From Misgurnus anguillicaudatus (Eukaryota > Chordata > Actinopteri > Cypriniformes > Cobitidae): a DNA stretch of 64,000 bases. Positions 1-64,000 of this stretch are shown here, piece after piece. Numbering within the stretch: the first letter of the stretch is position 1; the number at the start of each line of letters is the position of its first letter. The position numbers and the translations under genes are program-made. A model generated the notes under the pieces. That model was not told where the DNA came from. It searched no databases and saw only the letters and a list, made by a program, of their open reading frames with translations. The stretch covers positions 12,488,001 through 12,552,000 of the forward strand of contig NC_073346.2 of NCBI RefSeq assembly GCF_027580225.2, given 5' to 3'.

Positions 1-408
1 GAATCGAACTGAATCATTACACCGTTGTTCGGTTCACCTAGATAGATGGCGTCTCTGCTTTTAGTTGAGCACGGACACTCTAATGTTTGAGTAAGATGAT
101 GACACACAACTCGATGGATAGCTGGCTGAGCAAGTTCACAGCACTGAAGATTAAACATTAAAAAATGAAATGGTACTCTTATTCATGAATGAATGTGTAT
201 TATATTATTAGCTTGCTAATCGCTAATTAGGCATTATGCTAGGTAAACTTGCAAATGCCAAATGGATGTTTTGAGTCACTCCTTATTTAGTGAGTAGTGA
301 TCTAGTTTCTACCTTTGCACTTGCTAGCCTCAAAGCACCTGAAGAGTAACTGCTTGTTCATCATATACAACCTCCTGTATAACTTTTAACCAACGTTAGT
401 GTGCATGG
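1..408 (+). repeat. Left arm of large inverted repeat (truncated by window edge)
   Basis: These bases match the reverse complement of 1201-1606 over their whole length with one short indel, so the two form a fold-back with a spacer of about 790 bp. Homology runs up to base 1, so the outer end lies outside the window. The arm is AT-enriched relative to its partner: nearly every mismatch is A here against G in the partner read in the same orientation. It could be a terminal inverted repeat of a DNA transposon, a fold-back element, or one of two oppositely oriented insertions. No transposase was seen between the arms. Confidence 0.85.
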
Positions 409-1200
409 AGGAAGTACAGAAAAATAAGGGACGCCTAGCTGCCGCAGCGCGGGGGGCCACACGCGTCGGGGCTACGCCGGTGACCACAGTATCGATGTAC
501 GTGCCATTGGTGGTATATCATAACTTAAATGTGTTTTTTGTTTTCATAAAAATATTAACATTGATACCATTATAAGAAGATAGCTGCTATTGAAATCAGT
601 GTGAACAGATGCACTCAGTCTCTCAATATCAATACACAGCTATGACAATAATAAATAGGGCAACAAAGTAATAATAAAAATAATAATAATTTGTTACACT
701 TATTTAGCACTTTTCTGCAACACTCAAAGCGCTTTACATATAAAAGGGGGAATCTCCTCAACCACCACCACAAAAAATAAGCTTTGGAGGAACTTGTGAG
801 ATTTGAACCATATTTTTATTAACTTATTAAATTAACAGATCCATACGTAGTGGTACAAGGTGATTGACATGTAGTGGCACAAGGTGTTTGACAGCTTTGT
901 TCACCTATCGGATCATCAAATATCAATATCAATAATGTGTTATGTTTGTAACAACACTGGGTGTGTTAATTGTAACACATTGTTTTATGTTAAACTATTC
1001 AACACATTATGTGTTATTTCGTATTGATTTTGAGTTCATGTAAATAAAACACTAGATGTGTTGTCCGATGTCTCAATTTAACACATTCGTTTTAAGAGTG
1101 TATGTAAAACAAATCGCGTCCCGTATTGATTTGATACGCGTCATTTTGCCTGTAAATACGGGACGATTTCGTGTTTCACGGGACGTGGCATTGCCACCTT
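409..1200. other. Spacer between inverted-repeat arms
   Basis: Sequence between the two arms. It has a short CpG-rich block at about 440-500, an AT-rich TAA-rich stretch near 665-695, a motif near 700-740 that recurs in cyprinid repeats (CTCAAAGCGCTTTACAT), and repeated AACACATT-type words at 935-1095. No credible coding region was found. Confidence 0.5.
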
Positions 1201-1606
1201 CCATGCACACTAACGTTGGTTGAAAGTTATACATGAGGTTGTATATGATGAACAAGCAGCCACTCTCCAGGTGCCCCGAGGCCAGCAAGTGCAAAGGCAG
1301 AAACCAGATCACCACTCACCAAACAAGGAGCGACCCAAAACATCCACCCGGCATCCGCAAGTTCACCCAGCACGATGGCCAACCAGCGACCAGCAAGCCA
1401 ATAATACAATACACATTCATTCATGAACAAGAGCACCATTCCATTCTTCAATGTCCAATCTCCAGTGCTGCGAACCCGCCCAGCCAGCCATCCATCGAGT
1501 TGTGTGTCATCATCTTGCTCAGACATTGGAGTCCGTGCTCAACTAAAAGCAGAGACGCCATCCATCCAGGCGAACCGAACAACGGTGCAATGATTCAGCT
1601 CGACTC
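1201..1606 (-). repeat. Right arm of large inverted repeat
   Basis: Reverse complement of 1-408. It is clearly richer in G+C than the left arm and keeps CpG sites that are TpG/CpA in the left arm. The unusual composition leaves long open frames on both strands, which have no recognisable protein similarity and are not called as genes. Confidence 0.85.
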
Positions 1607-1739
1607 CCAAGACTGGAGAGACGATGCCTTCCCGACCGGCCAACAGGAACGCGGCCACGCCCACGACACAACCCCCACAGAGAAAGCAAAATCCCGACAC
1701 GAGAGCAAGAAACCGCATCGAGAGCAAAGAAAAGCGTTT

Positions 1740-2045
1740 TGATAGAAACACTTTTTTTTTAGAGAAAATGTTTTCACACTAATAGCAAAAAACATATACT
1801 TGAGAGATTTTTTTTTCTCAAAAATAATTTTAAAAATTTCAAATTTATACTTTTTATGTTCTATCATGAGAAAATTCTTTCTCTCAAAACTTTTTTTTAG
1901 TCTCAAATATTATTATTTTTTGCAATTGGTATGAAAACTTTTTCTCTCAAATATTCTTTTTTTTCTCATGAAATGCTTCTTTGCTATCAGTGTGATAACT
2001 TTTTCTTTCAAATAGTTTTATTTCTCTCAGATCATTTAATTTATC
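1740..2045. repeat. AT-rich degenerate repeat with CTCTCAAA-type words
   Basis: A low-complexity stretch in which CTCTCAAA/CTTTCAAA words and T-tracts recur several times, along with GTGATAACTTTTT-like and TATGAAAACTTTTT-like segments. It looks like a degenerate short tandem or clustered repeat. It may belong to the same mobile element as the adjacent inverted repeat, but that cannot be settled here. Confidence 0.45.
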
Positions 2046-3425
2046 GCATGTAATAAAGACGCATATCTCGCTCCATATAGACTCACCGTTCATCATGACA
2101 GTGAGAGTAAACACATGTCTTACTGTAATTGATGAGAGCTTTCCGTCTGTTAGCTGCTGAGCTAACACTGCTGATTTCGATCCCCAGGCTAAATGCCCAG
2201 CCTCCTTTAAAAAAACAAAAAAACAAGTGTTGCTTCTCTTTAAACCCCTGCTAACTTCAAGATAATCTCCACAGGAGAGGGACATGATAATGAGTAAACA
2301 TTAAGACTTCACACAGCCACAAGTGTTCCTTTATTCATGTTATTTGTGCATTCAATATTAATACTATGTACATACATTATCTCATTAGCAGACTACACCA
2401 ATCTCTGAACGTATATCAAGTTAAAATGCCACTGTTTTAAATAATTTTTAAATGATTTAATTGCTCAGTTGTGCTTTGTGTGAAATCTACAGTTCATTAT
2501 GTACTGAGAAATGTTTACAATTCCTGTTTGTTTCAAAGTGATTCTCTAGTATGTTTATAATATGTGCTTTATGTTTACATTGGAAGTTTGAGGCTTTACC
2601 TTTTGAACTTGTGCAACACAAGAACAGAATGCTTATGCAAACATCATATTTCCATTTTAAGGAACATTTAGGGAGAAATTAATTGAGGGCAGGTTTTAAG
2701 AAATTAAGCTAAAACATCCCAAAACCATCACAGGAGAGTTATTGGCTCAGTGTCTTTGCGTTCAATCCAAGACAAACCTAATATTTATTTATTCATTGGA
2801 GTGTTTGGTAATTAGCCCAGTATTCTAGTTGTTACTAAAGAGTAAAAATAAAAAATATTTATACATCCTAAAACAAGCTATAGGAAAAAATCCTGTAGAG
2901 ATTTTTATATTTTTATATATTTACTTTTCACAGTTTTTCCATGTTTAAGCAGTCCAAATGTATCTGAACCACGGCAACATATAACCATATAACACTATAT
3001 TAAAAGGTGCTATAAAATAAAAAACCTCTACTTACCAAGGCATAGATAAATAATAAAGAGTTCTATACATGGTAATGGCATATTGTGAGCCTCAAATGCG
3101 TTTGTTTCCTTATTTTTATGTAAACCTCATGCATGCAAAACACTGCTGGAAAACAGGACAATCTTAACATAACACCAACTGTGACATTACAGTCGTGATG
3201 TGCACCCGAACATTAAATGACACATTAAATTAATTACAATGTTGTTAAAATGCTAAAAACAAAGTTGTGACTGTTGAGTTAGCGTTATATGCTAGTTAAT
3301 GCTATATGCTAGCGTTTAGGCTAAAGTTCTACTATTAACTTTACAGTTACTTTTTGCAGGTCCATACTGAAAAAATCCCCACAAACTTACCACTCACAGG
3401 ACTCCAGACTAACTTTTTTCACTAG
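2046..3425. other. Intronic sequence, no feature recognised
   Basis: AT-rich non-coding sequence, presumed part of a large cobl intron. I see no exon with splice sites and no clear transposon ends. Confidence 0.4.
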
Positions 3426-3433
3426 GAGCACAG

Positions 3434-4685
3434 TAGGGGTGTGCAAAAAAATCGATTCACATTTGAATCGCGATTCAAGCTTTGCCGATTCAGAATCGAT
3501 TCATAGAATTCCAAAAATCGATTCATAATTTTTTTTGGTAATGCCGTGTTACAATTCTCCTGAAATGAGTTTATCTCAGTATTCCCATAGATGGCGCTGC
3601 GTCGTATTCACACTGACGCCCGCACACTCTTGTCACAGTCTTTCCCACACATTGCTGCTGCAGCGCTGCCCAGTTATATTAACAAGTGCCAAGTATATCT
3701 GGCATCAAATTTTGTCTTTTTTGTTTTTACGTGATGATGACACTCTTTAATAATGACATTTTGTGTGCGACATGATGAGTTCGGTATGCGTTCACGTGCT
3801 CTTTGTTTCTCAATGAATTGGGATGCGACGTGAACAAGCTCGTGTCACATTTTATCCTTCATGTTTCTGAACTTGAGCATTGTTTTAACATTAGAGAACT
3901 TGACGGAGCACCCGCGGCCCGAATGGTTCCGGGTTTGTATTTGAAATGGTCAGTCGGGTCCGGGTCAGTCATAGTTAAATTACTTCGGGTCCAAAGTCTG
4001 ATTAATATTATGTATAAAACCTGAGTCGATCGGAGAATGACCGTGAGCGCTACCGCGCTAAAGCTCGCGTGCAGTTTCAGCATGCCGACGGTTTCTATGG
4101 CGATAAAACTGGCTCTTTTCTATAATTATTAATAAACCATATATTTTCTAAAATCTATTGCACTGAACGAGCAAAGCTCAAGCTGACTCAATATTTACAA
4201 AACGCAAAGCTGTAATGTTAAGTCCCCTGTCAGTGGGACAGCAAGTAGACTTTTGAATCTGAAATAATGAGTGGATTAAAGAGAGACACTTTTCCTGCTT
4301 CTGCTCTATCTAATAGAAATAATAACCATTATAACACCAGTCACATTTATAATCTATAGACCTGCACTGTCTATCATTAATATACTATATTATTGTATTT
4401 AATAGAGTTTGATTAAAGGGGTCATCTAATTGCTTCATAACAGTTTTTATTTTTCCATATAGACATAAAGTAATATCAAACTACATTTAATTTGTTGTGT
4501 TTCTTTTCCTTAAAATTGTATATCTACTACAATCAGTCACATAGGAAAAAGTAAACTACATTTACATACTGTGAATCGTTTTTAAAAACCGAGAATCGTT
4601 TTTGAATCGAAAATCGATTTTGAATCGAATCTCGAGCCTAAAAATCGGATTCGAATCGTGAAATTTTCTGAATCGTGCACCCCTA
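3434..4685. mobile_element. hAT-like non-autonomous element, TIR TAGGGGTGTGCA
   Basis: Starts TAGGGGTGTGCA and ends TGCACCCCTA. The flanks GAGCACAG (3426-3433) and GAGTACAG (4686-4693) are an 8-bp target duplication with one mismatch, as expected for the hAT superfamily. The subterminal regions are dense in ATCGATT/GAATCG words on both sides. There is no transposase. The interior near 3900-3985 carries a CGGGTCCGGGTCAGT-like segment also found in other repeats in this window, suggesting a composite interior. Confidence 0.85.
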
Positions 4686-4693
4686 GAGTACAG

Positions 4694-6212
4694 TGGCCCC
4701 CAACTGAAAATTGCAACCAGAAAATTTAGGGGCACACACCGTAAATCAACATGCTAACCAAATATTCACATTTCTACTAATTTCCACTGTATTACTAATA
4801 AATATTTTAATGATAAATGCAGAAAGTACAATGTGCGGTTTCAAATTCAGTGTCACATCACAAAAAAAGGTCAAATTAACAGGTCGCACATGTGCGACTG
4901 GATGTAAAATTCAGTGGCACACTCTCAAATTTTGGTGGTCAAAATGGCAACATTTGGTGGCAGTCTGGAGCCCTGACTCAGAAATATCCATTAACAATTA
5001 AACAATTAGTTGTCCCTCAAAATCTGTATTTTCGTCTAAAACAGGCTTAAACATAAGACCTGTTTACTAATGTGAGCTACTGGCATGAGCCTCAGAGCAG
5101 AGCAGTCAGAGCAGAGCTCAATATTATTATTCATGACCCTTCCAAATAGGGCAAAAATAGAGCATTTAATTCAAAAGACAAATCCTAGGGTTTAACAAAT
5201 GATTTCAGTTCCATTATTGGCACCTTTAACACAGCACTATACATTTCTTAATATATAAGATACCATACACTCTGCTTTAGAGCCACATGTAGAAACATTT
5301 CTTCTTGTAATAAATTATATTGTATTATAACATAATGTACTCTACACAGATGATAACCGTCAGTCGCTATCATAAGACTAAACCCATTGCAAGAAGTTTT
5401 CCAGGTCACATCCTGCCCTTTTCTTTCTTCTATGGAAAACTCACACAGTCATGTACAGACATCCCCTTGGTGTATGTCCCAGACATTTCAATTCAATTTT
5501 AAATCTGTCCAGATCATCTCTGCTTTTTTGTCTAATTATCCATTTTTGGTCATTCTCTTTGAATGTATAGCTTTGTTCTTCATTTCCCTTCCTCCGTCAC
5601 TCAATCAGTGTTTACATTTGCATATACTACATGTGCCTTGTGTGTTTGCACATAGTTATTTTGGGAAAGCAAAGCTTTGTTTCACAAGTCCCTGGATGAG
5701 ATTGTCCTTGCTATGACAGGTTTAGAAGAAAGATCTTAATCCATTCCTATGTGCCCAATACCTCTTTTGAGGGAATGTGACGGCAAACCACTTAATATAA
5801 AGCATGTGTAAGAGATCAAATGAACAAGGTTGAACTTTTGTTTGGATTAAAATTAGTCATTGTGTTGAGGAACAGAACTCTGAACAGGTTGGATATGTTT
5901 TTACAAACACTGTAAGTGTTTGGCGTAGTTGCATCATTTAGCACCCTGCCTTACATCCTTGAGTTTCACTGACACGTTGGCTCAAGATGGTCTCGTTGTG
6001 GCCAGGAATTGGTGTCACATCATCTGTTAAATGAAGAGAAGCAGAAGTATAAAACATAACGTTTTGAAGACTATATAAAAACTGTCAATAAGGTTACATC
6101 AAAAGGGTGATAGATTGTAGGATCTAGGCCAGTGAAAGATTAACTATGTCAAAGATGTTAGATCTTGAGATATATCAAAGATTGGTACATCGTAACAAGA
6201 TTGTAGCAGGGT
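4694..6212. other. Intronic sequence, no feature recognised
   Basis: Non-coding AT-rich sequence between two mobile elements. The small open frames around 5320-5716 lack splice context and similarity. Confidence 0.4.
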
Positions 6213-6216
6213 TTAA

Positions 6217-6512
6217 AGGATAGTTCACCTTAAAATGAAATTGAATATCATCATTTACTCTTCCTCACTCTCCCCGACTTTCTTTATTCTGTTGAACACT
6301 AAAGAAAATATTTTGATAAGTGATGTAATCACAAAGTAGCTGGTTCCATAGTAATAAAAACAAATACAATGGAAGTTTATAGGTACTGTCAACTGTGTGG
6401 TTACCATCACATATCTTATTTTGTGTTCAACAAAGATACTCATACACGTTAAGATCAACATGAGGGTGAGGAAATTATGACATAAATTTCCTTTTTGGGT
6501 GGACTATCACAC
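6217..6512. mobile_element. Palindromic TTAA MITE (AGGATAGTTCACC family), degraded
   Basis: The left end follows TTAA (6213-6216) and reads AGGATAGTTCACC. The right half is its imperfect reverse complement (GTGAGGAAATTATGAC, then GGTGGACTATC). Both halves contain the GAACAC/GTGTTC block typical of this very common cyprinid fold-back family. The right terminus is mutated, so the second TTAA is not visible. A better-preserved relative is at 29681-30100. Confidence 0.7.
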
Positions 6513-6519
6513 AGTAAAA

Positions 6520-6695
6520 AAAGATGTGTTGTTTCAACTTTAAAAAAAAGTAAGTTACCTGTCTACCTTACATTTCTGAGTTAATTCAACTTAATTTTGT
6601 CCACTGATATTTTTAAGTTGAATGAATAAACATTTTAATACAGCCAGGTAACTTACTTTTTTTAAGTTAAACTAACAAATCTTTTTACAGTTCAA
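6520..6695. mobile_element. Short palindromic MITE with TAAGTTACCTG arms
   Basis: The left arm has AAAGTAAGTTACCTG and the right arm CAGGTAACTTACTTT, with ACAGTAAAAAAAGAT-like and ATCTTTTTACAGT-like ends. A related copy lies at about 29020-29165 and 29656-29676, where it is interrupted by another insertion. Confidence 0.65.
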
Positions 6696-6718
6696 ACAAC
6701 TGGGAAACATTACATATT

Positions 6719-6740
6719 GTGTGTGTGTGTGTGTGTGTGT
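6719..6740. repeat. (GT)n microsatellite
   Basis: Uninterrupted GT dinucleotide run of 22 bases. Confidence 0.95.
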
Positions 6741-6882
6741 TTAGGATACTTAAAATGTTTGCTATCACATTTATTCCAAAATGTAATTTCCAGTTGAATC
6801 ATTTGTCAAGAGTTTATTTTCTAAATGTTTACTGTGCATGGTAAAAACTGTCCGTAGTTAAAGAAATAATATTGTTCATCAG

Positions 6883-8997
6883 CAGGGTTTGAAATGAACA
6901 CCTGCCAAATGTGGGTAAAAATGAGCTGTGGCAGGTAACGTTGTCAAATCACTTGCCAATATGGCGTGTTACTTTTTATAAATTGTTCAATCAGTAATTT
7001 CTTTGTAAAGCTGCGTACACACCAAATGCGAAGCATCGCGTTCCTCGCTCTAGATTACTTGTGGGATTTAACTTCATTAACACGTGTGAGAGAGAGGCGC
7101 TGTATTTATAACACAAAACGAAATGACAGAAACGGAATGCGGGACACTAATCGAATTACCTCGATTATCTTGTTTTTGAGAATACGTGTGTATTTTTACG
7201 TTTCAGTGTGGTTGTACAATACGTACATTTACTTACGTTTAAAACACACTGAAACGTACAATATTGACGTTTTGACAGGACTAATACGTAAATTATTTAC
7301 GTATTTACAGCTTTACAAACGTACAAATTTGTACGTAAGTTATTCCTATTCATAAATATTAAAATCGCGGGCATTGGCGTTTCTTACTCATAACAATAAC
7401 ATGTTTTCAGTCATATTTTCGGACTTATTTATTTAAGACAGTTTACCTAATGAAATGATTATGATATTCAGAGAATTTCACAATATTGAACATTTTAAAA
7501 CTTTAAAATTAATAGCATTTCTGTATTTATATTTTGTTTGTTTGCCATAACACACAAACACGTTTCTCCTCTTGTCTTCTATGAAATACGTTATTATTAC
7601 TACTAAGCAATAATCGCAACAAAATACAACATAAATTCACAAAAGATGTTACTTTTATTCATTTGTTGTAATCGAAATCTTTAAAATTCATACTATTGCA
7701 AGGAACAGATCCAAATTCAGCCCTTTATCCAGCGATCTTGATTCGAGTTCTCATCAGCAACCGTAAAGTCAGATCGCTCGTTCGTTAATGTGAATTCAAA
7801 TATCCCGCCTCAAGAAGCTTTACGACACATTGCTTTACGGCAGTGATATCAAAAGCTCATTGGCTCTTTGAGTGCCACGTGACATATTTGCGTCATTTCC
7901 ATTTCCGATGGTGTACTTTTGAAATTAAAAAAGCGCGCCGTGACAGAGGGAAGCCGGATCAACGCTGATCAAATTCTTGGATTAATAACTTTAATACTTC
8001 TCTTTACTTCATATACTCCAGAGAGGACCGCGGCTGTAGCACATCATCATTTTAACTACTTTTGGTACTGATTTTAATATTCGCAATAAATAAGTTGTTG
8101 TGATTACACTTGTCTGTCTGTTATGATTTTTTAAACAGTAACGTTAAATGATTTTAATAAACTGTTTTGGGTAGGACTGTAGCACCTTAAAATATCTTTT
8201 GAATGCTATATTGTTACTAATATGTTTCTAAACATATCTGTCCGTTACGTTGCATAATATAAAAAGAATACATTAAGAATACGTATTTAAACATTTTGTA
8301 TAAAAAGAGTTTGGATTTAGGGTAAGGTTTGCGATTAGGGTAAGGTTTGGGTTTAGGGTAAGGTTTGGGGTAGGGTTAAGGTGGAAAATTATTGCTAAAA
8401 TGGTTAAAAGAAAATTATACAACAATCTTTATGGAATGACATATACATAAATGTTTTACGTTTTTTAGCTGTCAAAACGTAATAATGCTACGTTTTAATG
8501 TTGTAATTACGTCTACATTGTACGTTTTAGCTTCTATTTAAACGTACAAAAAATACGTTTTTTGCTTTTTAAAGTTACGTGTGAATACTACGTATTAACA
8601 GTGAGACCAGGCTGGGAAAATACCACTTTTTTACACATGAAACATGAACACATGTTATATTGTGCACTGTAAACACAATCAAAGCTTCAAAAACACAGAA
8701 AGAATGGGACCTTTAAAACAAGGCGTCACCACTGATATTTATAAGCAAACAGTTTTGGTGAAAAGGACAAGGGTGAAAGAGGAATGGAGGAGATGGCAAG
8801 ATTTTGTTTGAATAATATGCATTTCAGATTTTATAATAAATAATAAAAAAAAGTGAAATAAATGTGTATAAATAAAGATGACAGTGACATACAGTGGTTA
8901 ATGTTGTTTTTTGCTAGTTGAAGTTCTGAATGGCCAGTTACTTAAAAATTTAGTAGCCAAATTGGCTGGTGAGTGAAAAAGATCATTTCAAACCCTG
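6883..8997. mobile_element. hAT-like element, TIR CAGGGTTTGAAATGA, perfect 8-bp TSD
   Basis: Begins CAGGGTTTGAAATGA and ends TCATTTCAAACCCTG, a perfect 15-bp terminal inverted repeat. It is flanked on both sides by TTCATCAG (6875-6882 and 8998-9005), a perfect 8-bp target duplication. The 2.1-kb interior has no transposase and looks composite: ACGT-rich words occur at both ends of an inner inverted structure (about 7180-7350 and 8455-8610), there is a fragment at 7013-7065 related to 13493 and 50381, and a GGGTTTAGGGTAAGG run near 8320-8375. It sits 45 bases upstream of an acceptor-like site (9041-9042). Confidence 0.9.
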
Positions 8998-9042
8998 TTC
9001 ATCAGACAACATTTGCTTTTTCCTCTCTTTTTTCCTTTGCAG

Positions 9043-9260
9043 TCTACTGCTGTGCACCCGTGTCTCTGCGCTCTGGACGCCATTGAACTTCTTTTCCTTC
9101 ACTTTCCTCTTCCATCATCCTTTGCCTGATGGATTTCTACTCCTCTGCTTCAGCCCTGTATCTTGCTGTTTTCTCTATATGTTTATCACTGAAGCTTGTT
9201 TCAAGCCAACACGTGAGACTTAAGACCTTATTTATTTGTCTGTAAATAAACTCATTTTTG
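9043..9260 (+). other. Possible terminal exon with polyA signal (speculative)
   Basis: A long pyrimidine tract ending in TTTGCAG (9042) precedes this segment, and AATAAA lies at 9245. If joined in the phase used by the next known cobl acceptor (two bases completing a codon), it adds 13 codons and then a stop, so it could be an alternative cobl 3' end. There is no similarity evidence, and a chance acceptor inside an intron is equally possible. Confidence 0.25.
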
Positions 9261-10322
9261 TATTGCAACTCGATGAGAAACTGGGTTTGTGAAGAGAAGC
9301 TTACAGCAGGTATCAGACCTGGAGCGCAGCTCTTTATTTAAGAGGCTTAGATTGACCTTTGGAAATGGTTGGAGGGATATTAAAGCATGTGATGTAATGT
9401 TCACAGGTCAGTGACGGTTTTCAAATCTATGCACACAGGTTATGTAAGAAAAACAAGTTTCGTTTAACACCTGTTGCATGCTGGTTTGTTTCAGAAGTAA
9501 AAAGTATGTTTGATTAAAATCTGCTCTTTTGGTACCATTGTGTTTATGGGTAGGTAAACACTGATTTACTGTATGATAGGTGACAGTAAATACATTGAGA
9601 TTAATATTGTTCTTGTTTACACATGCTCAGCTTTTGATTTAGCTTAAATGAAGTTTGATTTACACATCAACACTCCTGAGATTGGCAGACTTTTGATGGA
9701 CTTTGTGCACTTTGTTTGACAAAAGCTTTATGTTTTGCTACAAGGGTCTGTGTGAGTTTTATTAAATGATTTGATCTAATATGTCCACCCTGGATCTTCT
9801 AAGTCTGTTTTTTATTTAGATTCCTCTTAGAGTCACATCTCTTGTAGGTTTGGGAGTCGGAAATCAATTCCAATTGTAAAATTGGATCCTTAGGGTCAGG
9901 AATCAGGAATTCCTAATATAGACGCTGTCAGCAGAAACAACATAATAAATTGGACTAAATGTAACTTCTGGTAGTCTTCCACATAGAATCAATAACATGT
10001 CCTTTTACGGTAGTTTATTTCTGATAACAAGGGAAATAAATGACAAGTAAATGACCTTCATCCATATATCATATCTAATGCATATCAACTACTAAACTGA
10101 GGTAAAATGAATGTATACAATGTTAGCTACAGGTCCTAGAATTTTTACCTGGCTGCCAAATCTCTCCGCACAGTTGTGATCCATGCTCGTCATAAGCAAA
10201 CCAAAAGATTTTATTTTCGACAAGGTATTTGTTTCAAAGATCAGTTTAGCCACTAGCCAGATAATGCGGGACAAACCGCGACAATGCGCATGTGTAGACG
10301 TCACATATCGTTTAGTTACAAT
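9261..10322. other. Intronic sequence, no feature recognised
   Basis: Non-coding. It includes a short AATTCC-rich motif near 9850-9915 reminiscent of the AATTGAATT repeat at 57.2 kb. No splice-flanked coding exon was found. Confidence 0.35.
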
Positions 10323-10579
10323 ATATGAAGACTTTCGTTGCAAAACGAGATAAATCCATTTTTTTACATTTTTGTCAAAACATGTTGATTATTATGTTAT
10401 CATGTTATTATTTTGTTTTATGGTGCTACTTAGTTGTATTTTTTAAGTTATGAAGGTTTAAATCAAAACAAACCAACTGCAGTTGAATTGATATTAATGG
10501 GAATGCACAACCAAAAAACGAGATTTCTGAACAATTAAAAAAACGGATTTATCTCGTTTTGCAACGAAACTCTTCATAT
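10323..10579. mobile_element. Short MITE with about 35-bp inverted ends (CGTTGCAAAACGAGATAAAT)
   Basis: The left end ATATGAAGACTTTCGTTGC has its reverse complement at the right end with one or two mismatches, and the match continues through AAAACGAGATAAATCC. The interior (about 10370-10535) is related in the same orientation to about 54905-55060, inside the element at 54532-55105. Confidence 0.75.
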
Positions 10580-11734
10580 CTAGATTTTCAATGGGAAATG
10601 CTAAGATTAATGATAACATCGGTTGTAATCCCATATAAATCAGTATGAATAGATGTCAAGTCTGTTGGCAAAATGAGGATTCTTATACACGGATTTAGAT
10701 GGACTTGTTTCTTAGTGGTTGATATTGATATCTCAAAAACAGGGCTAAACATGGCTAGTATATTGGTTTACCACTATTATGCAAAAATATTTATGAGTCC
10801 ATACTCAGCACTTATGTAGGGTAGTTTAGTCTTTATCAATAGATTACTGACTGATAGCTGACTGAACTGTGAACTAAATTGTCATTCTGATCATTCAGAG
10901 GCTTTTTTACCATATGGAGTCAGTCTGAGTTCACGCCGCAGGACATTACAGAACTACAGTCAGTATGTGCTTATAATTTCTAAGGAATTTTTAATCAAAT
11001 GCTACTTATAGCTTCTGTTAGTCACATATACAGTACATTTAGTGCTAAGTCACTCCGGATATATATCAAAAATTGAATACAAAACAATACCACTGTAGTG
11101 CAACGATTTACCTCCTGGGACGACTTGGGTAAGGTGCTTAATTTATTTTGCATGCTGGTCTGTAGATGAGATATTTGCATGGGTTTGTAAAAAACGAGGA
11201 CGGTTCTGTAATGAAAAACATTGTACTTTGAAGAAGTACAGTTTCTTTATTAAACGTCTGGTTGTTTTGCTGTGTGTTTGCATGAATGGACTTGGCACAG
11301 ATAGAAGCATGCGGTCATGTTTGGTTTCCCTGTAAGAGTGCATGACTCTAGATGATATTGTGTGTATTAGGGCTGTGTATCGGCTAGAATCTGGCTATAT
11401 GAAATGTATCCATATGATATAATGCGAACCGTTGCGCTACTGTAAGCAAGGCAATATAAAGGGATATTTCTTATTTTAGGAATAGAATAGGATATAATTT
11501 TAGGAAAGCTGCCATCAATAACACACCACCATATGTAAACCTTAGCAAAAAATATTTAAGTTGTTGTGTAAACTTATTCCAGTGTGAGTTAAGAACTGAC
11601 CTGGACCCGTCTAATACTTAAAAATTAGATCCGGACCTGTGCAAAACCGAGAAATGCCATAAATGTAATACCCAAACACCTGTTATTTGATAGCTGTACC
11701 ATGTCGGCACATATTCCACAGCACATTGCTATTA
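10580..11734. other. Intronic sequence with repeat fragments
   Basis: Mostly featureless. A TTAGGGCTGTGTATCGGC segment at about 11368 looks like the left end of a hAT-like element whose right end I cannot pair. A short GACCTGGACCCGTCTAA motif near 11600 resembles motifs near 3960 and 13850. Confidence 0.35.
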
Positions 11735-12434
11735 CAGGGTTCCCACGGGTCCTTGAAATCCTTGAAAGTTTTTGAATCCGGGGGAAATAATTCAAGGCCC
11801 TGGGAAGTTTTTGAAAATATGCATGCATAGATACAGGTCATTGAAAGTGCTTGAATCTATTTTATGCAAGAAGTTTTCTGGAAAAAAAATCTATATTATT
11901 CCCTGTGTAGTGTAGTGTAGGATAATATCATAAAATTTCTAGCCTTTTAAGCACACATGCTAAATTGTTCGCTTATATTTTCTGTATGCGAATGTTTATT
12001 CAGACCAAAAATGCTTTTTTTACATGAAAACGTTTCGGGTTACGTATGTAACTGTTGTTACCTGAGAAGGGAATGAGACGCTGCGTCTCCCTTGCCATAC
12101 TTCCTGTGTCCCTGGAATGCCATCTTTGGCAATATTTCAGATAGCGATATACTTCCTGGCTCCTGCGTCACCCTGTCTTTGTCGTTAAGCCTCACCATTG
12201 GTTGAAGTTGATATACACAGTCAGACGCACTTACCCCTGGAGGCGTCCCCAGTGACACAGCGCGAGTTCCTTCAAAAGGGAACTGTAACAATGTATCTTA
12301 AAAGGTAACACGATGTAACCTTGCTCTCACTTGAAATATGTCCCCACATTTAGTCTTTAAATTTGAGGGTATTGGACCTGGAAAGTCCTTGAAAGGTCCT
12401 TGAGTTTGAAGTTAACTAAGGTGTGGGAACCCTG
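11735..12434. mobile_element. hAT-like element, TIR CAGGGTTCCCAC, with nested repeat
   Basis: Starts CAGGGTTCCCACGGGTCCTTG and ends with GGTGTGGGAACCCTG. The subterminal CCTTGAAAG words recur in inverted form near 12380-12405. I cannot see a convincing 8-bp target duplication. The middle (about 12030-12310) is a separate inverted sequence with GTTACGTATGTAAC and GGGAATGAGACGCTGCGTCTCCC-like blocks, a motif type frequent in cyprinid genomes. Confidence 0.7.
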
Positions 12435-13009
12435 AATAAAATCAGTAAACAAGTTGTGAAAATAAAACATTGTCTTGTCTGGGCAGCATTCTCTTTTGTA
12501 AGTTGCCTGACATTGATGCATACAATCCATATCCATATTATTCCTCTTTAAGAGCTTAATCCACTCATTATTCCAGATTTAAAAAATCTGTGCCGTCACT
12601 GTGACGGCTGACTTTCATCTTGAGTCATATTACATAATAAGGGCTGTTTGCCCTTTTGAACTATAGTAATGATTGCTCATTCAGTGCAATGGCCTTGACA
12701 TTAGCATTGCTTATTTGCTGCCATCTCTGAGCAAACATTTTAGATACAAAAAGACAGTTCATTCATAAAAATGTGAGAAAGAAAGTGTAGCGCATGGTTG
12801 CGACTTTCAGAACAAGAGCCAGTTGTCAGTCATCATAAAAACCAGAGGAGCGCTTAGGGGGCGTGCACACCAAAGCTTTTACACCAGCGTATGTTTTCAA
12901 TTGTTTTCAATGGAAGCTCTGTGTTTTTCAAAAAAGCCAGCAGCTGGCATTTTTTTCCATGCTGAAAGCCGGCACTCGTGGTTTTTTCCCGCTTAGCGCT
13001 GAACACCAT

Positions 13010-13235
13010 GGGGCGGTTTAGCTTAATCCAGGACTAGGCCTTAGTTTAATTAGGAAATATAACTAGTTTTAAACAACATGCCTTACTAAAAACATTACCT
13101 GTGTGCATCTTGAAGTAAAACAAAGGGCCCTGATGTATTTTAAGATATGTAAGTGAAAGTTGTTTTCAGTTTGGAGAGCTCTTAAAAGTGTTTAAGTCTA
13201 GGACTAGTCTAATCCCTGTCCGGGAAACCGCCCCC
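13010..13235. mobile_element. GGGGCGGTTT-ended dispersed repeat
   Basis: Begins GGGGCGGTTTAGCTTAATCC and ends GGGAAACCGCCCC, with internal CCAGGACTAGGCC and CTAGGACTAGTCTAATCC blocks near the two ends. A second, more degraded copy is at 19312-19432. It is nested inside the Harbinger-like element 12857-13748. Confidence 0.75.
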
Positions 13236-13492
13236 AAGAGTTAAAAAAAAATATACAACTTTGGGTGAAAATCTCAGCTCGTAAATGTCAGTTCTTACAC
13301 AGCCGTCCAATCACAGTGGAGGATGGGGGGGCAAACATTACAACAGCCAACCGGCGCATCATTCAACGACAATAAACAAAGCATAAGTATCACAGCAACC
13401 AAAGCGCTCAGCTAAAAAAGCTGGCACTCGGTTAAAATAAAGCTGCCAGACGGTGTCCGCCGGGCATTTTCAACTGCATAACAAAGCTTTAT

Positions 13493-13735
13493 GCTATGTA
13501 CACACCAAACCTGGGTCATCGCGTTACTCGCTCTAGATTACTTGTGTGATTTAACTTTGTGTCATGCAAATTTTCGCTCGACAAATAGCGCATGTTTTCG
13601 CGGCAAACCCGCCATCCATATCGTGTCATTCGCATCGCCCCACGCGAGGCAACATCTGAGCGCGTCTTTGCATTGACTTTGTATGTAATCTTCTGCAAAT
13701 CTTTGAACTCGCGTCTGGTGTGAACCCACAGTTAG
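13493..13735. mobile_element. Repeat with ACACCAAAC / GTCTGGTGTGAAC ends
   Basis: The left part reads TGTACACACCAAACCTGGGT and is followed by a block also present at about 7013-7065 and 50390-50430 (CGCTCTAGATTACTTGTG). The right part has GCGTCTGGTGTGAACC. It looks like a Harbinger-type MITE forming the right portion of the larger composite. Confidence 0.6.
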
Positions 13736-13751
13736 TGTGCACGCCGCCTTA

Positions 13752-15224
13752 CTGACTCTGATCATGGCCAGGTGTTCTCCGATCGACTCATTTTTTACAC
13801 ACAATGTTAATCAGACCGGGGACCCAAAGTAATTAAACTAGCACCGACCCGGGCCCAACTGACCATTTAAAACAGGTCTTGTACAGGTCCCGGTCCTCTG
13901 TGAAGACCTTTATTTCATGTCACTCTTGAAGTTTAGAAATAAGACGACTGCTATCTAGCGGTTGGGTTGTAAACTAAAAACGAGAACTGCCATGAATCTT
14001 GTATGATAAAAAAATCAATACTGGGTTTTTGAGAATCGATACAGTGTTGGCGAACAAAATATCCTGATACACATGTATTGATATTTTCCTAAACCACTAG
14101 TGTGTATAACTCATTGCGGTTCAGACAGACTGATCTATTAAATGTCCATTTAAATTTATAGTATAGTGTTTTCCTTTCATCAAGCTCTTTACGATTGAAT
14201 TACAATCATCTCAAGGCCATTAGTTACAACATCAATTTTAAACATGAGGTAAACCGATATCTTGATTTATTATTCATTCATTTTAAATGTTGTGCTTTGA
14301 AAATGTATAGTTTTTCCATCGTGCACTGCACTGTCCACTCGATGACAGATAAATGTTATGTGTTGTTTAGATAAACAGCCATTTTAACACTGTAAGAGTG
14401 TTGTAGTTTGTATGACTGACACAGCAAAGTTAAAACGAACTGGTTAGTTTTGCAGCAACACCAGTAAGTCAGACAGAGCTCTGATTTTATGAATATTTCT
14501 GATGTTGTGGTTTGTGATATGTCGCAGGATGCCATGTTGTGATCATCGATATTGCATCTTTGTGTGCATGTGTGTGTGTGTGTGTCTGTGTGTGTACACA
14601 CACAAGCACATCAGTTCTCTCTGTGGTTGCAGCTGGCGTATATATGAGCTCTGCTGGGAAAGGGTTGGGAAACAGCTTGTGAGTCACAATGAATCCAGGA
14701 ACAGGCCTCTCCTCAGCTTAACTGCAAAACCAAACCTTAACACACACACACGTTCACTTATAACCTGAGTTCATCCAAAGGTTTCTCCAGTAAAACCTCT
14801 TTCTCTTTAATATTCTGAAGATGTAGCTGTTTATTAGCTGTTTTAATAGCAAATAAGCCATTTAGATGTGAGCTCTGTAATTATGACATTTTGGTACACA
14901 AGTCATTTTAAGGGTTAGAAGATCAGTGTATTTAAATGTACTGAAATGATGATTAAAGAAAGAACAGAAAAGGGGAAGAGAACGGACTGTACTGTCGATA
15001 AAAGAACAGGAGGGTGCACAAGCTTATTAAGTTTTTTATAAAGTAAGCTATGTTTGGTTTATGCTTGGCTCTGATCCATGGCTCACATTTCAGCTGATTC
15101 TATGTACTCTTTCATTATCTTTGGTAAACAAGAAATTATTTCTATAATATCATAACGTATTACATTTTATTACACTTTCTGCCATGATGCTTGAGACGCT
15201 GTAGAGATTTTCATAGCACTGATA
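13752..15224. other. Intronic sequence with microsatellite and repeat fragments
   Basis: Holds a GACCCGGGCCCAACTGACC-type fragment (about 13840-13890), an ATCGATAC-rich piece (14010-14090), and a TG/CA dinucleotide tract at 14569-14612. No exon was recognised. Confidence 0.4.
14569..14612. repeat. TG/CA compound microsatellite
   Basis: A TG run that passes through TGTGTACACACA into CA, so the tract is itself partly palindromic. Confidence 0.85.
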
Positions 15225-15232
15225 TGCAGTAT

Positions 15233-16918
15233 TAGGGGTGTGCAGCGGAGTCAGTATTTGTATCTGTATTTGTATCTGTAACAGTCTCAAAATTATTTGT
15301 ATCTGTATTTGTATTCGGATGGAACCGGAAGTGGGCGGGTCTTAAACCGGAAGTTTGTCATATTACATTAAAATGGCATTTTAAATGCATTTTTGCTTTT
15401 TATTATAATTATAACTTAAATAACTGTAAATAATTAATTAAATTTAATCAAAAAGACAAATAACTTGATTCTTGTTAGTAATACATATGGAAAGTTAGTA
15501 ATACTCATTAAAAGCAAACAACTCATTTTTAAAGCCTCACACAGCTTGTGCCTATGTGCTATGCATCATTGTATTGTAGCATTAAAATAACAAACTTAAA
15601 AGCACGTTGACAAAACTGTAGGCTACATCACCTTTAAATGTTTATTGTGCCTGTCAGCACAGTTCCATGAGACCCATTTATTTCTAAATGAGTGCGATAT
15701 TTTCAGAAAAAAATAAGTAGCCTACATTAATCCCTCATCTAGCGATTCAAATATAGTAATTAAACATCTGAAATGATCGTTATTTGTAAGTTTTCTAAAA
15801 CAGTGAAATATAAACTAATACTACTCATATATCCATGTCTGAAATCTTGGTTTTGGTTTACAAACATGCAGGAATTTAAAAATAAAATGCAGGACTTGCT
15901 TGATGTTAAAAGAGTTATTAAGGGAGATAAAGTTCGGGAACTGATTTATGTTAAAAAGTTATCAAGATCGACAAACTCGCGCTGACTGACAGATCCGAAA
16001 TGCAACGCAGAGACACGCAAGTGGCGCAGCGCAGTATATGAACAGAATAGTTCAAAAACATCTGTTTTGATAAGAATTTACGAAAGCATAATAAGCATTT
16101 TAACAAACTTGGTGAGCTCATTTTTATCTATGTCCATATAGCGTTTGCATGAATCTAACAAATTGTTTAAAAAAAACTTTATTAATCTTCATCTAAATAA
16201 ATAAATAATTAGATATTCGTTTAAATTTTCAAATAAAAGTATGCTCTATCAGTTTTGACTTAGTTTAATACCAGCAACATGATTTTAAACAATAATGTAA
16301 TTAGAAAGATTTAATTCAAATGTTTCAGTTGTTATTTGCTTACTTTATTTTTATGTTAATTGCAATTCATGTCATAGTAATCTTCAGTTTAAATTTTGCT
16401 TTTAAAATCTTCATATTTTTATCTATTTACTTATTTATTTTATATTCACCTAGATTGACAATAAAGCTTGCTTCGACTAGAAGTAATTAAAAGATCATCT
16501 ACCGGAATCACACGGAGATACGGAGTTATTAACAAATATTTTATTATCAGAGTGCAGCATTTTATCAAGGTTTTCTTGTCTAATTAAATAAAACGGAAAA
16601 AAACTAAAAGGGTCATTTTTACAGTTTGGTTAAAAGAAGTTTGATATTAGCAGCGTTTTTAAGAATATAAACTAATTCCAAAACAGCTCGCGTTTCTAAA
16701 TAAGGGTTGTGCCGAAAATGTCATTTTATAGATTGCACTCATTCACTTCACACACATTATTCGTGCTTTAAGGGGTTTATAATTTAGCGCTGTTCCAGTA
16801 AACACGTGATTATGTCTGGCCGAATATTTTCTCTGATATTCGGATGAATTCGTTATTCGTTTTGAAGCTATTATCCGTGCCCTTCCGAATAACGTATTCG
16901 GCTTCGGGCACATCCCTA
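15233..16918. mobile_element. hAT-like element, TIR TAGGGGTGTGC, perfect 8-bp TSD
   Basis: Starts TAGGGGTGTGCAGC and ends GGGCACATCCCTA. It is flanked by TGCAGTAT on both sides (15225-15232 and 16919-16926), a perfect 8-bp duplication. Its ends resemble those of 3434-4685, but the subterminal sequence differs: GTATCTGTATTTG repeats and ATTCGGAT/ATTCGTT words instead of ATCGATT. No transposase was recognised; the largest + strand frame (15773-15985) has no known motif. Confidence 0.88.
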
Positions 16919-17094
16919 TGCAGTATACCGTCATATTCCCTCTATCTTCGCTTTTCCATTGTGCATGTGTTAACGGAGTGTCTACAAGCACGTTTTGGAC
17001 TAATTATTTGTACTTGTTCTGAAAGCATGGGAAGTAACTAATCTTTAGTACCATTATGACGTCATTAACAATATTATATCACCTTCTCTTCCAG

Positions 17095-17377
17095 CCTGGT
17101 TGCATTCAGCTCATAAGTCTGAGTCAGAGAGGGTAAAAGATCAGGAAGTGGAAACGATGTCTGTGGGCAGCTGTGAGAGCTTTGCAGACCAAGGCTACGC
17201 AGCATCAGAGGGCATGGCTGAAGAGCAGAATCCGGTTTCTGTCTCGGAAACGATCCAGTCCACATCACCTGTAAGCATCGTCTCTCTGAATGGTGGCTCA
17301 GATGTGCCTGTGAAGCAGTCTAAAGACTCTTCCAGTGACAGCGATGAAGGCTGTGCCACCTGGGGCTCCAGACACAG
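17095..17377 (+). CDS. cobl: cobl coding exon (Ser/Asp-rich segment)
   Basis: The acceptor CTCTTCCAG ends at 17094 and the donor GTACAC begins at 17378. The first two bases complete a codon from the previous, unseen exon; reading then runs WLHSAHKSESERVKDQ to CATWGSRH, leaving two bases (AG) to be completed by the next exon. It contains the acidic/Ser run KDSSSDSDEGCATWGSRH, which is strongly COBL-like. This is the most 5' cobl exon I can identify. Confidence 0.93.
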
Positions 17378-20300
17378 GTACACAAACATACTCTTTCACC
17401 TTAACAGACCTTGACAATAAATTAAAATATGTGGCACTATGAGTGTCTTACTTGCCGGAAAATACAGCTACAACTTCTACACAACTTATAGTGGTGTTTG
17501 GTTTTTGGAACATGGTAGCCTCAAAATGGTCTATCATCCAGTGTTTCCCACAGACTTTGTTACCACAGACAGTTTATTTGTGCCGGCACATTCGCCAGAG
17601 GTAGTGGGTGAATAATGGGTAACTAATATGTGGTCAAGTCTGTCATTTTCGGATGCGGAGCTAAGCACAAAGTCACAGAAAATGCAGTGCACACAACCAC
17701 ACGAAATAGCATTTTGTGTCCTTAACACGCAAATATATATATATATATGTAAGTCAAGTACAAAAACCAAGCATCAGTGTCTGGGTGTGTGTACAGAATC
17801 TGTCATGCAAAAGAGAGGAAGTTGAAAACACACTGTGCAATTTTTATTTTGTGGCTGTCGCCACATATAAATGAATGTATGGGAAACACTGTATCATCTA
17901 GACCAGCTTGAAACCAACAACCATGTTCCCAAACCAACAACCATATTAACATGACATGGCATCCAAACCTGTGTAATGCGATATGACCGGATTTTTAACA
18001 AGAACTAAAAATGTAGGGCAGGACCTAAATGCAAGTACACACCAGAAACTCCTGAACACTCCTGAAACTAGGATGCTTTTCCAGTATCATAACATAATGC
18101 CTGGCTGTTTGCAGTCCCTAGGTCATGGGTCTCCAATGTTGCTCCTGGAGGGCACCTGTCCTGCATATTTTAGTTCCAACTCTACTCCAACCCACCTGCC
18201 TCTAATTTTTAGGTAGCCCTAAAAAACTTGATAAGCAGGTACAGATGTTTTTGCTTGGGGTTGGAATTGAAATCTGCAAGACAGGTGCCCTCCATGAAAA
18301 ACGTTGGAGACCCATGATCTTTCATGAGTGGAGTTTCAGGAGTAAACTGGCATTAAGGTCCGACTGGATCTTGGAGACCCATGGCCTAGGTCAGGGGTAG
18401 GCAACTCGGTCCTGGACTGCCGATGTCCTGCAGAGTTAAGCCCCAGCTGTAATCAAGCACACCTGGACAACTAATCAATGTCTAAAGAGTTACCTGAAAA
18501 CTATAGGTAGGCGAGGTTTTGTCAGGGTTGGAACTAAAATCTGCAGGATGTTGGCACTCTAGGCAAAACAACTTTCAACATGAACAACTATGAACATAGC
18601 TGAAAAATTAAATAGCATCAGTTTTCATATAGTTCAGAATTTTTACATGTCTATGAGAAACATTTCTGAAGTCATTCTTATATTCACCACACCTAAATGA
18701 CAGCTCATTGTTTGAGCTCTTAAAAAACACAAATGGATCCATTGCTTTATTGCACTTTAAGTTGTCTGCTGGACAGGAATCAGACTCTCTCAGACAAGAG
18801 TGGAGACAGAGTATTTATCTTTCTCCTGTCTGTTTATCACCATCAGATTATTCCCACAGTTCCACCAGTCTTACATTTATGCATTACCAGCCTGCCAGGT
18901 TCCTCAAGGACTGACTAGCTTTTTAAAACCTCAATTTTTTATGTCTAGATGTATGTGAACAGAGCCTTTAGCAAAGCCTGCAGCTTTACTTTCAGTGCTG
19001 TAGGATTTCAAACATCTCTTAACATCCCTTCTTTATTTCAAGGGTTGTTAGTTTTTCCACTGTCATCTTATAAGTCAGGATCTTTCAAACCTTGATTTTG
19101 AAACCCTAATCGCTATGTTTCACTAAGTTCAAAGGCTGTATTTAGAGTTTAGAAAAGTTCAGGACTGACAGTCATATTCTGGTGTAGTGTGAACGTGGCC
19201 AATCATGGTAGTCACTGAAGAATGGTGGAATCCTTATTGTGTATAAATAGACTTTAAAACCTCTATGAGCCAAGGACAATAATAATAATAATAATAATAA
19301 TGTACTTGGAAAGGGTTTAGATTAAGCCAGGATTTGGCCTTGGTTATATTAGGACATTTTAATAGTTTTTACAATCAAACCTTTCAAAAATATATTTTTG
19401 TTATTCAACTGCCCTGTCCAGAAAACCGCCCCATAGTGTAATTCAAAGATTTTAGGTAATTTTTTAATATTTTAAAGTATTAGCATGACACTCAAAGCAG
19501 GATTCAGTTGCTCTTCATAAAACTTCCAGCTAACATGTTTTTTACTCCTCATGCAAGTACTGGGAATATACAGCGAGGACATCAGCCAATCAAGAGACAG
19601 AACAGTTATGAGGAGGATCCAGAGATCACAGCTCAGATACACCTGACCTTAGCCGCTTTAGATGCAAATCTAGCTGGTGAGTTACTTATGGACAATTGAT
19701 AGAGAACAGAAGAAAGAAATATAGTTATAAAATAACGTTTTCAAAAGTTTTTTTATATTTTCTAATAAAACAAGAACTTCATCCTGTAGACAAGCCTATT
19801 TATTTTTTCTTGAATATTAGACATGAATCAGTCAGATGGAGGATCTATGTTTGTGGATGATGAAATCCCAGTGTCTGTTGTCGACATGGACATTCCAGTT
19901 ACAACTATCGATGAAGTTCCTACTGACGACACATCCAGCAAGAAGGAGCATTTGGTGCCAGCATCAGCCAGAACTTCAAACATTACCAAACAATCACGCA
20001 CACTATATGAGGCTATTCAAAACAAAAACAACAATGCCAGTCTGACAGCGAAGAACGTGAGTCCATCTTCAGGCATTCAGAAGCAGTTACAAGATCCTAA
20101 GCTTACGAAAAACACGAGTCCGTCTCCAGACAACCAGAAGCAGTTGCAAGAGCCAAAAATTACAGACATTAAAAAAATTGTGAGTCCACCTCCAGAAAAC
20201 CAAAAGCAGTTGCAAGAGCCTAAGCCCAGTGACATTAAGGAACAGAGGTTTGCCTTGAACCATGACACTAAGGGTAAAGCTAAAACTGAAGGACCAAATG

Positions 20301-23300
20301 GTCAGAATAACACTGTATCTCAAAAGCCGCAAAGTCAAGTTGTGCGTCAAACTGTTCAAAGCATTCAGAAGGTTTCTGATGACAAACTAAAATCCTTACC
20401 TGTGGTCCGAAAGCTTAGCACAGAGACTGTAAATGAAGAAAGGATGCCTGTTAACACAATGCACGGTAAGATCACCCAGAGCTCGGTCTCACGGTTTGGA
20501 ATGAAAACTTTTGTAGTGGTCCCTCCCAAACCGTCTGTGTCCCAGACTCAAAAGCCTGCAGGTTCTCTAGTCGTGGGTGCCATTAAGATCGACGAACAAG
20601 GAAACATGGTTACACGAAGACAGATTAACACTACCTCAGAGAAACACGGCAGACATGAAGAGGTCACTAATGTGAAGACAAAATCCACCCCAGGACAAGC
20701 CAAAGCTTTCTGGAACTTGGCAGAGAAACAAGAACAAGACCAATCAACGATGGCCAACCAAGGACCCACGGTGAAGAGCAGAGATACTAATGGTTTCAAG
20801 CCCTCATCTGTATCTGCACCCTTTAAACTTTCAGAGAAATCACACATTGAGGAAACACCCAAAGAGGTGATTATATTAGAAAGGAAATCCATACCTGTGG
20901 TGGCAAATAAGCCTTCATTTCTAGAGCCTGTGGAAAATCCAGGTGAAGGTCGAGATCTCTCTTTTCTGAAACCTTCCAGAAGAACATCCAGCCAATATGT
21001 AGCTTCTGCCATTGCTAAAAATAGTAGCATTCCCAATCCTAAAATACATACCATTCAGGAGCCACCTGAGTCTGTGGGTAAGGTTCAAAAACTACCTTTC
21101 AATCAACCGTTCAAGAATGAGGGTAAACCTCCTAACACACCTTCCGTGGGTTTGTACAAACCTGCAACCACCTTAAAACCAACAGAACGTTCGACGACTT
21201 TTACAGGGCCTACACGCTCGCAAAGTAACCCCAGTTATGTTGCAGAAAAGGTGGTGATTTCGGAAAACTTCAGCAGTGTTAAAGAAGAAACATTTCTTGG
21301 AGTAGACAAAACCAAATCATTGGACTTACATTCTACAAATAAAGTACAGTCTTTAACACAAAAATCTGCTCACATTAAACCCATTAAATCTGAAGAAGCC
21401 ACATCCATCAGCAAATTCCCAGACACCTCCTTTCCTCGACAGATGCCAACAGACTCCACACGTCCACCGCTAGGGAATAAGTCGGAAGTACACAAATCTG
21501 AGCCTTCGTCAGAACCCAACCAGGGTAACATGTTCGGATCAGTTAAGAAGTTTAAACCTGTTATTTTCAAGCCTGTCCAGAAGGACGCTTCTCTTCATAG
21601 TTCACTAATGGAGGCCATTCAGTCTGGAGAGGGGATTGAACGCCTTAAAAAGGTAAACTATAAAATACAGCATGTATCTTAGGCCCTGTCCACACGACAT
21701 AGGTATTTTCAAAACTGAAGCTTATCAGAGCCGACATGTGGCACAGATGTGCGTTGCCAACCCAGGTTCGATTCCTGGCTTGAGGTCCATTTGCCGGTCC
21801 TGTACCCACTCTCCCTACTCAGTATTTTCCTGTCCTCTCCTTAACTTCTGCTTTTAAAATAAAGGCAAAAATGCCTCAAAATAACTTTTTTCTGTGCAAT
21901 TCGGCCATTCTTCCACACCAAGGGGCGCTCTTTCTGTCTCTCTCGTGTAGCCAACATGGCAGTGAATTTAAGCAATAGCAAGCAATAAGCTGGCTCCAAA
22001 AGGGAGTCAATCCCATATACACCCATGTTAAAATGCCCAACGTTAGGACATTACAACCTGGTACAAAAAGCGTTTTGGTTTATATAGCTAATTTTGCCCT
22101 TCATGACAACTGTAAGGGGGTGAATTTTTTTGTAGCTCATCTGTTTAAATTATAGCCTTACAGTTCAGCATAACTAGGGGTGTGGCCACTTGAGTGACAG
22201 GTGAATTGCCACTGCTATCACTACCATCGAGCTAGGCTAGCATGGTTTCAGCAAACAGGCACCTCAGCTCCACTCACATTCCGCCTCTTTGGCCATTTTC
22301 GGATATCCGCGAATGACGCGTGGTGGCGCGCTTGCTAAGATGGCGACAGCAGGCTCTGCTAACTTTGGGCTTTAAAAAATGCTCTTCAGAAACCTAAGAG
22401 TGACATCATGGACACTACGTCCATGTTTTATACAGTCAATGGTCTACACACCAAGACAGTATCAGGTCACTAAAACCAAACCTTTCTGAAAAGGGTGATT
22501 TTTTTCAGAAATTTAGCTCTCAGTGTTGTGTAGCTGCTAAAACCAGAGATTTTGGCTTGTGATGTCGGAGTGCACGCTTGTTATCTCCTTTGTTTGATGC
22601 CAGATTGTGCTATCACATGGCTTTATGGTTAGGGTTATATCGCCCCCTGTTGGTTTGGCATGTTCTTGACAGCATTTAATATCTTGTTATTGCGTTTTCA
22701 TGTGGATTTTTTGTAAACCGTGCTTGTGTGGACAATACTTTTTTTAAATGGAGGTAAAAATCTGTTTATAAAAATACCTGTGTACATGTGGACTAGGCCT
22801 TATTGTGCAATCAAAGTCATAGTTTTTGTAATATATTTTTACATAATATAACAGTGTTGTTTTCTTACTTGTTTGTGCTCAGGTATCTCCTTCTAGCAAT
22901 AGCACTATTAAGAAGCCGTCATTTGGTGATGCCGAGAATGAGCACTCGGCACTTCTGTCTGCAATAAGAGCTTCAACCAACACTTCCAGACTGAAGAAGG
23001 TAAGCTAATTGACATAGGACACTACATGTTATGTTACAAAGAGAGTCAGGCCGACTACCAAAACACACGTGTAGCCAATCAACAGTAAGGGGCGTGTCTA
23101 CTAACCGACATCCTTGCTGGGGTTGCGTGTGTGGGGCGGGTCTATAAAAAGAAGGTCCAGATTCTATTGGGTAGGTGTGTATGTTTTGGTGATTTCAAAT
23201 GTCAACATTGGCTTTCAAACATTGTGCACTCCGCCTTTAAAGTCCCCATGAAATCAAAACTGACAATTCTTATTTTTTTATGTAATAATGCAGTGTTTAT

Positions 23301-25226
23301 TATAAACAATTTATGTCAAAGTAATTTTTTTATTAATATGCTCACATAAACATTAATCAAAATCTGAAAATGTACTTCCGCCCTCTTGTGGCGATCGTTT
23401 TCTGATGACGTCAGCTAGACGTGATTCCGCTTGTGCATTTGTTAACTCCGCCCCCTCCATCTGGCAGTCTGCTGCGAGTTTCATTTCTTAATGAAATGCC
23501 TTGCCTACCTTTCTATATTCAATCAAATCACAGTGAAAAAGAAATCACACACACTTTTTCCTCTTGTGATGTTCCATTTCACTCAAAAATACGTCACAAC
23601 ACGGACGTAAAGTCATTCGCGACTTCTGGTTTACGTTTTCATTGATTGAATAATTTCTTATATCTCCACACAATACTTTTCTGATACATGACTACATAAC
23701 CGCACATCTAGAGACAACTGTCACGTTACATCGGCCTTGTACACACTATAAAGTTTTAGAAGTGACAACCACATTTAAATGCGGGAGTGAATCCCATAAA
23801 TGATCGTTCCATTGAGATTGCTCCCAAAATTGACACAGAGGTAACCATAACATGAACTCCTGTCTCATGTGTTTAACAATTGCTGTCTTAACCAAAGTAA
23901 TATAACAGCATTATGTTCTGCAATTTTAATAAAATACCATCTTGAAGTGTTGCCATGTCCACAGGCTTTTTTGGGGGCTTTACCATTTTGAGTATTGGTT
24001 TTGGGCTCGGCTCGTAAAGCGATTACGTCTTTGGAGTTAATAATTTGAGAAGGTGCGGGACGCAATATTTTAGTCTCATTTTTAATGTAAAGCATTTAGT
24101 TTTATTTTGGTTTATTATGGGCTTGTTCTTTTTGCTGTTTTTGTGTAAGATCTGGCATCACCAGAAGTAAATGCCCATACCTTTATCAACAAGTAGTTGT
24201 TCAGTTCTGTACACACTATGCTGAGTTAATTCAGTAGTAGGATGCGGCTGTCACTCCCAAAAAAACTGAAGTGTGTGTGTGTGAACAGAACAGGATTAAA
24301 CTGAAGTGACAACCGAATTTAGCTGCAATGTGTACATAGCCATTAAGTAGTTGGGAGACAAATACATCCTGTGGCATAGTATTGCTAAAACATTATTTGC
24401 ATTTCTTGGGGTTTTAGTACTGAATGGCCCTGAAGGAATAGGACTTTTGGGTTGGACAATAGTTAATATAATACTGACAACTGGTACGTCACTGCAGTGA
24501 ACCGTTCACTACTTGCTAGTTGGTTTCAAGGGAAGGATTGAGAAGTGGACACAAATCTGTGTAGTGCAACATGCGTCATCTGTAGTTTTTCATTATGTCC
24601 AATCCCACCCAAACTCTTCACTCTGATTTATCATGTAGCTTTGATGTGCTTGTAAATGCCACTTTATTGTTGCTACTTTTAGACCAAATCTGAAGCTGCT
24701 AAGGAGCTGGAGCAATTCAGGACGACTGAGGAGGACAGAAACATCCAGAAAGATAATATCTCACCTCCTCCCACCTCTCCTCCTGCTTTTGTGCCACCCC
24801 CACCTCCAGCCTTTTGTCCTCCCCCACCTCCAACCAAGCCGCCTCTAGTGTTGCCTGCCGGGGGGAACCCAGAGGCGACCCGTGAGGCTCTTCTGGAGGC
24901 CATTCGCTCCGGCTCAGGAGCCCAGCGTTTGAGGAAGGTAAGAGGCTGAACATTAAATGCTTTCAAATGATACTTTATAGAAGTGAAAATTAAAAAAAAA
25001 TAGTTTGAAAGCATGTTTTCAATAATGTATTCGTTTTTTAAGGTGTTACAGCAAAATGTCAGTTTTTTAAAAACCAGAGACATTTGAATTTGATTTGCAG
25101 TTATATAAAATACATTTGAAATCTATGCTTTTTATTTTACAGGTCCCTGCAACACAGACAAGGAGGAAAGTAAACGGAAAGCTTGGCACTGTTCAGACAA
25201 CATCGGCACTTTCTCACGGACACTAG
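17095..25226 (+). CDS. cobl: cobl (cordon-bleu WH2 repeat protein), 3' six coding exons, partial
   Basis: COBL is a cytosolic and cortical actin nucleator that binds monomers through three C-terminal WH2 domains and promotes unbranched filaments; vertebrate roles include dendrite branching and ciliated epithelia. The six exons given separately splice in frame with GT-AG borders to the last 895 residues. In order they encode a Ser/Asp-rich segment (SDSDEGCATWGSRH), a VTTIDEVP motif, a long disordered region with the conserved stretches FGMKTFVVVPPKPS and FLKPSRRTSSQYVASAI, WH2-1 (LMEAIQSGEG...LKKV), WH2-2 (LLSAIRASTN...LKKT), a polyproline segment and WH2-3 (LLEAIRSGSG...LRKV). Three WH2 motifs favour COBL over COBLL1, which has one. 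The N-terminal Cobl homology region and KRRAP motifs lie upstream of the window. Downstream grb10 in the same orientation agrees with mammalian synteny. Confidence 0.96.
18124..18318. mobile_element. Palindromic MITE, TCATGGGTCTCCAA ends
   Basis: The left end TCATGGGTCTCCAATGTTG and right end ACGTTGGAGACCCATGA are inverted, with a second inverted block GGAGGGCACCTGTC / GACAGGTGCCCTCC just inside. A second TTGGAGACCCATGG copy occurs at 18370-18384, so the locus has been rearranged or hit twice. No clean target duplication was found. Confidence 0.7.
18392..18570. mobile_element. CAGGGGTAGGCAACTCGGTCC-type MITE
   Basis: The left end CAGGGGTAGGCAACTCGG is related to the better-preserved element at 40200-40393 (CAGGGATGGGCAAC). 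The right side has ATCTGCAGGATGTTGG opposing ATGTCCTGCAGAG, but the right terminus is degraded. Confidence 0.6.
19278..19301. repeat. (AAT)n microsatellite
   Basis: About eight AAT units in the cobl intron. Confidence 0.9.
19312..19432. mobile_element. Degraded GGGGCGGTTT-type repeat
   Basis: Matches the two ends of 13010-13235: GGTTTAGATTAAGCCAGGATT on the left and CCTGTCCAGAAAACCGCCCC on the right. The middle is shortened. Confidence 0.6.
19558..19676 (+). CDS. cobl: cobl coding exon (ITAQIHLTLAALDANLA segment)
   Basis: The acceptor ends CATGCAAG (19557) and the donor is GTGAGT from 19677. The first base completes the AG left by the previous exon (AGT, Ser); reading then runs TGNIQRGHQPIKRQNSYEED to LTLAALDANLA, with one base left over that joins AC of the next exon to give Asp. 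Both borders are phase-consistent. Confidence 0.9.
19821..21652 (+). CDS. cobl: cobl large coding exon, disordered region and WH2-1
   Basis: The acceptor TGAATATTAG ends at 19820 and the donor is GTAAAC from 21653. After two bases completing Asp, it encodes 610 residues. Visible in order: FVDDEIPVSVVDMDIPVTT (about 10-28), three imperfect repeats of the SP..QKQLQ(D/E)PK type (about 79-140), SRFGMKTFVVVPPKPS (223-238) followed by VGAIKIDEQGNMV, FLKPSRRTSSQYVASAI (381-397), then VKKFKPVIFKPVQ and WH2-1 with LMEAIQSGEG and LKK at the very end. The WH2 consensus Val is supplied by the next exon. Rich in Ser, Thr, Pro, Lys and Gln, as expected for the unstructured part of COBL. Confidence 0.96.
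21682..22799. mobile_element. PIF/Harbinger-like element in cobl intron, TTA target duplication
   Basis: TTA (21679-21681) then GGCCCTGTCCACACGAC on the left; ATGTGGACTAGGCC then TTA (22800-22802) on the right. The inner ends also match (ATAGGTATTTTC / AAAATACCTGTGT). It starts only 30 bases after the donor of the large cobl exon. It contains a tRNA-derived SINE (21727-21893) and further repeat sequence (about 21940-22440). No transposase. Confidence 0.85.
21727..21893 (+). mobile_element. tRNA-derived SINE nested in Harbinger-like element
   Basis: It carries an A box matching the RNA polymerase III consensus (TGGCACAGATG, 21739-21749) and a perfect B box (GGTTCGATTCC, 21765-21775) at tRNA-like spacing, followed by a non-tRNA body and a 3' end with AAATAAAGGCAAAAATGCC. 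The arrangement is that of a SINE head and tail, not a functional tRNA gene: no acceptor stem or cloverleaf continues past the B box. Confidence 0.82.
22883..22999 (+). CDS. cobl: cobl coding exon, WH2-2
   Basis: Acceptor TTGTGCTCAG (22882), donor GTAAGC (23000). Phase 0 on both sides, 39 codons. It begins with Val, completing WH2-1, and ends HSALLSAIRASTNTSRLKK, the body of WH2-2, whose final Thr comes from the next exon. Confidence 0.95.
23000..24682. other. cobl intron with dispersed repeats
   Basis: Contains a TTAA-type repeat starting AGTCCCCATGAAATCAAAAC at about 23238, and a segment at about 23740-24350 with ACACACTATAA and GTGACAACC(G)A(C)AATTTA words near both ends, resembling another composite repeat. 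No extra exon was found. Confidence 0.55.
24683..24937 (+). CDS. cobl: cobl coding exon, polyproline segment and WH2-3
   Basis: Acceptor GCTACTTTTAG (24682), donor GTAAGA (24938). Phase 0 both sides, 85 codons. Thr completes WH2-2; then come an acidic/basic stretch, a polyproline run (SPPAFVPPPPPAFCPPPPP, a potential profilin or SH3 ligand) and WH2-3 (EALLEAIRSGSGAQRLRK). The antisense open frames here are shadows of the proline codons. Confidence 0.95.
25143..25226 (+). CDS. cobl: cobl last coding exon and stop
   Basis: Acceptor TTTATTTTACAG (25142). It encodes Val (end of WH2-3) and a 26-residue basic then Ser/Thr tail ending ALSHGH, with TAG at 25224-25226. Confidence 0.94.
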   Translation, partial: VPATQTRRKVNGKLGTVQTTSALSHGH

Positions 25227-26315
25227 AAACTTTCGCTGGATCGCCGTTTGGGTTTCCAGGAACCCAGAGCCAAATCTGGTGTTGTATCATTTATGCTAAT
25301 GCTGTTGCAGATAATGCTAACACAGCCTTCTTTATTTAAAGTGATATGCTGCTTCAATGCCGTGCCAATAATTATTTGCTTAGTTTTAGGCACTTTATGT
25401 TCTGCTACTGGCATTTTGATGATGATATTGCAGTTCTTTGCTACCGCTGCTTGGCACTCGATATTGCTTGTTCATGCATGTCTGCCTGACTACTACTGTA
25501 TATCTTTATCAGTATTTTACCTGAATATATTATGCAGGTATTTTCTGTTGTATCACAGTATAAGGTGGTTTGCTGCACAATTCAATCCACCTGCCAATCA
25601 CAAGGATCTTTGGCAATGTGCTGGTGTTTTTTTAAGCTACAGTAGATGGTTAGTGTCACAGTTCAAGGTTTGTTATTATGTTATATTTCTTTATACTTTT
25701 CATCCCAGTGCTTTCAGAATGAGTATACGATATTCCACTAGTTATAATAATAGTAGACTGTAAACTACAGACAGATGATCTAAATAGTTGAGGCATTACA
25801 GATACATATGCCAATACTTTCAAATCATTCTGTAAGACATTACTGTATTTTGAAAACAGTTTTTTTGCCTTATAGATAGTGTATGATATGATTAGACATC
25901 ATTAAAATGTAATCAATGCCTATTCAGTAAGCTGCTGAACCGTGCTCTGAAGCTGGTATGTGCTTCAGCTTTACTTTATGCCATTGGAGAATCGTACACT
26001 ACAACACTGTAAATTGTTTAATATATTTACACAGGTTGTAAATCTTTTTGTTGTTGTTATTTAGTACTTTAGACTATATGAGAGATCTTTATGGTTGTAA
26101 TATTGAATTTATTACATGTGTATACAAAAGCTAAAAGTTGTATATTTTTAAAAGTTTACTTTAAACTAATATAATGTTCACTATACTGTCACAATATAGC
26201 GAGAGATTTTTTTATGATTTTGTAATGTAAAAATTCAAAGTTGTTTTTGCTTTTGTGATTGCAGCTCTAATTGATTCCAAGTTGTAAATCAATAAACTAT
26301 TTTTAGTTTACAAAA
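25227..26315 (+). other. cobl: cobl 3'UTR
   Basis: Runs from the stop codon to just past AATAAA at 26291. A 171-codon open frame (25248-25763) lies inside but begins with TTG, not ATG, and has no recognisable motif, so it is treated as chance. The exact cleavage site is inferred. Confidence 0.7.
26291..26296 (+). terminator. cobl: Polyadenylation signal AATAAA for cobl
   Basis: Canonical hexamer about 1.07 kb after the cobl stop, followed within 30 bases by T-rich sequence. No earlier AATAAA was noticed in the UTR. Confidence 0.7.
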
Positions 26316-26420
26316 TGTTTATATGACATCCAGTTAGTTTGAGAAAGGTGCAATGCTAATCTTAATCTAAAGAAATGCATTCATAAAGGAGAAACATTTT
26401 TTATATTTTGTTTAGAAACT

Positions 26421-26939
26421 GTAGCTGCATTTCCATTACTCTTCAATTTGCGCAAATTGAAATAGCGAATTTAAAATTGTAGAAATTGCCATATATTGCA
26501 AAAAGTTTTTACTCTCTGTGAGAGTTAAAAAAAGAAATATAGCGCAAAACTGCAATGGAGGCATTTTTTCGCTTTTACAGGTCACCTAACGTGCGTAAAA
26601 GTCACATGATCATTCTTTAAATATGGCATTGTATGTTTAGTTGGGGTTAAAGACACACGATGTGTTTTCGACATTTTCCCTCACAAAAACCCACGAGCAA
26701 GCGCATGACATCAAAATAAAGCAAGAGCGTTTCGTGAATCAACTGCCCTGTATGTTTTTGAGTCACTCTCGCAGTATTTTGATGTCATCCACATGTCATA
26801 TGAAGTCAAACACACACGTCGCCATGGTTTTTGGAATGACTTATCGCAAGACAAAAAAATTACATCATTTCGCAATAGTTTTTTGCTTCAAAAAATAACG
26901 CTTAAATTTTGTGCAAATCTTTAATGGAAATGCAGCTAC
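26421..26939. mobile_element. MITE, GTAGCTGCATTTCCATTA ends
   Basis: The left end GTAGCTGCATTTCCATTA is the exact inverse of the right end TAATGGAAATGCAGCTAC. The subterminal GCGCAAA / TTTGTGC words also oppose. The flanks do not give a clear duplication. It lies just downstream of the cobl polyA signal. Confidence 0.78.
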
Positions 26940-29020
26940 TGTCACTGTTTAGTCTTTACACTTTAGGCATTACTTTTATTTTGTAATGTTTGTAGCAATG
27001 AGATTTTGAACTTCATGAAGTGTACAACACTAAGGCACCAAGCTGCAAGTGCATAAAAGGTCCAAAAAATAAATAAACACCAAATTAAATTTGTATTTCC
27101 TCTTAGAACTAACTTAAAAATGTTTAAAAACATAATTCAAGGATTTTGAGATGGTTCTTCTTGCTTTAACATTGTTTATGCTGTAAACACAAGTGTAGTA
27201 CCAAAAACATTGTCCTGAGGTTTTAAAGGTTCACCTCCAGTCAGGGGAAATCTGGCTAGTCGTGCAAGATTATAGAGCACTTGCATCACATCTCTTCACA
27301 GCACAGCCAAACCTGTCTTATGGCAATTTGTACGTATTTTACAAGGTGGCTAATTCATATTTATTATTTATTATAAATATATAATAATATATATATTTAT
27401 TTATTATTATAATATCACATTTGTCCATTTTTTTGTACGATTTTTCTTTTGCCCGTGACTTTTTTATGAAAATCTTGTATAATGTATTCATAGAATTAGC
27501 CAACACATAAAATATGTACAAATTCTTATCAGATCAGGATGGCTCAGCTACGATGTTCTTGTTTTCTAGTTATCTCTGATGGGTCTGGCAAACATTCGGC
27601 CATTTCCATGCAAATAATAGTTTTCAATGTAAACATTTTTGGTAACAGTTTACTTGAAGGGGTGTTCATAAGACTGACATGACACCTCCATAATCATGAC
27701 ATGACGTGTGTCATGAACATGAGGGAGATTTTATGCACATTTATGACAACTGTCATTTGTTCAATTATGTCATTTTTAATGCAAAGATGACATTGTTTTT
27801 ATTTTCTTTGTTGTGACAACTTGACATTACCAAGACAACATAACTGACCACTTTTTTCCAGTTTTTGACCTCAACTACAGCGGTACAAATTTAATTTGTC
27901 ATTAAAATGTCATTAAGTGTTAATACTCTGTCAAATAGTTTTATAACAGCGTCGTAAATATTCTTCAGTTCATCATGTTTTTTGAAGTTTCCTTCGTGTT
28001 TAATCATCCAATAATACTAATAATTAAAATTGACAAAGTTATATTTTATTGCATTTGGAGACAGATGCACCTAAAATTTAATGAGGTTTAGGTCATAAAG
28101 TTTTGATTACAGGTCGTGCCCATGCAGACATCTATCCGAAGGTATAACTAAGCAAAGGGTTATGAGGTCATTCAAAAGGTAGTGACTTGATTACTGGCAA
28201 TAAGCTGATTCATTTGACTTCAAATGGAGGACTGCATCAACTCTCTCATCTCACTGACTCACACATGATCATCTCAGACACTCAGTGTTTCCTATAATTG
28301 GAATTACGGTTTAAAGAAGATATATCTTTTTGTGAAGATATTATAGACCGACAAGCTATTAATACAAATTTAATTACAGAGAATCTTAACCGTCGTCTCA
28401 TGGCTTCCTTAAACTTCCTTATCCTTAAATAATCACGTATGAAAGTTTTACCCAAGCCCTTTTAACAATTTGAAAATCTAGCATGATGCAAGTATACGGT
28501 GTATACAGTAAATATACGGAAGTCTGTAAATATTTGTTTGTATTCAAGATGACCCCGTTTCTATGCACTGCTCTGCCACATTTCACCCCATAAAACATCA
28601 TCTCTTTCCTGTGTTAATGTGTTATTAGATATTTTGGCAGAGCTTATGTGCTCTGAGGCTTGCGGGGAGAATGGTAGTGTACTGTCTGTTTTTGGGCAGG
28701 CCTCTCCTCGCTGGGATGGGGTAATCCCCTCTACGGCGGGTGGCAGTAAATTCTTAACCTCCCGCAATTCCTCTGTTGGTCAGAATTCCGGCTCGCTTGT
28801 GGCCATTCTGATATGTGTTATGAAACTGCAAAATGACTGTTTGCTTCCAATCCGGGCCTGCCATTGGAAAAAGGAAAACAAATCTGGAGGAGTAACGATC
28901 TCATATACAAAGGGTTTGTAATGGAAATCGCAACATTTTATGCAACATTTCATGGATTTGAGTAGTCGGCTTTTTAAAAAGCAGTCCCCCAAATACTTTA
29001 AATCAAATAAAAGATTTGTT
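26940..29020. other. Intergenic region, repeats plus a unique GC-richer block
   Basis: 27640-27930 looks repetitive (GGTAACAGTTTACTTGA, repeated TCATGACAT words). 28560-28900 is less AT-rich and not obviously repetitive; it may be conserved non-coding sequence. The open frame at 28619-28921 lacks splice or similarity support. Confidence 0.4.
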
Positions 29021-29676
29021 GGTTTAACTTAAAAAAGTGAGTTACCCGATTACCTTAAAAGTTTAAGTTAAATTAACTTAAGAAAATGACACAACAATTT
29101 TTTTTTGTTGAGTTAACTAATATTTTTTAAATTGCATTAACTTTTCAATTTAAGGGCAAAATTTTAAGGCAATCAGGGGTCTCGTTTATAAACCGTGCAT
29201 ACTCACAAAACGTGCGTACGCCAGTTCCCACGCAAAGGTTGTAATCTATAAAAAATAAACTTGATGGGAGAATGGGCTTGCAGGGTGGGATCTGAGGATG
29301 ATTCATCTACGCACACTTGCAGGTGATCTGTGATTTATAAAGGGAACATTGCTGTGTTTTATAAGTCTCAATATTTTTTGGCATATGCCATTTTTTTGCT
29401 TTTGTGCGTATGTAGACTTTTAGTACACTGTAAAAAAATTACTGTAATTTTTACAGTAGTGTTGCTGTAATTTAATTTACAGACTTTTTCTGTATTTTTG
29501 TATAACTGTAAAAACTGTATTTAAAAAATGCTGTAATTTAATTTACAGACTTTTCCTGTATTTTCTGATTACTGTAAAAAACTGTATTTTTAAAATAATG
29601 CTGTATTTTTTACAGTAAATTACTAATTTTTGCACATATTTATAAATGAGACCCCTGATAACTTACTTTTTTAAGT
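29020..29676. mobile_element. Palindromic TAAGTTAC MITE interrupted by GGGGTCTC element
   Basis: The outer repeat resembles 6520-6695. It is split by an element with ends AGGGGTCTCGTTTATAAA (about 29175) and TTTATAAATGAGACCCCT (about 29655), itself holding an ACTGTAAAAAAATTACTGTAA-type repeat (about 29430-29620). The GGGTCTC family recurs at 61707-62205. Confidence 0.7.
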
Positions 29677-29680
29677 TTAA

Positions 29681-30100
29681 AGGGATAGTTCACCTTAAAA
29701 TGAAAATTCTGTCATCATTTACTCATCCTCATGTATGATTTTTTTTTTCTAATGAACACAAAAGAAGATGTTTTGAGAAATGTTGTTTAAACACACAGCT
29801 GATAGTGTCCATTGACTTCCATGGAAGTAGGACAATTTTTTGAAAGTATTGTTATAAATGATAAAGAAAATATTTTGATAAATAATGGTAAGCACACAGT
29901 TGACGGTACCCATTAAATTCCATCATATTTTTTATTCCTACTATGAAAGTCAGTGGTCACTATCTGTGTGTTTCTGTTTACCATCATTTCTCCAAATATC
30001 TTTTTTGTGTTCATCAGAAGAAAGAAATTCATGCAGGTTTAGAACAACATGAGGATGGGTAAATGATGACAGAATTTTCATTTTAAGGGGAACTATCCCT
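29681..30100. mobile_element. Palindromic TTAA MITE (AGGGATAGTTCACC family)
   Basis: TTAA (29677-29680) then AGGGATAGTTCACCTT on the left; AAGGGGAACTATCCCT then TCAA (mutated TTAA) on the right. The two halves are near inverse over their length, with ATGAAAATTCTGTCATCATT / ATGATGACAGAATTTTCAT. The TTAA target suggests mobilisation by a piggyBac- or Kolobok-type transposase. Confidence 0.85.
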
Positions 30101-31499
30101 TCAACCAACATATCTCTTTTACATTAGATTTTGATCACTGTGGGGAAAGATGGGTGTGTAGGCCTGTGTAAGACCCCTACAGATCTTGAAGTAAATAATG
30201 TAAGTGGGAGGGTGAGGGCAGAGAGGTGTGGCTTCATGGACTATGCTGGAATCTTCTGACGTTTTCTCCTGCACTGTGGCTTAGTCCATGGGAATCACAT
30301 GTTTGAATGGGTTTATGTAATATTTCAGACACAGACTGTGTTATATTTGCTTTAATAGCTTAGCCTAAATTTATTATAAATGTTTTACTAAATGTTTCCA
30401 GTGTGCTGCTATAATAACAAGATATAGTTACAAAATAATGTAAAACTCCTGTTGTGTGTATCACATCTTCTGAAATGTCAGAAAAAAAGGGACATAAGCT
30501 GTCACTGGCACAGTACCCTTTTAAAAGGTTGTAATGTGTATCATTTAGGTACAGATGAGTAGCACAAAGTACCTTTGAGGTACCAATGTGCAGTCATTAG
30601 GTGTATTTTGTGTGATGAAAACGTACTGCATAATAAAATTAGCTTAATTTCATTCTTATGAAATTTGTACTTTAAATTAATGATGCCCTTACTATTTTTA
30701 TTATTTTATAGGCCTATTTAAAGAACCTTTAGCTTAGTCAAAGTGATATATTAAAAGAAAATATCATAATAAAACAAAAGGTGTGTACTTAACCTCATCA
30801 GTTTCTACAAATCAGTTAAAATCCTTTTATTTTATAAACTCACGTGAACTACTCTTGTGACAAGTGTGCATTGCCTTCTTTGTTCTTGCTAGATTTGTGT
30901 ACCTCCTCATTACCTCTATGAGACATCACGTAGCCAGAGCTATTAGCAGTTTGATTTGATAAGCACTGCTCATGTAGGAGATAGAGTTACAGACACAGGC
31001 TGCAGGGCAACAGACTCCCATCTGCTTGGATGGGTGAAACAAGAGGCAATGCACATTTATGTGCCCTGCCCTTGAAAGAGCTACCACAACAATGTTTCCT
31101 CTTTGACTGTATAAAGGATAAATTTGCAGTTATTTCGATGTATTTTAGGGTACATAAAATCTCTAGCACTTGCTTTTAATAACAATATGATAATTTGAGT
31201 ATAACGGTTTGGTAAGGCCAAAACCACTATATTGTTTTATACCTAAAGTTTACTATAGTGAATGCTAAAGTACACTGCAGTATTTTCATGTGGGGAGTTA
31301 GTCAACATTATTAAATTTGTGTAAGATGGTCAGTTTTTATTTCACATGATCATGCTGAATAAGTAAATAAATGGAACGTGCTCATGTGCACGTATAAAAC
31401 AAACAAACACACGTGAGGTTATTTCTAATAACACCATTGCTTAATGACTGAAGGTTAAATGCTTTGTGAAACGTGTGTTTGTGTACTGTTTTCATATAA
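30101..31499. other. Intergenic, mostly unrecognised
   Basis: Contains a GGTACC-rich dispersed repeat at about 30470-30605 (relatives at about 50650-50720 and 61330-61440). Otherwise AT-rich with no coding signal. Confidence 0.4.
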
Positions 31500-31717
31500 T
31501 GTGTGTGCTCACAGCCATGTCACGCGCTAGGCTTATTCGCGCGCGCATTGGGTCGCGCGGGGGTCTGGCCAGAGCGCGAGACGCTAGTGGCTGATGACAG
31601 GGTGGTGTTGCCCTTCAGTGGGTGGAGTCTCGGGACTTTGTGAGTACTGACAGCGTCCAGCGCGCGCACACATATCCAACTACTGTGCATGAGACGCGAA
31701 TCCGCTCTGCCACAAAG
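31500..31717 (+). promoter_or_regulatory. grb10: CpG-rich segment, candidate grb10 promoter and first non-coding exon
   Basis: A local island of CpG (CGCGCGCGCATTGGGTCGCGCG and nearby) in otherwise CpG-poor sequence, ending in a near-consensus splice donor AAAG|GTAAGC at 31718. It lies upstream of the grb10 start-codon exon, which itself has an acceptor and must be joined to an upstream exon. Assignment to grb10 is inference from position and orientation; the transcription start is not visible. Confidence 0.5.
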
Positions 31718-32479
31718 GTAAGCGATGCGTTTTTATTTTTACCCGTTTTTTCTTTAAAGCGGAAAGTTCAATGCGCCTTTGGGCATCGGGGGTTAAACGG
31801 GTGTAGGTTGCCCTAGCTTGTGAGGAAATAGTGCTGCAGGGTGAGAGAGATGAGAGGTGTGGCCTCGAGCAGAGCAGTGAAACTTTTTTTAATGTTGCAG
31901 CAGGGGAAACAAATATTACAGAGCAAGAATACACAACACTATAGCTTATATCACGTGCAATGCATAACGTGCAATATATTAATAATCTGAAAATATAAAG
32001 CAATACCGGAGATACAGAAAACTACTAGGCTACAATTAACAGGTATGTGCAGTATAAAACAAACAACTCTTTACAAAACTGTGTTAATCTTGTTTTTGTA
32101 AAAAAAATGCAATATTTACAACAGTTTTGTTTCAAATATTAGACTATAAGGGATTCAAACCGCGCGAAAATCTCACAGACTTCCGCCGTTTACATTTCTT
32201 TGTTAATTACAATCGCGAAGTTTATTATAAGAAGTTATTTTCCTTATATTTTATTCTTAACTTCGATTGACTGTCTTGTAATTTCACAAAATTACAAAGT
32301 AAAATAATAGTCAACTTAAACTATTTCCCTCATCCTGATACTAATAAAAACCACAAGGGACTGTTGTGTTCTAGGTCCCGTTTAATTGTAAATACGGCAC
32401 TCCGCTGATGGATTGAGACTGAGCACACTGTTCAATGGCAGAATGATGAAGCTTTCGGGGTGGGGCTATGGGACAGGAG

Positions 32480-32643
32480 GAGTTGTTTGGTGTGTATTGA
32501 GAGAGTCAGCTGAGATACAGATAATCTTGATCGTGCACGCTCGCATGGTCATATTGGATATCCAGGAACAGGAGCGGTAATTGTGAAGAAGTCTGGGCAT
32601 GTTGAGCTCACAGTGAGCGGGCAGACGCATACAGGACACCGCG
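32480..32643 (+). promoter_or_regulatory. grb10: Second candidate non-coding first exon of grb10
   Basis: A moderately GC-rich segment ending ACACCGCG|GTGAGT at 32643/32644, a strong donor. It has no open frame of note. Mammalian GRB10 uses several alternative non-coding first exons, so two candidates 0.9 kb apart are plausible, but this one could equally be chance. Confidence 0.38.
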
Positions 32644-34152
32644 GTGAGTCTCGGAGCATGAATGCTTTTAAATGTGATCACAGAGCTGCGTTTAAAGAGC
32701 AGGGGAAAGTTATTAAAGGGGTTTGAGTAGAATGAAGAGTAGGGGGCAATTGTGTGGGGTGTGGGAAATGTTTGTTAAACTTCTTGTTCCCTTACGAATC
32801 ATAATAATGTATTTATCTATTATAAGGGAAAGTATAGTAAGATGTTTTATTTGTAGTGAAACCATTGTTATTTTATTGTCAATAATGTAATGCATCTTGA
32901 TTCTCATGGACATTCACGTGTATTTAACCTTCTGACAAGATTTATAGGATTCATTAACAATAGGCAAGCCTTTCCCACATGCAAATACTATATAGCATTT
33001 CCTAAAATGTTTGGAACCTTACCGTAGTAGATATTACAGTATACTACAGTATTTACTAGAGTTTATCAATTCATACTGTAAAAATTGCTTTAATTATGCA
33101 GCTGGTTGCCAGTAACTTACTGTAGAAGATAAAGACTGAAAATGTTTCATGTTCATTTAACTTTGAACAAACTGTTGCCAGTTAATAACATAAAGGTAAA
33201 ATCTACAGTAAGTTACTGGCAGCTAGTTGCCAGTAATATCCAGTAATACTGTAATTTCTACAGAATTTTTTACAGTGTAGTTAATACTACAACATACATA
33301 GCATATTATTAAATAACAATAATGTAAACTTACTATGATATACAAATAGTTTACTTTAGTATCAATTAATTACTAGATAACTATAAGTATTCTAGAATAA
33401 TTTTTATGTGCGTTTCCTTAAATGTAAGAAAGTTAAATCCTTAAATATACTTTTGTCATTGAATGTGCCTTAAATAACACCTTTACAATTTGATAATACT
33501 ACACTACAGAAAATAATTAACAATAAGTAGGCTATGTTTATCTTTTTAAATGTAATCACACTGAACAATAATGTAAAGAATGACATTTGTTGTATTCGTT
33601 GATAATGTATAAAGTGATTATCTCTGCATATAACCCATATACTATAAAAAAAAAATATATATATAACCCTGTATTATTTTTCCACCAAATATTCCCTGTA
33701 TATAACTTGTGAGTGTATTGGGCTTCTCTGTTGGCCCTTGTATGTGTGCATTAATGCAAATGCTAGGTTTATAAATTCAAAAGTGATTTTGTATTTTCAA
33801 TGAACTATTTTTAGATATAAGTCTATTCTTATCCTCTATCCAAGTTCCAGTAGTGTAAAATATTATATTTAGCTACTATATTACTTGACACTTTACATTA
33901 CTAAACATTAGTGGAAAAAAAGGAATGGACTGTAATGGAGGGAAGTGGGTATTTTTTAATGTGTTATTTCACGGTTCAGATAATGCATTATTGTGTCTGT
34001 TTTGGAAATGGATACCTTTATTCTAACATGGTTTTGATGTCAAATCTCACATTCAGCCTCAGCAGACAACTGGCCTACAGTGAGTCTGTTCTGTAGCCTG
34101 TAAGTGGAGTCATATATGTGTCTTAACTGAAGCCATAGGTTAGGTGCCTTAA
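32644..34152. other. AT-rich region, one dispersed repeat
   Basis: About 33010-33280 holds inverted blocks (CTGGTTGCCAGTAACTTACTG / CAGTAAGTTACTGGCAGCTAG) and ends ATTTTTTACAGTG, typical of an ACTGTAAAAAATT repeat. The rest is featureless, with an AT tract near 33650. Confidence 0.5.
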
Positions 34153-34690
34153 AGGGACACTCCACTTTTTTTTTAAAATATGCTCATTTTCCAGCTCCCC
34201 TAGAGTTAAGCATTTGATTTTTACCGTTTTGGAATCCATTCAGCTGATCTCCGGGTCTGGCGATACCTTTGTTTAGCATAGCTTAGCATAATCCATTGAA
34301 TCTGATTAGACCATTAGCATCACACTAAAAAATAACCAGAGAGTTTGGATATTTTTCCTATTTAAAACTTGACTCTTCTGTAGTTACATAGTGTACTAAG
34401 ACCGACGGAAAATTAAAAGTTGCGATTTTCTAGGCAAATATGGCTAGGAACTATACTCTCATTTTGGCGTTATAATCAAGGACTTTGCTGCCGTATCATG
34501 GCAGCAGCAGGTGCAATGATATTGCGCAGCGCCTGAAAATAGTCCCGTGGTATTAAACGTAACCAAGGGGACTAATTTGGGCAGTGGGTAATATCAGTAC
34601 GCTTGCTGCAGCCATGTTACAGCGCACAACTATAACATGGGCTTTAGACATTAGTGTTAGATTTACTTGTTCCAGGATTTTTTATTGAAC
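34153..34690. mobile_element. TTAA-flanked dispersed repeat (AGGGACACTCCACTTTTT)
   Basis: Follows TTAA and starts AGGGACACTCCAC. The body (CTCCCCTAGAGTTAAGCATT, GGCAAATATGGCTAGGAACTA) is a repeat I recognise as widespread in cyprinid genomes. The right part contains inverted pieces (GCAGCAGGTGCAATGATAT / ATATCAGTACGCTTGCTGC). The right terminus is unclear. Confidence 0.65.
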
Positions 34691-35427
34691 AACATTACAT
34701 GGACAATAATCCTGGACTATGAGATGCATGCTACAGAGGAAATTGATTACAGATTTTATGCCATTGAGTTTTAATGGCCACTGGACTCTATTGATGCGTT
34801 CTATTACACTTTGTGTCAGTATTCAATCATTCAAAGTCTCTCTCAGTGTTAATACCCCTCGGACTAATGCGAGGACAGGAGGACGCTATAGACCCGAGAC
34901 ATCACAGTTTGGCCAATGGAAAACCCTTCTGTTCATTAATTTAGCTCTCAAGTACATTGCGTTAGTGACTCATAAGGGATGATTATGTTTTGTTGAGTAC
35001 TGTGTGGGTCAGAGCGATCTGTCCCAGAGCTTAATGACCCCACGTCTCACTGCTTCAGGACTTACTGACAGTCTGAACACACTTACTTCATCATTTGCTG
35101 TGGTTATCTTTCTTCCTGGCTTGTGTTGCAACAATACACTAGCGGGGGGGATTCAAGTTTGAAATAAGGGCTTCTTTCCAGAAGAAGGTTGCCAGCGCCA
35201 GCATTTTATGATTTTAACAAAAGTTTAATGCCTTCGAGAATCCATGCCTGTTTTGAATCCATGCATACTTTAGTGTCTTATAAGTTGTGTAAGAGCACCA
35301 CCTGGTGGATAAGAGCGGGAATATGGATTGCCATAAAAACTCGTCATTGGCAGGGAAGCGTTTTCTCTAAAAAGACGATATAAGTTATCAATGTGGGGGA
35401 AAGAGTTAAATGCTTAAAAATTGCACT

Positions 35428-35955
35428 ATTAAAAGTGAAGGTGCTACACAATGCCATAGAAGAACTTTTTTGGGCAAAATGGTTCCATAAAGAACATCTG
35501 ATGAACCTTTATGTTGCACAATGAGTATATAAAGGTAAGAAAGAAATGGTTCTTTAGAGCAGTGGTTCTCAAACTTTTTTAGGGTGCGGCTCTCCTTGTG
35601 TACGGCGCATACCTTCGTGGCCCCCCCAAAGAAAATTTATGACAAAAAACTGTTCTAAAACTCAACTTTTAATTAAACAAAATATACTAAATGATAGAAG
35701 GTAGTGCTGTTGGTTAGTAGCCTAATTTCTATAGGTTTAATTGCACAGAATTCATGATAAATTAATTTATTTGATAAAATGTCATAAAACTGGGGCCCCC
35801 CTGGCACCATCTCGCGGCCCCCCTGGGGGCCCCGGCCCCCAGTTTGAGAACCACTGCTTTAGAGAACCTTTGACTGAAAGTTTTTTTGAGGAACCAAAAA
35901 TGGTTCTCCTGTGTCATCACTGTGAAGAACCTTCTGTAGCACCTCTATTTTTAAG
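35428..35955. mobile_element. AAGGTGC...GCACCT palindromic MITE, split by hAT MITE
   Basis: The left half (GAAGGTGCTACACAATGCCATAGAAGAAC) and right half (GAAGAACCTTCTGTAGCACCTC) are inverse. An intact relative is at 38611-38813. The element at 35560-35856 is inserted in it. Confidence 0.75.
35560..35856. mobile_element. hAT-like MITE, TIR CAGTGGTTCTCAAAC, perfect 8-bp TSD
   Basis: Starts CAGTGGTTCTCAAACTTTT and ends CAGTTTGAGAACCACTG, flanked by CTTTAGAG on both sides (35552-35559, 35857-35864). It is GC-rich at the right end (runs of C and G). A copy in the opposite orientation lies at about 48262-49735 and carries further insertions. Confidence 0.92.
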
Positions 35956-37555
35956 TGTGTGTCTTTGTATGATGTCTGTTTAAAAAGACTCACAGAATAT
36001 AACAGGTTTAGCATGTGCAGAGCTGTAATATATGCACACTACTTTGCCTAATTTGAGCGATTCTCATACTTCCATATGTGTTTTCACAGTTCAGTTACTT
36101 TACGATTGTGTGAATGTAAAAGTAGTAATAATAAAAAATTAATGGGTGTGTTCAAATTTAGTTCCAGGCATCTTGCTTCAATGCCTTAGATGTTTTTTCT
36201 TTTTCGTAAATCTTAAATTTAAGGATGTAGCCCAATTGTAATTTCCAACTCCACAATTTTTTTTTGCCAGTGTGTTAAGTGTCAAAGGATGAATCAATTC
36301 CAGATACACAAGAGTAACATTTAAGAGAAAACGTATACGAGTTTTATACTGCAGGTAACATGTGATAACAACACAGGGTTTGCTATTTTGCTTATTGCAG
36401 CAATTTATTGCCTTATTGGAGACTTTCCCCCTTAGGAAAATCATTTCTTGTTCAGTCAGCAAGTTTCTTATGGCACCAGAAACTTCTTAATTATACAAAT
36501 CAAACTATAAATTCAAGTAGAACTTATTGTGACATATGATTCAGACATTGCCGCAGTTAAAGAAGGAGCCCAATTACGGCCACCCATACAGCAAACCTGT
36601 GTACAAATGTAGGAACTTTACTTCCATTCATCATTCAAATTGTATAGGAGCCTTCTCCTCATTGCCCAGTGAATCTCTCATCCAATTAGCAGTTGTCCAT
36701 GTTTCCAAAAGCTTTTCTCCCCGGTTGCCCATTCAGCTGTTCTTATGACATCATGCTTTCTTATAGGGCTGCATGGTATTGAAGACAAATGCGATGTATG
36801 ATAACTTGCTAAAGGGCAAAGTATAGTCCTGTTTTTACGCATACATGGGGGGTCCATGTACAGTGTGCATTATGCAATTTTCGTCATCAGAAGAGTACTG
36901 TCTGGCATACTGTAGGCGCACCGCCGGATTATTCAAACCCTGTAGGACGTGCAAGAGAATGTAGTATGTAGCCATGCTGCTGAGGTGATCTGCTGACAGC
37001 GTACAGAATACGCTGGCAAGTAATTTGTGCATTCATATGAGCTGTTTAAGTATTGTTTACAATGTTTGCTGAATGGTTTAAATAAAAAAATGGGTAATGC
37101 AGAAAAACGTCAGGTCACGTAAGCAGCATGCACCCGTGCACTGTAGTCTGTGAACGCACACTGAAGGACCAAGGAGGAGAACAGATTGTTGATTCAAATC
37201 GTTCGTTTTGTTTTCTTTGCGCACAAAAGTGCTCTCATTGCTTCGTAATATTATTATTGAACGACTGAAATCGAATTGCAGTCTATGGGACAGTCACTCG
37301 CCTCTCGGTTTTCATCAAAAATGTTAAAAATGTGTTCTGAAGACAATCGGAGGACTTGTTGGTTTAGAACGGAACAGTGAGGTGAACTAACCCTTTAAAT
37401 TAGACTAGAAAATGTCCACATTTGATCCAACCAATGCGTTTCTCCATATTTTACCCAACCATGTGTTGTTAATACAACCCAGCATTGTTAAAAATGTGGG
37501 TTAATAGGTCTAAGGATCGAAGCTTACTCAACTTACCGAATTATTAGGCCACTAA
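35956..37555. other. Unclassified region
   Basis: 36530-36760 looks like unique sequence. 37160-37400 ends GGTGAACTAACCCTTTAA, the right end of a TTAA-type repeat. No coding exon. Confidence 0.35.
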
Positions 37556-38224
37556 TTCTGCGTTTACACCAACCGAGTTTGAGGCGTCAAAATCACGTCT
37601 ACCGGGCCTAGTTTGCCGCTTGAAAAGTTTAAATGCATTCTTGTGGGAGGGGCAAGTGCTATGCAGTTGTCTGTTTGCAAGATGTTGATTGTGCATTTAT
37701 CGAGAGAGTTACCGGTTTGTATTTGGTAACCTTACAATAGGGGGAAAATAAACGGTGCGGGTCGATAAACGTCACGTGACTCAAAAGTGAAATGTGTATT
37801 ACAACTTACCAGGTTGCCCAATGTCCTCACTGACACTCTTACAAGCGACGTCCTTTTTATTCCTGTATCTGTAGAAATAAGAACTTGTGTCGTATAGCTC
37901 CGGGTGACTGCTTAGTGCTTACGGACAATATCAAGCGTTTCCTTGAGGTTGAATGATTAACTCCGAAGCAGGCTCATGATTGGTTAACGCGGCGCGAAAT
38001 TCCGTCAAAGTTCAAATTTTTTACCTCGGGCGTCAGCCGCGAATTTGCGTGAAACGCAAAATGCACAAAAAGCACCATTCGCGCGAACTAGATGCGCTAA
38101 TGGGGCGGAATCGCGTCTTACGCGCCACAAGTCCTCCAGACGCGCGTCAACGCGTCTTCACATTGACTTAACATTGAAATCACTCGCGCTTCACGCCTCT
38201 ACCGCGGCTGGTGTAAACGCAGCA
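37556..38224. mobile_element. PIF/Harbinger-like MITE, TAA target duplication
   Basis: TAA (37553-37555), then TTCTGCGTTTACACCAACCG; right end CGGCTGGTGTAAACGCAGCA, then TAA (38225-38227). CpG-rich, with GCGTCAA and CGCGTC words. Open frames at 37980-38227 are by-products of the CpG-rich composition. Confidence 0.88.
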
Positions 38225-38610
38225 TAAGGCATATGTTCAAGAGTCCTAAACTGGCAAGTCCTCTGTTCATTGAGTAAAATAAATAAATATTATTTTTGTT
38301 ACAGTGAAGTTTCTCCCCATCCCACCTGTTTTCTCAAAGTGAAATCAAACCACACATCACTCCCCAAATGATGCAACAAAGCATGTTTGTTTTGGAAGAT
38401 AAGCTGGCAAATGGCCCAATCTTCTCTATTTCACCCTCTTCACTCACTCAGTATTTGTGTGTCTTTCATTGCCTACTGTACATGTATGTACAAGTGTCTT
38501 GACACAGCGCTGTCTCTTGCGAAATTAAACCTTTGCACAACAATGTAGACTCAGTAGTCATCTGATATCCAGGCTTGTCATCCTCACTTTTTTGTAGCCT
38601 GAAGATCATA

Positions 38611-38813
38611 CACTCTTTAAAATAAAGGTGCTTCACGACGATGCTATAGAAGAACCTTTAATTTTTGAAAAACCTTTCTGTTTCAAGAATGGTCCTTTGT
38701 TGTGAAAACGCTTCTTCAGATTATAAAAAGGTGTGAAAGAAATGATTCTTTGTATGGCATTTCTTCTATAGCATTGATGTTAAGAACTTTTAAAGCACCT
38801 TTATTTTTAAGAG
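38611..38813. mobile_element. Palindromic MITE, CACTCTTTAAAATAAAGGTGC ends
   Basis: CACTCTTTAAAATAAAGGTG on the left opposes CACCTTTATTTTTAAGAGTG on the right; CTATAGAAGAACC opposes TTCTTCTATAGC further in. Same family as 35428-35955. Confidence 0.85.
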
Positions 38814-39043
38814 TGGTACTGTACTTATCTTTAAAACAACCAACTTTCCATAGGTGCAAGTGTATGTAATATGATAGACAACTATTAGATGAGGGTAATA
38901 AATGACTGACCTAGATTTGGAGTCTAAAGTTAATGGTTTATCTTTAGTTCATGTATCTAAAACATAACTTTCTTGAGTTGTGATGAAACAGTAGCCTGGG
39001 TTTCCCCATGCTGCCTTGCGTGCAAATTTATTCACACTGCAAG

Positions 39044-39759
39044 TAGGGTTGCCGCGGTGACGTAATTTTCCCACCGGTTAATCGGCGCGTCACAAACTCG
39101 GTGATCCCGGTATCACCGAGTGGGAGGGGCTTATAAATGCGCATGCAGACGTGCACATTTTACTTTCACTTTTGAATTACGCAACTGTTTAAATGCAGCG
39201 CTTGCGTAAGCTGCGTTAAATCGCCTATGAATTTGCGTGCAATGCGAGTGCAACAGCTGGTTTACTTAAGTGCTTGAGTCAATGTGCGCAGGTAATTCTC
39301 AAAGAACCAGCCAGTCCCAAGCAGAGCAACCGGCTACTTCTCCATAAAAGCGCTGCTTGAATGATGGGTTTAATATTTTTCTTGATGAAAAACACAACAA
39401 CAAAACGATCTCGCTTATATTAAACATCATATATGTATATTATAACAAAAACGAGCAAAGCACGCGGCTTCTGTCATCATCTGGTCAGTCAGCTCGCCTT
39501 GCAAACTCTGACAGAAATAAATGAAATCTGACACCTGCGGCTGCTCTGTGACGTGACGCGCGTTCAGCCCCGCTGAATTCAGACAACAGACACATTCAGT
39601 TGTAAGTGTTTGCTCTCTCTCTAACGAAACTAAATTATTTAATTACTCGAAAATATCAAAACGATGGTGAAAGACGGTGTCGCGGTGGGCAAGTGATATA
39701 ACCGGTGAGAGGCTGAAGCACCGGTTATCACCGTTTCACCGACTATCGCGGCAAGCCTA
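39044..39759. mobile_element. hAT-like element nested in copy A, perfect 8-bp TSD
   Basis: TAGGGTTGCCGCGGTGACG at the left, CTATCGCGGCAAGCCTA at the right, flanked by ACTGCAAG on both sides (39036-39043, 39760-39767). The subterminal blocks also oppose (CACCGGTTAATCGG, CACCGGTTATCACCG). No transposase. Confidence 0.9.
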
Positions 39760-40199
39760 ACTGCAAGTCTAGCATGGAAACTATGGACCAATTTTGGGAA
39801 CCAATCAGAGAAAGGGGGGGGGGGCAGTCACGTTTATTTTAAAAAAAGAGCAACATTTGGCGTTAAACAATTTTATATCCAAGAAGGATGTTTGGATGTG
39901 GCAAGACATGATAACCACAGAGTTTTACAGGACCAACGTGCTAGGCATCGTCGTCATCGAAGTAAAATTAACTTATAAAAAGTAAGTGGTATTTATTAAT
40001 GTCATATTTTGTCATTATGCCTGTACTGTGGTTGTCACTGTGCCACTAAGTTGTGTTGCATTTCAATATCAATATACCGGTTTAGTCGCATAGCTTTCAG
40101 CTGTGTGCACACAAACCTATAAAAGTTGTTTACATTTGAACTTATTTTGCTCTACATACGTCATCTGGTAGAATTGAAACGATTGGCTATGAGCTACAT

Positions 40200-40393
40200 C
40201 AGGGATGGGCAACTTCCGTCCTGGAGGGCTGGTGTCCTGCAGAGTTTAGCTCCAACTTGCCTCAGCACACCTGCCTAAAAGTGTCTAGCATGCCTAGTAA
40301 GACCTTAATTGGCTGCTTCAGGTGTGTTTAATTATGGTTGGAGCTAAACTCTGCAGGACACCGGCCCTCCAGGACCGAAGTTGCCCATCCCTG
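40200..40393. mobile_element. hAT-like palindromic MITE nested in copy A
   Basis: CAGGGATGGGCAACTTCCG and CGAAGTTGCCCATCCCTG are inverse; the two halves pair along most of the length (CAGAGTTTAGCTCCAAC / GTTGGAGCTAAACTCTG). Flanks AGCTACAT (40192-40199) and ATCTACAT (40394-40401) are an 8-bp duplication with one mismatch. Confidence 0.9.
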
Positions 40394-40554
40394 ATCTACA
40401 TACAGACACATTTGATAGACATTCGTAGCGCCCAATAAACGGCTCTGGGCATTCGTAAACCACACCTTAAATACGAGAAAATGAGCATAGGGTTCCCAGA
40501 CCACGTCTCATTCTCTATGAGACTGGTCTGGTGTTAGCTAGGCTAATGAAACAG

Positions 40555-41710
40555 ACAGTTTAGAGTATTAAAGCAATTGGCACATTACAATCTTTACTTT
40601 AAATAATACATGCATCATGAAAATTTCTCAGCCTTTGTTCAAATTTAGTTGTAAATATCAGTGTAGGATATTTTAAAAGCGTCATACACAAAATCTCTTT
40701 ATGCTCACAAATGCCTAAAGCTATTCAAAAGTTGATTTCATTTGTCAATGCATTCTGAAGTGTGTTGAAACACAATGCAGATAATTTATGTGCATTGTCA
40801 GCAATGCATAAACTGTATTCATAGAGCAATGGTTAGAATCTCGCTGAGCAAGTTAAAGTTAGTTAAACTGTCAAAATGTTTATAGTAGCATGTGGTTTAA
40901 TTATATAGCTGTTTAATTTACATTTATGCATTTGGCAGATGCTTTCATCCAAAGTGACTTATAGAGTAAGTGCATTACAATGTATACAGTATATATCAGT
41001 ATATGTATTCCCTGGGTTTTTTTGTGCGTCTCTACCAATGAGCTATACAGGACTTGTTTCAGCAATCTTTTTACTGAGCTTTGAAAAGTGTATACTTTGA
41101 GTAAATATTAAGAGTATATTACCAAATACTACTATATTGTAAAATTGTGTTTGCTAATTCCCCTATTGTCCACTGTTTGCATTTAGATGTTAGCATTAGG
41201 ATCTATTGAAAGTTAATTCTCCACTGTTGAACTGAAAAGTAAACTCTCCTCATCCATTGTGCAAAAGTTGTGGACTATAACTCAAAAAAAGCATGCACGC
41301 GTGTTTAAGTGCTTAGTGAATAGTGATGATGGATTGTTCCTGGCACAACTTCAACAACTACATATTGCCCAACACCCTGTACTTCTCACTATTCTGGTCA
41401 CTATCTAAAGATGAATCAGCCCTGGTACATCTACACAGCATTTTCTTCTGGGAATTTTTTCTCTCTGTTTTTATGTCCTCGAAATCCCAAGAAGCGTCCC
41501 AAATATTGCAGAACATCTTTCACTGTGATGCTCTCAGTTTGACCTGCAGGGTTAGGTTTGGTTGGGTTTACTCATATTTTGTTCAGTATTAAATTATGTT
41601 GGTTATTATTATCACTAACTCTCATGTACGGTCACAATTTTAAGTTAATTTATTTATTTACAGAAACGTGCATTTATATTTATGTATTTAAAAAAATTAC
41701 CTTTATCGAA
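40555..41710. other. Unique AT-rich sequence
   Basis: No paired repeat ends or splice-flanked coding segment recognised. A CATTTGGCAGATGCTTTCATCC motif at about 40930 recurs in fish repeats. Confidence 0.35.
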
Positions 41711-41719
41711 TCCGTACAC

Positions 41720-42165
41720 TAGCCTGGTGGTTTTCCCCATGCTGCCTTGCGCGCAAATTTATTCACGCTGCAAGTCTAGTATGGAAACTATGGACCTATT
41801 TTGCCCCTGAAATAGGGAACCAATCACAGAACGGGGAGGGGGCAGCAAAACGATAACAAAGTCTATGCGACACACCGATTGGCTATGAGCTACCTACAGA
41901 CGCATTTGATAGACATTCTTAGCACCCAATAAACGGCATAGGGAACCAATCACAAAACGGGGAGGGGGCAGCAAGACGATGACAATGTTTATGCGAAACT
42001 CCGATTGGCTATAAGCTACGTAAAGATGCTTTTGATAGACATTCTTAGCGCCCAATAAACGGCTCTGGGCATTCGTAAACCACGCCTCAAATACGAGAAA
42101 ATGAACATGTGGTTCCCAGACCACGTCTCATTCTCTATGAGACTGGTCTGGTGTTAGCCAGGCTA
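41720..42165. mobile_element. TAGCCTGG-ended element copy B, 9-bp TSD, internal duplication
   Basis: Starts TAGCCTGGTGG, ends GTTAGCCAGGCTA, flanked by TCCGTACAC (41711-41719) and TTCGTACAC (42166-42174), a 9-bp duplication with one mismatch. A roughly 125-bp internal segment is tandemly repeated (about 41816-41938 and 41941-42063), each with GGGAACCAATCACA and CGATTGGCTAT blocks. Confidence 0.87.
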
Positions 42166-43689
42166 TTCGTACACATGACTTTCCAGGGAATCAAACCTTT
42201 TTAAGCTACAGAAAGGCTCATTTCAATCCCATGTGGGAGGAGTCAAACAAAAGGGGGTGGGGAATAGCTCATAAATAATCATGATGTGCTGTATTTGGGA
42301 AGGCCCCTTTGCCTCTGGATAGCACAGCTGGACATAACAGTTCACATTCCAACGTCCCTCCCTAGCAGACTCTCTCTCTTTCTCTCTCTCTCTTTCTTTT
42401 TCTCTCTCTCTCTCTTGCCATCCTATCTTCAGCATGTCTCTCTCTCTGCTGCACTTTGCCCCACAAATCAATGCATCCCATTTTGCTTCTCCTCCCAGTA
42501 CCCTATGCGGAAAGAATGTGCTCCCAGCATTCCTGAGAAGATGCTGCATTTTGGCTAATGGTCTCTGGAGTATTCCTAGGATGTTGCATGGGAATGTTGT
42601 AGTGGGCCTAGACTGAAATTCTTTCTCGGTGATGTAAATGTGTTTAAAATGGTCACACCACGTGAAGCCATGTATATAAATGTTTATATTAACCAAAAAT
42701 AACTATAAAGTTACTGCATTACTTCATATACTTCTGTGTTTACTTATTTTTATATGCGGTGAATCTTGTAAATGTCTTCTTGTCTGGTTTTGTAAAGGAT
42801 TAGTCATTTAGAATAACCTCTTTTGTGGTTATTTATGGGTATTATGGTTTTATTTTAAGATTAAACAGCTAAGTAAAGACTTCAGGAGTGTGTGGTTGGC
42901 TGTTTTGATACAGGACGGGCAGGTCTAAAACAGGACCCAAATGTTTTCATATGTGCTTCAATTAGAAAGAAAGAGAATTTTTAGCCTGCAGAACGCAGGC
43001 ACAGTCTGGGAGTGGAGCAATTTTACCAAATACCACATGGAAGTCAACAGAAATCCCAGTGGAAGTTATGTTACTGCCTCAGTATTTCAAATAGATGTCA
43101 TTCATTCCATGCATTTTGACATACATTTTGTTATTTGCGCTAATATTCACCCATTTTTTAAACGGTTCTTGTGGTGTTTAAGTGTCACATTCCTTTTCAG
43201 CGAGAGCTTTCTAGTCGGTGTAATGAATCTCAGTGCATACTTAGGGCATAACTGTAATGCTTTCTGCATTAAGGGATTTACTGTTCCTGCTCCGTGTCAC
43301 GGATGAGTACAACCAAATGTACAGATGCGTTTGGGAAGAATTGAGTTTGGGGTTGTGTAATACGGCAGGATGCCATCCACCCTCCCCACTTGCAGAAACC
43401 CTTATATTACGCAGTGGTTTTATGGACTCTGACAACCACACAGAGAGGTTTAAACTGGAACTGAAGAAGACAGTACTGGTGGAAATGTGTCACCAATCTA
43501 AAGTACCAGTGTGCCAGTGTGATTGCAATCGCTTATGAAAATGGGATTTATGCTCTGATCATTCTTTCGATGGTTATTCATAGATAATTTTTCATTGGAC
43601 ATTTAGATCACCTGTTTATGTAAGCATTCAGTATAATAAAGGTGTATGGATGCCCCTGGACTTTTTAATAATTTTGTAATAGTCAATCC
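42166..43689. other. Mostly unique sequence with a TC microsatellite
   Basis: Holds the (TC)n tract at 42370-42416. The open frames between 42223 and 43538 lack splice context and known motifs; the antisense one at 42223-42696 reads through the microsatellite. May contain conserved non-coding sequence. Confidence 0.4.
42370..42416. repeat. (TC)n microsatellite, imperfect
   Basis: TC run interrupted by TTTC and TTTTTC. Confidence 0.9.
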
Positions 43690-43853
43690 AAGCCACTTAG
43701 TGCCAGATTTACTAAACGGCAAATTAGCGCAATTAAAAAAAAAACGCTGATGGGAATGGTAATATCTGCTGGTTATTTACTAAGAAAGGCGCAAATTAAA
43801 TAACACAGGCACAACAGCTGATTTCCATAATGACCAATGCAATGACATACTAA

Positions 43854-44606
43854 GGCTCTGTTTACACGTACATGGTTATTTTTAAAAACTGAGAGATTTA
43901 CCTTCGTTTGTGCCCCTCGTTTACACGCAAACGGAGAACTTGCCTCTGAAACGATTATTTCTAAAAACTCCGGCCAGAGTGGAGATCTTGAAAACCTTCG
44001 GTTGCACGATTGCATGTAAACTGAGACAAACGGATGTTTAAGCAGGCAACGTCACAGAGTATGCGCCAGAGCTCGCACCTACGTCAATAGTCCGACCTAT
44101 GTTTACATGTGACTGCTACTCTGAACGCTTCCAAGATCACATTTATGTTCTTGCAAACTCGTTTCGTGTGTTTGTATTTGCAAATAGAGCTGCTCCATTA
44201 TGTTGAGCAGCAGACACGAGTGCTCGGAGGTCAGCAATTTTACGCGTGTTTGACTTCATGCGGCGCTGCAAAAACCGACAGACGAATGATGTCAAAGTAC
44301 CGCGAGAGCAATTCAAAATTAGACCTCTACGTGTGATTCCACAACTCGCTCTCGCGGTAATTTGACGTCATCGATCACCTACTGCAACAACTCCTCCCTC
44401 CAACATGAAGAACCATTTCGCGTCACCACCAGCACTGCCGGTGATTGGCTTACGTGGGCTTGAGCTTCTCTTGACGGCATATATGCACGGGTACGTGTAC
44501 ATAAACACTTTTCTGAAAACTGACATGTGTGCACGATATTATTTTTGAAACCGGAGAGGTTGAAATGTCCGTTTATGTAAATAGCCGCCCACGTGTAAAC
44601 ATAGCC
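43854..44606. mobile_element. PIF/Harbinger-like element, TAA target duplication
   Basis: TAA (43851-43853) then GGCTCTGTTTACACGTACA; right end CACGTGTAAACATAGCC then TAA (44607-44609). Several further opposing blocks lie inside. It is itself inserted in a repeat with GCGCAAATTA words on both sides (about 43720-43850 and 44615-44640). Confidence 0.88.
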
Positions 44607-44774
44607 TAAGAGCAGCGCAAATTAGTTCAGGGGCGTAAATAAGCAGAGCTGATGGTTTTCAGGTGCAGGTGATTTATACTAACGCCTGATGCGCTTGAGT
44701 TTAGCACCACGGACATCCCATCTGAAAATTCGGTGTGTAAAATCACAGATTGTGCGATTGTCCTATCATCAGCC

Positions 44775-45083
44775 TAGGGTGGCCATTCGTGCCAGTTCCG
44801 CCGGACACGTCCCGAACATGTTTCCGAGTTCGTTCTCCGGAAATCGCATTGTTCGACCGCATACGTCATCGAGGTTCTCACATTTCAGTTAAAATACATT
44901 AGAAAATTAAGATTTATTTCTTTTAAGACATACAATCATTGTAGTTTCATTCTTACCTTGAAATGTAACGGTTGCTTTTCTTAAATTAAACCCGAAATAT
45001 TAAACCTTGATGACGTTTGCGGTCGACCGACGCGACTTCCGGAGAACGAACCCGAAAACATGTTCGGGACGTGTGCCACCCTA
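44775..45083. mobile_element. hAT-like palindromic MITE, TIR TAGGGTGGC
   Basis: TAGGGTGGCCATTCGTGCC at the left; GTGTGCCACCCTA at the right. CGGACACGTCCCGAACATG opposes CATGTTCGGGACGTG, and GTTCTCCGGAA opposes TTCCGGAGAAC. Flanks CATCAGCC (44767-44774) and CATCAGCA (45084-45091) are an 8-bp duplication with one mismatch. Confidence 0.87.
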
Positions 45084-45349
45084 CATCAGCATGTGAGATC
45101 GACGATACAGGATAGTATCGGGGGTGGGGCAATGGTTTACTCATTTATTTTTTTGTTAATTTTTTTACTCATTTATGACAAGTCACTTGAATGGTGGACA
45201 AAAAAGAAGCTGACTTACTCTAAGGGCAACACTGTCATAAACGCAACTTTCTTAAAACTGATGGCATTAATCCGAGTGCGTCTTTAAGCCCATGTGCTCT
45301 GATATTTCCGGCGTGCCGGGGAGCGTGAACAACACACTCGCTGGTTTTA

Positions 45350-45946
45350 GGGCGCACTCACATTATCCAAACCAAACCAAACCATGCCCCAGGGCGATTG
45401 TCACCCCTCCCTACTCCCCCAGGTGCACGCACTCACACTGTAATTTTTATCGATCCGAGTCCGGGCGCACTTTCGTCATTAAGATGGCATTGTTTTGGAA
45501 AAAGCAGGAAGTAAAGCGCTCTCTTAACACTGGAACCCACTGTAATGATAAGTCTGTGTTTTTTATTCAGAGTCGTTTGGTGCGCGATTACAGTCAGCCC
45601 TCTCACATGTCATCATATTGCTTAGTTGATCTGTCACGCGTGCAGCTCGGACATTCACGTAACCCCGCTGCTCGCATCAAAAGGTTTATACGGAGGCAGA
45701 TGAAGGTGAGTGGTCGCGTAACTGATGTCTTCACCTTTTGAATCGCGCTCAGGCGCGATTGCGCTCACACCACAGCCTTCCGCGCCTGAGACCAAGTGAA
45801 CCGTGCTCCGGCCAACCTCTGCAACCCGGCCGCGGCGCGATTAACCAATCCGCTCCCGGGCGCGGAACAGAGCGATCACACTAGTCAAACAAACCAGGCT
45901 TTGGGGGTCAAACGCGCGGTTTTGTTTGGATAGTGTGAGTGCGCCC
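45350..45946. mobile_element. PIF/Harbinger-like MITE, TTA target duplication
   Basis: TTA (45347-45349) then GGGCGCACTCACATTATCC; GGATAGTGTGAGTGCGCCC then TTA (45947-45949). The CpG-rich interior accounts for the 149-codon open frame over it, which has no recognisable motif. Confidence 0.9.
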
Positions 45947-46214
45947 TTAAACCTCTACGTGCCTACAACCTCTCTAGTGTAAGGAAATGTCAGAGCTGCG
46001 TATACTACAAGCTCATATGCGAGGTAGAGTCCAAGTCATGCGCTTTACAAGTTCAGGTGCTAAAAGGAGTCAATGCCGCGCATGTTCAGGTCCCAGCAAG
46101 AGTCCAAGACGCGTGCATGAAGTCCAGGTACGTGCGAGAAGGAATCCGGGCACGTTTCAAGCTCTCTCGTGCAAAGTGAAGCGCACAAACCCTGTCATGC
46201 TATGAAAAGTACGC

Positions 46215-46345
46215 AATGCATGTGTTAATGTGAAACTATGATGATAATAATAATGACTATCGCCAACTATCGTCATGAAAGCCCGCTAACAGCTATATGT
46301 TCGACGATCGTCAATACACGATACTATCGTCTATCGGCACAACCC
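46215..46345. mobile_element. 3' end of hAT-like element (TAGGGTTGTGCCGATAG family)
   Basis: Reads into CGATACTATCGTCTATCGGCACAACCCTA at the right end. A GACGATACAGGATAGTATCG segment at 45101-45120 probably belongs to the same element, which would be interrupted by 45350-45946. The left terminus was not found. Confidence 0.55.
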
Positions 46346-46384
46346 TATAAAAAAGCCATAGTACACTAAACAGAAATATATATA

Positions 46385-46587
46385 TATCAGAGGAGGATAT
46401 TTTGAGGAATGTTTGCAATCAGAGGCCCCATTGACTTCCATAGTAGGAAAAATGAATACTATGGATGTAAATAGGGTTTTTGGTTGCAAACATTCCTCAA
46501 AATATCTTCCTTTGTGTTCATCAGAACAAAAAATTGATACAGGTTTGTAACAACATGAGAGTGAGTAAATGATGACTATCCCTTTAA
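46385..46587. mobile_element. Partial palindromic TTAA MITE
   Basis: Inverse blocks (GATATTTTGAGGAATGTTTGC / GCAAACATTCCTCAAAATATC) and the right end GACTATCCCT followed by TTAA. Same family as 29681-30100, with the left end missing. Confidence 0.75.
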
Positions 46588-46738
46588 CATCCATCATTGG
46601 TCTTCAACTTGAGACCTGCTAAAGAAAAGGTTTCCTTAGAGGACTGTTGGTCCAGTTTTAATAAGGATTTACTTTAAATAGCTGGTGGCTGGTGGTGTTT
46701 CTGGACTTGGCCTTTGCTTTAGTTTTAGGGCTTATCAC

Positions 46739-47591
46739 TAGCCTGGTAATACCATCCATTTTGCTTCGCTTCATAGACAGAGTCTGGCTGGGCACAATTG
46801 ACAATCGTTTTCCTTCTCGTGGGAGGGGCTTGTCTGAAGTTTAAAATCATTGGTCTAAACATAAGCCAATCACACATAACATTTAGATATGATGTGCTTT
46901 ATGCGCCGGATCAGCCGCATCGAATCTCTGCTGTAAAATACACGTATGATGTGAAAACAAACCCATCGAGCGAAATACCAGAGTTAACATGGCTATGAAC
47001 GACTTTTGCAGATTATGTAAAGTAAATCGGGCCATAGCTAGTTGAACACTATCCTTACGGTGGCTTTCCACTCACGTCTAACGGGAGGAAAGCCCCTCTC
47101 TCCTCTCAAACTCTTCCACCAGACAACCATAACCATATGTAAATGAAATCTTCCTACCTTATTTTCTGGTTAATCAGGAATGTCACCAAAGAATGCTTGC
47201 CCACGCGTCCTCCACCATTAACTGTGAACAATATAATTCCATTCCATGATTTCTCGATCGTTGTGCACGTCAAGCTTTTCCAAAAACTTGTCGGGAGCAG
47301 GGCAACAACATAATCTCCATTCAAATGTTTAACAAACACTTTTCTTGTTCGGGTTTTAGTTGGCAAGTGCCGGTTCTCCACAACAGAGCAAATAGCTTTC
47401 TGTGTCTCCATGTCCACAACCGTGATTCGGCGTTTAGCGTCTACGTCACGGCTCTCAGCCCGCCCTCTGTTCGTTGATTGGACGGTCGTTTTGAGACCGG
47501 GGGAAAACGGTTTGAATGGGAGGTATCTCAGACTGAGTACAGAAGCGTAATGAAATTTAGCGGAAGTACGAAGTCTGACGTAGTCAGGCTA
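46739..47591. mobile_element. TAGCCTGG-ended element copy C, perfect 9-bp TSD
   Basis: Starts TAGCCTGGTAATACC, ends GACGTAGTCAGGCTA, flanked by GCTTATCAC on both sides (46730-46738, 47592-47600). The interior is unlike copies A and B but the termini and 9-bp duplication agree. It contains a short + strand frame from ATG at 46989 (MAMNDFCRLCKVN..., stop at 47045) with a Cys-x-x-Cys that may be a relic of a transposase zinc-finger start. No intact transposase. Confidence 0.85.
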
Positions 47592-48285
47592 GCTTATCAC
47601 TGCTAGACATTAAAACTCTCCTTTTACTGTGTAAGCACATGAACGTCTTACCACACTTTCCAACAATCCAAGGATAATACTATCATACCTCACAGTACAA
47701 TTCAGTATTTGTGCTGGGATAGTTTAAAAAACAAACAAACACACAAACTGCAGAGGTCAGAGCAGAGTTTACATCCCTCTTTACATTCCTCTCTCTGTCT
47801 GTTGTTTGGTCTGTAGTTAATAATGGAAAATGCAGTGCAAGTCTAAAGTCCTCGAAATGAGTAGGTACAGCAGAATATTGGCTGCTTGACTTCACTCCTG
47901 CATATTCAAACTTAATTATATACAACATATTGAAGAATGTTTTTGTATCCAGGACAAATCTAATTTTGCACAAATCTGGTTGGCAAATGTAAACAACACA
48001 ATCTGATTTTTACCACACTTTATTTAAAATGCATTTCTTGAGATATTTTTCAGTGTCAGCATTGTACAGAAAATTTCACCCAAATTGAATGAAACCTCTC
48101 TCATAATTCACATACCCTTATTCCATCCTCCATGTTTATGTTTCCTTTCTTCAGTTAAACGCAAGCAATGTTATATTAAAATGCAGTCATGTTATCTTCT
48201 CATATTTGAACCAACATGGTAAAGTACACACATCTATCATTAAAGTAATCTACTGTATATGGTGGTGCCAGGGGGGCCTAGTTTT

Positions 48286-49514
48286 CAGTGGCGGCTCGTG
48301 ACTGCTTTTCTGAGGGGCGCACATTCAAAATATGTGTTCGGAGTGTCATGTCTGTTGCTCATGATTTCAAAAAAATTTGTTTGGTGCATCATGTGAACCA
48401 TGTGCATTGCGTGTTTTGTCAAAATAAGTGCCTACTGCACACGCGTCAAAACCGTTTATGATAAAAGAGACGCTCACGTTCACAAAATACACGCAAGACA
48501 CTCCCTTAAAGGGATAGTTCGGCCAAATATGATATTAAACCCATGATTTACTTACCCCCAAGCTGTCCGAGATGCATATGTCCATCGTTTTTCAAACTAA
48601 CACATTTTCAGTTATTTTGGAAAATGTTTTGGATCTTTCAGTTGATTAAATGTGAAGTTACGGGGTGCACGACCTTCAAGTCCAGGGGATGTGCATTCAT
48701 CCTTCACAAAATAAATCCAAACGGCTCCAGGATGATGGATAGGGGTCTTCTGAGGGTGATCCGCGCGGTGCTGTTGTAGAAATATCCACATTTAAAACTT
48801 TATCAACCAAAATAACTACCTTCCGGTAGCGCCGCCATCTTGGACTCCTCTGTATTCAGGAGAGAGTACTATCGTAGTGTATGCACTTTTCTTAGTGACG
48901 TAGGACAAATTCAGAGCAGCAGAGTAGCCTCTGTATGCTGCGTAAGCTCTCATCCTGAATGCGGATGCGACTAAGATGGCGGCATTACCGGATGCGAGTT
49001 ATTTTCGTTTATAAAGTTTTATACTGCGCAGATTACCCTCAGAGGACCTTTGTTGATCATCGTGGAGCCGTTTGGATTTGTTTTGGGGAGGATGGATGCA
49101 CATTTTTTGGACGTGGACCCTATAGCTTCACATTTGATTAACTGAAAGATCTAAAACATTTTCTAAATAACTGAAAATGTCATCGTCTGAGGGATGATGG
49201 ACATATGCATCTCGGACGGCCTCGGGGTGAGCAAATCATGTGTTTAATATCATTTTTGGCCGAACTATCCCTTTAACAGTAAACTCTGATTACGCATGAG
49301 AATATCTGGCAAACGCGAGCGTCTCTTTTATCATAAACCCTTTAGACGTGTCTGCAGCAGGCACTTGTTTTGACAAAACACGTGATGCACATAAGTTCAC
49401 TCGATGCACCGAACACATATTTTGAAATTACGAACCACACACATGAAGCGCTACATACATGTTGTGACGAACTTCGCATCGTGCGCCCTCGAAAAAAGTC
49501 ATGGGCCACCACTG
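48286..49514. mobile_element. hAT-like element, TIR CAGTGGCGG, perfect 8-bp TSD
   Basis: CAGTGGCGGCTCGTGACTG on the left and CATGGGCCACCACTG on the right, flanked by CTAGTTTT on both sides (48278-48285, 49515-49522). Inner opposing blocks include TTTATGATAAAAGAGACGCT / AGCGTCTCTTTTATCATAAA. It is inserted in the outer MITE and split by 48510-49272. Confidence 0.92.
48510..49272. mobile_element. Innermost palindromic TTAA element
   Basis: TTAA (48506-48509) then AGGGATAGTTCGGCCAAATA; TTTTGGCCGAACTATCCCT then TTAA (49273-49276). The halves oppose along CCGAGATGCATATGTCCATC / GATGGACATATGCATCTCGG and further in. Third level of the nest. Confidence 0.9.
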
Positions 49515-49735
49515 CTAGTTTTATGACATTTAAACAAAATGTATCATAAATTCTGTGTAATTAAACCTCAGATTAATATGGCTACTAAGCAACAGGACTA
49601 CATTGTATCGTTTAATATGTTTTGTTTCATTTAAATTTTTATCGTTTTATGTCATAAATATTCTTTGGTGGGTGGCACAAAGGGATGCAAGCTACACAAA
49701 GGGGGCACACATCAAAAAGTTTGAGAACCACTGGC

Positions 49736-51339
49736 TTATTTTGATTGATATGCTGCTATTCTTCTTAAAATACAATGATTATCTTTTAAACTTAAAACGG
49801 CTTAAAAAGGCCATAGTTGCTTCATTTTTTGGAAATGTTGAATGTTTTGCTGTTTAAGAGCTTGATATTTTAAATGGGAATTCTAAATAGGACGTGTGAT
49901 CCTCAACATATCTTTTTTCTGTATCTTACAATATTAAAAATGTTCCTTGCTTCTCCTTCAGAGACCTGAGATGTTTTTTGGCTTTACAGTTCTTCTTATG
50001 GCTCTATTGATAGGTTGGTGCAGCTTAGAAAGCCTTGAAAGTCAATTCACACTGAATGAAAGTAGATACCTAAGGAGTCAGGGTTTGAATCACATGACAG
50101 CAATGACATCATCACTTGGGGCTGCTGATTTTTTTGTTGTAGGATGGGACAGACCTGCAGACCTGACTGCATTACATAACGCCAGATGTCAATAGGGTTT
50201 TTAGGGATGGAGAAACTCAAATCATGTGACGTGACATGGGACTTGTTAAGGAGAGATGTGCTATATATATTTAAAATGTATAGATTATACTTGTGCTTTT
50301 TGGCCTGTTGGACAATAACGTTGGTAAAATAAAGCCCATGAAAGTGGGACCTGAGCCATACCTTGAGGACAGAGACTAATGGTATGTACGTACCAAACGT
50401 GAGTTGAATATGGGTTACTCGCTCTAGATTGCTTTGCACAGATGAAAACAATGCTCTCCCTCTATTTTCTTATACAATTGGACTTGTCAAACCAGACATG
50501 TTAATAAGCTCTTCACTGGCTTGCTTGACAATGCATCATGCAAACTTTTTTTGTACCATTTGCGTTGCATGGCGTGAATTTGCGGCTTTTTGCATCTTTA
50601 CATTGACATTACGTAATCTACTAATGCAATTAAATTCACTTTTGGTGTGTATACTCTCAGAAATAAAGGTACAAAAGTTGTCAATAGTGAAAAGGTGCAT
50701 ATATGTACCATTTTGGTACAAATATGCAATGCACATTCGTTGATGTACTTATGATCTGTTGATCTGTGTACACATACGAGTCAAATAAACTATACTTTTC
50801 AAGGCTGTGCGTTCGACCGTCTGCGTACGATCGTGTACACATAAAAACAGACTATACTCCTGCCTAAATATAATGTAGATAATAAGTTCTTGAAATCCAG
50901 AAACCAGTGTCCAGTAAGTTTCAAAATGATGAATCAACAGAAAGAAGCCATACGTTCAAGTTTCCTACAGGACATAATTTTACCCTCCAAAAATAAGATC
51001 CCATTATATGAGTGAAATATGCAATTTTGGGCTCAGTGGAAATGTTTGCAATTGGAGGGCCATATGATCTGCTTTTTCTGACTCATCGCAAGTCAAGACG
51101 CTTTTCTGATGTCTTCAATTTCTTCTGTACGGCACAATTGGTCAGCTTTAGTTTAGATTCTGTATTTCCATCAATGTTTTTCTCAATGTTGTTTACTGAC
51201 CCTGTAGGACTATTTGGGTTAAGAAGTGCTCTGTGCTATATTGGTAGTAGCCACTTAGACTCAACTAAGCAAGAGATTGCTTTTTACCTTGAAGAAATAT
51301 TCAATGGAGCTGAGATCTTTTGTTTTTGTTTTGTTTCAG
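49736..51339. other. Region upstream of grb10 start exon
   Basis: About 50381-50660 is a repeat related to 13493 (ACCAAACGTGAG left, CACTTTTGGTGTGTA right). About 50650-50720 is a GGTAC-rich repeat. The rest is unassigned, with no coding exon. Confidence 0.5.
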
Positions 51340-51455
51340 ACTCTTTCCTCATCTGTCTGAGGTGAATGTGATATCTGACGGAGAAACATTTCACGACGAG
51401 TATTATGGCTGTGGCCGGATGTCCGGATTATTTTCTGCACCATCCAAATTACCAG
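51340..51455 (+). CDS. grb10: grb10 exon 1 of coding region (5'UTR plus first 17 codons)
   Basis: Acceptor TTTTGTTTCAG (51339), donor GTAAAA (51456). The coding part is 51405-51455: MAVAGCPDYFLHHPNYQ, matching the GRB10 amino terminus, which is diagnostic (MA-AGCPD-FLHHP-YQ). The start has A at -3 and G at +4, and an in-frame TGA lies upstream at 51369-51371, so this ATG is the likely initiator. The exon ends in phase 0. The 5'UTR part implies at least one further upstream non-coding exon. Confidence 0.93.
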
Positions 51456-54400
51456 GTAAAACAATGTTTGTGTTTGTCTTGTTTGATTTCACTTAAAGGG
51501 AACATTTCAGGACTTTTCTAAGATGTCAAATAAATCTTTGGTGTCCCCACCCCAGAGTACATATGTGAAGTTTTAGCTCAAAATATATAGATCATTTATC
51601 ATAGCATGTTGAAATTGCTACTTTGTAGGTGTGAGAAAAAATGTGTCATTTTGGGTGTGTCCTCTGAAATGCAAATGAGCTGATGAAATGCAAACACTGA
51701 TCGCCATGATGGTGGTTGTTGAAATTGATACTCAGTTGTGCTGTCAATTATTTTTTTCTTTTAAATGCACTAAATTGCAGTGCTGTGGTTGGATAGTGCA
51801 GATTAAGTGGTGGTATTATTATAAAAAGATCCCCTTCTGATATCACAAAGGGAGACAAATTTCAATGACCTATTTTTTCACATGCTTGCAGAGACTGGTT
51901 TACAAACACTAAATTACTGGGTTGTTGTTTTTTCACATTTTCTAGGTTAATAGAAGCACTGGGGACCCTATTATAGCACTTAAACATGGAAAAAAAATCA
52001 GATTTTCATAATATGTCCCCTTTAACCTCATTATTCTTGACATTATTATTTCACACACACAATATAAAAGCACTATATATAATTACAAAATTAATTAAAT
52101 TAACGGGATTACTCTAGAGTTGTACTAAAAGGTGTACACAGAGTATTACGCAGTATATATAATACACAAACGTTCATGTATATATTTACAAAAAATTTAC
52201 TTGTGTGTCTATATTTAGTGCTGGGCAAAGATTAATCGCGTTTAATCGCTTAAAAAGTAAAAGTGCATTTTTGCATAATATATGAGTGTGTGCTGTGTGT
52301 AATTATTATGCATATATAAATACACAAACATTCATGTATGTATTTAAGAAACATTTACATGACAAAGAGAGAGAGAGCAGGAAATAAGGAGCGCTTCTGT
52401 GTATTTTGAATGTGTCTGTCATGAGCAGTAGATTTAGATTCTGATCATGAATGAAGACGGAGGGTCGGTGAATGGCTATGGCATCAGAGTGCATTCCTTT
52501 CAGCTGAACGCATTGGATTCACATGGTGTAACCTGACATAAGAGCATCTAAACTCACTGGCTGGATTAACCGGCTGCTTGCGAGGGGCTCTCTTTGGCAT
52601 TGTCTGCATCCACGTGCAACAGTTACTGGGAAATATCAGTTTGGCCCATCGGGAGCTGGCATTAGTACAGCACGTCTTCTGGTGTCACCTCTACACCATT
52701 TTATCATTCAAGACACTCAAATGAATTAGTCGTTTCAGTGATGCCTGTCAAGGAAAGTTTATGTAAAGGTGTTTATTTAACCATGGGCACTCCTATGTCC
52801 CAGGGGTTGTTTTTATCTCAAACAAGCAGTTTTTTTAAACTTTTTGCTATGAGGGTCATATTAGTGTTGTGGAAAGTTACTTTTAAAAGTAATGCATTAT
52901 TAAGTTACTTCCCAAAAAAGTAACTAATTGCATTACTTAGCTACTTTTCATGGAAAGTAATACTTACATTACTTTTAAGTTACTTTTGCGTTTTGCTTGG
53001 CTGAGGTTTGATCTCTTTCAGGCCTTGTAGGTGTTTTTATGACTGAGAAGTTCTGCATTCAGAAATTGCATATTTCCATCGCAAGTTCTGGCCGACCATC
53101 TCCGTTTCTGACTCAAGCTGTTCCCGCTCAGGCGGGCACGCATAGAGTGCGTAATTCTACGTGACTATGTTCCGCTTTAATTCAGTACATTATTATACAT
53201 TTTTTAAATCAAATAAATTAAACTGAAATGTAACCCGCATTACTTTTTAAAAAAGTAACTAAAAAATGAATGTGTACATTTATAAAGTAATGTGTTACTT
53301 TACTCGTTACTTCAGAAAAGTAATATTATTATGTAATGCAAGTTACTAAACCCCAACACTGTTAGAAACTCATAAGACCAAGTCCTGCACACCATCCCAG
53401 CTAGTGAACAACAACACAATTTATTCAGCACACTTTTCCCTTGTTATCTTTTATAAAGGTCACATTAAAATAGTCTTTATCATTTATTTATGCTACTTTT
53501 CAAATAATTTTTTAGGTATATACTTTATTGTTTGATACTAGTACGAGTAACTGACTAAATATTACTTTCATTAAACTATGATGGGAAGTCTCCAGTGATG
53601 TATGTTGTACATTTTTGTACTTTATTTAGTGGACATATTAAACAAACAGTTTTATTTACTAAAAGTATATGCTTACAAAAGCGCTCACGGTTGAAGAAAC
53701 AATTTATCTTTGAAGAAAATATATCCAATTATATACAGTATGCTTAGAAAGAACTGTTTTTCTAAAGTTTTTTGTGTTTGGGAGGATGGGATAGGAAGAG
53801 GATTTTGGAAACGGGTAAATAACATGCAGTCGACCGCAGCATCTGTCGGTGTAAGTCTGGTAAGTAAGTGGGATTCTGGGCCGGGCTCCAGGCTTGGCTA
53901 ACACAGGAGGACTGGAGGTCTGCCCAAAGTACTTGGAGGAGAGCTCACTAACTACTGTTTTTAAAGAACTGCTGAACTGGCTTTTATTGAGCTGCGCCTC
54001 TCGCCTTTGTGCTCTCAATTAAGATGTTGAGCTAATGTTTGAATTGCTCTTAAAGTGTGAGCCCTCCATTTCTCTATTAGGCTCGGTCTTGAACTGAATG
54101 AAAATTTAGCGGCCTGCTATATTATCTGGTTTCCTGAGCGTAGTTACTTGAGGTCTGAATACCAAAGCAATGTGTGAATAGTAAGATTAAGTTAGTTGGG
54201 TGTATCTTTAAGTTTTCTTGGATGTACAGATGCTGTATCTTTGCGAGTTAAGATGTCTGTACTGCTCCAGAAATGTGGGTTTGTCGTTTGTTTGCCAGCC
54301 ATGTGGTGTTTAAAGGGCTTGTTGTCAGAGCGCTTCGTTTTTTCAGAGCCGTAAATTTTGAGCCTTTAGTTTTATAGCTGTTTTCGAAGGAAATCATGAG

Positions 54401-57400
54401 CAACACATGCTTCCTTGTTCCTGGAAGTCAAAATTCCTTTCTCAGTATTGCTGGGAACTTGAGGATTCGGCATCAGGGCTTTCTGGAGTTGTCAAATTTA
54501 GATTTTCTGACAACTTTATATTAAAATTTTTTGACCCTGGACCACAAAACCAGCAATAAAATGAGATAAATACATGAGCTAAATAAATCAACTTTCCACT
54601 AATGTGTGGTTTCTTAGGATAGTAATAATATTTGGCCAAAATACAACTATTTGAAAATCTTGAATCTTTAGGGTGCAAAAAAAAAAACATCACCTTTAAA
54701 GTTGTCCAAGTGCTTAAAAACACACATTTCTAATAATAAATATATTTTTTATATATTGACAGTAGGAAATTTAGAAAATATCTTCAGGGAACACAATCTT
54801 TACATAATATCATAATCGTTATTAGCATGAAAATGTATCATTTTTTTACCCATACAATGGCTATTGCTACAAATTAAGAGTTTGATTCCAAAACAACTAA
54901 CTCTGTTTTTTATTTTTGTCAAAATATGTTTATTATTATGTTATCATGTTTTTATTGAAGTTGTATTTTTTGTTATAAAGGCTTAAATCAAAACAGACCA
55001 ACTACAGTTTGATATTAATTGGATTGCACAATCAAAAAACGAGATTTTGGAAAAAAATAAACTTTTCAAATATACCCTTGCAACTTATGACTGGTTTTGT
55101 GGTCACATAATGTTTCTATTATTAGCTGTCATCATCTTATCCCCACTAAAACTAGCAACTCTTTCAAACTAATAAAATATATTTTAGAAGTATCATTTTA
55201 TTTAGAAAATTATTTATTTGTTGAAAATAGTGCAACAATGCAAGATGAATGAAAAGGGAATAAGAAACGGTTTAAAGCTGCAGTGTGTAAATTTTAGTGG
55301 GATCTAGTGGTGAAATTGCGAATTGCAACCAACGGCTCAGTCCACTGCTCACCCCTAGCTTTTGAAACACATAGAGAAGCTATGGTAGCCGCCACCGGAC
55401 AAACATGTTATCATCGGAGACAACTTAGTTAAAAGAAATTGTCCATTAAGGGTTTCTGTAGAAAAATGGCAGCACAAAATGGCAACTTCCACGTAAGGGG
55501 ACCCTCTGTGTATGTAGATAAAAATGTCTCATTTTAGGTAATAAACACATAATGGTTCATTATGAAAGGTCTTTATACACCCCTGATAATATAGTTCTGT
55601 ATATTATTTTGCATTTCTGTCAAAAGATCCTTCTAAAAATTACACACTGCACCTTTAATACTGTACATCCAGACATCAGAATAAAGCAATAAACAGGAAA
55701 AAAGAGGTACATGTACACCCATAGATAGCCAAAAATTAGCAATTTTTTACTTAAAATTGGCCTTGGTTTGTAAATGAAATGTTTGGTGCCGTTGAGGTAT
55801 TGAGACATAACATTTGGTTTATGTTAAGCTGTGAGCTGTTTTGAGCTGTTTAAACTGAAGGCATACAAACTGTTTACTTGAGAAAACATCTGTAATGATC
55901 TTCAAACCTCTTGTACCTCAGTGGAAAACATTTTATCTGTGATGCCTAAAGTATTTTTTCTTGAGAGCTTCAACAGTAATCAGCACCTGATGCGAAGCGA
56001 AGGGTCTTGTACCACATTGAAGGAGTTATTTTGTGATAACAACCCACTGCCTTTACATTATCCCATTTATTACATGGCTACTTACCTCATAAGTAAGGTA
56101 AGGAGAAGCATTAAATATAGATTAAAAATATTTTATTACTTAATTTTTAAAGAATGCAGACCTTCCGTGAAAAAAACTTGTTTATTTTCGTTTTAAAATA
56201 AGACAAGACGTTCACAAACACACTATTTGGTTGAATTATTTTTAAATATAATATTATATATGTTATTAAAAGACATATTTATATTTCTTTTTTGTTTAAT
56301 ATTAAACTGTACCTTTCAAAATGATTTGCAGAATCCAGGTTACCGTGCGTTATTAGTTTCAGGCAGTTGCATTTTAGAGAGCTGTGTAATAAGTAAGGAA
56401 TAATTGACGACGGGCCATTGAATTATAAGAAAATAATGCACACCCAAGGTGCGATGTGGCACAACGCGAAGCGGAGTGTGCATTATTTTTAAATGATTTA
56501 AAGGGCCGGAGTCAATTATTCCTCTTATACCACGGTTACCACAAACATTGCTCTTGTGCCTATTTTTAAGACATTTGACAAGTTAGGTGTGCGGTTATCA
56601 GAAATTAATGCATACCCACGGAACATTTTTCAGCCAATCAGAATACAGCATTCAACAGACCCGTGTTATAAGACACAATAATCTCTGCTCTCTGTCCGAA
56701 AGTAAATAAAAACAAAATAACTAGATTTTCATAACATAACGAACAGTAAAGTTGTATGGCCAGTAAGAATTTGCTCTTGTCAGGTATAGCAAAAACCTTT
56801 TGTAAGCCCCTGTCTGTGGATTTTGGTTCCAGACTAATTGAAACTATGATATTAGGGGTCTTAGGGCTGTCTGTCTGTCTGGACTTCTGCTGTGTTCAGT
56901 CAGACGAAACCACTGCGGCTTCCCCCAGTCTAGATATGAGATGAACTTAGAAGAGATCAGTCACACTTCACTGGTTAGAGACCCTCCACCCCCCATCCTC
57001 TTACTATTTCTGTTCTTAAACAAGTTTCAATTTGTCTGCTGCTACCAGTGTGCAGATGCATTGCTTTATGATTACCAGAAGTGGAGACCTCAGACTACAG
57101 ATTCTTTTCTCATTAGATGAAGTATGTTGTATTATTACATTGGTGATGCATTTAGTTCATGTTTTAACACTTAAAAAGGGTCCTTAAAAGTAGTGTTTTT
57201 TGAATGGCCGATTCATGAATTGGAATTTGAATTGAATTGACTCCGCCCTACAGGATGTTGAAGTTGAATTGGAATTGGAATGACTGGAAGTGGAATTTAA
57301 TTCATGGCAATTCAAATAAATTCCACAGTCACACAACAGAAAGAATCTCACATACATTCAGTGTTAGGAAAGTTACTTTGGAAAATTGTTTGGCAACCAT

Positions 57401-60400
57401 TCCAAATACTTGGTTAAAGTAAAGCATTCTGGGGAATGAAGTCATGTTCCACAAAATTACAATTACAAAAAAATCTAACTTAATTATTTGTAATGTGACT
57501 AGAGTTTTTAACATTAATTGCTGGTGGAAAACATTTCCTTTAAAGGAAATAGTAGTTCAAACTAATATAATTTATAGAATATGTAATGCAATCACATCTG
57601 ACATATACTGAAAGCTTCATTTTTAACACTTCACTTACTGTATAATATGTATATGAATTTCTTTGAATTTCTATTGAATTGCAATTCTGCTTCCTTTAAT
57701 TCAAATTCAAATTGTAATTCTAGATCCTGTTTTTGACATCAATTCAAATTCAATTCAAATTCAAGAATTGAATTGGAATTTAGGAGTCATTCTCAATTAA
57801 ATTCTGAATTGTGCACAAGCCTGTTAAGAAAGCTGTATGGCCGATTGGCCAATATGACAACACAAATGTAATTACAAAAATAAGACACAAAGAGAAAATT
57901 GGTGAAAGTACATAAACATTTGTTATGCAAAACATTTATAAATATACCCTTTTAAAGTATTTAGCCTACATAATTAATCATTTACATTAATGTGGATCTA
58001 ATATCTCACGGTACTGTTGGAATAAGTGTGTTGAACTAGTGGGGTGTTGTGTGTGAACACAGCATAAAGTCGTGTTAAAAAGTGAATAATGTTTGGTCAT
58101 TTTACTGTTTGTCAGACCACGTCCCATAGACTGACAAAGAAACTTTTCTGAATTTTTATTTTTATAAGTGTATGGATAAATATTGATAAAACATTAAAAT
58201 GTGTTGTAGGCATTAGTTGATGATTACCAAAATTCTTGCATCTGCTGGTTTCATCAGCTTTGTTACTTCATCAGCTTTATGTTTTTCATATTAAATGCAC
58301 AAACGTTGCTCAGGGCACGCCCGCCGACAGGGGGGGACAAACGGGTCTGTTGTCCCGGGCCCAGGGTGGGGGTGGGCCCAGAGGGGGGCCCAGAACTGGA
58401 ACCTATGGAATAATTGTTAAAAATAAAGAAAATATTTGATTCATTTGATTTGAAGTTCAGTACGCTCAAAATTTCCGGTCAGACTCAGCACAAGTCCGGT
58501 GCTCAGAAAATAAAAGAAAAGAAGAAAATATAGGCCTTATAGAGGAAAATAGAGGAAAATAGAATTCCTAATTCAACACAGTCTCACACCCATGGCGTCA
58601 GTATTTGACGACACTTGACCATGCGTCAATATGTTGACGCGGAGGGTACCCCTTTCGCGTCACTTTTTGACGAACTAGGGACTTCAATACTATTAGGTTC
58701 GCGAAATTAAACAGTTGTCACCTGACATTGGGGTTAGGGATAGGTTTGGGTAGGGATGTCATTATGTAAATCTAACCCTAAACTGACGCGAAAATGGTAG
58801 AAAATGGTAAGAAAATAGTCACTGCATCGCGTGTGTTTAGAAGTATGTGCTGTATTGGCTGTTTGCTGTGAGGTTTTTATGAGAGAAAGCACCAACTATT
58901 TAATATTTAATGTGTAAAACTTGAATTTGAAATAAAACTTACCGCGGAGAAGATAATGAGATGAGATCTCTATTGCTAAGTGACGCGACAATTATTTATT
59001 ATTTCAAATCCGTTTACAAGATAAATATAAATTGTTAAACAGATGAAATTATCTTGATATAGGCTACATTCATAATGAGAAGCCTTTTCTTTTTACTGTT
59101 ACACTGTAGACAGTAATATGTATTTTATATAAAACTCGTGACAGCACATTGTTCATTATCTGTTGGTTCATGTTGGTCCAGTTTAATTCAGGGTAATCCT
59201 TTAATAAAATGTAATTATAAAATATTTTATTGTTTTGTAATATTCACAGCGCACATTCTCTCAAATGAATGTGCTTAATGTGCTTAAAACATGTTTAATT
59301 ATTCTGCAAAATTCCGCATAGATTTTGCAAAATAATTCCGCAGAAATAGCAAAAAATAACTCCTTGCACAGATTCCTTATACAGCTGTACTACTCTTGCA
59401 GCAATTAAAGCAGTTCAGATTTGTTTTAAATGGCAAAATAGTTATATTTCTTTTTTTTATTTACATTTTAGAGTATTTTTGTTTGTTCCAACAAGCGGTT
59501 AGCAGCCGACAGCAAGTTGACGATATGTTTGATGAATTGAACTCTCAAATCAACACTTCACTTGTCTATAATAACAACTACATAAAATATATATTTTCAG
59601 CATATCACAGTGTTAGTTTAAACGTTTATTATCTACACACACTATTTTTTAAAAGCGGAGGCAGGTTGCTTTGCTGCTCGCAGCTGCAACGGGGGCAGAA
59701 ATATAAAAATGAAAAGGGCTATACGAAACGAAATAAACATGAAACCGAATGAACATGCAACCTGCTTACAACTTCGCTATGCATATATAGATTATGTATT
59801 GGATGCTGTTTGCATAGATTATGCGCAGTATCCAAGGTTTTAGTCCTCCATTAATATTTTTCCCGGTGCGCTTCGGTACTGCTGTTAAATACGCAACAGC
59901 TGCATTGTAAATGTGTGGCTGGCTGTGCTTATAGCGGACTCGTGCTATAGGTTTAAAGTCTTACTACGTTTGTTTTGCAATAATCGTCTGTCAAAATGTT
60001 ATTTTAATTAAATTGAAAAATATAAAAAGACGGAGAAGCCTAAATAAGCTCGAGGTCCGCCCGCGTATCAGCTGTGAGGTTAAAATTGGCCGAAACCCGA
60101 CCTGAGGGGTGTAAAAAGGTCGGGTCGGGCTTGGGCTGAAATGCAGTGCTCTACCCTCAGTCGGATTCATTGAGAAAAATGCAATGCATGCTCATCATGA
60201 AAGCTCTTTACAAAATAATATCCCTCTGGGCTTTTGGTTCAAAGGCGTGCATGTTTGGAGAAATTTTGATTGAGTTTATATGTTTACTTCAAATTTCTAA
60301 AGAGAGGAGTAATATTTATTCAATTTTTAGTCCAAACACGGCATAATATTAGCTGAAGTTGTTTTACTGATATTTCCAATAGTCTGTTCATAATTCATAC

Positions 60401-63400
60401 GTGATTATGATATTTTGTGTCAGTATACAGTGTCAGTACACTGAAAAAAATATTCATAGAATTTAATCAGTTTTTTAAGGTAAGTGGTTGCAATCAATTT
60501 ATTTAAGCTACATTTAAACAAAAGTTTATATTTTATTTTACTTTACTAATCTTTTTTGTTTAAATGTAGCTTAAATAAATTGATTGCAACCGCTTATCTT
60601 AAAAAATTTATTAAATTCAATGAATATATTTTTTCAGTGTACTACATTTAAAGGTGCAGTGTGTAAATTTTAGAAGCATCTAGTGGTGAGGTTGCAAATT
60701 GCAACCAACGGCTCAATCCACTCACCCCTCGCTTTTGAAACGCATAGAGAAGCTACAGTAGCCACCACCGGTAAAACATGTCATCGTCAGAGACAACTTA
60801 GTAAAAAAAGTTTGTCCGTTAAAGGTTTCTGTAGAAACATGGCGACACAAAATGGCGACCTCCACGTAAGGGGACCCTGTGTATGTAGATAAAAACGTCT
60901 CATTCTAATGTAATAAAAACATAACGGTTCATTATAAGAAGGTCTTTATACACCCCTGATAATATAGTTTTGTATATTATTTTGCATTTCTGTCAAGAGA
61001 TCTTTCTAAAAATTACACACTGCACCTTTAACTAAATGTTTTATACAATGTAAAATATGCAATATTCGTGGGTCCTGAATCTGATAATGCCAAATGTCTT
61101 GTTACCAGTAAAAAGTAAGGGGTGGGGGGCCCTCTAAGATTATCTTGTCCTGGGCCCGGGCAAGACTGTCAGCTGGCCTGGCTCAGGGTGACACCTGCAA
61201 TAACTGTTATGCATGTGACTGCAGAACGCATGCACTGTCAGAAAAAAATGATCAGAAATGGTTCCTAGCTGTCTCTGCGGCGGTTTGCTTTTTTTAAAGT
61301 ACACATTTGCACACAAAGAGTTAATCATAGTAATTCAGAGGTACATATTGGTATCAAAGAATACACCTTAAAGGTACCAAATTGGTACCAAAAATATACA
61401 TATCTGTACCTAAATGGTACATAGCAGGACGTTTTATAAAAACGTACAACCCTAGTGACATCTAGGGACCATTTTTTGACCATCAACAGTGGAGAGTGCT
61501 GAGCGACAGGCTTATAAAAAGGATTGTGGGATTAACAATCAAAGTCAAATAGTGTGAGAGCCTCAAGTTTTAGGTTGATTCAGTCACATTGTTTAACATT
61601 AATATTACAATATTTAATTATAACTGTATTAATTATTTAACTGTAATTGATTTCTTTTGACCAAGTATGAAAACAATCCATAATAAAGACTCTATACAGT
61701 ACAGACACAGATTCATTGGGTCTCATTAACTAAGCATGCGTATGCACAGATTTGTGCGTGAGATGTGCGTCAGATGTTTAAACGAACAAATCGTGATTCA
61801 ACAAAAGCTTTCGTATCAAAATGTCTTCTAAATGTATGCAAAAATTCAAGAAAACCTAAAACCACTCGTACGCAATAATCACATACGCTATAATCAAATA
61901 CTAGGCTATAATTATTATGGTTTATTATAATGTTAAAATATAAAATTAACATGATTATATTTTATATTGTAATATTTTTTGATTATATATTATTATACAT
62001 GATCTATATTATTATACATTATATTATATATTATTATAGCCTACTTATTTTTTTCTAAACATATAAAGAAGATGCACGTAATGACAAATTTTTACGCCTT
62101 TCTTCCTCACTTTTTAAATCTCTATTTAAAGGCTGCTTCACGAGAAGTGTGCGTATAAATATACGAAAAACGTACACAATTATTAGTGAATGAGACCCAA
62201 TTTTTCCCAAACTAGTTACACATTTCCAGAATTATTATTTTTATAATTCTGGAAAATCAACTTGGACGTGAACTTGGATTTGTGATGATGTATTAAAATC
62301 ATAATAAAGGCTTGCAATAGTTTCCCATTTACATAAAAAAATTCTGCTTGAAAATTAGTTTGACAAAAAGCATAAGCCGCAACTATTGTTTTCCTCAACG
62401 CCATAATCGTAACAAGCAGCACAGCTGCATGCATGCAGCACCCGCAACCGCTACACATTTACACCAGAAACGAAACGATCTCGATCTGGGACATCCAGCA
62501 AAGTACTGACGCTCTTCCACCACATCACAGCCAGACTCTGGGACGTGCGGTCTCACTCCGTACACCATCTCCAAATGGGAGGGTGTCACAGGACATTCTG
62601 TTCCCAGCTCGTGCTGTGAAAGCTCCAATCAGTGCTGAAAGAGATATCCCACAATCCTACATCCCACCACGCACAAACCGAGCTTTTGTTTTGGTACATC
62701 ATCCAAGAATTTGAAGTGTTGCCTTTCTGGTAAGAGAGCCGAGAGGCTTTGCTGTGTAACGGGACGAGTGATTGGATTTAGACAGTACAGAGGAACCCCT
62801 GGGAATGTGACTCTCAGCTGCCAGCTTTAGATCTTACGACGTCAGTGGCGCGTTTTCAGCTGATCACATGACAAGCCTGTGCATGAACGTTGCTGTTTTT
62901 CTCGTGGCATGTAAACATGCCTGTGACCCATCCTGGATACGATGGGGGGCAACTGAGGACAGTGGGAGGGCCTCTTCCGCTTTCAATCATCACACCTAAT
63001 AGAGCGACTGCATAATGAAGGTGCTGTCTTTTAAAAATAGAGAGGGAATCCACATACACTATTAAAACCTTTTATTTTTAAAAGCATAGTATGTTTGAAT
63101 GCAGAATGCAGTTGTAGTCATGTGAAATTGTCTGTGATGAAATTCCTAGATGACATTATAGATAGATATGCAACATTTGTACATTCAGTACTGTGTATAA
63201 GTCCACCATGCCAGCATTAGATTTGTTGTTATTGCAATGGTAAAGTGACCATATATTATTTCTTAGTCTCTTTATTAAAATACAACTGGGGAACCTGCAG
63301 GCGCTCTTAAACTTAAATTAAATAAAAGCCTGATTTTAATTAAAATTTTCTATTTGTATTTTAATAAAGAGAAGCAAAAAAATATGTCTGATTTTTAAAT

Positions 63401-63571
63401 GTGTGTGTAAGTGGTGCTTCAAATGTAAAAGAAAATTATTTTAGTATATATATATTTTTTTTGCTTTGTTTTAGCAAGATACTGTAGACCGGGCTGCCAA
63501 TCACAGGCAAGCAGATCTGATTGGGCAAGGATTTCAGCCGTCAACCATTCAGAGCTCACCCAGCCATCAAG
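51405..63571 (+). CDS. grb10: grb10 (growth factor receptor-bound protein 10), first two coding exons, partial
   Basis: GRB10 is a cytoplasmic adaptor of the GRB7/10/14 family with an RA domain, a PH domain, a BPS region and a C-terminal SH2 domain. It binds activated insulin and IGF1 receptors, dampens their signalling and is an mTORC1 target. Only the N-terminal 49 codons are in the window: exon 51405-51455 and exon 63475-63571, joined in phase 0, leaving one base (G) for the third exon. In human GRB10 the residue after the equivalent HQ is Glu, whose codon starts with G, so the phase fits. No domain is encoded here. Teleosts may carry two grb10 copies; I cannot say which this is. Confidence 0.92.
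51497..52021. mobile_element. TTAA-flanked MITE in grb10 intron
   Basis: TTAA (51493-51496) then AGGGAACATTTCAGGAC; right end TAATATGTCCCCT then TTAA (52022-52025). The body (TTAAACATGG, GCATGTGAAAAAAT, GGTCATTGAAATTTG in inverse) is a common cyprinid repeat. It begins 41 bases after the grb10 donor. Confidence 0.82.
52026..52860. other. grb10 intron: repeat fragment and possible unique block
   Basis: GGGCAAAGATTAATCGCGTTT at about 52221 is part of a common TTAATCGCG repeat. 52495-52720 looks unique and less AT-rich, and may be conserved non-coding sequence. Confidence 0.4.
52863..53363. mobile_element. AGTGTTG...CAACACT element with AAGTTACTTTT words
   Basis: The left end AGTGTTGTGGAAAGTTACTT opposes AAGTTACTAAACCCCAACACT on the right. 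Many AAAGTAAT/ATTACTTT words occur in both halves. No certain target duplication. Confidence 0.7.
53364..54531. other. grb10 intron, largely unique
   Basis: 53720-54130 is comparatively GC-balanced and non-repetitive; a conserved non-coding role is possible. No exon fits the grb10 reading. Confidence 0.35.
54532..55105. mobile_element. Repeat with TGACCCTGGACCACAAAACCAG ends
   Basis: The left end TGACCCTGGACCACAAAACC opposes the right end CTGGTTTTGTGGTCA. I recognise this as an abundant cyprinid repeat. The inner part 54905-55060 is related to about 10370-10535. Confidence 0.8.
55276..55654. mobile_element. TTAA MITE, AGGTGCAGTGTGTAA family, copy 1
   Basis: TTAA (55272-55275), AGCTGCAGTGTGTAAATTTT; right end AAATTACACACTGCACCT, TTAA (55655-55658). 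About 85-90% identical by eye to copy 2 at 60652-61027. Confidence 0.9.
55659..57180. other. grb10 intron, no clear feature
   Basis: 56395-56530 contains a small inverted segment (GGAATAATTGACGACGGGCC / GGGCCGGAGTCAATTATTCC). Otherwise unassigned. Confidence 0.4.
57190..57825. repeat. AATTGAATT-rich composite repeat
   Basis: Dense AATTGGAATT/AATTCAAATT words at both ends (57215-57310 and 57660-57815) facing each other, likely subterminal arrays of a hAT-type non-autonomous element. Exact ends are unclear. Confidence 0.55.
60439..60639. mobile_element. Near-perfect palindromic MITE with TA target
   Basis: TA (60437-60438), CACTGAAAAAAATATTCATA; right end GAATATATTTTTTCAGTG, TA (60640-60641). 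The arms pair along GGTTGCAATCAATTTATTTA / TAAATAAATTGATTGCAACC with few mismatches. The TA duplication points to a Tc1/mariner-type source. Confidence 0.88.
60652..61027. mobile_element. TTAA MITE, AGGTGCAGTGTGTAA family, copy 2
   Basis: TTAA (60648-60651), AGGTGCAGTGTGTAAATTTT; right end AAAATTACACACTGCACCT, TTAA (61028-61031). It sits 8 bases from the TA palindrome. Confidence 0.9.
61707..62205. mobile_element. GGGTCTCATT-ended repeat
   Basis: ATTGGGTCTCATTAACTAAG at the left and AGTGAATGAGACCCAAT at the right are inverse; GTGCGT words lie inside both ends. Same family as the insert at about 29175-29656. Confidence 0.8.
62206..63474. other. grb10 intron before coding exon 2
   Basis: 62440-62720 is GC-balanced and holds a 93-codon + strand frame without recognisable domain. 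63300-63360 has a short inverted TTTTAATAAAGAGA-type stretch. The rest is unassigned. Confidence 0.4.
63475..63571 (+). CDS. grb10: grb10 coding exon 2
   Basis: Acceptor TTTGCTTTGTTTTAG (63474), donor GTCAGT (63572). It reads in phase 0 from exon 1: QDTVDRAANHRQADLIGQGF then QPSTIQSSPSHQ, leaving one G. The similarity to the GRB10 N-terminal linker is moderate but the position, phase and the Q(D/E)-V start and final HQ agree. Confidence 0.85.
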
Positions 63572-63585
63572 GTCAGTAAACTTAG

Positions 63586-64000
63586 GGTCCATTCACATTG
63601 CCCATTTCTCAAACGAAAGACTTCAGCCTCCGGAGGTCGCATATGCAGGCTGCACGTCATAAAGCATATTACAACAATTTACGATTAACTAAGGATGAAG
63701 TGTAAACTTTATAATTGTTAATATTCTGAAATCAGAATATTAATTATCCAAACCAAACCCCCAAATCCTGGTTCGTTTTACTAGTGTGATCACTACATAC
63801 CATGTGCCCTGGCCCTCTTGCAGAGGTGGGTTAGGGCGTAGTTCACTTGCAATCGGGTGTGATCGCAAATCGCAGTTCAATACGCGAGACGTCAGTTGCG
63901 CGAAAGTCATTAACTTAATCTTCCTTCGTATAAACCTTCTGATCTGCGCAGCACGGTTATGTTAATGTCTGAAGGGGGTCGCACACCGGAGGCACAGCGC
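63586..64000. mobile_element. Left part of PIF/Harbinger-type repeat(s), cut by window end
   Basis: TTA followed by GGGTCCATTCACATTGCCC at 63586, then another TTAGGGCGTAGTTCAC start at 63830, and GGTCGCACACCGGAGGC at the end. These resemble Harbinger-like termini, but no right ends are in view. Confidence 0.5.

Follow-up and report, generated by a model that had tools for sequence, protein, structure and literature searches.

The question raised by this locus is why the two arms of a long inverted repeat should differ from each other almost only in one direction. The window (the whole stretch analysed here, 64 kb, C10:12488001-12552000 of a 1.12-Gb genome) begins inside a transposon that spans its start. 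When its first 409 bases are aligned with the opposite arm by BLAST (1-409 against 1606-1200), there are 48 sites with A in the left and G in the right arm and none of the reverse kind, five T/C sites and no C/T sites, and two transversions; a 2-bp indel is also visible. A first-pass annotation had estimated this imbalance by eye, and its context counts were likewise close to ours. The base 5' of the A is T at 23 of the 48 sites, A at 13, C at 7, and G at 5. Read as G, the variable base lies in a CpG at 8/48 sites (about 7 had been estimated) and is followed by another G at 24/48 (about half).

The inverted pair is real, though the annotation was wrong to end it at position 1606. The element is 2.54 kb long. 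Its terminal inverted repeats (TIRs) measure 876-878 bp and enclose a centre of about 790 bp (410..1199, no strand), and its tips read TATGGAGCGAG... The inner 409 bp of the left arm occupy 1..409 on the plus strand, and the outer 467 bp lie outside the window, where the arm starts with its tip at C10:12487534. The right arm runs over 1200..2077 (minus strand, tip to centre) and is followed by the right copy of a 6-bp target site duplication (TSD), TAGACT (2078..2083, plus strand), the left copy of which is just beyond the window edge. Among 24 copies with both ends read, the TSD is exact in twenty-two (15/16, 2/2, and 5/6 in three sets; the exceptions are L025 and L068), and because these carry their own exact duplications the copies represent separate insertions. 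The 16-bp tip has 92 exact matches in the genome, compared to none for a reversed control. With a TSD of constant length and conserved tips, this is a DNA transposon.

Reading the frames of three long copies (L018, L027, and L065), we recognised no transposase or integrase gene belonging to the element, and no autonomous relative was found among the long copies: L018 contains a LINE, L065 a Tc1 insertion, and L027 no recognisable gene inside the element. The LINE (L018:3025-7090, within C31:4338500-4347500) sits inside the centre of its host copy. It encodes an ORF2 of 942 aa with RVT_1 (3e-29) and endonuclease domains, preceded by an upstream frame of 408 aa, and centre columns 263-292 are present on both of its flanks, as a target duplication would give.

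Although the annotation held that the ancestral arm could not be decided, the family majority decides it. Compared with the majority of 53 arms and arm pieces, the left arm differs in only 6 of 876 columns, namely three transversions, two C>T, and one A>G, with neither T>C nor G>A. The right arm, by contrast, has 60 A>G changes, 3 T>C, and 6 transversions but no G>A or C>T. The left arm is thus the normal one, and it is the right arm that has changed, with A turned to G on the minus strand. G is never the majority state at these 60 sites among the other 52 arms and pieces, the lowest share of A being 0.58. The changed stretch covers 1260..1714 (minus strand; the outer limit of about 1714 is approximate, having been converted from alignment columns) and is T-poor on the plus strand. 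It consists of two tracts, with 18 changes in arm columns 363-510 and 42 in columns 586-815.

This polarity bears directly on one of the two mechanisms put forward in the annotation, namely C deamination of the left arm by an AID/APOBEC-like enzyme. Once the changes are polarised nothing speaks for it: the presumed target matches the family majority in all but those six columns, and G>A and C>T are no higher in changed than in unchanged arms. In twenty-one changed arms taken together, A>G (480) and T>C (481) far outnumber G>A (15) and C>T (22), and the window's right arm has neither G>A nor C>T. We give this explanation virtually no probability.

Similar changes recur across the family. Loci were drawn using both arms of the window's element as queries, followed by two further searches; since one of these arms is changed, the share of changed arms in the sample is not a genome frequency. 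Ten or more A>G or T>C changes are present in 30 of 65 arms or pieces, where they form blocks of a single type. Along these thirty arms the label switches between A>G and T>C 47 times, whereas 1000 shuffles gave 240 switches on average and never fewer than 207, which rules out chance as an explanation. A>G on one strand per tract, as an ADAR-type enzyme would leave it, is what is observed. A later set of 62 arms contains 65 tracts, with a median of 91 bp and 13 changes and a maximum length of 409 bp, and 923 of the 1795 A's inside them are changed.

The changed arms have different, overlapping sets of sites on either strand. L030 is the most similar to the window's right arm, having 45 of its 60 G states in common, while 34 of the 52 other arms and pieces have at most two (some cover only part of the sites). 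A given range of arm columns can carry A>G in one copy and T>C in another, and single arms can be strand mosaics. In 132 overlapping pairs of tracts, two of them identical, site agreement is 0.71, where triplet context alone would predict 0.61. This excess means that some tracts may be shared by descent, but judging by their site patterns most look like separate events at common hot spots.

The annotation had named two old subfamilies carrying these same differences as the finding that would overturn its reading. We looked for such a case and did not find one, given the 34/52 arms with almost none of the window's changes and the differences among the changed arms. A broader version, in which gene conversion has shuffled at least two old subfamilies or has been biased towards GC, could draw on the marker differences that distinguish left from right arms and on tract agreement a little above expectation. 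It is extremely improbable given that opposite versions occupy the same columns, that so many arms lack the window's G states, and that each tract changes one strand only and spares the centre.

We also compared the two arms within single elements. Both arms were at least partly read in 28 elements. At a cut of 10 changes, thirteen of these are marked in one arm, eight in both, and seven in neither; some of the arms are partial, and the sample is enriched for changed copies rather than random. In the short copies L066-L068 the differences between the two arms do not favour one direction, whereas the arms of L069 and L070 differ one way. L070 (C3:18883250-18885470) probably has a changed left arm, its unpolarised differences being 13 C/T and 6 G/A against 1 T/C and 1 A/G. 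An older element, L014, has T>C tracts in both arms at about columns 140-178, as though one had been copied from the other.

Neighbouring bases strongly affect which A's are changed. Within tracts, 859 of 1649 A's (about half) are changed, and the proportion depends on the 5' base (T 342/462, 0.74; A 303/544, 0.56; C 145/369, 0.39; G 69/274, 0.25; P = 4e-42) and on the 3' base (G 207/305, 0.68; A 282/546, 0.52; C 118/231, 0.51; T 252/567, 0.44; P = 2e-9). Effects at -3, -2, and +3 are weaker, and there is none at +2. The extreme triplets are TAG, changed in 112 of 122 cases (92 per cent), and GAC, changed in 3 of 18 (17 per cent); CAG (44/55) and TAT (114/167) are intermediate. T or A is thus favoured and G avoided on the 5' side, and G is favoured on the 3' side. 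This is the order of neighbours preferred by ADAR enzymes. Zebrafish RNA editing shows the same depletion of G before and enrichment of G after the edited A (PMC8096273).

The changes could instead come from error-prone synthesis by polymerase eta or iota where the inverted repeat stalls forks or breaks. Both enzymes make T>C/A>G errors, and the WA preference of polymerase eta resembles the 5' bias; such errors would, moreover, be confined to the arms. However, about half of the A's in a tract change with no excess of other errors, CAG is changed more often than TAT, and the preference for a 3' G lies outside the WA rule. We therefore consider polymerase error highly improbable.

The element's own centre provides a comparison of common locus and age, as only the arms can pair with each other. 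Across 42,063 arm columns we counted 561 A>G, 466 T>C, 52 G>A, and 60 C>T changes (1027 against 112 in reverse). Centres of the same family (37 pieces, 19,478 columns) had no such excess, with 32 A>G, 22 T>C, 40 G>A, and 23 C>T (54 against 63). The resulting odds ratio is 10.7 (Fisher P = 6.6e-28, a guide only because sites within a copy are not independent). The changes are limited to sequence that can form a double strand, as is characteristic of ADAR-type editing.

A second, unrelated family in the same genome shows the same one-way pattern. The insertion in L065 is a Tc1/mariner element, identified by Tc1-type transposase domains between its arms (HTH_Tnp_Tc3_2, 2.6e-20; DDE_3, 7.7e-10), and its arms are 211 bp long. 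The left arm is 99 per cent identical to 39 other places among the matches listed. We selected copies by their unchanged left arm and examined the right arms at 25 places, two of which had no arm; for 20 places, copies near the unchanged right-arm type were omitted. A sample picked in this way has no bearing on frequency or on left arms. As a baseline we used the unchanged right-arm type common to L072 and L075, both of which are among the twenty-three arms. Relative to this type, the right arms contain 109 A>G and 36 T>C changes (145 against 2 in reverse: 0 G>A and 2 C>T), 9 transversions, and 5 indels. Ten of the 23 have at least six A>G/T>C changes, seven of them A>G (the transposase-sense strand) and three T>C. 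L095 has 27 A>G changes and L093 has 15 T>C changes, with nothing else in either arm. By 5' neighbour, the changes per available A were 32/14 (T), 50/38 (A), 16/18 (C), and 11/13 (G). Centres aligned for five copies were again balanced (8 A>G and 10 T>C against 9 G>A and 10 C>T; 18 versus 19); right-arm figures for the C19 copy were excluded because of misalignment.

Two of these Tc1 arms, L071 and L085, have a C>G in common, and every change of L085 is also present in L071. From sequence comparison this nesting hints that a changed copy has moved on, although hot spots would be another possible cause. The A>G at Tc1 column 71, which is seen on its own in L084 and L098 as well, may be an ordinary variant.

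The tracts could in principle reflect faulty sequencing or assembly, since nanopore base-calling is known to break down at inverted repeats, and miscalls and skipped bases in inverted duplications have been described (PMC7229812). Yet the 21 arms with at least 20 changes have 0.86 G>A, 1.26 C>T, 6.4 transversions, and 3.9 deletions per kb, no higher than the 1.6, 1.65, 7.7, and 6.8 per kb for the same classes in 25 arms with at most six changes (a comparison that omits the 16 intermediate arms of the 62). Other loci have near-identical arms that are unchanged, and the sequence context is that of a deaminase. The C>G and nested A>G changes of L071 and L085 also suggest inheritance, with the same proviso about hot spots. 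An artefact is, in our judgement, very unlikely.

One-strand A>G in the ends of young transposons suggests that editing of the RNA-hairpin type can be written into inherited DNA. ADAR-type deamination of a duplex is very probably behind the changes. For the route into the genome, we lean, with a good deal less assurance, towards a hairpin RNA that is hyper-edited by an ADAR-type enzyme and then copied into germline DNA in patches. A read-through transcript would fold back on itself, with the arms forming long, nearly perfect dsRNA and the centre a single-stranded loop. The deaminase would convert about half of the A's in duplex stretches to inosine, with a preference for TAG-like sites. Patches of edited RNA, or cDNA made from them, might then serve in the germline as templates for repair or conversion of a genomic arm. 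Inosine would be copied as G, leaving A>G fixed on one strand in tracts of the observed median length. The window's right arm would be one product of this process, and the Tc1/mariner copies would undergo it as well. The annotation had offered a version of this route, with A-to-I editing of a hairpin transcript fixed into the right arm. Polarity, the ADAR neighbour preference, restriction to pairing arms, recurrence, and the second family agree with it, and the entry into DNA is the step that we infer.

Several observations favour RNA as the substrate. The centre, which would form the loop, is spared. Telomeric RNA:DNA hybrids that were fully matched showed no significant editing by full-length ADAR1p110, which acted only on A-C mismatches (PMC7955049), and this favours a dsRNA substrate. 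We also count in its favour that the Tc1 changes are on the transposase-sense strand in 7 of 10 arms (the other strand in three). About seven places in the genome, on C6, C10, C16, C17, C21, C23, and C25, hold exon clusters for the ADAR deaminase domain (PF02137). In zebrafish, RNA editing peaks in the ovary and testes, and the most edited sequences include a palindromic repeat; counting against our reading, the same paper does not find editing enriched in particular repeat families (PMC8096273). RNA-templated repair by polymerase theta has been reported (as cited in PMC8391894).

Alternatively, ADAR might deaminate A's in DNA directly, within RNA:DNA hybrids at the arms (e.g. where a hairpin-prone transcript stabilises R-loops in one arm), with replication fixing inosine as G. 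The ADAR context fits this route equally well, and editing by ADAR1p110 of the DNA strands of hybrids is reported (PMC7955049). It would also account for one-armed elements and for mosaics of both strands within one arm, and if the window's plus strand is transcribed, the changed strand is the template. Ordinary R-loops, however, would take in the centre, which is unchanged. The proportion of A's changed in tracts (923/1795) is hard to reconcile with the lack of significant editing in fully matched hybrids (PMC7955049), and the changed strand of the Tc1 arms is sense, and thus non-template, in seven of ten cases and the other strand in three. We regard direct deamination as possible but unlikely.

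Other evidence counts against copying from RNA. A hairpin edited as a whole should mark both arms, and the thirteen one-armed elements of 28 do not fit this expectation. Insertions of the element look like ordinary DNA transposition. Left/right markers give a mixed picture: in right arms, markers in tracts or within 10 bp of them have the left-arm state in 4/8 cases, compared to 2/28 outside, while the corresponding figures for left arms are 0/6 in tracts and 3/27 outside. The right-arm pattern is a weak sign of templating, being small, post hoc, and absent in left arms. Overall, 10 of 14 in-tract markers keep the state of their own arm, and together with the one-armed elements this fits direct DNA deamination at least as well as copying from RNA.

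Elsewhere in the window, the other repeat pairs show no comparable one-way excess. A long open frame at 19814-21682 has an end that matches cordon-bleu (PDB 4jhd_C, E = 1.8e-4) and no Pfam match. We had considered an AT skew at 20-22 kb as a trace of editing and rejected it, as it coincides with this frame. An old 1.1-kb palindrome at 48346-49446 is 73 per cent self-complementary, with mixed, unpolarised transitions (23 G/A and 22 T/C against 12 A/G and 10 C/T), and could be an older case.

We tentatively propose, as a possibility to be weighed, that a vertebrate germline harbours an ADAR-driven mutator acting on fold-back transposons, with edits entering the genome through either RNA-templated synthesis or direct DNA deamination. 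An adenosine-deaminase signature in the inherited DNA of cut-and-paste transposons would imply either that edits made in RNA return to the germline genome or that ADARs mutate DNA directly. The proposed mutator would be a repeat-directed form of point mutation, RIP-like in effect but with A-to-G chemistry, and a natural route from RNA editing to inherited DNA. Estimated transposon ages would be affected, as would estimated rates of A>G mutation at inverted repeats, and the loss of matched ends in young TIR elements could be explained. This one genome holds at least tens of polarised tracts (65, plus 10 Tc1 arms), each with a centre as a built-in control, and so the question is directly testable.

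The closest parallels are found among known systems of directed mutation and editing. RIP of fungi is a dense, directional mutation of repeats in the germline, as in the arms described here, but it is C-to-T, requires no hairpin, and depends on other enzymes. APOBEC editing of retroelements also leaves deaminase-type clusters in genomic copies of mobile elements; as described in PMC2873906, it differs in that the changes are G-to-A, arise by cytidine deamination, and affect retroelements, whereas ours are A-to-G and restricted to the TIR arms of DNA transposons. Deaminase hypermutation of mobile DNA is thus already known for C deamination, and it is the A-to-G chemistry, the target, and the element class for which we found no description. 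Searches of the open-licence literature gave no precedent for A-to-G hypermutation of genomic transposons, though one may exist elsewhere. The action of ADAR on RNA:DNA hybrids resembles our case in its DNA adenines and UAG context, with the difference that the edits reported were at A-C mismatches in telomeric hybrids rather than in germline mutation tracts (PMC7955049). Models of somatic hypermutation that combine a deaminase with reverse transcription likewise propose that edited RNA is copied back to DNA, but for somatic mutation in immunity and cancer rather than for germline transposon arms (PMC5704389, PMC11817618). A further likeness is to ADAR hyper-editing of inverted-repeat RNA in zebrafish, which is A-to-G with G depleted upstream and enriched downstream and occurs in dense clusters in self-pairing repeats such as ANGEL (PMC8096273). 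There the RNA differs from an unchanged DNA, whereas here the genome sequence itself has been changed.
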